Shown here piece by piece: positions 1 to 45,592 of a stretch of 45,592 bases of DNA. The notes under the pieces were generated by a model, which saw only the letters and a program-made list of their open reading frames with translations, had not been told where the DNA came from and made no database searches. Positions within the stretch are counted from its first letter, which is position 1. Every line of letters begins with the position of its first letter. This stretch comes from Spirochaetaceae bacterium (GTDB lineage: Bacteria; Spirochaetota; Spirochaetia; Treponematales; Treponemataceae), in contig JAGAAX010000034.1 of assembly GCA_017614995.1 (NCBI GenBank), positions 1-45,592 of the forward strand, in the 5' to 3' direction. A program made the position numbers and the translations under genes.

Positions 1-117
1 AGCTCTTGAAAAATAAAGTTACTAAAGATAAAATTTGTTCATACATAAGCGTATCCCTTTGATTTTTTTGTTGGGCAAAACAAATTTTAAAGGTTTACGC
101 TTTTTTTGTAAATTTTT

Positions 118-303
118 ACTAAAACTCGAAATTCGGGCTATATAAAGACTATCCGAAAAGCCTGCTTGATGTACAAAGTTCCGTACATCACAACTCTCGC
201 TGGCTACGTTGCAGCCATAAAAGGCATCGAGTCTATAAAGAACGGCAACGGTGTCGAGGGCGGAGTTAAGAGCTTGCAGGAGTATCATAGCTTGATTAAA
301 TAA
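118..303 (+). pseudogene. carB: 3' remnant of carB (carbamoyl-phosphate synthase large subunit)
   Basis: This frame is open from a TAA at 109-111 to the stop at 301-303. It reads as the extreme C-terminus of CarB, the allosteric MGS-like domain: CLMYKVPYITTLAG, then AAIKGIESIK, then VKSLQEYHSLIK. The family end has the same order (RxAxxYxVPYxTT, then SxQExH). Only about 60 codons remain and no frame in the first 117 bases continues the protein, so this is a decayed or recombined tail. An intact copy must lie elsewhere if the cell makes carbamoyl phosphate. A terminator follows at 328-362. Confidence 0.72.
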
Positions 304-327
304 CGCTTGATAAATTGCTGAAATTTG

Positions 328-362
328 AAAAGACCTCCTGTGTTTTTCACAGGAGGTCTTTT
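328..362. terminator. Bidirectional intrinsic terminator
   Basis: A perfect 15-bp stem (AAAAGACCTCCTGTG at 328-342, its complement at 348-362) encloses a five-T loop. It has A and T tracts on its two sides, so it can end transcription of the carB tail (+) and of the convergent XRE gene (-). Confidence 0.9.
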
Positions 363-363
363 T

Positions 364-678
364 TCAGTCTTTAAACTCATTATGTATTGTGTTTGTAATT
401 GCTGTAATTAGCTTTGATTCAAGAATGTGTTTTGAAAACTCTGGAGATTGTAAATTTTCATTATTCGTTTCAAAAAGTGTCTTATATTCTACTCCAAGAG
501 CCGAAGCAAGTTTTTCTACAATATCAAGCGATGGAGTTCTTTTTCCAACCTCAATTTGTGTGATATAAGGAGCAGAAACACCTGTCTTTTCAGCTAACAG
601 CTCTTGGCTCCAGCCTAGTTTTTTCCGTAGAGTTTTTATATTTTCACTTATTACATGTTCAATAGAAACTTCATTCAT
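364..678 (-). CDS. XRE/HTH_3 family transcriptional regulator
   Basis: A 104-residue protein with a single Cro/C1-type helix-turn-helix at about residues 12-65 (IKTLRKKLGWSQELLAEKTG, then SAPYITQIEVGKRTPS). A short C-terminal tail may mediate dimerisation. It probably represses its own promoter and that of the divergent SHOCT-domain operon at 801, as divergent XRE genes often do. The intergenic region has the inverted repeat GTAGT-N7-ACTAC, a possible operator. It has no visible partner toxin, so whether it is an antitoxin or a stand-alone regulator is open. The HTH call is firm; the target is inferred. Confidence 0.85.
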   Translation of the reverse strand: MNEVSIEHVISENIKTLRKKLGWSQELLAEKTGVSAPYITQIEVGKRTPSLDIVEKLASALGVEYKTLFETNNENLQSPEFSKHILESKLITAITNTIHNEFKD

Positions 679-706
679 TAGCCAAAAATATAGCTAAAAG
701 TTATTG

Positions 707-735
707 TTGACTATGAGCGTATTGTTAGTTAAAAT
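707..735 (+). promoter_or_regulatory. Sigma70-type promoter of the SHOCT operon
   Basis: TTGACT at 707-712, a 17-bp spacer and TAAAAT at 730-735. It drives the gene at 801, which has a GGAGG ribosome binding site at about 788-792. The divergent XRE gene starts at 678. Confidence 0.7.
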
Positions 736-800
736 AATAGCATGTAGTTATTACGACTACTTACACTTTGTAATGCTATAAAGCTATTGGAGGAAATAAT

Positions 801-1277
801 ATGGCATATTTAGCTTGGAAACAAAATGTTGGTGTAGAAAATCTGAATGCGGAAAAAGCTAAAGATTTATTAAAAAACTTTAGGTATAGAACTTTTATCG
901 ATGAAAAAGGAAAGTTAAGAATTGATTGCGGTGCATCTTATATAAAAATTGCTTTTGAACCTAATGGGAATACAACTTCAGTAGGTGTAACATCAACCCC
1001 TTATAAACCATGGGCTTTTATTCTGTGTTTAGTTTTTGTTTTCATTTTTGTTGTTCCTGGCTTTATTTTTGCACTTATTACAGCATCACAAAGAAAAAAA
1101 ATCTTTATAGAAGCTGTTCAAGTAATGAATCAAAATGCCTCTCAGTCTACAAAATCAGTTTCTGATTCAAGTGATGTTTCTGTAAAAATTACGAAATTAA
1201 AGGAACTAAAAGAACAAGGAATTATCAATGAGGAGGAATTTAATAAAAAGCGGGCAGAACTTATTGAAAAACTATAA
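801..1277 (+). CDS. Membrane protein with C-terminal SHOCT domain
   Basis: A 158-residue protein with an N-terminal soluble part, one hydrophobic hairpin or long membrane segment at about residues 72-97, and a C-terminal SHOCT motif (ITKLKELKEQGIINEEEFNK, then KRAELIEKL). SHOCT is a short helical module found at protein ends and thought to aid oligomerisation; the biochemical role here is unknown. It sits 23 bp before a related gene at 1301 with the same architecture, so the two are probably a duplicated pair in one operon from the promoter at 707-735. The start is supported by TTGGAGG a few bases upstream. Confidence 0.75.
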   Translation: MAYLAWKQNVGVENLNAEKAKDLLKNFRYRTFIDEKGKLRIDCGASYIKIAFEPNGNTTSVGVTSTPYKPWAFILCLVFVFIFVVPGFIFALITASQRKKIFIEAVQVMNQNASQSTKSVSDSSDVSVKITKLKELKEQGIINEEEFNKKRAELIEKL

Positions 1278-1300
1278 AGCAGCACGAGGAGGCATGAAAA

Positions 1301-1822
1301 ATGAATTTTGATATTAGTAAAAGATTTCATACAAATGTATCAACAAGTAATATTGTTGCATTTTTGGAATCTTCCTTCAAAAATGTTGCTGCAACTGTTC
1401 ACAATAATGGTGTATCTCTGTCTGTTGAAGATGTAAATGCTACATTTGGTTCAATAAATAGAAGTGATAAAACGGTTGTTAATATCACATTGAAAGATGA
1501 AGATATTCTGCTGGTTGCAGATGTCACGTACAAACCTTCTATCTGGTTTTGGATTTTTCTTGTTTGTGGTCTTTTTACAACAGTGGGGTGGCTTGTTCCT
1601 ATTGTATTTTATCTGTATCAGAAAAACACTGTAAAAGTAGGAATAGAGGAAGTCTTTAATCGATGTGAAAATGAATTTAGAAACAGTAGTAATACAACAT
1701 TAGGAATAAGTTCCGATGATGTGTCTGTGAAATTGCAAAAATTGAAGGCTATGAAAGATCAAGGACTTATCTCCGAGGAAGAATTCAATAAAAAGAAAGC
1801 AGAACTTCTTGAGAAAATGTAA
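1301..1822 (+). CDS. Membrane protein with C-terminal SHOCT domain, paralogue of the preceding gene
   Basis: A 173-residue protein with the same plan as its neighbour: an N-terminal soluble domain, a hydrophobic stretch at about residues 79-105 (WFWIFLVCGLFTTVGWLVP) and a terminal SHOCT module (VKLQKLKAMKDQGLISEEEF). The two SHOCT ends match closely while the N-terminal parts have diverged, which fits an old tandem duplication. AGGAGG lies about 10 bases before the ATG. Function unknown; a membrane-anchored complex of the two proteins is a reasonable guess. Confidence 0.72.
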   Translation: MNFDISKRFHTNVSTSNIVAFLESSFKNVAATVHNNGVSLSVEDVNATFGSINRSDKTVVNITLKDEDILLVADVTYKPSIWFWIFLVCGLFTTVGWLVPIVFYLYQKNTVKVGIEEVFNRCENEFRNSSNTTLGISSDDVSVKLQKLKAMKDQGLISEEEFNKKKAELLEKM

Positions 1823-1865
1823 ATAAACAAGAGGCACAAAAGACAGGCGTACTCAAAATTAAATC

Positions 1866-1894
1866 TTGACTTCGCCCTATATCTGCATTATATT
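1866..1894 (+). promoter_or_regulatory. Promoter of the type III antitoxin RNA
   Basis: TTGACT at 1866-1871, a 17-bp spacer, TATATT at 1889-1894. Transcription would begin near 1901, just before the first 34-nt repeat at 1904. A strong promoter immediately before the repeats is typical of type III antitoxin genes. Confidence 0.75.
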
Positions 1895-1903
1895 TAATTT
1901 AGT

Positions 1904-2005
1904 GGTGAGTCCTACCCTAAGTGGAATCTTTAAAAGCAGTGTACCCTACTGTGAGTGGGAACTTTAAAAGCGGTGAGTCCTACCGTTAAGTGGAATCAAT
2001 AAAGC
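1904..2005 (+). ncRNA. toxI: ToxI-like antitoxin RNA: three 34-nt tandem repeats
   Basis: Three head-to-tail repeats of exactly 34 nt lie at 1904-1937, 1938-1971 and 1972-2005. Units 1 and 3 both begin GGTGAGTCCTACC and differ internally by small changes; unit 2 is more diverged. Units end in TTTAAAAGC, TTTAAAAGC and CAATAAAGC. Known ToxI/AntiQ antitoxins are short tandem RNA repeats of about 34-36 nt that the toxin cuts at A-rich junctions and that then bind and inhibit it. Promoter upstream, terminator immediately downstream, and a ToxN-family gene next all match that arrangement. The repeat structure is seen directly; RNA function is inferred from context. Confidence 0.82.
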
Positions 2006-2033
2006 CGTGCAGTTCACTGACACGGCTTTTTTT
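2001..2033 (+). terminator. Intrinsic terminator between toxI and toxN
   Basis: The stem AAAGCCGTG (2001-2009) pairs with CACGGCTTT (2021-2029), followed by a T run to 2033. The inner loop can extend the stem through CAGT/ACTG. It overlaps the end of the third repeat. In type III systems such a leaky terminator keeps antitoxin RNA in excess over toxin mRNA. Confidence 0.88.
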
Positions 2034-2043
2034 ATGGGTAATA

Positions 2044-2580
2044 ATGAAACAAGAAAGATTAAATTTATATTTTATGAATATGAAATATGTACGTGATTTG
2101 CACAAGGCTGATGATCGTGTGCAGTCGGTTTCTCCACAGATTCATAAAAGTAACCGTCCATTTATCGGAATTGTAGTTATCTGTGATAAACATAAATATT
2201 GTATTCCTCTGGATTCAGCAAAAGAAAAACACAAGACTCAGAAAAATGATGTTGATTTTACTCGTATTTTTGATGGCGAAAAACTTATCAGTGTTTTAAA
2301 TTTTAACAACATGATTCCTGTTGATGACAGATTCATTACAAAGGTAGATTTGAAAATTTCATCAAAAGATAATTCTGCACAAGCTAATTATAAGAGACTA
2401 TGCATAAAAGAAATCGAGTGGTGTAGGAAAAATCAAGAAGCAATAGTTAGAAAAGCTAATAAATTGTATTATTTGGTACAAAAGCCTAATTGTAGCGTAA
2501 TGTTGAAAAAGCGGTGTAATGATTTTAAAAAGCTGGAAAACGTCTTGAATAAAATTTTACAAATTTTTACAAAATATTGA
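2044..2580 (+). CDS. toxN: Type III toxin-antitoxin system endoribonuclease toxin, ToxN/AbiQ family
   Basis: A 178-residue protein with the ToxN/AbiQ signature: an N-terminal FMNMKYVRDLHKADDRV segment, RPFIGIVV, then YCIPLDSAKEKHKTQKN, then VLNFNNMIPV. In this family the toxin is an endoribonuclease that cuts cellular mRNA and its own antitoxin precursor, and many members abort phage infection. The start at 2044 is chosen because it leaves the family's normal N-terminus right after the terminator; the frame is open upstream to 1990, but that would run through the terminator. A ribosome binding site is weak, which fits low toxin synthesis. Confidence rests on the motifs plus the repeat-terminator-toxin layout. 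Confidence 0.88.
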   Translation: MKQERLNLYFMNMKYVRDLHKADDRVQSVSPQIHKSNRPFIGIVVICDKHKYCIPLDSAKEKHKTQKNDVDFTRIFDGEKLISVLNFNNMIPVDDRFITKVDLKISSKDNSAQANYKRLCIKEIEWCRKNQEAIVRKANKLYYLVQKPNCSVMLKKRCNDFKKLENVLNKILQIFTKY

Positions 2581-2637
2581 TAAAAAACAATTAAGTAGTA
2601 TAACTATACTATATAGCTTACTTGAAAGGAGAAACAA

Positions 2638-3063
2638 ATGGACTTAACTGATGATATGGAAGAAGAAACAGGTGCAAGAGAAGAACCTCAAGAAAATAAG
2701 AAAGAAATAGATTTTTATCCATCAATTGTTCAATTTTTAAGTGAAGATGATTTAAAAAGCCCTGCCGTATTAAAAATGGTTATTTCTCAAAATAAAAAAT
2801 ATGGACAAGAATTAGAACGCTTAAAAGAATTCGAAAATAATTTTTATAAATGTGATAAAGATTTAGCTGTAGCTAATGAAAAACTTAAAAAGAAAAAATC
2901 ATTGGAAATTTTCACCGATATAGTTTATACAATAGGGGGAGTGCTTATAGCTTTATCAACTTTAGATTTTACGAAAGATTTTTCTGTCAATCATGGACTT
3001 TTTATTGTAATTGGTATTGTTCTAATTGTAGGATCTGCAATCGCAAAATGGAGTAGAATATAA
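2638..3063 (+). CDS. Hypothetical membrane protein with acidic N-terminus and coiled coil
   Basis: A 141-residue protein not recognised as a family. The first 25 residues are rich in Glu; residues about 55-90 are charged and helical (LERLKEFENNFYKCDKDLAV), likely a coiled coil; two hydrophobic segments follow at about 98-110 and 120-137, giving a C-terminal membrane hairpin. GAAAGGAG precedes the start. Upstream, AGTATAACTATACT (an inverted repeat, AGTATA/TATACT) could be a regulatory site. The next gene starts 3 bp after the stop, so the two form an operon. Its place directly behind a ToxIN locus suggests a defence-related patch, but nothing in the sequence shows a function. Confidence 0.6.
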   Translation: MDLTDDMEEETGAREEPQENKKEIDFYPSIVQFLSEDDLKSPAVLKMVISQNKKYGQELERLKEFENNFYKCDKDLAVANEKLKKKKSLEIFTDIVYTIGGVLIALSTLDFTKDFSVNHGLFIVIGIVLIVGSAIAKWSRI

Positions 3064-3066
3064 TTT

Positions 3067-3429
3067 ATGGATTTAAAAGTGTTATATGTAAAAGATGCTG
3101 GTATCAAATTAAAAGAGCGTATAATTTTACAAGTTGTAAATAATTGTGATATTGGAACATATCTTTTATTTGATACAACTTATGAAGGGAAATACATTTC
3201 GGATAAAATTAGACATAGTTTTTGGTTTCCCAATAAAAAAGTAAAAAGTGGTGATAAAATAATTATATATACAAAGGAAGGTGAAGAAAAAAATAAAATT
3301 AATAACAATGGTAATAGTAGTTATTTTCTTTATTGGGGACTAGATACAACCATTTGGAATAAGGAAGAAGATTGTGCTGTATTAATAAGAATTGAAGATT
3401 ATTTAGTAAAAAAATTAATTCATAATTAA
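3067..3429 (+). CDS. Hypothetical protein
   Basis: A 120-residue soluble protein, AT-rich like its neighbour and almost abutting it. Visible segments are RIILQVVNNCDIGTYLLFDT, HSFWFPNKKVKSGDKIIIYT and YWGLDTTIWNKEEDCAVLIR. The pattern of short beta strands ending in a Trp/Asp turn suggests a beta-sandwich, perhaps like lamin-tail-type domains, but I do not recognise a named family. Probably works with the preceding coiled-coil membrane protein. Confidence 0.55.
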   Translation: MDLKVLYVKDAGIKLKERIILQVVNNCDIGTYLLFDTTYEGKYISDKIRHSFWFPNKKVKSGDKIIIYTKEGEEKNKINNNGNSSYFLYWGLDTTIWNKEEDCAVLIRIEDYLVKKLIHN

Positions 3430-3448
3430 AAACTTGGGTGAACGGATA

Positions 3449-3790
3449 CTACTTGAGCCCACAGAGGAGAGTCATACGAAAAACACTCAAGGCAGAAATT
3501 AATTTGTTGATAGCGTTGCGCAATTCCCCCTTTATTCCCGGCTTTCTGGCAAGATACATAACATAAGTATCATTGAAAACAATCTTGTTGCCATGAGCGA
3601 GAACGGCATTGCGCAGGCCTTCAAAGAACTGGGTATTGAAAAGCTCTGGAATTACCATGTGGTCGCAATAGATGCCACTGAAAGCAACATACTGGTCGGC
3701 GGTCATTTCGCGCTTGCCGTAGAACTCGCGTTTTTCAAAATCAACATAACCATAATCTGTTGCATGCTGATGATTGAACAGCGCTTTCAT
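3449..3790 (-). pseudogene. Remnant of a class I SAM-dependent methyltransferase (C-terminal part)
   Basis: The reading frame on the minus strand carries YVDFEKREFYGKREMTADQY, then YCDHMVIPE, then GLRNAVLAHGNKIVF. This resembles the segment after the SAM fold in small class I methyltransferases, where the Tyr/Ser-Asp-His block and a final HGG-like strand occur. The catalytic N-terminal fold with its glycine-rich motif is missing upstream, and the tail after about residue 85 no longer fits. I read it as a truncated fossil gene. The family assignment is from recalled pattern only. Confidence 0.45.
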
Positions 3791-3867
3791 ATCATTATAC
3801 CATTTTTTCTAGCTCCAAACTGAAAATAAATTACAAATACAACGGAATTCTCTGCTATAATAGACTA

Positions 3868-4464
3868 ATGAATATTTACGTTGATTTTGATGACTGTCTG
3901 TGCGAGACTGCGCGGTATTTTTCTACGCTTGCCGATGAGCTTTTCGGGCAGAATATACCATACGAGAAAATCAAATACTTTAATTTGCAGCAGTCTTTTT
4001 CTTTGAACGATGAACAGTACGAGCTGCTGATGATTGAGGGGCATAAGCCAGAAATTCTCCTGTCTTATGATGAAACTCCCGGAGCAACCGCAACAATTAA
4101 CAGCTGGATTAATAAAGGGCATGACGTAAAAATAATAACCGGACGTCCTTTCAGCGCTTTTGAAGCTTCGCGTGAATGGCTTAATGAGCATGGGCTTGAA
4201 CACGTAAATCTGTTCTGTCTTAATAAATATGGGCGGGACAATTTTATTAAGGGCAGCACTTTCAGTCTTGAACTTGAAGACTATTATAAAATGCATTTTG
4301 ATTATGCGGTTGAAGATTCACCGGCGGCTTTCAAGTTTTTTAATCATCTGCCAAAATTGAAAGTTATGGTCTTTGACCGTCCGTGGAATCAGGAATGTGA
4401 GTTACCAAGCCAGAATTACAAACGGTGCTTTGACTGGAAAATGATAAGTGAAATTGTCGGGTAA
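3868..4464 (+). CDS. HAD-superfamily 5'(3')-deoxyribonucleotidase-like phosphatase
   Basis: A 198-residue protein beginning with HAD motif I in the nucleotidase form (YVDFDDCLCET), where the first Asp is the nucleophile and the second the acid/base. Motif II is IITGRP at about residue 92 and motif III/IV is YAVEDSPAA at about 149. Together they match the NT5C-type deoxyribonucleotidase branch, which dephosphorylates deoxynucleoside monophosphates. The substrate is inferred. The -10 box TATAAT (3856-3861, in the extended form TGCTATAAT) ends 6 bases before the ATG and there is no ribosome binding site, so the mRNA is probably leaderless. The gene at 4482 follows after 17 bp. Confidence 0.78.
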   Translation: MNIYVDFDDCLCETARYFSTLADELFGQNIPYEKIKYFNLQQSFSLNDEQYELLMIEGHKPEILLSYDETPGATATINSWINKGHDVKIITGRPFSAFEASREWLNEHGLEHVNLFCLNKYGRDNFIKGSTFSLELEDYYKMHFDYAVEDSPAAFKFFNHLPKLKVMVFDRPWNQECELPSQNYKRCFDWKMISEIVG

Positions 4465-4481
4465 AAAACAGGAGGTTACGC

Positions 4482-5867
4482 ATGTCGATTATTGCTGCTT
4501 TTATGGTGCCGCATCCGCCGATGATTGTGCCTGATGTTGGCCGCGGAAGCGAAAAACAGATTGAAAAGACGGTTAAGGCTTATGAAAGGGTTGCAGACGA
4601 AATTGCTGCACTCAAGCCGGAAACTATAATTATTTCAAGTCCTCACAGCGTGATGTATTCTGATTATTTCCATATTTCACCGGGGGCTGGGGCGCAGGGG
4701 TCGTTTGCTGATTTTAGGGCAACCCAAGTTCGGTTTGATGTTGAGTATGACCAAGAGCTTGTGGAACGGCTGAGTGCGCGGGCTGAAGCTTCGCACTTCC
4801 CTGCCGGAACTCTTGGCGAAAAACACAAAGAGCTTGATCATGGCACAATGGTTCCACTCTGGTTTATCCTGAAAAAGTACAAGGACTTTAAGCTTGTGCG
4901 CACCGGGCTTTCAGGCTATGACCTTTTGAAGCATTATGAATATGGAATGTTGATAAAAGAAACAGTCGAAGAGCTTGGGCGCAAGGCTGTTTATGTTGCG
5001 AGCGGTGATTTGTCGCACAAGCTTCAGGATTACGGGCCTTATGGTTTTGCGGAAGAAGGGCCTGTTTATGATAAGCGTATAATGGACGTTTGTTCCGGCG
5101 CGCGGTTTGGCGAGCTTTTTGATTTTGACGAGAACTTCTGCGAAAAAGCTGCAGAATGCGGTCATAAATCTTTTGTGATTATGGCGGGCGCGCTCGACGG
5201 CAAGGCTGTAGAAGCAACCCAATATTCTCACGAAGATGTAACCGGCGTCGGCTATGGTATCTGTTCGTTTATTCCAAAGGGCGAAGATGAAACAAGGCAC
5301 TTTCTTGATGAGCGCTTAAAGTCTGTACAAGCCGACCTTGAACAAAAACACCAGAAATCAGATGCTTATGTAAAGCTTGCCCGCGCTTCCGCAGAATATT
5401 TTGTAAAGAACGGTGACGTTATGCCTCTGCCGGACTGGGTGCCGCCGGAGCTTTTGAACAAACAGGCAGGCGCTTTTGTTTCAATTCACAAGTTCGGCGG
5501 TTTACGCGGCTGTATAGGAACAATTGCCTCTACACAGAAAAATCTCGCCATGGAGATAATTCAAAATGCGGTAAGCGCAGTTTCTAAAGACCCGCGTTTT
5601 GAGCCTGTCACAGAAGATGAGCTGAAATATCTTGATATAAACGTAGATGTTTTGGGTGAAGCCGAGCCCATAAAATCCGAAGCAGAGCTGGACGTCAAAA
5701 AATACGGCGTAATCGTCCAGAGCGGCTACAAGCGCGGGCTTCTGCTTCCAGACCTTGACGGTGTTGATACAGTTAAACAGCAGGTTGCAATTGCAAGGCG
5801 CAAAGGCGGAATCGCTCCCGGCGAAAAGATTGATTTGTTCCGTTTTGAGGTTGTGCGCCATTATTAG
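4482..5867 (+). CDS. AmmeMemoRadiSam system fusion protein: MEMO-like (B) plus AMMECR1 (A) domains
   Basis: A 461-residue two-domain protein. Residues about 1-270 are MEMO/class III extradiol-dioxygenase-like, with conserved His-bearing motifs MVPHPP, SSPHSV and ASGDLSHK that can form a metal site. Residues about 285-461 are AMMECR1, with the invariant LRGCIG motif. Proteins of these two families and a radical SAM enzyme co-occur widely as the AmmeMemoRadiSam system, whose exact reaction is not settled. Here the radical SAM partner starts 9 bp downstream, so the three parts are made together. AGGAGG lies 7 bases before the start. Confidence 0.9.
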   Translation: MSIIAAFMVPHPPMIVPDVGRGSEKQIEKTVKAYERVADEIAALKPETIIISSPHSVMYSDYFHISPGAGAQGSFADFRATQVRFDVEYDQELVERLSARAEASHFPAGTLGEKHKELDHGTMVPLWFILKKYKDFKLVRTGLSGYDLLKHYEYGMLIKETVEELGRKAVYVASGDLSHKLQDYGPYGFAEEGPVYDKRIMDVCSGARFGELFDFDENFCEKAAECGHKSFVIMAGALDGKAVEATQYSHEDVTGVGYGICSFIPKGEDETRHFLDERLKSVQADLEQKHQKSDAYVKLARASAEYFVKNGDVMPLPDWVPPELLNKQAGAFVSIHKFGGLRGCIGTIASTQKNLAMEIIQNAVSAVSKDPRFEPVTEDELKYLDINVDVLGEAEPIKSEAELDVKKYGVIVQSGYKRGLLLPDLDGVDTVKQQVAIARRKGGIAPGEKIDLFRFEVVRHY

Positions 5868-5876
5868 GAAACCATT

Positions 5877-6725
5877 ATGCCGGTTTGTGATGTATGTTTC
5901 AGACATTGTATAATAGAAGAAAACTCAACAGGTTTTTGCGGTGCGCGAACCTGCCGCGGCGGAAAGATTGTTGCCGAAAACTATGGCAAACTGACTTCAG
6001 TTGCGCTTGACCCGATAGAAAAGAAGCCGCTCAAAATGTTCCACTCGGGCAGCAAAGTTTTGTCCATCGGGTCTTATGGCTGCAACCTGCGCTGCCCTTT
6101 CTGCCAGAACTCAAGCATTTCTTGGTCGCAAAAAGCCTTTGAATATAAAGATAAGGCAGAATACTATGAGCCAGGGGAAATTGTCCAAAGCGCCTTGCAG
6201 CTCCGCGACCGCGGCAACATAGGGCTTGCCTTCACCTACAACGAGCCGCTCATAGGCTATGAGTTTGTCCGCGACACAGCGAAATTGTCTAAAGAAGCCG
6301 GTCTTGAAAATGTACTTGTCACAAACGGAACGGCAACACTCAATGTGCTTGGGCAAATTGCGCCCTACATAGATGCCATGAACATCGACTTAAAAGCATT
6401 TACCGGCAGCTTCTACCGCGGCTTTATCGACGGCGATTTTCAAATGACAAAAGACTTTATCCACGCCGCCGCCGCTACTTGTCACATAGAACTTACTACG
6501 CTGATTATTCCGGGTGAAAATGACAGCGAAGCCGAAATGCGCGAACTCTCTGCATGGGTTGCCGCCCTCGAAAAGCAACACAACAAAAAAATTCCGCTAC
6601 ACATCACAAGATTTTTCCCGGCATTCAAGCTTACCGGCAAAGAGCCGACACCTGTCAGTACAATTATGAAACTTGTCGAAACCTCAAAAGAAAATCTGGA
6701 ATTTGTTTTTCCGGGAAATGTGTAA
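5877..6725 (+). CDS. amrS: AmmeMemoRadiSam system radical SAM enzyme
   Basis: A 282-residue radical SAM protein. The cluster motif CNLRCPFC gives C69, C73 and C76, which hold the SAM-binding 4Fe-4S cluster. The N-terminus has five more cysteines (C4, C7, C11, C21, C26), as in the AmrS/PflA-like group. Later blocks are FTYNEPLIGYEF and MNIDLKAF, and the C-terminus has HITRFFP. It is co-transcribed with the MEMO-AMMECR1 fusion. The family is clear; substrate and product are unknown. Confidence 0.9.
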   Translation: MPVCDVCFRHCIIEENSTGFCGARTCRGGKIVAENYGKLTSVALDPIEKKPLKMFHSGSKVLSIGSYGCNLRCPFCQNSSISWSQKAFEYKDKAEYYEPGEIVQSALQLRDRGNIGLAFTYNEPLIGYEFVRDTAKLSKEAGLENVLVTNGTATLNVLGQIAPYIDAMNIDLKAFTGSFYRGFIDGDFQMTKDFIHAAAATCHIELTTLIIPGENDSEAEMRELSAWVAALEKQHNKKIPLHITRFFPAFKLTGKEPTPVSTIMKLVETSKENLEFVFPGNV

Positions 6726-6767
6726 GCAATTATAGTGAATTTCAAACTTATCTGTTATAATCATGCT

Positions 6768-8264
6768 ATGGAAATAAATCGAAAAAATGCGTGGTATATT
6801 CCAGCTTTATATGGATTAGTAGTATTTATTGCAAACTATATTGGGTCTGCTATTCCGGTTTCTACGACAATAAACCGTGAAACACAAAATTATGTTATTT
6901 GGCAAAGCATTCTTGCACAGCACCACACAATAGTTTCTATTATTACTTCTTTCTGTTATATAATTCCTATTTTTTCATGCTTTCTTTATGTCTTAACAAT
7001 GAATAAAAACAACGTTCAAAAACGGTTTATCAACCTGCCTATTGCTTATTCTTCTTTAAGTATAAGTGGCTGGGTTTATTATTATTTTGCAGAAATACTC
7101 ACGCTTTTAATCAGCAAGAAATATTTTGACATTTCCGTTAAAAACATACTGCTTGTTTCAGCAACATACGTAATTTTGGAATGTCTTTTCAGTTTTACGC
7201 TGGGATTTTTTGTAATGGAAACACTGCACCGGAAAATTTTCCTGCCGCGCTTTTTTCCAGAAGGAAAAATTGCATCTACTCCGGGACTTATAAAGCCTTC
7301 TAACACATTTCTGTTTACAGTTTTTTATATTTCCGTAAGTCTGTTTCCCTTATGTTTTATAACATTTGCATATATCACCACCATAAGAGCAAATATAAAA
7401 GAATCTGATATAAAGGTACTGATTTTTCTGCTTATAATTTTTATTCTTGATATTGTAATTCTCATTACTTTTGCACATTATTATTCTTCTCCTTTGAAAA
7501 AACTGAAGGAAGGAACTGAAAAAGTCAAAAAAGGTGATTATACAGACCACGTTAAGATTGTAAGCAACGATTCGTTTGGTGAACTTGCCGACACCTTTAA
7601 CGACATGATTACATCAATCGACATGAACAACAAAAAGCTGCTCGCTGTTCAGAATTCAATTTTGACCGGCATGGCAACAATGGTTGAAAGCCGCGATAAT
7701 TCAACAGGCGGACACATCAAACGGACAAGCGGTTGTGTAAGAATCTTTGTCAATTATTTGAAGTCAAAGCCTGAATATGCCAATCTTTCTGAAAAATTCT
7801 GCAATGATGTTATAAAAGCCGCACCGATGCACGATCTTGGAAAAATCGCCGTTCCAGATGCAATTCTTCAAAAGCCGGGCAAATTTACTGATGAAGAATA
7901 CGAAAAAATGAAAATACATTCTGCCGAAGGGGCGCGGATTGTAGGCGAAGTTTTAAAAGAAGCTGATGACGAGGATTTTAAAAAGCTTGCGATTAATGTT
8001 GCCCACTATCACCACGAAAAATGGAACGGTCAGGGCTATCCGGAAAAACTTGCCGGAGAACAGATTCCTTTTGAGGCACGCATAATGGCTCTTGCCGATG
8101 TTTTTGATGCCCTTGTTAGCAAAAGATGCTACAAAGAAAGCTTCAGCTTTGACAAAGCCTTTGAAATAATCAGCGAATCTGCCGGAAGCCATTTTGACCC
8201 TGCCCTAACCACGCAGTTTATTCAGTGCCGCGCCCAGCTTGAAGCCTTGTATTCAAGTTTATAA
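6768..8264 (+). CDS. Membrane HAMP / HD-GYP domain protein (probable c-di-GMP phosphodiesterase)
   Basis: A 498-residue protein. About six hydrophobic segments fill residues 1-240, a HAMP domain follows at about 242-295 (SPLKKLKEGTEKVKKGDYTD), then an HD-GYP domain at about 305-490. The latter has the metal ligands and signature: MHDLGKIAVPDAIL, AHYHHEKWNGQGYP and LADVFDAL. HD-GYP enzymes hydrolyse cyclic di-GMP. The upstream open frame reaches 6735, but TATAAT at 6756-6761 (extended as TGTTATAAT) ends 6 bases before the ATG at 6768, so the mRNA is probably leaderless and starts here. Confidence 0.88.
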   Translation: MEINRKNAWYIPALYGLVVFIANYIGSAIPVSTTINRETQNYVIWQSILAQHHTIVSIITSFCYIIPIFSCFLYVLTMNKNNVQKRFINLPIAYSSLSISGWVYYYFAEILTLLISKKYFDISVKNILLVSATYVILECLFSFTLGFFVMETLHRKIFLPRFFPEGKIASTPGLIKPSNTFLFTVFYISVSLFPLCFITFAYITTIRANIKESDIKVLIFLLIIFILDIVILITFAHYYSSPLKKLKEGTEKVKKGDYTDHVKIVSNDSFGELADTFNDMITSIDMNNKKLLAVQNSILTGMATMVESRDNSTGGHIKRTSGCVRIFVNYLKSKPEYANLSEKFCNDVIKAAPMHDLGKIAVPDAILQKPGKFTDEEYEKMKIHSAEGARIVGEVLKEADDEDFKKLAINVAHYHHEKWNGQGYPEKLAGEQIPFEARIMALADVFDALVSKRCYKESFSFDKAFEIISESAGSHFDPALTTQFIQCRAQLEALYSSL

Positions 8265-8300
8265 AATACTAAAGTACAGATAATTACAGGAGAGGCTTAA

Positions 8301-8439
8301 ATGGCTGAAAAACAAAGAAAACTTACTGAAAAAGAACAAAAACCGCGACGTGCTCTTCATTGACCACCCCACCGAAATCGGCAGCATGTATTTTATAAGG
8401 GAAACGGAAAAATTCAATCTATTTATTTCTGAGAAATAG
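8301..8439 (+). pseudogene. Small gene with internal deletion
   Basis: An AGGAG site at about 8290 precedes an ATG that reads MAEKQRKLTEKEQK and soon stops. A shifted frame from about 8341 continues as NRDVLFIDHPTEIGSMYFIR to a TAG at 8437-8439. The simplest reading is a gene that lost its middle, leaving start and end joined out of frame. I do not recognise the family. Confidence 0.4.
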
Positions 8440-8503
8440 AATTTTTTCTCAAAACAAGAAATTTATGCTAAACTATAATCATCTTAAAAACAGGAGGCGC
8501 AAT

Positions 8504-8773
8504 ATGGCTGCTATGCCACTCAAACAGCAAGTTATGGATTATGTAGACCAGCTTGACGATGAACGTGCAGAAATGGTTCTCGTATTCACACAAACTTTAG
8601 CACAATCAAATCCTGCTTTGCAAAACTCAAAAACTCCTGCGGAACGTATTATGGCAGCAAAAGCACTTGCCGAACTTGAAACAATGAATTTTAAACCGAA
8701 TACAGAAACTACTCCCGACGGAAGGCAAGAAAGAACAGAAGCTCTTTGGAGAAAGTATGAAAGTCTTTCTTGA
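8504..8773 (+). CDS. Antitoxin-like protein paired with a PIN-domain toxin
   Basis: An 89-residue charged helical protein (KQQVMDYVDQLDDERAEMVL) with AGGAGG 7 bases before the ATG at 8504; the frame is open upstream to 8465 but that start lacks a site. Its last 17 bases overlap the start of the PIN-domain gene at 8757, the usual translational coupling of a type II antitoxin and toxin. The N-terminal helix-rich part may bind DNA; the C-terminal part (EALWRKYE) would bind the toxin. The role is from position more than from sequence. A 48-bp piece of this gene is repeated at 9261-9308. Confidence 0.6.
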   Translation: MAAMPLKQQVMDYVDQLDDERAEMVLVFTQTLAQSNPALQNSKTPAERIMAAKALAELETMNFKPNTETTPDGRQERTEALWRKYESLS

Positions 8774-9181
8774 TACAAATATTCTGCTTGATTATCTTCT
8801 AAAAAGACAGCCTTTTTATGATTCAGTAAAAAAGATATTCGATATGTGCCTTTTCAAGATAGACGGCTGTGTAACACCTCATTCTCTTATCGATGTCTAC
8901 TATATGCTAAGTGAAAGAACCGACGCAACACCAGATTATTGCAGAGAGACAATTCTAAAGCTCAGGGCAGTTCTTTATATTACTTCTGAAAATGACGACC
9001 GGGTTTTGCCGCTGCAAGAAACAGCTCTTTTGACGATTTTGAAGATTCCATGCAAAATGAATCTGCAATATCAGCAGGTGTTGATTACATAATCACACGC
9101 AACAAAAAAGATTTTGAGAATTCTAAAATCCCAGCCGTTGTTCCAGAAGAATTCTTAGCCTTAGTTAATACCGAAAACTAA
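8757..9181 (+). pseudogene. vapC: VapC-like PIN-domain toxin with a frameshift
   Basis: The N-terminal half is a PIN domain: MKVFLDTNILLDYLLKR with the first catalytic Asp, then a conserved TPHSLIDVYYML segment. The frame is lost near 9030. One base added to the TTTT run at about 9028-9031 restores ETALFDDFEDSMQNESA, then GVDYIITRNKKDFENSKIP and a stop at 9179-9181, giving the normal PIN C-terminal half including the last acidic residues. So this is a -1 frameshift in an otherwise whole gene of about 141 codons. VapC toxins are ribonucleases. It may be an inactivated toxin, a phase-variable T tract or a sequencing error. Confidence 0.75.
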
Positions 9182-9260
9182 AGTTTTGGAAGGAACTGTA
9201 AGTTTTAACTTTCAAAACAAATCTTTACACCAGATTTTCCGTTTGCTAGATAAAGCAGGA

Positions 9261-9308
9261 ATTGTTCTCGTATTCACACAGACTTTAGCACAGTCAAATC
9301 CTGCTTTT
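9261..9308 (+). repeat. Partial duplicate of the antitoxin gene
   Basis: The segment GTTCTCGTATTCACACAGAC and what follows to about 9306 repeats 8576-8620 of the antitoxin gene with only a few substitutions (LVFTQTLAQSNPA in both). It has no start or full frame, so it is a broken second copy. Nothing else is seen in 9182-9333. Confidence 0.7.
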
Positions 9309-9333
9309 GAGCGGCGGAAGAAAAAGGCTGAAC

Positions 9334-10134
9334 TTATTCAAGCGGACCATATAATGTAAACGGCAGATATTTAAGTTTTGCTTCTGTAGCTGCTTTTTCC
9401 TTTTTCCAAGTCGGCAGGATTCTTTTTGCCTCGGCAACTTTATCAGGATCATAGTTTGGATTTCGTTCTGATACTTTAGGACGTTCATAGCCAGATGTTT
9501 CATATCCACCATAACCTACACCACTTGATGGATTATATGACCCACCAAGATTCATTGATGCACGAGGTTGATTATTGTAAGCAACAGCTTCTTCTGATAT
9601 TGGATTGGAGCAGTTTTCAAGAACCCAATTGCACCATTCTATATTGTTCATACATTTTTCGTAATAACGTTTATTTTCACAGTTGGCATTATAATCTTTT
9701 TGGGTAATATCCAGATCATATATATAAACAACAAACTCTTTTTGATTGCTGTTATATACGGCATAAACAATTCGTCCATTCTCAAACAAATTTTTTGAAG
9801 AGATTACTGCTACACCCTTTTTTTTCCACTTTTCATTTTTGCCGAGAGCCTGTCTTATAAATTCCCCAATCTCTGGATCAATTCTCCCTTTATTTCTATT
9901 TTCCGTAGCACGAGATTTTATTAAATTAAAAAGCGAAACATTTAAATCTTTATAATAAGAGCTTTCTGCATTTTTCATGAAAAAATTACTACCCTCAAAA
10001 TCTGATTCAATCAGAGCCATTGATGAATAGATAATCTTGTAACCGTTATAAGTAGTTATTTTGGCAAGTGAAATTGCAAAAAGTTGAGAAAATGCCATCA
10101 CAACCATAATAAAAACTGCAATTCTCTTTTTCAT
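9334..10134 (-). CDS. Secreted hypothetical protein
   Basis: A 266-residue protein with a clear signal peptide (MKKRIAVFIMVVMAFSQLFA). The start at 10134 has GGAGG five bases upstream. The mature part is polar with an Asn/Gly/Tyr-rich stretch at about 205-225 (SYNPSSGVGYGGYETSGYER), which looks flexible. No family is recognised. It is divergent from an XRE regulator at 10282, and palindromes between the two suggest that regulator controls it. AT-rich composition matches the regulator, so the pair may have been acquired together. Confidence 0.62.
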   Translation of the reverse strand: MKKRIAVFIMVVMAFSQLFAISLAKITTYNGYKIIYSSMALIESDFEGSNFFMKNAESSYYKDLNVSLFNLIKSRATENRNKGRIDPEIGEFIRQALGKNEKWKKKGVAVISSKNLFENGRIVYAVYNSNQKEFVVYIYDLDITQKDYNANCENKRYYEKCMNNIEWCNWVLENCSNPISEEAVAYNNQPRASMNLGGSYNPSSGVGYGGYETSGYERPKVSERNPNYDPDKVAEAKRILPTWKKEKAATEAKLKYLPFTLYGPLE

Positions 10135-10154
10135 AGTATCCTCCAAAATGATTC

Positions 10155-10262
10155 ATTCTCTTTTCGAGAATTATATTTACACTTTATTATAGTCTAATAA
10201 ACTATATTTTGCAAATAAAAAATATCTAATATGTCTATTTAACTATAATTCTCAAGAATTAT
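10155..10262. promoter_or_regulatory. Operator-like palindromes in a divergent promoter region
   Basis: ATAATTCTCAAGAATTAT at 10245-10262 has 8-bp arms around a 2-nt centre and lies just upstream of the TATTAT box of the XRE gene. ATTCTC-N5-GAGAAT at 10155-10171 lies near the start of the divergent secreted-protein gene. Both share the ATTCT/AGAAT core, as expected for sites of one XRE dimer. Binding is inferred. Confidence 0.5.
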
Positions 10263-10281
10263 CTATTGTATTATGTAAATC

Positions 10282-10656
10282 ATGGGAAGCAGCACAAGGG
10301 ACAACTTTAAGGCAAATTTAAAACATTACAGAAAGCAAAAAGGCTTGTCACAGGAAAAACTTTCGGAAATCATCGGTTTCGGAGGAACTTACATCACAGA
10401 GATTGAAAGCCGCCACAAATTCCCAAAACCAGAAACGATAGACATTATTGCACAGAATCTTGACATAGAGCCATATCAATTGTTTATCTCCCCAGAAAAA
10501 GACTATAAACAAATTGAAGCAACTCAAGTAGCTTTAAAATCTGTAGCAGAAAAAATATCAGACAGATTCACTACATTGATTCATGATAAAATGGTAGAAG
10601 AAATTTCCGATATTATGGAACAGGAAAATCTGATACTTGTACATAAAGACAACTAA
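10282..10656 (+). CDS. XRE family transcriptional regulator
   Basis: A 124-residue protein with a Cro/C1 HTH at about residues 8-66 (LKHYRKQKGLSQEKLSEIIG, then TYITEIESRHKFPKPETI) and a helical C-terminal tail. It differs from the XRE protein at 364. The -10 box TATTAT (10269-10274) ends 7 bases before the ATG and there is no ribosome binding site, so the mRNA is probably leaderless. The palindrome at 10245-10262 overlaps its promoter, which fits autoregulation. Confidence 0.85.
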   Translation: MGSSTRDNFKANLKHYRKQKGLSQEKLSEIIGFGGTYITEIESRHKFPKPETIDIIAQNLDIEPYQLFISPEKDYKQIEATQVALKSVAEKISDRFTTLIHDKMVEEISDIMEQENLILVHKDN

Positions 10657-10773
10657 ACAGCAAATCAAAAGCAAAAGCCAACTGCCCGCAAGCTCTTATA
10701 GGAAGCCTCTGCGGGCGGCTTCTTCAATTGATTCGCCGCTTTCTCTATGGTGCATAGACAGCGCCATGAACTA

Positions 10774-11601
10774 TTACCCGAGGCGCTTAACCAAATATGG
10801 GAGCGCCTTTTCGAATTTTACGCCGTACCAGTGGTCTTTGTCGCCGGCTGTAAACTTTATTGCCTCAACCACAACATCTGCGGCAAGGCTTGCAGCCTCA
10901 AGCAGGGTTTTGCCGCGCAAAAGAGAACCGGCGACAACAGAAGCAAAAAGGTCGCCTGTGCCATGTGCGCTGAGTGCTTGCTTTTCGTTAAAGTAATACT
11001 GAACTTTTTTGCCGTCATAAACAGCAACGCCAAGTTTTGCAGGCTCAAAGCTTACGCCTGTTATAAGCACATTTTTTGCACCAAGGCTGAAGAGGTCGCG
11101 GCAGAGCTTTTCGATGTAAGCTTCATCATAGCCGTCTGCAATATATGGCTGCCTCAAAAGAAAAGCGGCTTCTGTAAGATTCGGCATTATAACATCAGCC
11201 CCTTTTATCAGCTTTTTCATCTCTTGCGGAAAATCATCGTCAAAACCGGCGTAAAGCTTTCCGTTGTCTGCCATTACCGGGTCAACAATGCGGAGCGCGC
11301 CAGGACGAGCAGATTTTTCCATTATTTCAAGAATGTGCGGAATCTGGGCTTTTGAAACATAGCCGGTATAAAACGCGTCGAAGCTGACCTTTTCTGTAAG
11401 CCAGCGCTCAAGAATCTTCGGCATATCTTCAGTAAGATCGTGAAAAGTCCAGCCAGAAAAACCGCCGGTATGATTTGAAAGCACAGAGCTTGGCAGAATG
11501 GCAGTCTCAATGCCGCACGCAGAAATAACAGGCAGCGCAACTGTAAGCGAGCACTGGCCTACACATGAAATATCTTGAATTGTTAGAAGTCTTTTGTCCA
11601 T
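10774..11601 (-). CDS. pdxK: Pyridoxal/pyridoxamine kinase
   Basis: A 275-residue ribokinase-fold vitamin B6 kinase. Visible blocks are TIQDISCVGQCSLTVALPVI at the start, GYVSKAQIP, VDPVMADNGKLY, DVIMPNLTEAAFLL, and the anion-hole/catalytic HGTGDLFASVVAG at about residues 213-225 with the catalytic Asp. It phosphorylates pyridoxal, pyridoxine or pyridoxamine to make PLP by salvage. It is divergent from a MocR/PdxR-type regulator at 11705, the expected partner. PdxK and PdxY are close; the exact symbol is uncertain. Confidence 0.88.
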   Translation of the reverse strand: MDKRLLTIQDISCVGQCSLTVALPVISACGIETAILPSSVLSNHTGGFSGWTFHDLTEDMPKILERWLTEKVSFDAFYTGYVSKAQIPHILEIMEKSARPGALRIVDPVMADNGKLYAGFDDDFPQEMKKLIKGADVIMPNLTEAAFLLRQPYIADGYDEAYIEKLCRDLFSLGAKNVLITGVSFEPAKLGVAVYDGKKVQYYFNEKQALSAHGTGDLFASVVAGSLLRGKTLLEAASLAADVVVEAIKFTAGDKDHWYGVKFEKALPYLVKRLG

Positions 11602-11704
11602 TTTTCACCTCTGAATGCTCCATTCCGAGCTTTTTTCAAATATTAGCAGCATTCTGGTATTATGAATATATTCAAAAGTGAATAAGTTTCATATAATCAG
11701 ATCT

Positions 11705-13123
11705 ATGATAACGATTGATTTTGCCAAACGGCAGGGCATGACGCTGACAGATTTTCTATATTCCTCAATAAAAACGCAGATTCTTGACGGATTGCTTAAA
11801 GAAAACGAAAAACTGCCGTCAAAGCGCACCCTTGCGCTCCATCTTGGCGTGAGCGTAATTACCGTTCAGAATGCCTATTCGCAGCTTATTGACGAAGGCT
11901 TTATTTTTTCAGTTGAAAAGAAGGGCTTCTTTGTCTCGGATATTGCAGACCGCCTCAAAAACGGGCGTGCCTTGCACAAGACAGGGGCGCGCCCTGCAAA
12001 GCCTAAGCCGGACAATTTTTTCGCGGACTTTACGAGCAACGCCGCAGTACCGGGTAAGTTTCCGTTTACGCTTTGGTCGCGGACTATGCGGCAGATTTTG
12101 GCTTCTGAAAACGAGCGGCTTTTGAAGCGCACAGATGTTTTCGGCACAATAGAGCTGCGCCGGGCAATATGCCGTCACTTAAAAGAATTCCGCAATATGA
12201 ACATAGACGAAAGTCAGGTGATAATCGGCGCGGGAACAGAATCGCTTTATTCTATGCTTGTTCTGTTTTTGGGCAGAGACAAGATTTTTGCAGTGGAAAA
12301 TCCGGGCTATCACAAAGCGGCAGAAATTTTCCGCCTGAATGGAACAAAATGTGTGCCGGTAAAAATCGACAGTTCAGGGATAATTGTAGACGACTTGCAG
12401 AAAGCCGGTGCAAGTGTTGTGCATGTTTCGCCGTCGCACCATTTTCCAACTGGAATTATAATGAATTTCAAGCGCCGTACGGAGCTTTTGCAGTGGGCTT
12501 CTCTTGAAGAAAGCCGCTATATAATAGAAGACGACTACGACAGCGAGTTCCGCTTTACAGGCAGACCGCTGCCGACATTGCAGAGCATTGACCAGAACGA
12601 CCGTGTAATATATATAAATACGTTTTCAAAAACGCTTTCGCCGTCATTCCGCATCAGCTATATGGTTCTGCCGCCAAAACTTGTGCAGCAGTTTGCCGGC
12701 AAGCTGGGCTTTTATTCGTGTCAGGTTTCAAGCTTTGAGCAGTTTACGCTTGCAAAATTTATAGAAGACGGAAGCTACGAGAAACACATCAACAGAATGA
12801 AAAACTATTACCGCAGCCTTAGAAACAATCTGATTACAGCACTTGAAAACTCGGAGCTTGCAAAAATCTGCTCTATTCACGAGGAAAATTCAGGGCTTCA
12901 TTTTCTTTTAAGCCTGAAAAGCGGTTTTGACGCGCATAAAATTCAGCAAAAGTGGAAAGACTTAAGTATAAACATTCAGCTTTTGTCAGATTATTACGAG
13001 CCGCCCGAAGAAGCAGGAGCGCAGGGCGAAAGCTTTGTCGTAAACTATTCCGGCATCAACCGCGGCCGCGTCAGCGAAATCGTGCAGCGCATGAGCAGCG
13101 CAATCCAAGCTGAAAAAATGTGA
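11705..13123 (+). CDS. pdxR: MocR/PdxR-type GntR regulator with aminotransferase-like domain
   Basis: A 472-residue protein. Residues about 10-75 form a GntR winged helix (LKENEKLPSKRTLALHLGVS), and residues about 105-470 form a fold-type I aminotransferase-like domain with a PLP Lys in NTFSKTLSPSFR. Family members sense PLP and control vitamin B6 genes; the divergent pyridoxal kinase at 10774-11601 supports that role. The frame is open from 11678, but TATAAT at 11692-11697 ends 7 bases before the ATG at 11705, so the start is placed there and the mRNA is probably leaderless. Confidence 0.88.
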   Translation: MITIDFAKRQGMTLTDFLYSSIKTQILDGLLKENEKLPSKRTLALHLGVSVITVQNAYSQLIDEGFIFSVEKKGFFVSDIADRLKNGRALHKTGARPAKPKPDNFFADFTSNAAVPGKFPFTLWSRTMRQILASENERLLKRTDVFGTIELRRAICRHLKEFRNMNIDESQVIIGAGTESLYSMLVLFLGRDKIFAVENPGYHKAAEIFRLNGTKCVPVKIDSSGIIVDDLQKAGASVVHVSPSHHFPTGIIMNFKRRTELLQWASLEESRYIIEDDYDSEFRFTGRPLPTLQSIDQNDRVIYINTFSKTLSPSFRISYMVLPPKLVQQFAGKLGFYSCQVSSFEQFTLAKFIEDGSYEKHINRMKNYYRSLRNNLITALENSELAKICSIHEENSGLHFLLSLKSGFDAHKIQQKWKDLSINIQLLSDYYEPPEEAGAQGESFVVNYSGINRGRVSEIVQRMSSAIQAEKM

Positions 13124-13417
13124 TTTTTTCAAAAATTTTGAAGAAACTGCACTTTTTGCATACGTCAAGTTTCATACCCATTTTTTGACCAAAGGTGGGG
13201 GTCTGAAATCCTCCGCACGAATCAAAGGGATTCATTTTCAACTCAAGATTTGCTCTGCCATGAAGCGGTGCTGAAGCACCCAGTACATCATCTCTCATAA
13301 ATGAAACAAGCGAGCCAAGAAGAACAAAAAAGATTTGATTTTTTCCATTTACGGTCAATATATTTTTGAAGCAGAGAATTCCTATATAGACAAGCTTTGG
13401 TACTGCATTGCATACTC

Positions 13418-13482
13418 TACTAGAATTGAGTCTACTAGAGTTGACTCTAGTAGAGTGCACTCTAGTAGACTCAATTCTAGTA
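13418..13482. repeat. Large perfect inverted repeat (24-bp arms)
   Basis: Arms at 13418-13441 and 13459-13482 are perfect complements, separated by 17 bp that contain the smaller palindrome ACTCTAGTAGAGT. The motif CTACTAGA and its complement recur throughout, so several folds are possible. It lies 105 bp upstream of the restriction-modification gene at 13587, outside its -10 box (TATAAT at about 13560). The rest of the 463-base gap 13124-13586 shows no gene I can support. Confidence 0.9.
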
Positions 13483-13586
13483 AGGCTAACACATAATATT
13501 GTATGCGAAAAAGTCTAAGCATTGTGCAGAAAATTTGCATAACTTCTGCCAAAATACTGTATAATATACCTCACAAGGAATAACAC

Positions 13587-16500
13587 ATGACACAGATTGA
13601 ACAGCAGAAAGCGGCAAAAAAGTTTGCGGAAGATTGGAAAGACAAGGGCTATGAAAAAGGCGAAAGCCAGAAATTCTGGCTTGACCTGCTTTGCAATGTT
13701 TTTGGCGTGCAGGATTTTGCAAACTTTGTCTATTTTGAAAATCAAATAAAAGAGAAGATGCTGAAACAAGTTCAGCATGACGGTCATTCCGAACTCGTTT
13801 CGGAATCTCTTGCTTCCCAGTCTATCACCAATTTTATAGACATTTACATTCCGTCTACAAAAGTAATGATAGAACAGAAAAGCATAGACAAAGACCTGCG
13901 CGCGCCAATCAAACAGTCAGACGGCACTTTGCTGAACCCGTTTCAGCAGGCACGAAAATACATAGCGGGGCTTCCGCTAAGCCAGCACCCGCGCTGGGTT
14001 GTAACCTGCAACTTTAAGAGCTTTCTTGTCTACGACATGGAACAGCCGAATGGCGAGCCTGAAGAAATACTGCTTGAAAATCTTGAAAAAGAATACTACC
14101 GCCTTTCGTTTTTAACCGACACCGGCAGTGTTCATCTGCAAAAAGAGCTTGAAATCTCTAAAAAAGCCGGAGACATAATCGGCGAGATTTATGACGCAAT
14201 TCTAAAACAGTACAAAGACGCCGAAAACCCAAGTTCTGCAACACTCAAAAGCCTTAACATGCTCTGCGTCCGCATTGTGTTCTGTCTTTATGCAGAAGAT
14301 GCCGGAATTTTCGGGCACAAGTCAATGTTCGGCGACTATCTAAAGCAGTTTGAAGCCAAAGACCTTAGACGCGCACTTTTAGACCTTTTCCAAGTGCTTG
14401 ACCAAAAAGACGAAGAGCGCGACGAATACCTTGAAGAATCCTTAGCCGCATTTCCATATGTAAACGGCGGACTTTTCACCGAAGAAGACAAAACCATTCC
14501 GCCGCTTACCCAAGAAATAAAAGACCTTCTGGTAAAACATGCTTCAAGCGAATTTGACTGGAGCGAGATAAGCCCGACAATCTTTGGCGCAATCTTTGAA
14601 TCTACCTTGAACCCGGAAACACGCCGTAGCGGTGGCATGCACTACACGAGCATAGAAAACATTCACAAAGTAATTGACCCGCTCTTTTTAGATGACTTAA
14701 AGGCTGAACTTGAAGAAATAAAGCAGATTAAAACTGCCAAGACAAGAATAGAAAAAGTAAAAACTTTTCATAACAAACTTGGAACATTGAAATTCTTAGA
14801 CCCTGCCTGTGGAAGCGGTAACTTTTTAACCGAGACCTTTATCAGTTTGCGCAAGCTTGGCAATGAATGTATCAGGCTAGAAATCGGCGACCAGAACCAG
14901 ATGGCTTTTGATGATGATTTTGTCAAAGTTAAAATCCACCAGTTCTACGGAATTGAAATAAACGACTTTGCCGTAGTTGTTGCAAAAACCGCCCTTTGGA
15001 TTGCCGAGTGCCAGATGCTTGATGAAACAAGCAAAATCGTCGGACGCAACCTCAACTTTCTTCCGCTCAAAAGCTATGCAAACATTATTCAGGGAAATGC
15101 CCTGCACATAGACTGGGGAACATTAAAAGAAGAAACAGCTACGAGCTTTGTCTATGCAGATAAACTGAATGTTTATAAAATTGATGACAATGTCGGTATG
15201 CTTGAAATACATGATTCAGGTTCAGAAATTGAATCTGACTCTCTATACAACAAAAAATTCAAGGAATTGAATGTAATAACAAAAGAAGTTGAAGAAAAGC
15301 CGCTTCAAAAAGCAGAAATTCAAGAGCCGATTATCTATGACTATATTATAGGAAACCCTCCGTTTGTAGGTGCTCGCTGGATGAACGATGCTCAAAAAGA
15401 TGATGTACTTCTTACATTCGGAAAAAACTGGCAGGGTGTTGGAGATTTGGATTATGTTTGCTGCTGGTATAAAAAAGCGACAGAGTATTTAAAAGAAACT
15501 AAGACACGTTGTGCTTTTGTTTCAACAAATTCTATAACACAGGGTGGTTCGGTTGTAAATCTATGGAAACCTTTGTTTGAAATGGGTGTACATATCGATT
15601 TTGCATACAGAACATTCAAATGGATAAATGAAGGCACAAAGAAAAATATGGCAGCCGTTCATTGTGTTATCGTTGGTTTTAGTATTGCAGATAATAGCTC
15701 TCCAAGAAACATCTTCTTGAATGAGCAGCAAAAGATTGAAGTAAAAAATATAAACGGGTATTTGCTTGATGCTCCAGATATTTTTATTGAAAAACGTATG
15801 CTTCCGCTATGTGATGTTCCACAAATTTGTCTTGGTGGTCAACCTATAGATGATGGCAATCTTACGCTTACGGAAGAAGAAAAAAATGAGCTGCTACATA
15901 AAGAACCGATGGCGGAAAAGTTCATTCGTCATTATATGATGGGAAAAGATTTTATCGACAGAAAACCACGTTACTGCCTGTGGTTGCAAGGTGCAAATCC
16001 AACGGAGCTTAAAAAATGTCATGAGATAATTAGACGTGTTGAGAAAGTCCGCGAATTCCGGCTTGCAAGTAACCGCACAAGTACGCTTCGTGCTGCAGAA
16101 ATGCCTGCACTTTTCGGAGCACCATTTGAATGTGAAAGCGATTATGTAGCAATTCCAAAAGTTTCTTCTGAAAACAGACGCTACATTCCTATGGATTATC
16201 TCTCGCAAGAAATTATTCCTGGTGACAAATTGTTTGTTATGCAACGCGCATCTTTGTTCCATTTTGGTGTTCTTACTTCAAATGTACACATGGCTTGGAT
16301 GCGTGCTGTTTGTGGTCGTTTAAAGAGTGACTATAGCTATTCAAATACTATCGTCTACAACAACTTTCCATGGCCTAACCCGACTGACGAGCAGAAAGCC
16401 AAAATTGAAGAAACCGCTCAAGCCATTCTTGATGCGCGCGCAAAATACCCAGATTCATCACTTGCAGATTTGTACGACGAAACGCTCATGCCGCCAGACT

Positions 16501-16622
16501 TGCGCAAAGCCCACCAAGAAAACGACAAAGCAGTTATGCAGGCTTACGGCTTTAACCTAAAAATGACCGAAAGCGAATGCGTCGCCGAACTTTTCAAGCT
16601 GTATGAGAAGCTGGCAAAATAA
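13587..16622 (+). CDS. MmeI-like (type IIL) single-chain restriction-modification enzyme
   Basis: A 1011-residue protein that fuses nuclease and methyltransferase. The N-terminus has a PD-(D/E)xK-like core: IDIYIPSTKVMIEQKS, with D85 and the E96-Q-K98 motif. A helical linker follows. The SAM-binding motif FLDPACGSGNF is at about residue 402 and the catalytic motif IV is NPPFVGARW at about 589, the N6-adenine form. The C-terminal 300 residues would be the target-recognition domain, including NNFPWPNPT. MmeI-type enzymes methylate one strand and cut at a distance. A palindromic repeat is inserted in frame at residues about 58-78. No separate methylase or specificity gene is adjacent. Confidence 0.85.
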   Translation: MTQIEQQKAAKKFAEDWKDKGYEKGESQKFWLDLLCNVFGVQDFANFVYFENQIKEKMLKQVQHDGHSELVSESLASQSITNFIDIYIPSTKVMIEQKSIDKDLRAPIKQSDGTLLNPFQQARKYIAGLPLSQHPRWVVTCNFKSFLVYDMEQPNGEPEEILLENLEKEYYRLSFLTDTGSVHLQKELEISKKAGDIIGEIYDAILKQYKDAENPSSATLKSLNMLCVRIVFCLYAEDAGIFGHKSMFGDYLKQFEAKDLRRALLDLFQVLDQKDEERDEYLEESLAAFPYVNGGLFTEEDKTIPPLTQEIKDLLVKHASSEFDWSEISPTIFGAIFESTLNPETRRSGGMHYTSIENIHKVIDPLFLDDLKAELEEIKQIKTAKTRIEKVKTFHNKLGTLKFLDPACGSGNFLTETFISLRKLGNECIRLEIGDQNQMAFDDDFVKVKIHQFYGIEINDFAVVVAKTALWIAECQMLDETSKIVGRNLNFLPLKSYANIIQGNALHIDWGTLKEETATSFVYADKLNVYKIDDNVGMLEIHDSGSEIESDSLYNKKFKELNVITKEVEEKPLQKAEIQEPIIYDYIIGNPPFVGARWMNDAQKDDVLLTFGKNWQGVGDLDYVCCWYKKATEYLKETKTRCAFVSTNSITQGGSVVNLWKPLFEMGVHIDFAYRTFKWINEGTKKNMAAVHCVIVGFSIADNSSPRNIFLNEQQKIEVKNINGYLLDAPDIFIEKRMLPLCDVPQICLGGQPIDDGNLTLTEEEKNELLHKEPMAEKFIRHYMMGKDFIDRKPRYCLWLQGANPTELKKCHEIIRRVEKVREFRLASNRTSTLRAAEMPALFGAPFECESDYVAIPKVSSENRRYIPMDYLSQEIIPGDKLFVMQRASLFHFGVLTSNVHMAWMRAVCGRLKSDYSYSNTIVYNNFPWPNPTDEQKAKIEETAQAILDARAKYPDSSLADLYDETLMPPDLRKAHQENDKAVMQAYGFNLKMTESECVAELFKLYEKLAK
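13758..13820 (+). repeat. Palindromic repeat inserted in frame inside the restriction-modification gene
   Basis: This stretch encodes MLKQVQHDGHSELVSESL plus a few residues. Its DNA has the inverted repeats CTGAAACAAGTTCAG and CCGAACTCGTTTCGG. The same type of sequence occurs between genes at 34770-34785, 36962-37010 and possibly 38997-39061. It sits between the first strand and the catalytic strand of the nuclease domain, where homologues would read straight through. Confidence 0.8.
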
Positions 16623-16755
16623 CACTCTGCCAAAAACGTAATGATAACGATTTCCTTTTTTGCATCGGCTTTCAAGTTTTCGCTTGCGGAAACTTGGCGT
16701 TTTGCCAGATTAAGCTATGTTGTAGATAAATCCATAAGCAAAACGCATTTTCTCA

Positions 16756-16974
16756 AATCGTAATCATTACGATTGTTCACTTTGGTCATTTTCTCGAATC
16801 GTAATGATTACGATTGCCCACTTTGGTCATTTTCTTAAATCGTAATGATTACGATTGCTCACTTTGGTCATTTTCTCAAATCGTAATCATTACGATTGCT
16901 ACTTTGGTCATTTTCTCAAATCGTAATCATTACGATTGTTCAGTTTCATTTTGCAAAACGTAATCATTACGATT
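16756..16974. repeat. 41-bp tandem repeat with central palindrome, six copies
   Basis: The palindrome AATCGTAATCATTACGATT starts at 16756, 16797, 16838, 16879, 16919 and (slightly diverged) 16956, so the period is 41 bp, then 40 and 37. The middle base is C in some copies and G in others. Between them a near-constant linker contains CACTTTGGTCATTTTCTC. A degenerate half copy lies at about 16636. The 466-base gap 16623-17088 holds no gene I can support. The constant linkers rule out a CRISPR array. Confidence 0.92.
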
Positions 16975-17088
16975 CACTGACGTAAATCGTGAAAATTTAA
17001 CAATGCGTTTACTTTTGTTTTACAATTTTAAATTTCTGTTTTATAATTAAGGTAACTTCATAAAGATTCAAATTAAGGAGGGATATTT

Positions 17089-17784
17089 ATGAAAAAGATT
17101 AGGACAACCGTCCGTATTACAGAACTTGATACTTTATCTGACGTTCTGCTCCGCCTTTACAAAGCCGATTCCGGCATTGCAAGTGATGATTACCTTAAAA
17201 GCACAATGGCTGAAATTGAGTCGCTTTCTGAAAGAATCACGATAGCAATCAGAAGTGACAGGGCATCTTCAACGCTAGACGAAGCCGACATAAAGCGCGA
17301 TGACATTATCCGCTCGCTCGGCGCACTGCTCAACGGCTACGCTGCTATTCCGATTGCAGACAAAAAAGCCGCCGCAGAAAAGCTTCTTGATGTATTCAAC
17401 AAATACAAGGGCATTACTGGCGAAAGCTATGCAAATGAATCCTCGCTTATTGAAAGTATGGTTAAGGATTATGAAGCTTCGGAGCTTGCTGATTCAATCA
17501 AAGCACTTGACGGCGTTTCTCTGTGTCTTGCCAATTTAAGAAGTGCACAAGACGAGTTCAACAAGGCAAACGATGTATTTACCGCCGCAAACGTGAACAA
17601 AGGCGAAAGCGCATCTTCTCTCAAGAAGCCGCTTCTTGCCGCAATCAACGACAAGCTTGTTGCATACCTTACCGCAATGAACCTTGTGAACAAGGCTGTT
17701 TACGGCGACTTCGTTTCAAAAGCCGAAGCCGAAATCGAAAAAATGAATAATTCCGTAGCCAAGCGAGGAAAGTCAGAAGCGTAA
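17089..17784 (+). CDS. DUF6261-like hypothetical protein
   Basis: A 231-residue, mostly helical protein starting with MKKIRTTVRITELDTLSDVL, with a good GGAGG site. Its even helical pattern, a long run of Ala/Leu/Lys helices and the ending VSKAEAEIEKM resemble the DUF6261 group seen in gut bacteria; function is unknown. No signal peptide or membrane segment. It is followed by a strong terminator at 17791 and preceded by the 41-bp repeat array. Confidence 0.6.
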   Translation: MKKIRTTVRITELDTLSDVLLRLYKADSGIASDDYLKSTMAEIESLSERITIAIRSDRASSTLDEADIKRDDIIRSLGALLNGYAAIPIADKKAAAEKLLDVFNKYKGITGESYANESSLIESMVKDYEASELADSIKALDGVSLCLANLRSAQDEFNKANDVFTAANVNKGESASSLKKPLLAAINDKLVAYLTAMNLVNKAVYGDFVSKAEAEIEKMNNSVAKRGKSEA

Positions 17785-17790
17785 AAAACT

Positions 17791-17821
17791 AGCCCTGTGT
17801 TATAAGCCATAACACAGGGCT
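17791..17821 (+). terminator. Intrinsic terminator
   Basis: AGCCCTGTGTTAT (17791-17803) pairs perfectly with ATAACACAGGGCT (17809-17821), loop AAGCC. It lies 7 bases after the stop of the gene at 17089. The T tract is weak (TTATCATTTT). Confidence 0.8.
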
Positions 17822-17927
17822 TATCATTTTGTGGTAATTCGGAAAAGATTTTTCTTTATGTTTGAGAGCGTGCCGTTCCTTGACGGCAGAAACGCCCTGT
17901 GTTATTTTTACACAGAAGGAGACTGTG

Positions 17928-18104
17928 ATGCTTGTAGTTTCAAAGAAACATCTTAATAAAAAAGACGATACTATTGACGGTGTGCACAGACCTTCACGAA
18001 GTTTGAAAGCCGCTCTGCGAGAATCAAAGCGGATGGAAAAGCACCCAGAGAGATATAAAACGTACGACAACCCGAAAGAACTTTGGGACGAACTTGGATT
18101 ATGA
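17928..18104 (+). CDS. Small antitoxin-like protein, copy 1
   Basis: A 58-residue basic protein ([20 protein letters not shown], ending DNPKELWDELGL). The sequence suggests a short C-terminal toxin-binding tail such as those of RelB/DinJ-type antitoxins, but no toxin gene is adjacent. The start at 17928 has GGAGA at a proper distance; the frame is open upstream to 17862 but without a site. It is the first of a duplicated pair (see 18437). Confidence 0.6.
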   Translation: MLVVSKKHLNKKDDTIDGVHRPSRSLKAALRESKRMEKHPERYKTYDNPKELWDELGL

Positions 18105-18134
18105 GCGATATAATTATAAAAACAGAGGTATAAA

Positions 18135-18317
18135 ATGCGCTGTATCACAAAAGAAATGCTCGAAGCTCGCGAAAAGGCAGATTCTGCTTACAACTACATT
18201 CTCCATACCCCAAAGCCAGACTTTACTGAGCTTGATAAAGAGTGCGAGGAATTCAAAGCTTGGATTACAGAAGAACATAAAAAAGACCGCCAGATTCTTT
18301 TTTCTGCGCATCATTAA
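18135..18317 (+). CDS. Small hypothetical protein
   Basis: A 60-residue acidic helical protein (MRCITKEMLEAREKADSAYN ... EEFKAWITEEHKKDRQ) with an AGAGG-like site. It lies between the two copies of the antitoxin-like gene. It might be a partner of copy 1 or a leftover of a larger insert; no family recognised. Confidence 0.45.
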   Translation: MRCITKEMLEAREKADSAYNYILHTPKPDFTELDKECEEFKAWITEEHKKDRQILFSAHH

Positions 18318-18436
18318 TAGCAAAACGTTATATCATTTCGTGATAATGCAGAAAAGATTTTTCATCATGCTTGAAAGAGTGCTGTTCCTTGACGGCAAAA
18401 ACGCCCTGTGTTATTTTTATACAGAAGGAGACTGTG

Positions 18437-18619
18437 ATGCTTTTAGCTTCAAAGAAACATCTTAATAAAAAAGACGATACAATTGACGGTGTACACAGAC
18501 CTTCACGAAGCTTGAAAGCCGCTCTGCGAGAATCAAAGCGGATGGAAAAGTACCCAGAGAGATATAAAACGTATAACAGCATTGATGAAGTTTTTGATGA
18601 ATTAGGAATTAAGCCATGA
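18437..18619 (+). CDS. Small antitoxin-like protein, copy 2
   Basis: A 60-residue near-copy of the protein at 17928; residues about 1-47 match except for a few changes, and the end differs ([14 protein letters not shown]). A changed toxin-binding tail on a shared N-terminus is what would be expected if the two copies had shifted partners. Its stop overlaps the start of the gene at 18616 by four bases (ATGA), so the two are translated together. Confidence 0.6.
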
Positions 18620-18861
18620 ATGATTCTATTGATATTCTTAAGCTTGTCGATACAGGCAGCCACAGTGACGTATTAAAAGACAAAAGAATTGACTTGGCAG
18701 AAAATGAACTTATTGTTCTTTCAAATAGCGACAGAGAGCTTATAATGACCGCTTTGGAAAATCCTACAGAGCCAAATGAAACATTAAAAAGTCTGTTCAG
18801 GCTATGGCAGAAAACGCCGGGCTTTTGTGAGCCTATAAGCAGCCAAAACACTCAATTGTAG
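18616..18861 (+). CDS. Antitoxin-like protein with DUF1778/TacA-type C-terminus
   Basis: An 81-residue protein. The segment [20 protein letters not shown], followed by [10 protein letters not shown], resembles the C-terminal neutralising part of DUF1778 (TacA-like) antitoxins of GNAT toxins, but the ribbon-helix-helix N-terminus is not obvious. No acetyltransferase toxin follows; the next gene (18913) is an RmlC-like epimerase. It is coupled to copy 2 of the antitoxin-like gene. It may act as an orphan antitoxin against toxins elsewhere. Confidence 0.5.
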
Positions 18862-18912
18862 GGCAACATATTGTACTTGAATTAAGCGCGCGTTTTATAT
18901 AGGATTTTCCAA

Positions 18913-19446
18913 ATGATGATTATAAAAGAGTGTCCTTTTTCTGAAGTACGTATTTTCAAATTTGACGGTGTGAACGACAGCCGCGGGTCAAAAATCAGGC
19001 TGTACTCGGCGCGTGAGTTTGCAGAGTGCGGAATCGACTTTGTGCCAAAAGAAGATGTTTTGTACCGCATTCCGCGCAGGAACACATTGTACGGAATTCA
19101 TTTTCAGTTTGAACCGCACCCGCAGCAAAAGATAATCCGCCTTATTGAAGGCAGCGGCATTGATTATGTCATAGACTTGCGCAAAGATTCACCGACTTAT
19201 AAAAAATGGCACTCGGTTGAGCTTTCCGCGGAAAACCAGCTTCATGTGTTTGTACCGCGCGGCTTCGGGCATCTTTTCCGTTCTACTGCCGACAACACGC
19301 TTATGATTTTTTCGGTAGACTGTGACTTTGATTCAGGCGCGCAGACTGTGTCTTTCCGCGACCCTGAGATTAATCTGGACATACGCACAAGCGACATTCC
19401 CTTTATAATGTCCGCCAAAGATTCAGAAGCTCCGTTTCTCAATTGA
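18913..19446 (+). CDS. dTDP-4-dehydrorhamnose 3,5-epimerase family protein (RmlC-like)
   Basis: A 177-residue cupin of the RmlC family. Conserved blocks are LYGIHFQFEPHPQQKIIRLI, DYVIDLRKDSPTYKKW and VFVPRGFGHLF. The catalytic His is in GIHFQ. The later Tyr of the classical enzyme is not evident (FSVDCDF), so it may act on another nucleotide sugar. No other rhamnose or polysaccharide genes are near. GC is higher than that of the preceding small genes, so this marks the return to core sequence. Confidence 0.78.
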   Translation: MMIIKECPFSEVRIFKFDGVNDSRGSKIRLYSAREFAECGIDFVPKEDVLYRIPRRNTLYGIHFQFEPHPQQKIIRLIEGSGIDYVIDLRKDSPTYKKWHSVELSAENQLHVFVPRGFGHLFRSTADNTLMIFSVDCDFDSGAQTVSFRDPEINLDIRTSDIPFIMSAKDSEAPFLN

Positions 19447-19545
19447 CACAAGCCCGCACTTTTATCCGGAAAAAAACTGTGCTATCATAAATAACATAGT
19501 TTATATAGAAGAAAACGAACAAATTCTGCATAGAGAGCAAAAGAC

Positions 19546-21108
19546 ATGAAGAGCACATTAAAATTACTTTTAGCTGGAATTACACTTGCGGCGTTTGGCA
19601 TTGCTATGATTGAAACTCCTTTTACAGGAGGTGGTGAATCCAGCATTGCTGCAAAAATTGCCATGCCGATTTTCGGCATTATGTTTTTGTTTGTAGCGTG
19701 GTTTTTTCTTGAGCCTGCAATCGAAAATATAAAAGGCTTTCTGAATAAACGGAATGAAAACCAGCAGAGTGAGCTGCTCAACAATCAGGCAGAACCTAAA
19801 GACATGTTCTCTATTTTTAGGGCTGACTATGCAGATTTTCTGTCTGACTACGCGGTGGAAAATCCAAAAGTGCAGAATGATATTACCCAGTTTTTCAGAA
19901 ACATTCTGGAACTTAAACGGAACCGCCTTCAGAAACTGAACATTATGTGCAGATTCAAGTCTGCCAGAAAAAACTACAGTGAAGAGCGGCCGCCGGTTAC
20001 GGCTTCTGAGTTTTCAGACGGCAAATACATGATAAAAGACGTAACCGAAGGCATCGCCGCCAGCACAGAATATTCCAAAAACGGCAGAATCATATATTCA
20101 CAGACATGCAGCGACATTGCGCATTATACAGTGGCCGGTGCAAAATATCTTACGCCGAATGAAATTGTCTGCCCTAACTGCGGCTCAACCCAGACAAAAG
20201 AGCAGCTTCTTGACGGCTGCGACTACTGCGGCACAAAGTTCATGCTAGAAGATTTAGACGAAAAAATTTCAGATTTTGCCCTGCGCAGTGACTACGAAGT
20301 TCAGTACAGCAGATATAAGGGTGTTCGCAAAAAGCTTGGCCCGTATGTCTGGCTTGGAACAGAAGCTGTAGTCTGCTTCTGTTATATTGTGTACTTCATT
20401 TTCAATTTTAAAGAAATCATGCAGGAATCTGGTACAGGCTTTTTCTCAAGCATAAGTCTTGGGCTTCTTTCCTGCATCATAGCGGCAATGCCGTTTGCTT
20501 TTATAGCTATGGCGCTGTTTTTCTCGTTTGTGTTTCCAATAATTCAGCTCGGAGCATCGTTCAATTATGTTTCGCAAAAGATTCTTGACAAACAGAGAAA
20601 AGCAGAAAGAAGCGACACCAAAATGCAGGAGCGTGTAAGAGCCTTTGACCCGTATTTTTCGATTTCGGCGTTTTATTCGAATGTGCAGAACAAGCTTGCG
20701 TCTGTGCATTTTGCAGAAAATGCCGCCCAAATTAATGCGTTTGCAGCCTGCGACCTCAGCCACCTTCAGAGCAAATACAAAAATGTTATAGACATACAGA
20801 CTGACTACATAAGCCTTAGGAATTATACGGTTGAAAACGGGCTTCAAAAAGCACTGGTAGAAGCTGTTGTTAAGCTGGTTTCTTTCAACGGAGAAAAATG
20901 CAGAGTTTCTAGCGAAAACATTAAGCTGCTTTGTACAAAATCTTCTGAGTGCAAAACGCAGATTGTCTGCTCGCCTTATATCATGAAATGCAAAGGCTGC
21001 GGCGCAAGCATATCTCTGCTTGAAGGAAAAACATGCAGCTATTGCGGCAGAGAAATAGACTTAGAAAAGCACGACTGGGTAATCAGAGAATATACACAGC
21101 GAAAATAA
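19546..21108 (+). CDS. Membrane protein with two zinc ribbons (Tim44-like)
   Basis: A 520-residue protein. Two hydrophobic segments lie near the N-terminus (about 1-25 and 40-62) and two more at about 265-285 and 300-335. A zinc ribbon (CPNCGSTQTKEQLLDGCDYC) lies at about 211-230 and another (CKGCGASISLLEGKTCSYCG) near the C-terminus. The part starting FDPYFSISAFYSNVQNKLAS resembles Tim44-like domains. Likely an integral membrane protein of unknown role. It is convergent with the TMEM43-like gene, with a terminator between. Confidence 0.65.
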   Translation: MKSTLKLLLAGITLAAFGIAMIETPFTGGGESSIAAKIAMPIFGIMFLFVAWFFLEPAIENIKGFLNKRNENQQSELLNNQAEPKDMFSIFRADYADFLSDYAVENPKVQNDITQFFRNILELKRNRLQKLNIMCRFKSARKNYSEERPPVTASEFSDGKYMIKDVTEGIAASTEYSKNGRIIYSQTCSDIAHYTVAGAKYLTPNEIVCPNCGSTQTKEQLLDGCDYCGTKFMLEDLDEKISDFALRSDYEVQYSRYKGVRKKLGPYVWLGTEAVVCFCYIVYFIFNFKEIMQESGTGFFSSISLGLLSCIIAAMPFAFIAMALFFSFVFPIIQLGASFNYVSQKILDKQRKAERSDTKMQERVRAFDPYFSISAFYSNVQNKLASVHFAENAAQINAFAACDLSHLQSKYKNVIDIQTDYISLRNYTVENGLQKALVEAVVKLVSFNGEKCRVSSENIKLLCTKSSECKTQIVCSPYIMKCKGCGASISLLEGKTCSYCGREIDLEKHDWVIREYTQRK

Positions 21109-21118
21109 GCAAAAAAAT

Positions 21119-21153
21119 GCCCCGGATTTCTGAAACAATTTCAGAGCCGGGGC
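21119..21153. terminator. Bidirectional intrinsic terminator
   Basis: GCCCCGG at 21119-21125 pairs with CCGGGGC at 21147-21153, with an inner TTCTGAAA/TTTCAGA helix. An A run precedes it and AATTAATT follows. It lies between two convergent genes. Confidence 0.85.
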
Positions 21154-21171
21154 AAATTAATTCAGGCGGGC

Positions 21172-21996
21172 TTATTTAGCTTTTGAGCCGTCTTTACTAG
21201 ATGACTTCTTGCTGCTGTTATAAACCAGCAGAAGCCCTACAAGCACAACCAGCACAATAGTAGCAATTCTTCCGCGGGCGTCTTTCTTGACTTCTCCGCT
21301 AAGTGCCTCTGCAAGTTTTTCTTCTGTATCAACAGTGCCGTTAAACACGTAGTAAATTTCTTTTTTGCCCATTCTATATGGAGCAAAACTGTTTCCGTTC
21401 TGCTGGGCAAGAATTGAAAGCGTATCGTACTTATCAAGGTCAAAGTAATAGTACTGAATGCTTACATCGCCCTCTTCTCCGTCATCGTGCCCCGGATTTG
21501 TATATTCCATACCGTTCCACTTTAAGCCGCCGACTTCTTCAGCCGCATTATAATACTGAAAAGCCTTAACAAGCTTAAGTCCGTTATCATCAAGCCAGAA
21601 ATCGCCAATCTGAGGTTTAATAATTCTTTCTGTTGAATAAACAAAATCAAGAATTTTTGACGGATCCTTTTTGGCTTCTTTTCTTTCGCGCCATTCATAG
21701 TGTTTTTTTCCGTCTTTCTGGTAAGACACAAAATCTTTTACAGTTCTGACTACTTTGAATGAATTAATCGGCTTGTCAAGTTCGTCTAATTTTATGCTGC
21801 CGTCGTAGTTGATTTTTCCTGAAACAAGCACAAGTTTACTTTCGTTTTCTTTATTGATTTTGCCGTTTTCTACGATAGTAACTTCTTTAAGAAGAGTTTT
21901 ATTAAGAACTTTCTCTTTATTTGTGTTTCTAAAACCCATAAAAGCAAGGAATGCAACAATAACAACAAGTATGATTTTATCCTTAGTTATTTCCAT
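21172..21996 (-). CDS. TMEM43-family membrane protein
   Basis: A 274-residue protein with an N-terminal membrane anchor (KIILVVIVAFLAFMGF), a large extra-cytoplasmic middle part, and a C-terminal anchor (RIATIVLVVLVGLLLVYN) followed by a Ser/Lys-rich tail. The middle carries KLVLVSGKINYD and YEWRERKEAKKD, similar to the TMEM43 (DUF1625) family. Family members sit in membranes of unknown function in bacteria. An AGAGG-like site precedes the start. Confidence 0.65.
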   Translation of the reverse strand: MEITKDKIILVVIVAFLAFMGFRNTNKEKVLNKTLLKEVTIVENGKINKENESKLVLVSGKINYDGSIKLDELDKPINSFKVVRTVKDFVSYQKDGKKHYEWRERKEAKKDPSKILDFVYSTERIIKPQIGDFWLDDNGLKLVKAFQYYNAAEEVGGLKWNGMEYTNPGHDDGEEGDVSIQYYYFDLDKYDTLSILAQQNGNSFAPYRMGKKEIYYVFNGTVDTEEKLAEALSGEVKKDARGRIATIVLVVLVGLLLVYNSSKKSSSKDGSKAK

Positions 21997-22059
21997 TTGA
22001 ACCTCTTGAAAAAAAAATTAAGCAATATATATATTCATCGGAAATTTAATATCTCCAAA

Positions 22060-22473
22060 TTATAGAAATATTTTCCGGCGGCTCTTCTTTATTTCTGAAC
22101 GGATTTTCTTTAACTTGAGCTTGCGCTCTTTAGAAGCCTTTGTTGGTTTTGTCTTAATCCTCTTTTTAGGAATTTTTACAGCGGCGGCTATACGGTTTTC
22201 AAGCCGCTCAAGTGCAATGCTCCGGTTTTTGCCCTGAAAGCGCTCGTCGTCAGCGTCTAAAAACAATTCGTCATTCTTGTTTATTATGGCAGAAAGTTTT
22301 ACACGCAGGCGGGCGCGTTCATCTTCGGTTATTCCCTTTATGGCAGAAACCGGCATAACAAGATGAACCTTTGTGTTCAGTTTGTTTACATTCTGCCCGC
22401 CTTTGCCGCCGCTCCTTGCGAAATTCATTTGAGAAAATTCTAAAATTGATTCGTGCAGTTCTTTCCTGTTCAT
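22060..22473 (-). CDS. arfB: Peptidyl-tRNA hydrolase ArfB (ribosome rescue)
   Basis: A 137-residue protein with the catalytic GGQ at residues 25-27 inside SGGKGGQNVNKLNTKV and a basic C-terminal tail (KPTKASKERKLKLKKIRSEI) that would enter the empty mRNA channel. ArfB releases peptides from ribosomes stalled on mRNA lacking a stop codon. It is only 11 bp downstream of the phosphatase gene, probably in one operon. Confidence 0.92.
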   Translation of the reverse strand: MNRKELHESILEFSQMNFARSGGKGGQNVNKLNTKVHLVMPVSAIKGITEDERARLRVKLSAIINKNDELFLDADDERFQGKNRSIALERLENRIAAAVKIPKKRIKTKPTKASKERKLKLKKIRSEIKKSRRKIFL

Positions 22474-22484
22474 CGCCTGTTTTA

Positions 22485-23735
22485 TCAGAAGCGGATGTTC
22501 ATAACCGTAATGTCGTCAGGCAGAAGCGAATTCTGAATCCAGCCGTTTACAGCTTTTTCAATTGAGGCTTCTGCCGATTCAAAATCTGTAGAGAACAGAT
22601 CGCCGAAGAAAGCTTTTGTGCGGTCTTCGTCAAAACGCTCGCCGTTGTCGTTCTGCATATCTGTAAAGCCGTCAGAATAAAGATTAACCTGAAGTCCGGG
22701 TTTTATCGCCAGACGGTAAGTGCACTTTTTTGCGGCTGTAATTGCTTCTGCTACTGCGCCCATTCCAAAAGGCGGAAGCGGCGGCTGAAGTGTTGCAACC
22801 TTGCCCTTACCTGCTTCATCATTCATGCAGGCAAAAACATTTGTGTGGCCGCAATTGTAGATTTCAACAGAACCTGTTGTGTAGTTTATATAGCAGATTG
22901 CGCCTGTAATAAAGTTGCCGATCGGTACGATTTCCTGCAAAAAATTGTCGAGCATAACCACAAGCTTTGAAGACGTAAGCTTTGAAGCGCCCTGCATTGT
23001 CAGCATAGAAAAAATTGAACCGAGCGTAACAGTCAGCAGAGACGCTGAAACGTTTTTGCCTGACACATCAAAACTGCCGACGATATATTTATCATCACCA
23101 AGTTCTTTTGCAATATAGTAGTCACCGCCGACAGCATTTGCCATTCTGTTCCAGATGCAGACTGAAAATGGAAAGCCCTTTGTGTTTGAATTCTTTTTGA
23201 GCATATTCTGCTGGATTGCAGCCGCTTTTTCAAGGTCGTGGGTACGCAATTCCTCAAGTTTTGAGTTCATCTGCGCTACAGACATAATGCCGTAAAAGCT
23301 GCGGTTATTCACAAGAACAATAAAATGCTTTATTTCAATTTTGATTGCGGCGTCATTTACTCTTGCGGCAATTTTTTCAATAAAATCGTTGCAATTGAGC
23401 GTAAACGGGCTTTCTTTTACATAGTCGCCGCAAGTTTTTGCTACAAAACGCTTGAATGCACTGCTTGTGTTTTCTTCAACTGTCTTGCGCTCAATAACGC
23501 CTATTACGTGATCGTCTCTTTCAACTGGCACAGCATTCAATTCAGGCTGTTGCTCAAACATCTCGATTACAACATCAAGGCTTGCAAGGCTGCTTACTGA
23601 TTCAACTGGAATTGCAATAGAACCAACCTGTCTTTCGTTAAAGCTGTTTTCAAGTCCTGTCTTTCTAACGTGGGCAGGCGTTGTATCTTTTAAATCCTCT
23701 GAAAAAAAGGAACTGTCTATAAATTCGTCTTCCAT
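22485..23735 (-). CDS. CBS-pair / SpoIIE-type (PP2C) serine phosphatase
   Basis: A 416-residue cytoplasmic protein. Residues about 30-165 form a pair of CBS-like repeats (VGSIAIPVESVSSLASLDVV, later HFIVLVNNRSFYGIMSV). A short linker helix (DLEKAAAIQQNMLKK) leads to a PP2C/SpoIIE domain with metal-binding GGDYY and FDVSGKN, then VEIYNCGHTNVF, YSDGFTDMQN and PDDITVMNIRF. Such proteins usually reverse phosphorylation of anti-sigma antagonists; the CBS pair would sense a nucleotide. A second SpoIIE-type phosphatase is at 28467. Confidence 0.88.
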   Translation of the reverse strand: MEDEFIDSSFFSEDLKDTTPAHVRKTGLENSFNERQVGSIAIPVESVSSLASLDVVIEMFEQQPELNAVPVERDDHVIGVIERKTVEENTSSAFKRFVAKTCGDYVKESPFTLNCNDFIEKIAARVNDAAIKIEIKHFIVLVNNRSFYGIMSVAQMNSKLEELRTHDLEKAAAIQQNMLKKNSNTKGFPFSVCIWNRMANAVGGDYYIAKELGDDKYIVGSFDVSGKNVSASLLTVTLGSIFSMLTMQGASKLTSSKLVVMLDNFLQEIVPIGNFITGAICYINYTTGSVEIYNCGHTNVFACMNDEAGKGKVATLQPPLPPFGMGAVAEAITAAKKCTYRLAIKPGLQVNLYSDGFTDMQNDNGERFDEDRTKAFFGDLFSTDFESAEASIEKAVNGWIQNSLLPDDITVMNIRF

Positions 23736-23849
23736 AAGAAAATTTCCCTAAGTAGTTTTATTAAATCTAACACTGCCCCCACAGATTGTAAAGCAAATTC
23801 TTAAGAAAAAAATTTTCTTTTTATAAAAATCGATTTATAATAAGAAAGT

Positions 23850-25781
23850 ATGAAGACACTTGAAAAAATAAGGTGCTTTCTCGGAACAGGCAGACATTCT
23901 GATTATATCAACAAGTATTTTGATGAATCAAATATCAAGTCAAGCATTTACGTTTCTGTTGCCGTAATTCTGCTTGAACTGTTCATGATAGCAAACGTAG
24001 TTGCAAGACAATTCTCTCCAGAAACTAAGCGCACAGTTTATTGGCTTACCACTCACCTTGTCTGCTATTCTGTGCTGCTTGCTTCAGCACTTGCGCTTTT
24101 CACTTATTCGGTCAGACATCTCAAAAAACAAAGCGCAAACAGAAAAGTTTGGGAAACGCTCAAATATATTTTTTCAATTATCTCGATAGTATTCGGCATC
24201 TATATTTCGATTATGGACTACAAAAAGGGCGAACAGTTCATAACGCTTATGACGATGACCATTTTTGTTTTCTGCTTTGTCGTGTGGCGCCCGATATATT
24301 CAATTCTGCTTTTAGGCGGAACTTACAGCGCTTTCTTCTTTATATGTGATTATTATCTGCCTGCAACTTATGCAACCAAAATAAATCTTTCGATTGTGTT
24401 TATCAGCATTCTTATGAGCGCGGTAAACGCATATCACCAGAAATTTACAGAAGCCTCAAAAGACGAAAAGCTTGAACATGCCCAAAGCATTCTGATGAAG
24501 CTTGCCATAAGCGATGAAGTCACAGGCATCGCGAATATGCAGTATTTCAGAAGTCAGGCACTTGAGCTTATCAATAACAAGGCTACGGATATAGACAAGC
24601 TGATTTTTCTTTTTCTTGATGTTGAGAACTTCAAGATTCTGAACGAAAAATACGGCTTTTGGGAAGGCAATGTTTTCTTAAAGAACTTTGCCGACATGCT
24701 TGAAAAAGTTTTTAAAGATTCTCTTGTAGCGCATTTTTCTAACGACAATTTTGTAGTTCTCACAAAGAACGAAGCCGTTCAAGAAAAGCTTATGACCATA
24801 AGGCGCAACATGATCGGCATGAACTATGACATCAAACTCGGACTGAAGGTTGGTGCCTACAAGCCTGAAAACAGGGAATGTCTTCCGCTTATTGCCTGCG
24901 ACCATGCAAGATACGCCTGCTATACAATCAAAAAGCACTATAACAACGATTACTGCGAATACGACAATTCTATGGCAAGCAATTTCCAGAAAAAGCAGTA
25001 CATCATCAACAATATTGACAATGCCATAAAGAATGGGCACATCAAGGTTTATTATCAGCCGGTTATAAATGCAGCAAACGGAAAAATGTGCGGAGTTGAG
25101 GCTCTTGCACGCTGGGACGATCCTCAATACGGTTTTCTTTCTCCTGCTGATTTTATTCAGACTTTGGAGGAATATCACCAGATTTATAAGCTGGACATGT
25201 ATATTGTAGAAAAGGTCTGCCGCAATTTTGTTTATGCGCAGGAGCATGGGCTTGCACTTGTTCCGGCATCGCTCAACTTTTCTAAGCTTGACTTTGATTC
25301 AATCAATCTTGCAGAGGACGTTGAAAACTGCCTTCAGAAATACGGCATAGACAAAAAGCTTATTCATATTGAAGTAACTGAAAGTACACTGTCTTATGAT
25401 GATGAAAAACTCAAAGAAATACTCAAAAAATTCAGAACAAACGGCTATGCTCTCTGGCTTGACGACTTTGGTGCAGGCTATTCGGGCTTGAATGTTCTGA
25501 AAGAATATGACTTTGACATGATGAAAATCGACATGAAATTTTTGAGCGGTTTTTCAGGCAATGAAAAAGCGCAAAGAATTCTCAGAAACATAATCTCACT
25601 TGCAAAAGAGCTTGGAATGAGCACGCTTACCGAGGGCGTAGAAACTGAAGAAGCCTATCAGTTTCTTAAAGAAAACGGCTGCGAGCAGATACAAGGCTAT
25701 TTATTCGGCCGCCCTATGCCCGACAAAGAGCTGTTTGAAAAGCTTAAAGTTGGAATCTACCAACTTGATTTGCAGAGCTAA
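23850..25781 (+). CDS. Membrane GGDEF-EAL protein (c-di-GMP phosphodiesterase with degenerate GGDEF)
   Basis: A 643-residue protein. About six membrane helices fill residues 25-200; a GGDEF-like domain follows at about 205-370 with the active-site loop changed to FSNDNF; an EAL domain lies at about 385-635. The EAL domain has VEALARW, LNFSKLDF, IEVTES, WLDDFGAGYSGL, KIDMKFL and TEGVET, so all catalytic acidic residues appear present. The likely role is c-di-GMP hydrolysis with the GGDEF domain as a sensor. TATAAT at 23836-23841 ends 8 bases before the ATG with no ribosome binding site: a leaderless candidate. Confidence 0.9.
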   Translation: MKTLEKIRCFLGTGRHSDYINKYFDESNIKSSIYVSVAVILLELFMIANVVARQFSPETKRTVYWLTTHLVCYSVLLASALALFTYSVRHLKKQSANRKVWETLKYIFSIISIVFGIYISIMDYKKGEQFITLMTMTIFVFCFVVWRPIYSILLLGGTYSAFFFICDYYLPATYATKINLSIVFISILMSAVNAYHQKFTEASKDEKLEHAQSILMKLAISDEVTGIANMQYFRSQALELINNKATDIDKLIFLFLDVENFKILNEKYGFWEGNVFLKNFADMLEKVFKDSLVAHFSNDNFVVLTKNEAVQEKLMTIRRNMIGMNYDIKLGLKVGAYKPENRECLPLIACDHARYACYTIKKHYNNDYCEYDNSMASNFQKKQYIINNIDNAIKNGHIKVYYQPVINAANGKMCGVEALARWDDPQYGFLSPADFIQTLEEYHQIYKLDMYIVEKVCRNFVYAQEHGLALVPASLNFSKLDFDSINLAEDVENCLQKYGIDKKLIHIEVTESTLSYDDEKLKEILKKFRTNGYALWLDDFGAGYSGLNVLKEYDFDMMKIDMKFLSGFSGNEKAQRILRNIISLAKELGMSTLTEGVETEEAYQFLKENGCEQIQGYLFGRPMPDKELFEKLKVGIYQLDLQS

Positions 25782-25814
25782 GCTCGTGTGTGCGTTTTGC
25801 ACAAAAAGCGGCAG

Positions 25815-25843
25815 TTGCACTTAGTCACAAAATCTGCTAAATT
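25815..25843 (+). promoter_or_regulatory. Promoter of the preQ1 riboswitch transcript
   Basis: TTGCAC (25815-25820), a 17-bp spacer, TAAATT (25838-25843). Transcription would start at about 25850, just ahead of the riboswitch aptamer at 25864. Confidence 0.6.
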
Positions 25844-25863
25844 CTCTCAACGATAATTCATCA

Positions 25864-25903
25864 GACAGTTCGAAGACCTTCCTGTCGTTAAACAAAACCA
25901 GGT
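25864..25903 (+). promoter_or_regulatory. preQ1-I riboswitch aptamer
   Basis: GACAG (25864-25868) pairs with CTGTC (25882-25886); the loop TTCGAAGACCTTC is followed by the A-rich tail GTTAAACAAAACC and AGGT. Loop ACCT (25876-25879) can pair with tail AGGT (25900-25903) to close the H-type pseudoknot. Stem, C-containing loop, and a tail of the type TTAACAAAAC-AGG match the preQ1-I class. The gene after it is a queuosine-precursor transporter, a known target. The distance to the ATG is 75 nt; no obvious terminator lies between, so translational control is likely. GGAGG precedes the start at 25979. Confidence 0.78.
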
Positions 25904-25978
25904 AAACGTAAAAGCCGCTGAAATGCGTGCAGCCTATTTATTTACGATTGGAAATCTCTCTGTCAAGGAGGTTTCAAA

Positions 25979-26683
25979 ATGAATGAATTATTTCTTATAA
26001 TCACTCTTTTAATTTCTTTTGGGGGAACAATCGGCTTCCTCAAAATCTTCGGAAAAGGCGGACTCTTCGCCTGGATTGGAATCTGTACAGTTTTTGCAAA
26101 CATCGAAGTTACCATCGTGGTCAAAGCTTTTGGCATGGACCAGACTTTGGGCAACACACTGTTTGCGGCTACTTTTCTTGCCACTGACATTTTAAGCGAA
26201 ATCTACGGCAAAAAAGAAGCATCAAAAGGCGTGCTGGCAGGCATTCTCACAAGTCTTACCTTTATTGTCCTTTCGTTTTTGTGGGTTCATTACATTCCGG
26301 CAGAAAGCGACTGGGCGAGCGGCTTTGTTAAGGGCTTGTTCTCTAACACACCGCGTATGCTTCTTTCAAGCCTGATTGCCTACGCAGTTTCAGAATGGAT
26401 TGATGTTCAGCTTTACCACGCCTGGTGGAATCTTACCGAGAAAAAGACAGGCGACCGCCGCGGTATGCTCTGGTTCCGCAACAACTTTTCTACGCTTGTC
26501 TCTCAGTTTGTAAACATCGTGATTTTTAACTTTGGTGCTTTTTCAGGCATTTACACATTCCGCGAGCTTGTTTCAATTACGGCGGCGTGTTATGTTATCT
26601 ACATTGTTACAAGCCTTCTGGACACACCGTTTGTTTACATTGCACGAAAAATTACAGCAGGAGATGTAGCAGCAAAGGAGTAA
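25979..26683 (+). CDS. yhhQ: Queuosine precursor transporter (YhhQ/VUT family)
   Basis: A 234-residue integral membrane protein with about six helices. The family's hallmark segment is FAATFLATDILSEIYGKKEA at about residues 61-80, and a second block is NNFSTLVSQFVNIVIFNFG. YhhQ-type proteins import preQ0/preQ1 or queuine for tRNA modification. A preQ1-I riboswitch upstream (25864-25903) fits that role. AAGGAGG is 8 bases before the ATG. The ABC exporter gene at 26693 starts 9 bp after the stop and may be co-transcribed. Confidence 0.92.
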   Translation: MNELFLIITLLISFGGTIGFLKIFGKGGLFAWIGICTVFANIEVTIVVKAFGMDQTLGNTLFAATFLATDILSEIYGKKEASKGVLAGILTSLTFIVLSFLWVHYIPAESDWASGFVKGLFSNTPRMLLSSLIAYAVSEWIDVQLYHAWWNLTEKKTGDRRGMLWFRNNFSTLVSQFVNIVIFNFGAFSGIYTFRELVSITAACYVIYIVTSLLDTPFVYIARKITAGDVAAKE

Positions 26684-26692
26684 CCCTAAAAG

Positions 26693-28423
26693 ATGGATTA
26701 TTCAAGGCATCCGCTCAAGATTTTTTTTGCTTATTATAAGCCGCACTGGAAACTGTTTGCTGCTGATATGGCATGCGCTGTTTTTATGGCGGCAATCGAT
26801 GTTGCGTTTCCAATGTTCTCGCGCTATGCGCTGAACACGCTTATTCCCAACCACGAGCTGCGCACTTTTTTGATTCTGGTAGCAGTGCTGCTTGCGGGCT
26901 TCTGTCTTCACAAGTGCTGCAACTTTTTTGTGGCTTACTGGGGTCACGTTTTTGGAAACCGCGTTGAACAGGATATGAGGCGCGATGTCTTTGACCATCT
27001 TGAGAAGCTTCCATTCAGCTATTACGACACGCACCGCACCGGCAAAATCATGTCGCGGGCAACCACCGACCTTTTTGAGATTACAGAGCTTGCGCACCAT
27101 GGACCTGAGGACTTTACCATTGCAATGCTCAATCTCATCGGTGCTTTTATAATGATGCTGCATATCCGCTGGGAGCTTGCAATTGTTGTTATTGTTGTGC
27201 TTCCGATTATGATTGCAATCGGCATTGTTTCGCGCCGCAACCTTTCGCGCACTTCTACCAAAGTAAAGGAAACTACCGCCGAAGTAAACGCAAGCCTTGA
27301 ATCAAGCATTTCAGGCATACGCGTTACAAAGGGCTTTACAAACGAAGACTTTGAGCGCAGCCGCTTTGACGTTTATAACAAGCAGTACAGCGCGGCAAAG
27401 CAGGTGCGCTTTAAATATATGGGAAAATTCTTTTCTAATATTGAATTCTGCAATAATCTGCTTTCGCTTGTTGTGCTTGCTGTAGGCGGTTATTTCATTA
27501 TAAAAGGAAAAATGACCTTGCCCGACCTTGTTGCGGCAAATCTCTTTGTGGCAGCTTTTAGAGCGCCGATTGGAAAATTGAACTTTTTGGTAGAGCAGTT
27601 CTCAACCGGTATGGCAGGCTTTAACCGCTTTATCGAAATTATGCGCACAGAGCCTGAACCAAGTGACGCACCTGACGCCGTAGAAATTCTTTCTGCACGC
27701 GGCAACATAAGCTTTAAAAATGTTTCATTCTCTTATACAGAAGATTTTCCTGTTTTGGACGGCGTCAATCTTGACATTCACGCAGGCGAAAAATTTGCGC
27801 TGGTGGGTGCAAGCGGCGGCGGAAAGTCTACCATCTGCAATCTGATTCCGCGCTTTTACGAAATAACCGGCGGCGAAATTAGTCTTGACGGCATAGACAT
27901 TAGAAAAATCAAAAAGAAGTCGCTGCGCGCCCAGATAGGCATTGTGCAGCAGGACGTTTTTTTGTTCGCCGGCACAATCCGAGACAATATTGCATACGGC
28001 AAGCCTGACGCAACAGACGCAGAAATTGAAGCCGCCGCCCGCCGCGCAGAAATCCACGACGACATTATGCTCATGCCGAACGGCTATGACTCAATCGTCG
28101 GCGAACGCGGAATTAAGCTTAGCGGCGGACAGAAGCAGCGCGTTTCAATTGCACGCTGTTTTTTGAAGAACCCGCCGATTCTGATTCTGGATGAAGCTAC
28201 CTCTGCCCTGGACACAGCAACAGAGATTAAGATTCAGCATTCGTTTGATGAGCTTGCAAAAGGCCGCACTACCCTTGTAATTGCACACCGGCTTTCTACA
28301 ATAAAGAATGCTGACAAAATTGCCGTTGTAACTGATCACGGAATTGCTGAACAGGGCACACACGACGAGCTTATGGAAAAACGCGGCGAATACTACAAGC
28401 TGCGCACAGTTCAGGAAACTTAA
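26693..28423 (+). CDS. ABC exporter, fused permease-ATPase (MsbA/MDR type)
   Basis: A 576-residue half-transporter. Six membrane helices span about residues 15-310; the ATPase domain follows from about 335. It has Walker A GASGGGKST, Q loop VQQDVFLF, signature LSGGQKQR, Walker B ILILDEATSALD and the switch His in VIAHRLST. It works as a homodimer and exports lipids, drugs or peptides. The substrate is not visible. Being just behind the queuosine-precursor transporter may only be operon chance. Confidence 0.92.
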   Translation: MDYSRHPLKIFFAYYKPHWKLFAADMACAVFMAAIDVAFPMFSRYALNTLIPNHELRTFLILVAVLLAGFCLHKCCNFFVAYWGHVFGNRVEQDMRRDVFDHLEKLPFSYYDTHRTGKIMSRATTDLFEITELAHHGPEDFTIAMLNLIGAFIMMLHIRWELAIVVIVVLPIMIAIGIVSRRNLSRTSTKVKETTAEVNASLESSISGIRVTKGFTNEDFERSRFDVYNKQYSAAKQVRFKYMGKFFSNIEFCNNLLSLVVLAVGGYFIIKGKMTLPDLVAANLFVAAFRAPIGKLNFLVEQFSTGMAGFNRFIEIMRTEPEPSDAPDAVEILSARGNISFKNVSFSYTEDFPVLDGVNLDIHAGEKFALVGASGGGKSTICNLIPRFYEITGGEISLDGIDIRKIKKKSLRAQIGIVQQDVFLFAGTIRDNIAYGKPDATDAEIEAAARRAEIHDDIMLMPNGYDSIVGERGIKLSGGQKQRVSIARCFLKNPPILILDEATSALDTATEIKIQHSFDELAKGRTTLVIAHRLSTIKNADKIAVVTDHGIAEQGTHDELMEKRGEYYKLRTVQET

Positions 28424-28466
28424 TATTTTAATGGAAATACTGAAATTTCTGTTGTATAATTAGCCT

Positions 28467-29783
28467 ATGGCTTCTATGAACTTTAATTTTGCTTCGCCAC
28501 AGCAGCGCACAAAAATCCTCTTTTGGATTACTTCGCTTTGTTCGCTTGTTTACCACGTGGTGGTATTTTGTTTTGCATTTTTTCTTAAGATTTATCCTCT
28601 TTTCTATTATAACATTGTCAGTATTTCTATTTTTGCGTTTTTAGTTGCATTTACTTTTAAATTCAACTCGCTCATAATTCCTTATACACTGCTCATTACA
28701 GAAATTATAGTTCATCAGGTTTTGGCGTCTTATTATCTTGGCTCTTACTGCTGCTTTTATTACTTTATTCTTCTGATGGGACTGCTGCCTTTCCTCTTTT
28801 TTGTGAACAACTTCAAAGTTTCTGTGCCTATTTCAACAATTACAAGCATTATTTTCATATTATTTGAAAACATGAATTTTCCGCCGGCTTATGATTCACT
28901 GTCATCTTCAATTTTTAGAATCATACGCTATGCAAATATTTCCATTGCAATATTCGCCATATTCACAATGGTTATGGTTTTTACGATGATTGTCTTTAAA
29001 ACCGAAAAAAACCTTGAAAGCAGAAATGAATTCCTTAATACTGAAATGAAGCTTGCTTCTATCGTTCAGCAAAGCTTTTTTAAGAGAGAGCCAATCGAAT
29101 TTGAAAACTGGGAACTTTCGTACTACAACCTGCCGATGGCTGCTGTTTCCGGCGACATGATTGATATATACCACAGACAGAGAAATATCGACGGCGTGGG
29201 CATTTTTGACGTTTCGGGGCATGGGCTTGCCTCAGGTCTTGTAACAATGCTTGTAAAGAATATAATCCACCAGGAATTTTACAAGAACACCGAAAGTGAT
29301 TTGGCTGAAATGCTTGAGCGCATAAATATGCGTATTATTCAGGAAAAAGGCGAAATCAAGAACTATCTTACCGGCATTCTTATTAGAATAAACGGAAACA
29401 AGCTTGAGCTTGTAAACGCAGGCCACCCCCACCCTATTGTGTACAAAAGCGCCTTAAACGAATGCTTTTTTGTAGACCAACTGCCCGGTTCATTTGGTGC
29501 AATCGGAATGGATGATATGCCGACCTGCTACCAGTCTCAGTTTATTGAGCTGAATCCCGGCGACGAGCTTATTTTGTACACAGACGGAATTACAGACACA
29601 GAAAACGAGCTTAAAGAGGTTTTCGGCAAAGAAAAGTTTGTGAATTCAATTAAACAGAATGCTGCACTGCCTGTTATGAAGCAGACCGCAAACATCTCAA
29701 GCGAAGTATCTTCTTTTAGAGGCGCTGCGCCTATGGAAGATGACATTACTTTTATGATTATACGCAGAAAAAAGACAGTCTAA
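28467..29783 (+). CDS. Membrane-bound SpoIIE-type (PP2C) serine phosphatase
   Basis: A 438-residue protein. About six hydrophobic helices fill residues 15-185, a linker helix follows (RNEFLNTEMKLASIVQQSFF), then a PP2C/SpoIIE domain with AVSGDMIDIY, GIFDVSGHGLASGL, LELVNAGHPHP, LYTDGITDTEN and MEDDITFMII. The metal-binding Asp residues are present. Such proteins usually control anti-sigma-factor antagonists from the membrane. TATAAT at 28455-28460 ends 6 bases before the ATG and no ribosome binding site is seen: leaderless candidate. Confidence 0.9.
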   Translation: MASMNFNFASPQQRTKILFWITSLCSLVYHVVVFCFAFFLKIYPLFYYNIVSISIFAFLVAFTFKFNSLIIPYTLLITEIIVHQVLASYYLGSYCCFYYFILLMGLLPFLFFVNNFKVSVPISTITSIIFILFENMNFPPAYDSLSSSIFRIIRYANISIAIFAIFTMVMVFTMIVFKTEKNLESRNEFLNTEMKLASIVQQSFFKREPIEFENWELSYYNLPMAAVSGDMIDIYHRQRNIDGVGIFDVSGHGLASGLVTMLVKNIIHQEFYKNTESDLAEMLERINMRIIQEKGEIKNYLTGILIRINGNKLELVNAGHPHPIVYKSALNECFFVDQLPGSFGAIGMDDMPTCYQSQFIELNPGDELILYTDGITDTENELKEVFGKEKFVNSIKQNAALPVMKQTANISSEVSSFRGAAPMEDDITFMIIRRKKTV

Positions 29784-29854
29784 ATTTCTTGCATATTCAA
29801 ATTATAAATCCGCATTATCTCACTTTTGAAAAACATTTCAGCAAAAAAATCCAA

Positions 29855-29919
29855 ACCTATTGACAAAGTAGGTTATTCGGTTTATAAATACATATACAAA
29901 ACCTATTAATGTACTAGGT
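29855..29919 (+). promoter_or_regulatory. cysK promoter with two 19-bp operators
   Basis: Operator 1, ACCTATTGACAAAGTAGGT (29855-29873), contains the -35 box TTGACA (29860-29865). The -10 box TATAAA is at 29883-29888, spacer 17. Operator 2, ACCTATTAATGTACTAGGT (29901-29919), lies just after the start point. Both fit ACCTAnT-N5-AnTAGGT-like symmetry and recur before nifH (32236, 32276) and before the importer operon (40064). A repressor bound here would block the polymerase. The regulator itself is not in the window; a Rrf2-family (IscR/CymR-like) protein is a guess. Confidence 0.85.
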
Positions 29920-29938
29920 AATATTTTGGAGGACGTAT

Positions 29939-30877
29939 ATGAGTGATATTAAACAGAGTGCTTTGGACTTAATTGGAAAGACACCGCTTTTGCAGTTGAA
30001 CGGCTATTCAAAAAAAGCCGGAATTAAGAATGCAACAATTCTTGCAAAACTTGAATATTTGAATCCGGCAGGAAGTGTAAAAGACCGCATTGCGCTTGCA
30101 ATGATTGAAGATGCTGAAAAGAAAGGTCTTTTGAAGCCGGGCGCAACAATTATTGAGCCGACATCGGGCAACACAGGAATCGGTCTTGCATCGGTTGCAG
30201 CAGCAAAAGGCTACAAGGCTGTTCTTACACTGCCAGAGACGATGAGCGTTGAGCGCCGCAACCTGCTTAAGGCTTATGGCGCAGAGCTTGTTCTTACAGA
30301 AGGCGCAAAAGGCATGAAAGGCGCAATCGCAAAGGCAGAAGAGCTTCAGAAGTCGACACCGGGAAGCGTTATTCTCGGTCAGTTTGTAAACCCTGCAAAC
30401 CCTGCAATCCACAAAAAGACAACCGGCCCTGAAATTTGGGAACAGACAGACGGAAAAGTTGATATTTTTGTAGCCGGTGTAGGCACAGGCGGAACTTTGA
30501 CAGGTGTCGGCGAATATCTTAAATCAAAGAACCCGAACGTAAAGATTGTTGCTGTTGAACCTGCAACAAGCCCCGTTCTCTCAAAAGGCACAGCAGGTGC
30601 ACACAAAATCCAGGGAATCGGCGCAGGCTTTATCCCTGACGTGCTCAACACCAAAATTTATGACGAAATCATTCCAATTGAGAACGGCGACGCCTTTACA
30701 GAAGGCCGCACATTTGCAAGAAGCGAAGGAATTCTTGTAGGCATTTCAAGCGGCGCGGCTCTTAAAGCTGCCCGAATTCTTGCAGAACGCCCAGAAAACA
30801 AAGGCAAGGTAATTGTTGCCCTGCTCCCTGATTCAGGCGACCGCTACTTGAGTACACCGCTTTTCAGCGACAACTAA
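29939..30877 (+). CDS. cysK: Cysteine synthase (O-acetylserine sulfhydrylase)
   Basis: A 312-residue PLP enzyme that makes cysteine from O-acetylserine and sulfide. K48 in NPAGSVKDR is the PLP lysine; the substrate loop is TSGNTG at 75-80; [12 protein letters not shown] is the phosphate-binding loop, and GISSGAAL lies near the end. GGAGG is 6 bases before the start. It leads the nif-like cluster under the operator-controlled promoter at 29855, so its product would trap sulfide released by that system. A terminator-like hairpin at 30901 separates it from nifB. Confidence 0.95.
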
Positions 30878-30900
30878 TTTAAGCATTTTTTGAAAGCAAC

Positions 30901-30946
30901 GGGCTGCCAAGCTTAAGCGTCAAACTTATCTGGCAGCCCTTGTTTT
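30901..30946 (+). terminator. Intrinsic terminator/attenuator between cysK and nifB
   Basis: GGGCTGCCA (30901-30909) pairs with TGGCAGCCC (30931-30939), loop 21 nt, followed by TTGTTTTT. nifB has no other clear promoter, so partial read-through would give less NifB than CysK. Confidence 0.72.
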
Positions 30947-30959
30947 TATTGGAGTTTTT

Positions 30960-31832
30960 ATGGCGAGAAGCTATTCAGAATTGCAGCAGAATCACCCTTG
31001 CTTTGGAAGACATGGTGCGACATCTGGAAGAATTCACCTTCCTGTATGCCCGGGCTGCAACATTGCGTGCCGTTTTTGCGAGCGTTCCATAAATGATACA
31101 GAAAACCGCCCCGGCGTTACTGGCCGCGTCTTAAAGCCTGAAGAAGCCGCTGATATTGTCGGCAAGGCACTTGCAATAAGCCCAGAAATCAAGGTTGCAG
31201 GCATTGCAGGACCGGGCGACACGCTTGCAAGTGACAATGCTTTTAAGACTTTCGCGCTTGTCGGCGAAAAGTTTCCTGAGCTTATAAAATGTATGAGCAC
31301 AAACGGGCTTATGCTTAGCGAGCGCGCAGACGAAGTAATCGCCGCCGGAATTGACAGCCTTACTGTTACGGTAAATGCCGTTGACCCAAAAATTGAGGCG
31401 CAGCTTAACGACTATATAATTTGGCATGGCAAAAAAATTGAAGGCATTGAAGGCGCAAAAATTCTGATTGAGAACCAGCTTGCCGGAATCAAAAAAATCG
31501 CGGAGGCAGGCATCACCATAAAAGTGAACACAGTGCTTGTTCCGCGCATAAACGGCGCGCATATCGCAAAAATTGCAGAAACCGTCGCCGCAGTCGGTGC
31601 AACACGCTACAACATTATTCCGCTTATTCCTACAGCAAAACTCAAAGACGAGCCTGTGCCCACATGCGATGAAATACACGCCGCGCGCAATGCTGCGTCT
31701 AAATACATCGAACTGTTTCTGCACTGCAACCGGTGCCGCGCAGATGCCGTCGGCATTCCGGGCAAGACTGAATTTGCAAGTTCAGTGTATGCAGATTTTG
31801 GCGCTGTAAAGGAGAATTTCTCACATGGCTGA
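30960..31832 (+). CDS. nifB: NifB-type radical SAM protein (nitrogenase cofactor precursor synthesis)
   Basis: A 290-residue NifB without a fused NifX domain. The start reads HPCFGRHG with C14, then the SAM-cluster motif C33-x3-C37-x2-C40 (CNIACRFC), then ENRPGV. The C-terminus has HCNRCRADAVG with C256 and C259. In NifB the first and last cysteines bind the K-cluster precursors that are fused to the 8Fe core with a central carbide. All these ligands are present, so a FeMo-co-like cofactor core is probably made. It follows cysK and overlaps the next gene by 8 bases. No NifEN or NifDK is nearby. Confidence 0.92.
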   Translation: MARSYSELQQNHPCFGRHGATSGRIHLPVCPGCNIACRFCERSINDTENRPGVTGRVLKPEEAADIVGKALAISPEIKVAGIAGPGDTLASDNAFKTFALVGEKFPELIKCMSTNGLMLSERADEVIAAGIDSLTVTVNAVDPKIEAQLNDYIIWHGKKIEGIEGAKILIENQLAGIKKIAEAGITIKVNTVLVPRINGAHIAKIAETVAAVGATRYNIIPLIPTAKLKDEPVPTCDEIHAARNAASKYIELFLHCNRCRADAVGIPGKTEFASSVYADFGAVKENFSHG

Positions 31833-32187
31833 AAACACTTTGTACCGCATAGCTCTTGCTTCTAGTGACGGCGAGAATGTAAATGTACATTTCGGAAAAG
31901 CCGACACATTTTTGGTCTATTCACTTAGCGACGAAAGCGATGCCGCTTTTTTTGAGAAAAGAAGCGTTGTACCTGTCTGCAAAGGCGGAAGCCATGATGA
32001 AGAGCGCATGAAAGAGAATGCAGCGCTGTTTGAAGACTGCCGCTACGTCATTGCAGAGAGAATTGGGCGCGCGGCAGGCGCACATCTTGCAGCAAACGGC
32101 GTTACTTCAATGGAACTGCCGGGCAGCATTGCCGATGCAGTCTTAAAAGTTCAGAAATACAACCAGATTCAAGGTCTGTTTGCATAA
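31825..32187 (+). CDS. NifX/NafY-type dinitrogenase cofactor-binding domain protein
   Basis: A 120-residue single-domain protein of the dinitrogenase iron-molybdenum cofactor family. The N-terminus ALASSDGENVNVHFGKADTF is typical, with a His in VHFGKA; CRYVIAERIGRAAGAHLAAN follows. Such proteins carry cofactor precursors between NifB and the later steps. It overlaps the end of nifB by 8 bases and has GGAG at 31811. It may hand NifB product to an enzyme encoded elsewhere. Confidence 0.88.
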   Translation: MAENTLYRIALASSDGENVNVHFGKADTFLVYSLSDESDAAFFEKRSVVPVCKGGSHDEERMKENAALFEDCRYVIAERIGRAAGAHLAANGVTSMELPGSIADAVLKVQKYNQIQGLFA

Positions 32188-32235
32188 AGCCTGCACTTAA
32201 AATTGAACATCAAAAAAAATTAAAAATATTTAAAA

Positions 32236-32294
32236 ACCTATTGACTAAGTAGGTATAATCAAATATATTCATATTACCTAGTATGTTAATAGGT
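32236..32294 (+). promoter_or_regulatory. nifH promoter with two 19-bp operators
   Basis: Operator 1, ACCTATTGACTAAGTAGGT (32236-32254), includes -35 box TTGACT (32241-32246); -10 box TATATT is at 32264-32269, spacer 17. Operator 2, ACCTAGTATGTTAATAGGT (32276-32294), has 7 of 8 positions matching between its arms. The layout copies that before cysK, with the two operators 40 bp apart rather than 46. So nifH has its own controlled promoter. Confidence 0.85.
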
Positions 32295-32301
32295 TTTATA
32301 G

Positions 32302-33574
<1,273 letters not shown>

Positions 33575-33606
33575 CTGAAATACGCGCCGGCTTCAGGGAG
33601 TTCAAA

Positions 33607-34758
33607 ATGCCTTTATCAATAGAAACAAACTGCCTTCACCTTGAGAACGAAAAAGATGGAGACTCTGTCTGTTCGCACTACAGTTCAATCAGCTTTCCGA
33701 TTTATCAGACTGCAACTTATGCGCACCCGGGCGTAGGCAGAAGCACAGGCTTTGACTATTCGCGTCTGCAAAACCCGACACGCGAGCAGCTTGAAATGCT
33801 TATTTGCGAGCTTGAGCATGGAACAGATGCAGTTGCGCTTTCTACCGGCATGGCGGCAATCGCCCTTTTAATGGAACTCTTTAAGCCCGGCGACCATTTG
33901 ATTGTAGATTCAGATTTATACGGCGGAACAATAAGGCTTTTTGACAACGTTTCTTTAAAAAATGGAATCAAGTTTACACGCGCAAATTGTGCGGAAGACA
34001 ATCTTGAAGCCCTTATAACACCAGAAACACGCGCAATCTACATTGAAACGCCCACAAACCCTATGATGAATGTCACAGATATTGCGGAAGTCTCTAAAAT
34101 TGCAAAGCGGCATAAGCTTCTTTTGATTGTAGACAACACGTTTATGTCGCCTTATTTTCAGACACCGCTTGATTTGGGCGCAGATGTCGTAGTTCACAGC
34201 GGAACAAAATTTCTTGCCGGGCATAACGACACGCTCGCCGGTTTTATCGTAACCAACCGCCCCGAGCTTCAGGAAAAACTAAGATTTTTAATAAAAACTA
34301 CAGGCTCTGGGCTTGCCCCTTTCGACAGTTGGCTCGTTCTCCGCGGCATAAAAACGCTCGCAATCCGCATGGAAAAAGCGCAGAGCAACGCCGCCAAAAT
34401 CGCACGCTGGCTCAAAACCCAAAAATCGGTTGTGCGCGTAATCTACCCTGGGCTAGAAGAACACCCCGGCTACAAGATTATGAAAAAGCAGGCACGCGGT
34501 TTCGGTTCAATGGTTACTTTTCAGCTTGACACTACAGAAAAAGCACTTTCTGTACTTGAGCGCGTAAGGCTCATAAAATACGCCGAAAGTCTTGGCGGAG
34601 TTGAGACGCTGATTACCTACCCCACAACCCAGACGCACGCCGATGTGCCCGAAGAACTCCGCCTCAAAAACGGAATTACGCCGCAAACGCTGCGTCTTTC
34701 AGTCGGTATAGAAAACGCTGACGATTTGATTGCAGACTTGGAACAGGTGCTGAACTGA
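33607..34758 (+). CDS. Cys/Met-metabolism PLP-dependent enzyme (cystathionine gamma-synthase/lyase, methionine gamma-lyase-like)
   Basis: A 383-residue fold-type I PLP enzyme. K201 in HSGTKFLAGHND binds PLP; YGGTIRLF and IETPTNPMM are family blocks, and SLGGVETLITYPTTQTHA lies near the end. The family includes cystathionine gamma-synthase, O-acetylhomoserine sulfhydrylase and methionine gamma-lyase; the sequence alone does not tell which. It follows the second nifX-like gene by 32 bp and is probably in the nifH operon. With cysK it could use sulfide or a thiol released by the nitrogenase-like system. Confidence 0.88.
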   Translation: MPLSIETNCLHLENEKDGDSVCSHYSSISFPIYQTATYAHPGVGRSTGFDYSRLQNPTREQLEMLICELEHGTDAVALSTGMAAIALLMELFKPGDHLIVDSDLYGGTIRLFDNVSLKNGIKFTRANCAEDNLEALITPETRAIYIETPTNPMMNVTDIAEVSKIAKRHKLLLIVDNTFMSPYFQTPLDLGADVVVHSGTKFLAGHNDTLAGFIVTNRPELQEKLRFLIKTTGSGLAPFDSWLVLRGIKTLAIRMEKAQSNAAKIARWLKTQKSVVRVIYPGLEEHPGYKIMKKQARGFGSMVTFQLDTTEKALSVLERVRLIKYAESLGGVETLITYPTTQTHADVPEELRLKNGITPQTLRLSVGIENADDLIADLEQVLN

Positions 34759-34766
34759 TAAGTGCT

Positions 34767-34872
34767 GAACAGATCCCGAAACAAGTTCGGGATGACAGCA
34801 ACATTTCGGGATGACAGCAACATTTCGGGATGACAGTAACACTTCGGAATGATAGCAACACTTCGGGATGAC
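34767..34872. repeat. Cluster of short TTCGGGATGACAG-type repeats
   Basis: Starts with CCCGAAACAAGTTCGGG (34769-34785), then repeats TTCGGGATGACAGxAACA about four more times, some with a changed base. It lies between two convergent genes. The core is shared with 13758 and 36962. Confidence 0.8.
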
Positions 34873-34879
34873 AGTAATC

Positions 34880-35548
34880 TTATAAGTTTATTTCATTATC
34901 ACACAGTTTAAGAGCGTCTTTGTCGTGGCTGGCAAGTATTACAGTCTTGCCCTCATCGGCAAGGGCGCGGAATATTTTTATAATTGCCTCTGTGTTTTCT
35001 GAATCCACTGAATCGGTGGGCTCGTCTGCGAGGATAATTTCTGGATTATTGATTAGTGCACGCGCTATAAGAACGCGGTGATTTTCTCCACCGGAGAGAG
35101 TTGCAGGATTTGAAGCTGCAAGATGTGCAATTCCAAGCTTTTCTAAAAGGCTTAGTGCGCGCTCTGTAATTTCCGCTGTCTGCTGCTTTTTGAGCTTCTC
35201 TCCGCCGATAAACGCCGGCAGCCGCACATTGTCAATTACAGAAAGGTTATCAAGAAAGCTCTGCTCCTGCGAGATAAAACCGATGTTTTTGTTTCTAAAC
35301 GCGCAAAGTTTTGAATCATCAAGAGAAAAAATGTCTGTTTCTATGCCGGCCGCTGTTATAAGGATTCTTCCGGCTGCCGGTTTCTGCAAACCTGCCAGAA
35401 TCGAAAGTAGTGTAGATTTACCCGCGCCGGATTTTCCTTTTAAGCCTACAAAACTGCCGTCCGGGATTTCTGTATTCAGATTTTCAAAAACTGTTACAGT
35501 TCCGCGCGGAGTTACAAATGTCTTTTTCAAGTTTTCAATTTTAATCAT
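34880..35548 (-). CDS. ABC transporter ATPase (LolD/MacB type)
   Basis: A 222-residue ATPase: Walker A GKSGAGKST, Q loop SQEQSF, signature LSGGENHR, Walker B IILADEPTDSVD, and the switch His in LASHDKDA. Its start overlaps the FtsX-like permease end by 4 bases. This type of ATPase drives LolCDE/MacB-like permeases that move lipoproteins or peptides rather than importing solutes. Last gene of the importer operon, ending 121 bp from the convergent PLP enzyme. Confidence 0.9.
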   Translation of the reverse strand: MIKIENLKKTFVTPRGTVTVFENLNTEIPDGSFVGLKGKSGAGKSTLLSILAGLQKPAAGRILITAAGIETDIFSLDDSKLCAFRNKNIGFISQEQSFLDNLSVIDNVRLPAFIGGEKLKKQQTAEITERALSLLEKLGIAHLAASNPATLSGGENHRVLIARALINNPEIILADEPTDSVDSENTEAIIKIFRALADEGKTVILASHDKDALKLCDNEINL

Positions 35549-36756
35549 TTTGCTGTACTCCTAAAGCCGTCGTAGACTGAATATTTTGAGATTTTATACG
35601 CGCTGTACACTGCCGAAACAAGACACGCCGCGACAAGCACAGCAAGCGTAACCGCCGCAAAAACAGCGGTCTGTAGCGCGTCTGAAGAAGCATAAGGCAT
35701 GTTGATTTTCTGTGAAATAAGATAATTAAATGGAAGAAAAATCAACGCGCTTACAAAAATGCCCGAAACTGCACCGCCTGTGCCAAGAATTGCCGCTTCT
35801 GCAAACACGATTGAACAAAGCTTTTTTGCATCTGCGCCAAGCACGCGCAAAATCGAAAATTCGCGCAGCCTTTCATTTATAGAAAGCGAGAACACAATCG
35901 AAAGCGTAAGCACTGTAATCAAAATTACGAGCACACTTCCTGCATAAAGGAAAACTAAAAATGACGAGATGCTTTCCATTAAGCCCGACACAAATCTGCC
36001 GCTTTGAATAACCTGCACACCTGAAACCGCGCCTTTTATGCGAGCCGCAGTGCTGTCAGGTTTTGCGCCGTCAGCAAGCTTTACAAAGATTACGCTTGCC
36101 TTAGTTTTTGTGTCGCCGTCAGAGATAAAGCCAAAGCCTTTTTGCTTTGCATCGTCAAAGATTTTCTGCAAAGTCGCAATGTCGGTGTAAATCACGTTGT
36201 CCATGCCTGTGCCGCTTTTTGCAAGGCGGGCTGAAACTTTGTGTGTATTCGCAAAAAAAGTGACTTTGTTTTTTTCAGTATTGATGTTGCTGCCGGCAAG
36301 TATCAATTCGTCTGCCCCGCCGGTTTCAGCAATCTTTTTTCTTGACCAGCTTTTGACAATAAAATCAGTTGCCGGGTCAAAGCCGATTATCTGAATTGGA
36401 AAATCGCAGCAGCTTTCGCTCAGGCTTGTAAGGTAAAACTGCCCTGTCACTTTGGCAACACCCTGAATGTTCCGCACAGCCGCTTCAATCGATTTATCCA
36501 AATAAAAATAGTTCGGCTCGCCGGAAAGCAGGACGCTCTCCATTTGCGCCTCATAGCCTTCCGGCACAATCATAAGGTCTGCGCCGATTCTGTTTTGCAG
36601 ACCGGCGAGACCGCCTTTTATGCTCGACGTGAGAAGAATGCTTGCGAACAGAACCGCACCCGACAAGGCTACCAAAATTATGAGTGCGGCTGTACGCCAG
36701 GGCTTTTTTCTTATGTTATTGAGCGCAAGGCTTCTGATTGTTATTTCTTTTTCCAT
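35545..36756 (-). CDS. FtsX-like permease (MacB/LolC type ABC component)
   Basis: A 403-residue permease. A first membrane helix at about 20-42 (AALIILVALSGAVLFASILL), a large extracytoplasmic domain (about 45-260), then three helices at about 270-295, 320-345 and 365-390. This is the MacB/FtsX plan. The periplasmic part has a QVIQSGRFVSGLMES segment. It overlaps the DUF4418-like gene by 16 bases and the ATPase by 4, so the three are tightly coupled. Substrate unknown. Confidence 0.88.
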   Translation of the reverse strand: MEKEITIRSLALNNIRKKPWRTAALIILVALSGAVLFASILLTSSIKGGLAGLQNRIGADLMIVPEGYEAQMESVLLSGEPNYFYLDKSIEAAVRNIQGVAKVTGQFYLTSLSESCCDFPIQIIGFDPATDFIVKSWSRKKIAETGGADELILAGSNINTEKNKVTFFANTHKVSARLAKSGTGMDNVIYTDIATLQKIFDDAKQKGFGFISDGDTKTKASVIFVKLADGAKPDSTAARIKGAVSGVQVIQSGRFVSGLMESISSFLVFLYAGSVLVILITVLTLSIVFSLSINERLREFSILRVLGADAKKLCSIVFAEAAILGTGGAVSGIFVSALIFLPFNYLISQKINMPYASSDALQTAVFAAVTLAVLVAACLVSAVYSAYKISKYSVYDGFRSTAK

Positions 36757-36944
36757 AAGAGAATTGTCTGTATTGCTGAAACAACGAAAATAACAATGCC
36801 GAAAACCAAAACTGCCGGTGCAGTAACTGCGTGGCAGTGCATTTTTGGCATATCGCAGACTTTAGCAAAAGTGTACGGTGCGATGCCGACCAGAATTCCG
36901 AGAATTGCTGTAATTGATGATAAGATAATGTTGATGTTTTTCAT
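36741..36944 (-). CDS. Small DUF4418-like membrane protein
   Basis: A 67-residue protein with two membrane helices (about 5-25 and 45-62) and, between them, VCDMPKMHCHAVTAPAVL. The pattern Cys, then Met-x-Cys-His before the second helix, is that of DUF4418 proteins found with ABC transporters of this kind. The Cys/His/Met set could bind a metal such as copper, but that is a guess. The start at 36944 has AAGGAG 8 bases upstream; the frame is open to 36989. It overlaps the permease gene. Confidence 0.7.
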   Translation of the reverse strand: MKNINIILSSITAILGILVGIAPYTFAKVCDMPKMHCHAVTAPAVLVFGIVIFVVSAIQTILLWKKK

Positions 36945-36958
36945 ATATACTCCTTGTA

Positions 36959-37012
36959 AGATGCCGAAACAAGTTCGGCATGATGTCATTCTGAACTTGT
37001 TTCAGAATCTAT
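36959..37012. repeat. Palindromic repeat between genes
   Basis: GCCGAAACAAGTTCGGCATG and then TCATTCTGAACTTGTTTCAG, two arms of the same repeat family as 13758 (core GAAACAAGTTC). It lies between the DUF4418-like gene and the binding-protein gene of the operon. Confidence 0.8.
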
Positions 37013-37013
37013 A

Positions 37014-38099
37014 TTAACCGCGTGAGCCGTTAATTTCCTTATAAGTTTTTGTTGCGCTGTCGTAGATATAGCCGTCAGGCACACCAAACAGCTCGATGTA
37101 ACCCTGCTCGATAAACTTTTCGATGTCGGTTGAATCTTTTAAGATTCCGGCTTCCTGAAGCTGACGCGAAGCAGCCGCAAAAGTTTTTTTGCCGAGCGAG
37201 CGGCTTGGCTGATAGTTGAGCTCTTCAAGCAGAGCAGCGTTAAAATCAAGGTCGCCTGCTACAAGGTCGTTCTCAATCTGAAGCTGTGCAACCGCACGTG
37301 GTTCTGCCTCAACATAAGCCGCCGCTTTCTGCAAAGCGCGTGTAACGGCTGCCGCTCCTTCCGGATTTTCGCGCAGAAGCTTATGTGTTACAAACTGCTG
37401 GCAGCAGTATTCGTTTACAAATTTGTCGTCAATTCCAGTATCAAGAATTTTTCTGAAACCGTAGGCAAGCTCACCTTTTGTGGCAATCGGGTCATGTGCA
37501 CCGATTACATCAACCGCGCCGTTGTTCAGCGCAATCGCAAGGTCGCTGGAAGCATAGGCAAGAAACTCAACCTCATTGTTATCAGCCGTAACGCCGATAC
37601 CTTCGTCCATAAGCTTGCGTTTAAGGTTCATAACTGCGCTGTCTGCAAGCCCCGGAACACCAATCTTTTTTCCGCGCAAATCTGCCGCAGAATAGATGTC
37701 GCTGTCGGCACGTACATAATACTTTGTACAGCCGATGTGGATTCCAGACGTAAACGAAATCGGAAGCCCATTTTCCATTGCCTGAAGCTGTGTTGCATAC
37801 AAACCGTAGCCTGCATCAACTTTGCCTGAAGCAATCATCTCACCCAAAGTTGCGCCGCCCTCAACAACCTGAACGTATTCAGCTTTCTGCCCGATTTTGG
37901 CAAGCTCTTCGTCAAACAGGCCGAGCTTCATCGCAACATGAACCGGGGCATGGCACAGGCTTCCTGTAGAAAAGTTGATGCGCACAACCTTCTGAGCCTG
38001 ATTTCCGCCAGCCGCAGTATCTTTTTTGCTGCATGCGGTAAATGAAATAGCAGCAGCCACAATTGCGGCAGCTCCCAAAATGAGTAATGATTTTCTCAT
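37014..38099 (-). CDS. SsuA/TauA/NrtA-like substrate-binding lipoprotein
   Basis: A 361-residue binding protein. The signal MRKSLLILGAAAIVAAAISF ends in the lipobox FTAC, then a Lys/Ala-rich linker. The mature part fits the sulfonate/nitrate/taurine family (NMT1/THI5-like): FSTGSLCHAPVHVAMKLGLF, GKKIGVPGLADSAVM and CCQQFVTHKLL. The ligand is not visible; sulfonates or other organosulfur compounds are favoured because cysK and a Cys/Met enzyme are in the same region. The start at 38099 has GGAGG upstream. Confidence 0.88.
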   Translation of the reverse strand: MRKSLLILGAAAIVAAAISFTACSKKDTAAGGNQAQKVVRINFSTGSLCHAPVHVAMKLGLFDEELAKIGQKAEYVQVVEGGATLGEMIASGKVDAGYGLYATQLQAMENGLPISFTSGIHIGCTKYYVRADSDIYSAADLRGKKIGVPGLADSAVMNLKRKLMDEGIGVTADNNEVEFLAYASSDLAIALNNGAVDVIGAHDPIATKGELAYGFRKILDTGIDDKFVNEYCCQQFVTHKLLRENPEGAAAVTRALQKAAAYVEAEPRAVAQLQIENDLVAGDLDFNAALLEELNYQPSRSLGKKTFAAASRQLQEAGILKDSTDIEKFIEQGYIELFGVPDGYIYDSATKTYKEINGSRG

Positions 38100-38182
38100 A
38101 TATACCTCCATAAATTAATTAATCTTCAAAATAGGTTTTCAATGCTTTCCGCATGGATGCGGAGAACAAGCAAACTATATTT

Positions 38183-38962
38183 TCATATCGCGTATTCCAC
38201 TTCCTGAACCTTACCGGCGTAATCGAGAATCTCAAGAATCCGGGTACGGTACTTTAAGAACACATCCTGACCACGTGCGCGCGGATGGCTTATCTCAATC
38301 GGAATGATTTTCTCAACTTTTGCAGGACGCGGCGACATAACAACGACGTAATCGCTCAGGTATACAGCCTCGTCTACATCATGAGTTACCATCACCATTG
38401 TGGTGTTGTGCTCTTTCCATAGGCGAAGAATCTCGTCCTGCATGGTCATTCTCGTAAATGCGTCAAGCGCACCGAGCGGTTCGTCAAGCAGCAGAATCTT
38501 AGGATGCCCCACAAGTGCGCGCGCAAGACTTGCCCTCTGGTTCATTCCGCCAGAAAGCTGATGTGGAAAAGACTTTTCAAAGCCCTCAAGCCCCACAAGC
38601 TTGATAAACTTGTCAACATCGTCTTTCCGGTTTTTGTAGATATGGCGTGCGCGCAGACCAAAAGCCACATTGTCGCGGATTGTAAGCCATGGAAAGAGGT
38701 TCGCCTGCTGAAACGCGAATCCGCGGTCACTGCCCGGCTTTGTGATTTTTGCACCGTCAACAAGCACTTCACCGCCAGACGGCGTTTCAAGCCCTGCAAT
38801 ACAGCGGAGCAGCGTTGTCTTTCCGCAGCCAGAAGGTCCGATAAGCGACACAAAGCTTCCAGCCGGAATCGTAAAGTCTACGCCGTTGAGCGCGGTAACT
38901 TCTTCAGCCTCACCCTCGTTAAAGATTTTGCTTATATTCGATAATTTAATTTCACCACTCAT
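38183..38962 (-). CDS. SsuB/TauB-like ABC transporter ATPase
   Basis: A 259-residue ATPase with Walker A GPSGCGKTT, signature LSGGMNQR, Walker B ILLLDEPLGALD and the switch His in VTHDVDEA. It belongs to the nitrate/sulfonate/taurine importer group and works with the permease at 39089 and the lipoprotein at 37014. The intergenic gap to the permease is 126 bp and holds a palindromic repeat. Confidence 0.93.
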   Translation of the reverse strand: MSGEIKLSNISKIFNEGEAEEVTALNGVDFTIPAGSFVSLIGPSGCGKTTLLRCIAGLETPSGGEVLVDGAKITKPGSDRGFAFQQANLFPWLTIRDNVAFGLRARHIYKNRKDDVDKFIKLVGLEGFEKSFPHQLSGGMNQRASLARALVGHPKILLLDEPLGALDAFTRMTMQDEILRLWKEHNTTMVMVTHDVDEAVYLSDYVVVMSPRPAKVEKIIPIEISHPRARGQDVFLKYRTRILEILDYAGKVQEVEYAI

Positions 38963-38996
38963 TTTAGAACTCCCTGTATTGCCGAAATTACTGGTA

Positions 38997-39061
38997 TGTC
39001 ATTGTCGGGCTAGACCCGACAATCTTTCTAAAGATTCCCGCGTCAAGCGCGGGAATGACAT
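38997..39061. repeat. Paired palindromes between permease and ATPase genes
   Basis: TGTCATTGTCGGGCTAGACC continues as a hairpin (GTCGGG/CCCGAC), and ATTCCCGCGTCAAGCGCGGG is a second hairpin ending in AATGACA. The layout, two hairpins bounded by TGTCATT and AATGACA, is like the other repeats in the window. Confidence 0.75.
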
Positions 39062-39088
39062 TTCTTATCATTCATTATGGCTGTTCAT

Positions 39089-40048
39089 TTACCATTTTAT
39101 GAGTCCCTTTTGCCAACCTAATACTCTCTTTCTCACCTTAAACAGCGCTGTAATAATCACCGTACAGAAAAGCGCAATCAGAATTAGACCGGCATAAACA
39201 CCGGCGTACATCATCATTGCTTTCTGATAGCTTATGTACCAGCCTATTCCGTACTTTGCACCGAACATTTCAGCCGTCATAAGCGCAATAAATGCCGCAC
39301 AGATTCCGTTGAACACACCCTGAAAAATATTGGGCAGTGCCGCAGGAACCGCAATCTTGAAAACCTGAAAGAAAGTGCCAGCTCCGAGCGTTTTTCCCAC
39401 CTCAAAATAGACCTTGCTTGTATTCTGAATACCCGAACTTGTCATAAGCTGAACCGGGAACCACACCGCAAGCGCAATAATGAACACACTTGCGCCGAAC
39501 GGTGTCGGAAATGTTGTAAGCACAAGCGGAATCCATGCAGTAGCCGGAATCGGACCAATCAGTTTTATGTACGGATTAATCCAATAGTAGACTTTCTTTG
39601 AAAAGCCGAGACATACGCCGGTTGCAAAGCCGGTGGTTACGCCCCAGAACACACCCAGAAGCAGCAATCTGAACGAGTACCAGACACATTTGCCCAGAAG
39701 CGCAGTCTGCTCAATAAAAATTGCAAGAATGTTGTTGTAGCTCGGAAAAAAGATAACCGGCAGCAGTGCAAATTTTGCAGTTGCAAGATTTATAGCAATT
39801 ACAAGACCTGCCGCACCAAGCAAAAACGGGCCTTTTTCGGTCAAGCCTTCCCGGATTTTTTTAATAAACAACGACAGAACAAAAAACACCAGCGCAATAC
39901 CAAGCAGAATAAGCAGCAGTCCTTCATAATAATGATGCTTTGATGCCGGATGCAACGAGCTGTCTGGCAGCGCAACCTGCACTAAAAATGTAAGAAGCAC
40001 CCCGAGTACGGGAAACAGCCGTTTTATAACACTTTTAAGATTCAACAT
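39089..40048 (-). CDS. SsuC/TauC-like ABC transporter permease
   Basis: A 319-residue permease with about seven helices and the binding-protein-dependent permease signature (EVGKTLGAGTFFQVFKIAVP). The frame is open to 40075 but that start lies inside the operator; AGGAG at 40056-40052 on the minus strand fits the ATG at 40048. First gene of the importer operon, followed by the ATPase and binding lipoprotein. The promoter region carries the 19-bp operator at 40064. Confidence 0.9.
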   Translation of the reverse strand: MLNLKSVIKRLFPVLGVLLTFLVQVALPDSSLHPASKHHYYEGLLLILLGIALVFFVLSLFIKKIREGLTEKGPFLLGAAGLVIAINLATAKFALLPVIFFPSYNNILAIFIEQTALLGKCVWYSFRLLLLGVFWGVTTGFATGVCLGFSKKVYYWINPYIKLIGPIPATAWIPLVLTTFPTPFGASVFIIALAVWFPVQLMTSSGIQNTSKVYFEVGKTLGAGTFFQVFKIAVPAALPNIFQGVFNGICAAFIALMTAEMFGAKYGIGWYISYQKAMMMYAGVYAGLILIALFCTVIITALFKVRKRVLGWQKGLIKW

Positions 40049-40063
40049 TTGCATCTCCTGAAT

Positions 40064-40082
40064 ACCTACTAACATAGTATGT
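40064..40082 (-). promoter_or_regulatory. Operator before the importer operon
   Basis: ACCTACTAACATAGTATGT has 8-bp arms (ACCTACTA and TAGTATGT) with one mismatch around ACA. It is the same motif as before cysK and nifH. It lies 15 bp before the permease start; the core promoter is not clear (TATAAC and weak -35). Confidence 0.75.
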
Positions 40083-40204
40083 TATATAGAAAATACGGCA
40101 GTCTGAATAATACTTGTTTTCTATTATTGCTATAGATTGTGTCTATACCCTACTCAGGATAGATTTTTAGAAAAATATGTGCTATTTTGTAGGTATAAGT
40201 TTAT

Positions 40205-40229
40205 GTTATGTGGACTGCCCACTGGGCAG
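40205..40229 (+). other. Start of the first cassette: GTTATGT plus conserved hairpin
   Basis: GTTATGT (40205-40211) matches the right core of the attC sites. CTGCCCACTGGGCAG (40215-40229) is a 7-bp-arm hairpin shared, with compensatory changes, by the other cassettes. The left flank lacks the AAGCGCGT-type box, so this is a junction, possibly an attI or a secondary site. Confidence 0.65.
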
Positions 40230-40308
40230 CTGGAATTTAAAGTAATAGTCAAAAATTCAAAATTTTAGTATACTAATCTGTAGAAATTCGTTTTTTTAGG
40301 TGGGAAAA

Positions 40309-41436
40309 ATGGCACGAACTGCAAATTATTCAGTCTTAAAAAAGTATTTGCCTGCAGAAGATTTTAATGAAAGTTATGCCTTAATAAGCCACTACATTCA
40401 ATTGCAAGGTACAGAAAAAGCCAAGAAATACGAAAAAGAAATTCTTGCTAAAAATATTAATTTAAGCATAATTCCACAAAAAAAAGATTTTAATAAGTCA
40501 GTAGAAATTCCATATTCAAACAAAGGCGAAAAATTCAGTTTTATTGACCTCTTTGCTGGAATTGGTGGGTTCCGCATGGCTTTGCAAAATTGTGGCGGAG
40601 AATGTGTTTTTTCAAGTGAATGGGATGAATCTGCAAAACAAACATATTTTGCAAACTATGGAGAAGTACCATTCGGCGATATTACAAAGATAAATGTAGA
40701 TGATATTCCGGATTTCGATGTTTTGGCAGGAGGCTTCCCTTGCCAACCGTTCAGTTCAATTGGAAAAAGAGAAGGCTTTCAACATAAAACTCAGGGAACG
40801 CTCTTTTTTTATATTGCAGAAATAATTAAAGCAAAACAACCAAAAGCATTTATTTTGGAAAATGTAACAGGGTTACTTACTCACGATGAAGGAAAAACTT
40901 ACGAAACAATTATGGAAGTCCTTGAAAAAGAGTTGGAGTATAAAGTTACAACAAAAGTTCTAAACAGTGCAGATTTTGGCGTTCCGCAAGAAAGAAAAAG
41001 ATTGTATTTTGTTGGTTTTAGAAAAGACATTGATTCTTCAAATTTTAAAATGCCGGAAGGTAATTCAAATCATGTCGGTATTGGGCAGTTTGTAGAAAAA
41101 GATGCAAAAGGACCTTCTATTTCAAAACATTTGCAGCAAAGTTATATCTTTAAAAAAGATGATGGTCATCCAGAAATTATAGATTCAAATTCTAACTTTC
41201 CTGTAAAGACGCTTTGCGCGTCTTATCACAAAATTCAGCGTATAACGGGAACATTTGTCCGTGGTGGAGAAACTGGTTTACGTCTATTAACTGAAAATGA
41301 ATGTAAAGCCATTATGGGTTACCCTAAAGAATTTAAAATTCCTGTTTCACGAACTCAAATGTATCATCAGTTCGGCAACTCTGTTGCCGTTCCTGTTGTA
41401 GAAAAACTTGCAGAACGAATTGTAAGTAATTTATAA
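40309..41436 (+). CDS. DNA (cytosine-5-)-methyltransferase of a type II restriction-modification pair
   Basis: A 375-residue C5 methyltransferase. Motif I FIDLFAGIGGF, motif IV GGFPCQPFSSIG with the catalytic Cys at about residue 145, motif VI ILENVTGL, motif VIII PQERKRLYFVGF and motif X YHQFGNSVAVPV. It resembles M.HpaII-like enzymes in motif I-IV spacing, consistent with CCGG specificity, but the target recognition domain must decide. The start at 40309 has AGGTGG upstream. The cognate endonuclease follows after 14 bp in the same cassette. Confidence 0.93.
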   Translation: MARTANYSVLKKYLPAEDFNESYALISHYIQLQGTEKAKKYEKEILAKNINLSIIPQKKDFNKSVEIPYSNKGEKFSFIDLFAGIGGFRMALQNCGGECVFSSEWDESAKQTYFANYGEVPFGDITKINVDDIPDFDVLAGGFPCQPFSSIGKREGFQHKTQGTLFFYIAEIIKAKQPKAFILENVTGLLTHDEGKTYETIMEVLEKELEYKVTTKVLNSADFGVPQERKRLYFVGFRKDIDSSNFKMPEGNSNHVGIGQFVEKDAKGPSISKHLQQSYIFKKDDGHPEIIDSNSNFPVKTLCASYHKIQRITGTFVRGGETGLRLLTENECKAIMGYPKEFKIPVSRTQMYHQFGNSVAVPVVEKLAERIVSNL

Positions 41437-41450
41437 AAGCGGAGATTTTT

Positions 41451-42635
41451 ATGCCACAGTTTTCAAATAGCGATAAGCAAGAGCATGGTAAAAATGCAAA
41501 AGATGCACTTGAACAGATTTTGCTTGAATGTAAAAAGTTTTCTTACATCAAAGAAATAGAAACAGATTATCGTTGTGGCTATGCAGAATATGATAACAAA
41601 CAGTTTTATTGCAACTTTGTAATTACATTTCAAGATGATACAAAATGGATTGTAAATATTACAACTTCATTCCGTTCTGACCGATTAAAAGGTAATCAAT
41701 GGGACAGCTACAATATAAAAGAAATTGATTCATCAATTTCAAAATCAGTTTTAGTTTATCCCGACGATTTATCAGAAGATGATAAAGAAGATTTTATTTC
41801 TTATAAATTGAAAATTTTGAATAAAATTCATTTTTCAGCAATTGATGATATCGTAGGACAAAACGAACTTTTCGAACTTATTGAAAACTACGCAAATAAA
41901 AATCTTTCAACTGGCGTAAAAAAAGACATTCAGGGCAACAATTTTGAATCTTATATATCAAATGTTTTAAGTAACGAGAAAAATCTTGAAAAATGGAAAA
42001 CTGCAAATCCTAAATTGGTTGGTATGCATTTTGACTTTTTCGAGAAAATATTGGCTTGCTTCAAACTTGATAAAAAATCAGTCGTTAGTATAAATGCAAC
42101 TTCTGATAAATCAATTATTGGAAATTTAAAAACTTCAGGTTCTCCAAAAACAGATATTATTGTAACTGTAAAAATTCGAAATAATGAAGAAAAGTATTTT
42201 ACAATCAGTTGCAAAAAGACTAACGCTAAATCTGTTAGTGTTCATCAATATACGGCAGACGCTTTCGCTGATGTATTAGATTCAGAAAATAAAACTTTAA
42301 GAAATTTACTTCAGAAATTCCAAGAAAACGGCAATTTAAGAGACTTTGGAACAGATAATGCTGAACTGTTGAAAAAAGAGTTAAATCCGTATTTGGAAAA
42401 ACTTGTAAAATGGGTAATTGGTGGTTATGGCGGTAAAATTCAGAACCAACTTCAAATTGCAGATTACATTTTAATTTCCGATGAAAATGATATTTTCATT
42501 CATACTTTGGACGAATATACAAAAATGCTTTTGAAACCAGAAAATGAAAGTCATTTTGGAACACCTTTTCAGTGGACTTTTGCCTCTGGTAGAAAAGGTA
42601 AAGATATTCAATTGAAGTGTAAAATCATAAAATAG
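41451..42635 (+). CDS. MspI/HpaII-like type II restriction endonuclease
   Basis: A 394-residue protein. The C-terminal half resembles MspI as I recall it: GSPKTDIIV with D235, then 18 residues later TISCKKT with S253 and K255, and near the end FQWTFASGRKGKDIQLK. In MspI the catalytic residues are D99, N117 and K119, with the same spacing, so S253 would replace the Asn. The N-terminal part is family-specific. With the C5 methyltransferase it forms a restriction-modification pair, predicted target CCGG. The two genes occupy a single integron cassette. Confidence 0.75.
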   Translation: MPQFSNSDKQEHGKNAKDALEQILLECKKFSYIKEIETDYRCGYAEYDNKQFYCNFVITFQDDTKWIVNITTSFRSDRLKGNQWDSYNIKEIDSSISKSVLVYPDDLSEDDKEDFISYKLKILNKIHFSAIDDIVGQNELFELIENYANKNLSTGVKKDIQGNNFESYISNVLSNEKNLEKWKTANPKLVGMHFDFFEKILACFKLDKKSVVSINATSDKSIIGNLKTSGSPKTDIIVTVKIRNNEEKYFTISCKKTNAKSVSVHQYTADAFADVLDSENKTLRNLLQKFQENGNLRDFGTDNAELLKKELNPYLEKLVKWVIGGYGGKIQNQLQIADYILISDENDIFIHTLDEYTKMLLKPENESHFGTPFQWTFASGRKGKDIQLKCKIIK

Positions 42636-42641
42636 GAATCA

Positions 42642-42707
42642 CATAACAAGTAGCTCAAAGCCGACAACGCGGTCAAGCCGCGTTGCGGTTTAGCTACATA
42701 GTTATGG
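42642..42707 (+). other. attC site 1
   Basis: Outer boxes CATAACA and GTTATGG, inner AGTAGCT / AGCTAC, and a central stem AACGCGG-TCAA-GCCGCGTT. Total 66 bp. It follows the restriction endonuclease. The next cassette starts with the hairpin CAGCCCACTGGGCTG (42711-42725). Confidence 0.82.
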
Positions 42708-42759
42708 CGACAGCCCACTGGGCTGCTTTTTATAAAAATATTATTAGAAAAGTAAAAAA

Positions 42760-43269
42760 ATGGAAAAAATAATCCTACGAAAAGCAAAATTAAAAGATTT
42801 GGATTCCATGTGGAATAATATCTGGCAAGACAAAGAACTTGCCAAATATATGCTATGGAAACCTGTTGAAACCATAGAAGAAGCAAAAATCAGATTAGCA
42901 AAAACTATTGAATTTCAAAAATCAAATCTTGCATTTTATGTCTGCTTTGAAGAAACTGACGAAGTAATTGGTTTTCTTGGAGCTGTGAATACAGGTGATG
43001 GAATCTATGAAGATTGCGGAATTTGTATAGCAGATAAATATCAAGGAAATGGCTATGGAAAACAAGCATTACAATTACTTTTAAAAATAATTTTTGAAGA
43101 ACTTGATGGAAACGAATTTATTTACAGCTGCTTTGAAGAAAATAAGAAATCACAAAAACTATGTGAATCACTGGGATTTGAATATAAATACTCTAAACAA
43201 AGTATCAGAAAATGGGACGGACTGAATTATTCAGCAAAATATTATTCAAAAAAAAAGGAAAAAAATTGA
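42760..43269 (+). CDS. GNAT-family N-acetyltransferase
   Basis: A 169-residue GNAT protein of the RimJ/RimL type: LRKAKLKDLDSMWNNIW at the start, EVIGFLGAV, then the acetyl-CoA loop KYQGNGYGKQAL, and SCFEENKKSQKLCESLGFEY at the end. It transfers an acetyl group from acetyl-CoA to a substrate that the sequence does not reveal. Acetyltransferases are common integron cargo. AT-rich, without a clear ribosome binding site. Confidence 0.88.
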   Translation: MEKIILRKAKLKDLDSMWNNIWQDKELAKYMLWKPVETIEEAKIRLAKTIEFQKSNLAFYVCFEETDEVIGFLGAVNTGDGIYEDCGICIADKYQGNGYGKQALQLLLKIIFEELDGNEFIYSCFEENKKSQKLCESLGFEYKYSKQSIRKWDGLNYSAKYYSKKKEKN

Positions 43270-43290
43270 TTTAAGCAAAAAAGGATATAA

Positions 43291-43356
43291 AGGCGTGTCT
43301 GCTTTACAGAAAAAGACGGACATTATTACAATGTAGAAATTGTGGATTACCACTAG
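43291..43356 (+). pseudogene. higB: 3' remnant of a HigB-like toxin gene
   Basis: The frame reads RVCFTEKDGHYYNVEIVDYH and then TAG. This is the usual C-terminal strand of RelE/HigB toxins (WRICF...EIVDYH). The preceding part is missing, so only the tail is left in the GNAT cassette. HigB toxins are ribosome-dependent mRNA endonucleases. Confidence 0.7.
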
Positions 43357-43365
43357 GAGTAAACT

Positions 43366-43413
43366 ATGTCTGATTTTATCGAAACACCAACAATTGGAAG
43401 AAATAAAAACTTA
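43366..43413 (+). pseudogene. higA: 5' remnant of a HigA-like antitoxin gene
   Basis: Ten bases after the HigB remnant, with AGGAG before it, a start reads MSDFIETPTIG and then loses the family frame (expected IGEILKEEF). HigA antitoxins start this way. Together with the HigB tail this is the broken junction of a higBA pair. Confidence 0.6.
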
Positions 43414-43434
43414 TGCATATGCATAAAAAAATGC

Positions 43435-43500
43435 CATAACATGCGCTTCAAATCCGACAAACCAGTCAAGCCGGTTTGCGGTTTAAGCGCGTAGTTATAC
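43435..43500 (+). other. attC site 2
   Basis: Boxes CATAACA and GTTATAC, inner TGCGCTT / AAGCGCG, central stem AAACCAG-TCAAG-CCGGTTT. 66 bp. The next cassette starts with the hairpin CGCCC-GCACTG-GGGCG (43504-43519). Confidence 0.82.
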
Positions 43501-43535
43501 GGACGCCCGCACTGGGGCGCTTGGAGAAAGAAAAA

Positions 43536-44804
43536 ATGAAAAAGTATTTAGTTATAATTTTTTTAGTTTTATTCAATGTATATTTATTTGCAAACGGAGG
43601 TATACCTTATAATTCAATTGAGGCGGAACCAGCTAAAATTACTCTTATAAATGATAAAGAACTGATTCTTGATAAAGAACAATTACTAATAAAATTTGTT
43701 GATGATTTTGCAATTGTAACATGCAAATACGAAATAATTAATAAATCTAAAAATACCAAGAAAATCAACTTTGCTTTTAATATTCCTATCACTGTTGGAC
43801 AATATCAAAATGAGAAATATTGTCTCGTTTACTATAAAATTTTTGAAAATCAAGATGAATTAGATTTCATCACAAAAAAAGAAATAATAGAAGAAAACCC
43901 TTTTGAGAACATATATGAAATCTGGAATCAATCATCACTTACATTTTCTCCAGAAGAAAGAAAACAATTGGAAATAGTTTATAAAACAAGAACAAATACC
44001 TGGGCAAGAATTTGTAATGCTAAATATGATTCTAATACATTTGTTTATAACCTATTTCCGGCAACTAGTTTTGGGAATGGAGTTATTAATGATTTTAAAT
44101 TAACAATTGATAAAACTGAACTGATTTTTGAAGAAGGAAAAATTAAAAAAATTACAGGATTGAATATACAGAATGATGAAAAAATACCTGTTCAAACATA
44201 TAATTTCAAAAATTTCGATATAACAAAAAATCCAGTTTTAAAAATTGAATATGATATAAACGGATATTACATTGCAAATTATATTCAAAATCCTTATGAA
44301 TATGGAGTAAGAGTCAATGCAAATGCAGACTCGGAACTTACGGAAGGAACAACTGTTTATAGCTCAAAAAACTTACTTGATGGAAATTATTCTACACCGT
44401 GGGTAGAAGGGGTTTCTGACTTTGGAAAAAGTCAGAAAATTCAACTTAAACTCTTTGGAAATCCTTCAAAATTCACTGCATATAATTATGAAAATGTCAC
44501 ACACCTTTATTTATTGAATGGCTTTAGAAAAAACGAAAAAACATATTATGAAAATAATAGAATTAAAACATTACGGCTGTGGGTAAATGGAAAAGATTGT
44601 GGAACAGTAGAATTAAACGACAAACCCTTTAATACAGTAAATGATTTTAATTTTGCATATGAAGCAGATTTGTTAAATTCTGGAAGATTAGGTAAAGTAA
44701 AAACAATTGAAATTGAAATTCTGGATGTCTATAAAGGAACAAAATACAATGACACCTGTGTAAGTGAAATTATAGTTTTAAATGTAGATATTCCGACTAA
44801 TTAA
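43536..44804 (+). CDS. Secreted protein with a C-terminal discoidin-like (NADase-type glycan-binding) domain
   Basis: A 422-residue protein with a signal peptide (MKKYLVIIFLVLFNVYLFAN). The N-terminal part is a beta-rich domain. From about residue 270 comes the glycan-binding-like module: YSSKNLLDGNYSTPWVEGV, LYLLNGFRKNEKTYYENNRI, KTLRLWVNG and VYKGTKYNDTCVSEI. The family name follows from the DG..TPW.EG and DTC.SEI pattern. The start at 43536 has GGAG; the frame is open upstream to 43476, through attC. It sits alone in cassette 3. Confidence 0.72.
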   Translation: MKKYLVIIFLVLFNVYLFANGGIPYNSIEAEPAKITLINDKELILDKEQLLIKFVDDFAIVTCKYEIINKSKNTKKINFAFNIPITVGQYQNEKYCLVYYKIFENQDELDFITKKEIIEENPFENIYEIWNQSSLTFSPEERKQLEIVYKTRTNTWARICNAKYDSNTFVYNLFPATSFGNGVINDFKLTIDKTELIFEEGKIKKITGLNIQNDEKIPVQTYNFKNFDITKNPVLKIEYDINGYYIANYIQNPYEYGVRVNANADSELTEGTTVYSSKNLLDGNYSTPWVEGVSDFGKSQKIQLKLFGNPSKFTAYNYENVTHLYLLNGFRKNEKTYYENNRIKTLRLWVNGKDCGTVELNDKPFNTVNDFNFAYEADLLNSGRLGKVKTIEIEILDVYKGTKYNDTCVSEIIVLNVDIPTN

Positions 44805-44807
44805 ATC

Positions 44808-44873
44808 GTATAACATGCGCTTCAAATCGGATGTCAGGTCTGCGCCCGCCACCGTTTAAGCGCGTAGTTATGG
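44808..44873 (+). other. attC site 3
   Basis: Boxes GTATAAC and GTTATGG, inner TGCGCTT / AAGCGCG, a more open centre (GATGTCAGGTC...CGCCACC). 66 bp. The next cassette starts with the hairpin CAGCCCACTGGGCTG (44877-44891), identical to that at 42711. Confidence 0.82.
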
Positions 44874-44910
44874 CGACAGCCCACTGGGCTGCATGTTTTG
44901 AGGAAAAAAA

Positions 44911-45357
44911 TTGTCATATATAATTGAATCAAATAAATCAAAACAAGAGATAATACAAAGACTCACTGAGAATACGCAATTAAAAGGAGTAGTAATTAAA
45001 TCCCCTCCAAATGGAAGTAAATTCTTTTATGGAAGCATTGGAAATGATTCTTTTGAACTTTACAAAAATCAGTATAAAGGATATTTTTTTCGAAATAATC
45101 CTTTCCTTTTAAAAGTTCAAGGTGAAATAATTAATGATAATTCTTGCACTCGTGTAAAGATCCGACATAAATATGAATTTTCTATTGCAAAAATAATTTT
45201 TTCAATAATATGGTTGTGCGTTGGCTTTTATATTTTTATATCAACAGTAAGGCCGGAACCTCTTTTAATGATATCAGCTTATTGTATTCTAATAGTATTG
45301 CCCGATATAATTTTAAAAAGAATTATTAAAAAGAAAATATCCGAAATTGTAAAATAA
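44911..45357 (+). CDS. Small hypothetical membrane protein
   Basis: A 148-residue protein starting with TTG, which has GAGG 8-9 bases upstream. The first 90 residues are soluble and beta-rich (GSKFFYGSIGNDSFELYKNQ); two membrane helices lie at about 93-111 (IIFSIIWLCVGFYIFIST) and 117-136. A basic tail follows. Family not recognised. It is the gene of cassette 4; its downstream attC, if present, is beyond the window. Confidence 0.6.
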   Translation: MSYIIESNKSKQEIIQRLTENTQLKGVVIKSPPNGSKFFYGSIGNDSFELYKNQYKGYFFRNNPFLLKVQGEIINDNSCTRVKIRHKYEFSIAKIIFSIIWLCVGFYIFISTVRPEPLLMISAYCILIVLPDIILKRIIKKKISEIVK

Positions 45358-45370
45358 ATTAAGAAGTATA

Positions 45371-45509
45371 TTTCATAAAGCAAGTCAAGCTTGCTTTATG
45401 AAATGAAAGTGAACTTTAGGGCTTGGACAAAGAAGCGGTTGTAAGCAAGCTCGCAGGAAAGAAAAAAGGAATAATTTGAAAATCTGTTCAAGCCAGATTT
45501 TCAAATTAT
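45371..45509. repeat. Hairpins with the TCAAG loop, like attC centres
   Basis: TTTCATAAAGCAAG (45371-45384) pairs with its complement at 45390-45403, loop TCAAG. ATAATTTGAAAATCTG (45471-45486) pairs with 45494-45509, loop TTCAAGC. Smaller ones follow (GCGGC-TTTGC-GCCGC and GAAGC-GTT-GCTTC) up to about 45565. No gene is seen in 45358-45592. Confidence 0.7.
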
Positions 45510-45592
45510 ATTGAACGCGGCTTTGCGCCGCTTGAAAAATAAATAATAGAAGCGTTGCTTCTTAAAAAAAATTGGAGAGTATTTCTTAAAGA

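What the first reader, a model, noticed from the sequence alone, without database searches (positions are those of the whole stretch)
1866..2580. Complete type III toxin-antitoxin locus (ToxIN/AbiQ class)
Promoter, three exact-length 34-nt repeats, a terminator overlapping the last repeat, then a ToxN-family gene, in that order and with nothing missing. The repeat sequence (GGTGAGTCCTACC ... TTTAAAAGC) may be a new antitoxin type. Type III systems are antiphage elements and are seldom described in spirochaetes.
Basis: partly seen in the sequence, partly recalled or inferred. Interest (0 to 1): 0.78.

Follow-up and report, generated by a model that had tools for sequence, protein, structure and literature searches.

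The report
ToxIN-type toxin–RNA antitoxin locus in Treponema
This stretch of a Treponema-family genome holds an intact, ordinary member of a known class of bacterial self-poisoning anti-phage modules (an RNA-cutting toxin held in check by a small repeated RNA), with one conserved change in the toxin's active site that deserves a test.

Summary
Window 1866-2580 carries, in order, a promoter, three 34-nt repeats (1904-2005), a strong terminator hairpin overlapping the end of repeat 3, and an intact 178-aa toxin gene (2044-2580). The protein is a ToxN: PF13958 at 1.7e-43, predicted fold matching AbiQ and ToxN at Z 19-21. Each repeat can form an H-type pseudoknot, and both stems change compensatorily between repeats and species. 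It is a new member of a known kind, not a new antitoxin type. The same array and toxin occur in at least ten other Treponema genomes and, more diverged, in rumen Clostridia; the unit closely resembles those of Lactococcus and Fusobacterium plasmid relatives. Open-access papers barely mention spirochaetes, but 28 of 393 sampled Spirochaetota genomes carry the family. Three details are less ordinary: an invariant Asp where the active-site Thr/Ser normally sits (PLDS instead of PL[TS]S), three repeats that keep separate identities by position, and sister loci with single-unit antitoxins, one in this same genome. Toxicity, neutralisation and phage defence are inferred, not shown.

The parts
1866..1894 (+). 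Promoter: -35 TTGACT (1866-1871), 17-nt spacer, -10 TATATT (1889-1894); likely start of transcription a few bases before unit 1
   Evidence: Consensus scan (not above chance alone); a matching hexamer pair is conserved in homologous loci with unrelated flanks
1904..1937 (+). Antitoxin unit 1; pseudoknot stems GGT 1904-1906/ACC 1914-1916 and TCC 1910-1912/GGA 1923-1925
   Evidence: Tandem repeat, pseudoknot search, covariation over units
1938..1971 (+). Antitoxin unit 2; stems CAGT 1937-1940/ACTG 1948-1951 and CCC 1944-1946/GGG 1957-1959 (both stems changed compensatorily relative to units 1 and 3)
   Evidence: unit 2 is 93.5% identical to unit 2 of other Treponema loci but 72% and 66% identical to units 1 and 3 within a locus
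1972..2005 (+). Antitoxin unit 3; stems CGGT 1971-1974/ACCG 1982-1985 and TCC 1978-1980/GGA 1992-1994; its tail runs into the terminator stem
2001..2033 (+). Intrinsic terminator between antitoxin and toxin (hairpin 2001-2029, then U-run)
   Evidence: Fold -16.6 kcal/mol, z -4.7; a hairpin is present at the same place in homologues
2044..2580 (+). toxN: 178-aa ToxN/AbiQ-family endoribonuclease (ATG start; the longer GTG frame from 1990 lies inside the antitoxin)
   Evidence: PF13958 1.7e-43; PADLOC AbiQ 2.9e-31; PDB ToxN chains 4ato, 2xd0, 7d8o; model pLDDT 87.5, Z 20.8 to AbiQ 4glk and ToxN-Bt 4ato
2203..2223 (+). Active-site segment IPLDSAK (residues 54-60): Asp57 at the position of ToxN-Pa Thr52; Ser53 and Lys55 kept
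   Evidence: Alignment to ToxN-Pa and relatives

Best explanation
A complete, probably functional type III toxin-antitoxin module of the ToxIN/AbiQ family, acquired horizontally. One promoter transcribes the three-unit antitoxin RNA. The terminator ends most transcripts after the array, and read-through gives toxN mRNA. ToxN is an endoribonuclease that cuts the array inside the A-runs into about 34-nt pseudoknots. These bind head to tail between ToxN monomers (a 3:3 ring in known members) and block the active site. When transcription or the antitoxin supply fails, for example during phage infection, free ToxN cuts cellular and viral RNA and stops growth. Shown here: gene order, the repeats, compensatory pseudoknot pairing, the ToxN sequence family and predicted fold, and conservation of the toxin. 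Inferred from the family: RNase activity, processing, ring assembly, toxicity, neutralisation and phage defence.
For: ToxN family and fold. Gene order and terminator. H-type pseudoknot in every unit with compensatory changes: 92.9% of cells paired, covariation score 0.304 against 0.178 shuffled (0 of 500), slid structures at 0.01-0.09. Toxin under purifying selection: dN 0.05-0.12, dN/dS about 0.03-0.07 where dS could be estimated, most dS values being near or beyond saturation. The homologous block starts near the promoter (window 1857-1904, by locus) and ends at the toxin's 3' end (about 2540-2563) while flanks differ, so it behaves as a mobile unit. Only the window's species among 8 of its genus has this toxin at high similarity. 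Several relatives keep antitoxin units but have lost part of the toxin, with different break points: L027, L031, L032, L033. That is what a costly toxin would leave behind.
Against: No experiment. The Thr52 position, whose change to Val abolishes toxicity in E. coli ToxN (PMC8860590), is Asp here, so catalysis cannot be taken for granted. Conservation of this Asp across the clade argues against simple decay. No Rfam family matched the antitoxin.
Confidence: 0.93

Rival explanations
1. The locus is a type III module by descent, but the toxin has lost or changed its nuclease activity (Thr52 to Asp) and now only binds the RNA.
For: Asp at position 52 in all aligned Treponema orthologues; a Thr52Val change in E. 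coli ToxN removes toxicity (PMC8860590).
Against: Ser53, Lys55 and Arg33 are kept; strong purifying selection on the whole protein; the array, A-runs and terminator are kept in step. Butyrivibrio and Ruminococcus relatives at 64% identity share the Asp, so the change is old and retained.
Confidence: 0.08
2. The repeats are unrelated to the toxin: leader or attenuator repeats, or a small repetitive element that happens to lie upstream.
For: Short repeats are common, and the Rfam scan found no match.
Against: Array and toxin travel together in unrelated flanks, both pseudoknot stems covary, and the layout is that of known ToxIN loci such as pECA1039.
Confidence: 0.01

Closest known systems
AbiQ/antiQ-type locus (AbiQ of Lactococcus; compared with Lactococcus plasmid pUCCL632E, 37% toxin identity)
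   Same: Toxin fold (Z 20.8 to 4glk); promoter, about 3 units, terminator, toxin; unit backbone GGTGAATCTCCACCATCAAGTGAGAATCAAAAAAGC against GGTGAGTCCTACCGTTAAGTGGAATCAATAAAGC
   Different: 34-nt rather than 35-36-nt unit; units differ from each other; Asp in place of the active-site Ser
ToxIN-Bt (Bacillus thuringiensis, 4ato)
   Same: Toxin fold (Z 20.8); antitoxin unit of 34 nt repeated 2.9 times (PMC5086642)
   Different: Low sequence identity; PLTS active site
ToxIN-Pa (Pectobacterium atrosepticum pECA1039)
   Same: Architecture and unit core GGTGA...TACC.TTAAGTG; toxin fold (Z 19.4 to 2xd0)
   Different: 36-nt nearly identical units, 5.5 copies; Lys33, Thr52 and Trp57 where this toxin has Arg, Asp and Lys
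Orthologous Treponema loci, e.g. T. vincentii OMZ 806 (L019) and rumen Treponema MAGs
   Same: 80-92% identical toxin, same three-unit array, same Asp
   Different: Unrelated genomic flanks; some copies have broken toxins

Membership tests
[quoted passage not shown]
   PF13958 149 bits against a cut-off of 25; PADLOC AbiQ
[quoted passage not shown]
   AlphaFold model pLDDT 87.5; Z 19.4-20.8 to 4glk, 4ato, 7d8o and 2xd0, 12.4 to CptN, then a drop to about 6
[quoted passage not shown]
   3 x 34 nt at 1904-2005
[quoted passage not shown]
[quoted passage not shown]
   Both stems with compensatory changes; tertiary base triples not tested
[quoted passage not shown]
   Good hexamers, not above chance by scan, but conserved in homologues
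[quoted passage not shown]
   R33, S53 and K55 present; position 52 is Asp, invariant in the clade
[quoted passage not shown] RNA processed by the toxin; 3:3 ring | not testable with these tools
   Needs expression and RNA mapping
Rfam antitoxin families | Match to any existing Rfam model | tested here: not met
   No match at gathering score or plausible below it; the type III family is defined by toxin and architecture, so this does not exclude membership there

The most novel reading that the evidence does not exclude
The Treponema/Butyrivibrio clade is a mechanistically distinct ToxN branch. Its invariant Asp at the Thr52 position takes a catalytic part, for example as a general base as an acidic residue is thought to do in Kid of the related MazF/Kid fold (from memory). 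Its antitoxin is an array of three non-interchangeable pseudoknots, kept distinct by position, that would build a defined hetero-ring.
Probability: 0.2. Interest if true: 0.5.

Novelty: new member of a known kind. Interest (0 to 1): 0.33.

Why it matters
It adds a well-supported ToxIN clade in spirochaetes, including a cultured species (T. vincentii OMZ 806), to a family described mainly from Firmicutes, Fusobacteria and Proteobacteria. It offers natural variants for open questions: whether position 52 of ToxN can be acidic, and whether the units of an array are interchangeable. The sister loci with one unit bear on how many antitoxin units are needed.

Tried and rejected
New antitoxin type: rejected, because the unit is conserved across Treponema and rumen Clostridia and close to the Lactococcus and Fusobacterium units. 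Rfam: no match. Phage mimics of the antitoxin or phage-borne copies: two core patterns and the protein found nothing in viral contigs; one distant ToxN on a Clostridioides phage record. Solitary copies of the units elsewhere in the own genome: none with the pattern used. Empty site in sister genomes: flanks are split over contigs, so no clean empty site could be shown. Blower et al. 2012, the original survey of type III loci, is not in the library, so its repeat list could not be checked. NCBIfam gave only a sub-threshold TenpIN match (20 bits, cut-off 90), so the TenpIN family is not claimed. The alignment is unsure at some positions far from the active site (e.g. Asn79), so only positions 33 and 50-57 were used.

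Full report
What is there. Window 1866-2580 (+ strand) reads promoter, three 34-nt units, terminator, toxN. Tandem Repeats Finder finds the array at 1904-1997 with period 34. By eye the units are GGTGAGTCCTACCCTAAGTGGAATCTTTAAAAGC, AGTGTACCCTACTGTGAGTGGGAACTTTAAAAGC and GGTGAGTCCTACCGTTAAGTGGAATCAATAAAGC. The hairpin at 2001-2029 with its U-run is far more stable than shuffles (z -4.7), and its 5' arm starts in the tail of unit 3. The ORF from ATG 2044 gives 178 aa. The promoter hexamers are not above chance by scan alone, but a matching pair sits at the same place in homologous loci.

The toxin. PF13958 ToxN at 1.7e-43 (149 bits, cut-off 25), PADLOC AbiQ at 2.9e-31, and sequence matches to the three ToxN crystal structures. 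An AlphaFold model from a 17-sequence alignment (pLDDT 87.5) matches AbiQ 4glk and ToxN-Bt 4ato at Z 20.8 and 1.9-2.0 A, E. coli ToxN at 19.5, ToxN-Pa at 19.4 and CptN at 12.4; the next matches, MazF/CcdB, are about 6. dN is 0.05-0.12 against saturated or nearly saturated dS, so the protein is under purifying selection.

The antitoxin. A mechanical search for H-type pseudoknots finds the same fold in every unit of the window: stem 1 GGT/ACC, CAGT/ACTG and CGGT/ACCG; stem 2 TCC/GGA, CCC/GGG and TCC/GGA. Relatives extend this: CTC/GAG in Fusobacterium, TCTC/GAGA in Lactococcus, ATGG/CCAT with CCC/GGG in Pseudobutyrivibrio, ACGG/CCGT with CTCG/CGAG in a Clostridia MAG. On 24 distinct units 92.9% of cells pair, 17 cells have both sides changed (shuffled mean 5.4, 0 of 500 as high), and slid structures collapse to 28-51% paired. 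Caution: the units are related and the structure was named after seeing them, so the shuffles overstate the case; the margin over the slid structures is large.

Position matters. Between Treponema loci, unit 1 is 93% identical to unit 1 and unit 2 is 93.5% identical to unit 2, while units 1 and 2 of one locus are 72% identical and units 2 and 3 are 66% identical. The units have therefore not been homogenised. This is unlike ToxI-Pa, whose units are nearly identical. Whether it matters for function is unknown.

Active site. In ToxN-Pa the site is Lys33, Thr52, Ser53, Lys55 (plus Tyr29); in E. coli ToxN, Lys33Ala, Thr52Val and Lys55Ala remove toxicity, and Arg replaces Lys33 in some clusters (PMC8860590, PMC5086642). 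Here position 33 is Arg, 53 is Ser and 55 is Lys, but 52 is Asp: PLDSAK (residue 57 of this protein). All the aligned Treponema orthologues share it, and the Butyrivibrio and Ruminococcus relatives (64% identical) read PLDH. The other ToxN proteins aligned, including the two other toxins of this genome, have Thr or Ser at 52 followed by Ser. This is the one real departure from the family, and it is conserved, so it is more likely adapted than broken.

Distribution and movement. Full-length relatives at 80-92% identity occur in at least ten Treponema genomes, mostly MAGs from ruminants, and in T. vincentii OMZ 806 among them, plus four genomes labelled only 'bacterium'; others at 45-64% occur in rumen and gut Clostridia. 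Homology starts around the promoter (window 1857-1904, by locus) and ends at about 2540-2563 in the Treponema pairs, with unrelated flanks apart from a short element far upstream in two loci. Of 8 genomes of the window's genus only this one has the toxin at high similarity. Over the phylum 28 of 393 genomes have PF13958. Open-access papers that join ToxN with Treponema or spirochaetes are nearly absent; the one of them that was opened mentions Treponema only in another connection.

Broken copies. L033 and L005 share downstream flank, and L033 lacks the middle of the toxin; L031 and L017 likewise, with other break points; L032 and L027 are further cases. In these the antitoxin units remain. The pattern fits a toxin that is costly once the module has settled, but random decay is not excluded.

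Other type III loci in the same genome. Two more toxN genes lie on contigs C54 (three units of another sequence type) and C29 (one unit only), at 31-32% identity to this one. The one-unit form recurs in L037, L040, L041, L044 and L053 (L040 and L053 with stops in the toxin) with the same order of promoter, one pseudoknot, terminator, toxin. Published work found that 2.5 repeats were needed for ToxI-Pa and at least 1.8 for antiQ (PMC5086642), although a single cloned CptI unit was used in overexpression (PMC4627078). I have not found natural one-unit loci described, but the library is partial.

Verdict. It is a new member of a known kind with one conserved active-site change; the antitoxin is not a new type. 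Function is inferred.

Noticed in passing
L003 (own genome, contig C29, toxin at 1501-1971) and L037, L040, L041, L044, L053: ToxN loci with a single pseudoknot unit instead of a tandem array, between a promoter and the terminator; stem 1 AAGG/CCTT, stem 2 TCGC/GCGA in most. Natural one-unit type III antitoxins would bear on the rule that about two or more units are needed.
   Followed up: partly
L033 2839-3090; L032 815-1047; L031 2840-3265; L027 2911-3346: Antitoxin units kept while the toxin has lost internal parts, with different break points: naturally disarmed modules.
   Followed up: partly
window 1-144: A sequence about 140 bases long found at 99% identity in eight other contigs of the same genome, in some at the very contig end: a multi-copy element.
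   Followed up: no
window 145-303: About 160 bases shared at 77-81% with other places in this and related genomes, including upstream of the ToxIN locus in L009 and L010.
   Followed up: no
window 801-1277 and 1301-1822: Two tandem related genes with C-terminal SHOCT domains just upstream of the module (repeat D1).
   Followed up: no
window 2638-3063: Small protein with predicted hydrophobic C-terminal half directly downstream of toxN, with a weak match to a SLATT-type model (E 0.0044).
   Followed up: no
window 16746-16974: Tandem array of a 41-base unit, 5.7 copies, each with an inner palindrome AATCGTAATNATTACGATT.
   Followed up: no

Follow-up and report, generated by a model that had tools for sequence, protein, structure and literature searches.

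What would NifB and a nitrogenase-type Fe protein do beside a cysteine synthase gene in a gut spirochaete whose genome yields no NifD/K-family match? This question is raised by a locus of a Spirochaetaceae bacterium, for which the window (the whole stretch of DNA analyzed, 45,592 nucleotides) is an entire contig of a 95%-complete genome. Open reading frame and family searches place cysK, nifB, two nifX-like genes, nifH and a Cys/Met PLP gene opposite an importer of the SsuABC type. Judging from sequence comparisons, we consider it probable (roughly 0.8) that this locus is the shared maturation/reductase hub of a Mar-like, sulfur-assimilatory nitrogenase homologue.

Gene content of the locus

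The features of the locus are as follows.

29855..29873, no strand: 19-bp operator ACCTATTGACAAAGTAGGT, upstream of cysK
29901..29919, no strand: second 19-bp operator upstream of cysK
29939..30877, plus strand: cysK, cysteine synthase A (TIGR01139, 454 bits, cut-off 351)
30960..31832, plus strand: nifB, radical SAM, without a fused NifX domain (motifs in common with solved NifB)
31825..32187, plus strand: first nifX-like gene (PF02579), overlapping the end of nifB
32236..32254, no strand: operator upstream of nifH
32276..32294, no strand: second operator upstream of nifH
32311..33159, plus strand: nifH-type Fe protein with Cys97/Cys132 (TIGR01287, 460 bits, cut-off 394)
about 33143..33574, plus strand: second nifX-like gene with a Cys/Gly-rich insert (PF02579; start inferred from the reading frame)
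33607..34758, plus strand: Cys_Met_Meta_PP enzyme, cystathionine gamma-lyase/synthase family (family search)
34771..34798, no strand: copy of a short dispersed repeat with many further copies across the genome
34880..35548, minus strand: ABC ATPase of a MacB/FtsX-type export pair (family search)
35545..36756, minus strand: FtsX-like permease (family search)
36741..36989, minus strand: DUF4418 protein
37014..38111, minus strand: substrate-binding protein, NMT1/SsuA family (under NCBIfam cut-offs)
38183..38962, minus strand: ABC ATPase, nitrate/taurine/sulfonate family (SaoA is the best-scoring model, below its cut-off)
39089..40075, minus strand: ABC permease, TauC/SsuC family (family search)
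40064..40082, no strand: operator before the importer operon, with a single mismatch in one of its arms

The first-pass annotation had proposed this gene set, its grouping and the facing importer, and all are borne out by coordinates and family matches: every gene lies where it had been placed and belongs to the family assigned, and no NifD/K gene occurs in the window. The permease probably starts slightly downstream of 40075, because the operator overlaps its first ATG. The Cys/Met PLP enzyme scores under the cut-off for all 25 NCBIfam models listed, CysK is 92.6-96.5% identical to its counterparts in three relatives, and the repeat copy is outside the mechanism discussed below.

NifB scored 250 bits against TIGR01290, under the cut-off of 344, probably because its NifX part is a separate gene, and 283 bits against the solved NifB 7jma, with which it shares the HPC, CxxxCxxC, KCMSTNG and CxxC motifs. 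On these alignments it bears the motifs of enzymes making the [Fe8S9C] precursor cluster. The cluster ligands listed in the earlier annotation, Cys 33/37/40 and 256/259 of NifB and Cys 97 and 132 of NifH, were confirmed as intact by alignment positions, as were Cys14 (in the HPC motif) and Cys111 of NifB. In same-genus comparisons the dN/dS was 0.11-0.14 for nifB (against two copies) and 0.02-0.03 for nifH. The NifH protein scored 468 bits to Clostridium pasteurianum NifH versus 290 bits to Rhodospirillum rubrum MarH. This type is not decisive for function, because a Tyzzerella Fe protein that adjoins a close MarDK homologue also scores as NifH-like (485 bits to NifH versus 288 to MarH). In the Fe-protein tree the branches are long and forks with good support are few, and bit scores were used rather than its deep order.

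A 19-bp operator common to sulfur genes

The 19-bp operator noticed in the first pass is real, with five sites in the window, the outermost bordering exactly on 29855 and 40082, and with a frequency in Treponema-side loci far above that in shuffled or reversed controls. In 724 kb of these loci the perfect palindrome occurs 76 times, compared to not once in either 30 single-base shuffles or the reversed sequence. When at most one mismatch is allowed there are 145 sites, versus 2.1 on average in the shuffles and 2 in the reversed sequence. The pattern with up to two mismatches is not specific genome-wide (22 strand matches versus 45 in the reversed control), and we therefore rely on the sites with at most one mismatch and on the controls run across the loci.

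Elsewhere in the same genome, the operator is found at the genes for MetY, which serves homocysteine synthesis, and MetQ, which serves methionine uptake. A version with two mismatches lies before an Rrf2 gene. In relatives it precedes the four K genes that are divergent to a PLP gene, and it lies within 300 bp in front of only 4 of the 33 Treponema-side D/K genes. The predicted operator of cysK, nifH and the importer is thus the same as that at the D/K genes of relatives and at methionine genes.

Mar-like D/K genes in related genomes

A near-complete NifB core is present in 40 genomes of the family, this one included; on visual comparison of the match tables, the other 39 all have PF00148 genes (E 4e-72 or better). 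Within the genus, Mar-like D/K genes are present in the four other core-bearing genomes (in one, G062, only K was seen), and in three same-genus genomes, whose NifH is ~97% identical, the D/K genes are on a different contig from the hub. By score, the genus's strong PF00148 matches belong with MarD or MarK: the D protein of genome G048 gave 284 bits to MarD versus no more than 107 for the nitrogenase alpha chains, and its K protein gave 360 bits to MarK versus 85 to NifK. Three complete same-genus D sequences keep MarD Cys66/91/158, Trp195, Phe199, Cys270, His375 and Arg428-His429, and with them the cofactor ligands of MarD and its Arg-His hallmark. The three P-cluster Cys, Cys270 and the Loop I Arg428-His429 pair are found at the loci L061, L063 and L068 and in 33 of the 51 D sequences overall. 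The join of the same-genus D clade with the MarD clade is moderately supported (90/79). In the active-site region the same-genus D proteins have Ile in place of the His at MarD residue 194 and Asn in place of the Cys at residue 73, and the substrate therefore need not equal that of Mar.

The D/K surroundings in relatives also contain sulfur genes. In genome G041, the PLP gene divergent to D/K encodes a PatB-family C-S lyase (451 bits, cut-off 340) and is followed by a CymR-like Rrf2 gene (under cut-off). Plasmid pTS2 of Treponema saccharophilum, a cultured species, carries metY-cysK-nifB-nifX-nifH and two DK pairs in 19 kb. The hub also occurs in named T. bryantii strains, and both hub and D/K occur in T. 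saccharophilum JCM 32279.

The missing D/K genes

The first-pass annotation had expected the catalytic subunit to be encoded elsewhere in the same genome. The assembly does not show this: PF00148 gave 0 matches, a profile of 12 D subunits found nothing either at E values up to 10, and the subunit is thus absent from an assembly whose completeness (95%) exceeds that of three D/K-bearing relatives (80-85%). The suggested search for D/K genes behind the same operator succeeded in relatives only. We compared the D/K flanks of the relatives with this genome and found them in part, rearranged. The whole DK contig of G048 matched 58 bp of a flanking gene (contig C7, 44309-44366) and gave weak cysK matches; the C7 site holds a gene that reads as ArsR-like from its sequence, 422 bp remain from there to the contig end, and neither a clean empty site nor a DK module is shown there. 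In G041 the DK region is followed by ABC genes; these matched contig C62 from base 169, which suggests that the end of C62 falls where a gap would be expected. Two intervening G041 genes mapped to the interiors of contigs C42 and C17; synteny with G041 is broken, and the end of C62 is therefore not counted as proof of a gap. Nor did this genome yield close orthologues of the module-A Rrf2 and CysK2. Most likely the DK locus was left unassembled or is carried on a plasmid; a recent loss is less likely.

The best surviving alternative, that DK is truly absent and that NifB and the Fe protein either have outlasted its recent loss or work with a partner that is not of the NifD/K family, seems to us unlikely. 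It would account for the empty searches with both PF00148 and the D profile in a genome of this completeness, for the missing module-A orthologues and for the rearranged flanks, and a recent loss is compatible with the pairwise dN/dS. However, one genome in 40 without D/K is within reach of assembly gaps alone, the T. saccharophilum locus is plasmid-borne, C62 starts beside the genes that G041 has after its DK region, and both nifH and nifB are conserved. None of the operator-linked genes seen on contigs C37 and C41 is a candidate for the catalytic partner.

Sulfonate cleavage and nitrogen fixation as alternatives

A system of the IsrBHDK type, in which a nitrogenase-like enzyme supplied by an SsuCAB importer cleaves a sulfonate to sulfite, appears improbable. 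The importer in the window does belong to the sulfonate/taurine/nitrate class, R. capsulatus isrBHDK works with ssuCAB in sulfur assimilation (PMC11423573), a sulfolactate-dehydrogenase-like gene lies near the G041 DK genes (240 bits, under the cut-off of 500), and three genomes of the genus (G041, G062 and G069) have weaker PF00148 pairs that are possibly Isr-like. However, IsrB is barely NifB-like (PMC11423573), whereas the NifB here is a true NifB relative, and IsrD has one of the three P-cluster Cys and no cofactor Cys (PMC11423573), whereas the same-genus D keeps all four. The weaker PF00148 pairs of the family (L170, for example) may be Isr-like; the described IsrD pattern is found only at L168, which has its own, different Fe protein. 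The sulfite reductase family PF01077 was found in 0 of 8 genus genomes, with 11 of 14 controls positive, and its absence from the genus speaks against sulfite as the product. Yet the genus genomes with weaker PF00148 pairs are also without PF01077.

That the genes belong to nitrogen fixation, ordinary or in decay, with the structural genes elsewhere or lost, is very improbable: nitrogenase proteins are the closest solved structures to both NifH and NifB, and another genus of the family combines a NifB over the curated cut-off with strong PF00148 matches, but this genome is without any PF00148 gene, the strong matches in the genus go to MarD/MarK, the operator marks sulfur genes, and the low dN/dS of nifH and nifB speaks against long decay. 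The earlier annotation had named, as counting against its C-S reductase reading, a full nif set with a diazotroph-type NifH under nitrogen control; the bit scores do place this NifH closer to true NifH than to MarH, but the genome contains no nifHDKEN set. NifV over cut-off was found in 0 of 8 genus genomes, but likewise in 0 of 14 controls.

Proposed function

We thus return to the shared hub. Judged from relatives, its missing half is probably a reductase that cuts carbon-sulfur bonds, and these 'nitrogen fixation' genes therefore most likely scavenge organic sulfur. The idea of a nitrogenase-like C-S reductase system tied to sulfur assimilation, raised in the first pass, is supported by the Mar-type D/K genes beside the operator in relatives and by the operator at Cys/Met genes. 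In the proposed pathway, a repressor of the Rrf2 family (CymR/IscR-like) would leave the operator at sulfur shortage, and the SsuABC-type importer would take up an organosulfur compound. The cluster would be built by NifB and carried by the NifX proteins to a DK enzyme from another locus, to which NifH would pass electrons with ATP. DK would then cut the C-S bond, and the resulting thiol or sulfide would be fixed into cysteine or methionine by CysK, the PLP enzyme or O-acetylhomoserine sulfhydrylase.

The chances seem to us about even for a wider arrangement, in which one NifB and one NifH-type Fe protein would power up to three DK reductases per cell under one Rrf2-type sulfur regulon, with organosulfur substrates differing by importer. 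This hub-and-spoke arrangement would occur in gut treponemes and also in rumen Lachnospiraceae, there without this operator; its DK enzymes would fall into two types of cofactor ligation, a Mar type with the Loop I Arg-His and a subclass without Loop I, in which an invariant His aligns with a nitrogenase His. If so, many rumen 'nifH' genes would be markers of sulfur scavenging, not of nitrogen fixation, one Fe protein and one cofactor maturase would be common to several C-S reductases, and the case would bear on how nitrogenase-type clusters reached different chemistries. It would also indicate a possible rumen source of thiols and small hydrocarbons; the products known for Mar include methane, ethylene and ethane (PMC12552129). 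The analysis makes a function testable for rumen nitrogenase-like genes that are labelled nitrogen fixation by similarity alone.

Comparison with known systems

Molybdenum nitrogenase (NifHDKENB) has closely related NifB and NifH proteins; it differs in that the genome studied here is without a NifD/K/E/N-family (PF00148) gene and its operator is common to sulfur genes. Isr of Rhodobacter capsulatus (IsrBHDK; PMC11423573) is likewise a sulfur-assimilatory nitrogenase homologue with an SsuCAB-type importer. In contrast to the present system, its IsrB is barely NifB-like, its IsrD is without most cluster Cys (PMC11423573), and its sulfite product requires a sulfite reductase; the genus studied here yielded no match to that family. 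A similar case is the termite spirochaete P. corrugata, whose group-IV nif homologues are dispersed (PMC13067680): as described in the available part of that account, nifB and nifH lie apart from nifDK; the nifDK genes are in an operon with cysteine synthase, and the authors suggest a role in sulfur metabolism (PMC13067680). The same part mentions neither an operator nor importers, and it contains no analysis of ligands and no assignment to Mar.

The Mar system of Rhodospirillum rubrum (MarBHDK; PMC12552129; PDB 9fmg, 9d9u) shares the NifB-type maturase and the sulfur-metabolism setting, and the D/K proteins of the relatives are closest to MarDK, with the P-cluster Cys, Cys270 and Arg428-His429 conserved. 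The present system differs from Mar in that D/K are at loci apart from B and H, with several pairs in some relatives, that the Fe protein scores as NifH, not MarH, that there are two NifX proteins and a 19-bp operator, that residue 194 of the relatives' D is changed, and that the host is a gut spirochaete.

Hub genes of the window

The window is a whole contig (G000:C10, 45,592 bases) of a 3.05-Mb genome in 64 contigs, estimated to be 95.13% complete. By NifB similarity, the closest named genomes are mostly Treponema, many of them from the rumen (T. bryantii, Treponema sp. JC4, C6A8 and metagenome-assembled Treponema), followed by rumen Lachnospiraceae. Every gene named in the first-pass annotation (cysK, nifB, two nifX, nifH and a Cys/Met PLP gene, facing an SsuABC-type importer) was found, and the cluster ligands reported for NifH and NifB are intact. 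NifB is the short form without a fused NifX domain, NifX being a separate, overlapping gene. The minus-strand importer operon runs on into a DUF4418 protein and then an FtsX/ABC pair, and a restriction-modification pair lies next to the importer.

33143-33574: second NifX, 3' of nifH, bearing a variable Cys/Gly-rich insert that is Cys-rich in two relatives too; possibly a metal-cluster carrier
34771-34798: one member of a family of short repeats scattered in many copies over the genome
40300-42635: type II restriction-modification pair (C5 cytosine methyltransferase and MspI-type endonuclease), adjoining the importer

Against two same-genus copies, dN/dS was 0.02-0.03 for nifH and 0.11-0.14 for nifB, with one nifB value not computable and synonymous change close to saturation in several of these comparisons. 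The hub has been preserved under selective constraint.

The catalytic subunit is absent from the assembly and present in relatives

A search with PF00148 (the NifD/NifK family), positive in 4 of 14 control genomes, gave no match in the window's own genome, and its assembly has no NifD/K/E/N-family gene, which speaks against nitrogen fixation; a profile built from 12 D subunits of relatives, run without a positive control, likewise had no hit with E up to 10. Of 145 family genomes, 40, including this one, possess a radical-SAM core of NifB that is near-complete, and all 39 others carry PF00148 genes with E of 4e-72 or better (tables matched by eye). Among these 39, eight genomes, all from a single other genus, have both NifB above the curated cut-off and strong matches to PF00148. 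The genus itself has eight genomes in the set: besides the present one, four have the core, all with strong PF00148 genes, and three are core-less, two without PF00148 matches and one with weak matches only.

It is plausible that D/K dropped out of the draft assembly, because hub and D/K are plasmid-borne in T. saccharophilum JCM 32279. Its completely sequenced plasmid pTS2 carries, in about 19 kb, metY, cysK, nifB, nifX, nifH, two D/K pairs, three NifX genes altogether and an importer; the sites there that resemble the operator differ from it at one or two positions. This 382-kb plasmid is from a cultured strain, and the locus (L177, 327097-352569) contains an IS30 transposase, with cas2 5 kb further along. 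It is also conceivable that the window's own genome lost D/K very recently.

D/K partners resemble methylthio-alkane reductase

Three same-genus genomes, G048, G041 and G062, have the same core locus as the window, with NifH about 97% identical. Their K and D genes lie on a contig other than that of the core, K alone being visible before the contig end in G062. In genome G013, a single stretch holds nifB and nifH together with D and K, an importer and a CysK homologue. Against R. rubrum MarD, the G048 D protein scored 284 bits, whereas no nitrogenase alpha chain gave it more than 107; its K scored 360 bits to MarK versus 85 to NifK.

We aligned 51 D rows of 400-600 residues scoring over 90 bits to MarD, after dropping duplicates and partial rows. 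The four Cys are retained in 50 rows and the Arg428-His429 pair, a possible hallmark of these reductases according to one report (PMC12552129), in 33. The three same-genus rows retain Trp195, Phe199 and His375, with Ile replacing His194 and Asn replacing Cys73; they fall within a 20-row clade (100/100), whose join with the MarD-containing clade has moderate support (90/79). Fourteen rows are without Loop I and its Arg-His and have instead an invariant His, plus the Cys ligands. This His aligns with one in a family NifD and may be a cofactor ligand.

Loop I-less D rows with the aligned invariant His: L070:160-1635, L076:9810-11291, L106:12358-13800 and 11 more
Loop I-less pair of G041, on its hub contig: L064:3-2240

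The latter, a second pair, lies at the end of the core contig near the importer, with a MatE-family gene between, and is 97.5% and 95.2% identical to that of genome G089; the window has its restriction-modification pair after the importer in place of such a D/K pair. At least one Loop I-less pair, that of G089, sits behind an amino-acid-type importer.

One hub may serve several pairs: PF00148 matched six times in each of G089, G092, G099, G103 and G105, where a single Fe-protein match reached at least 300 bits. In G089, three pairs lie inside 30 kb, of which one accompanies a CysK homologue and two follow importers, one of the polar-amino-acid type and the other of the NMT1 type; the D behind the NMT1-type importer scores 449 bits to MarD. 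Both pTS2 D proteins retain Arg-His. By score, the Fe proteins in these systems are of NifH type, even next to a close MarDK homologue: in Tyzzerella, D reaches 705 bits to MarD, yet the adjoining H scores 485 bits to NifH versus 288 to MarH.

A 19-bp operator precedes sulfur genes

The palindrome ACCTANTNNNNNANTAGGT occurs in the window at two sites before cysK, two before nifH and one, with one mismatch, before the importer. Perfect sites numbered 76 in 724 kb of Treponema-side loci, versus none in 30 single-base shuffles or in the reversed sequence.

Genes with an operator site within 300 bp upstream (Treponema-side loci; Bacillota and Geomonas loci). Some loci are near-duplicates, so the counts are not independent.
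nifB: 18/33; 0/15
nifH: 23/30; 0/14
CysK-family genes: 14/24; 0/15
SsuA-like proteins: 6/15; 0/3
SsuC-like permeases: 5/9; 0/2
SBP_bac_3 importers: 5/6; 0/3
Rrf2: 1/5; 0/6
gamma-lyase-family gene: 1/21; 0/9
D/K genes: 4/33; 0/40

The four D/K genes are K of G048, G041, G062 and G089, each divergent to a PLP gene of one cluster; another G089 pair lies behind importer genes, the first with a perfect site (L070:9842). A slightly stricter pattern, allowing one mismatch, found eight places in the own genome, five of them in the window; outside it, the gene of an O-acetylhomoserine sulfhydrylase (655 bits to TIGR01326) has two upstream and that of a MetQ-type lipoprotein has one. A two-mismatch site (one versus ACCTANTNNNNNANTAGGT) precedes an Rrf2 regulator near the sulfhydrylase; by its position, Rrf2 may bind the operator. 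This Rrf2 and that beside D/K of G041 score below the CymR and IscR model cut-offs.

Comparison with known systems

Sixteen Bacillota loci (L105-L116, L118, L120, L125, L126), mostly from rumen Lachnospiraceae, have nifB 53-70% identical, D/K genes in 15 and no 19-bp operator. The enzymes were likely transferred between the two phyla, with a change of regulation. On a plasmid of Candidatus Chlorohelix allophototropha (L178), nifB-nifX-nifH-D-K are consecutive, with the MarD-type Arg-His and a divergent ABC importer adjoining. Family genomes also carry nitrogenase-like H/D/K sets that stand apart and whose Fe protein is of another kind (L168, L169, L170, L176); the genus genomes with such pairs are without PF01077 sulfite reductase.

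PF01077 sulfite/nitrite reductases were absent from all eight genus genomes (11 of 14 controls positive), which favours thiol or sulfide over sulfite as the product. The earlier proposal of a nitrogenase-like C-S reductase with its catalytic subunit elsewhere in the genome holds largely in kind, given the Mar-like D/K of relatives and the operator at sulfur genes; the subunit is absent from this genome's assembly. The comparisons point to a likely role in sulfur assimilation for a C-S reductase system of the Mar-like kind.

Within open-licence PMC, a scope outside which most subscription papers and bioRxiv fall, our searches turned up no description of this system for rumen treponemes. The closest report describes dispersed nifB, nifH and nifDK in a termite spirochaete, nifDK with cysteine synthase, and suggests a role in sulfur metabolism (PMC13067680). 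Isethionate reductase IsrD, as described in its report, would be without most of the Cys retained here (PMC11423573), a pattern matched by one family D row, L168.
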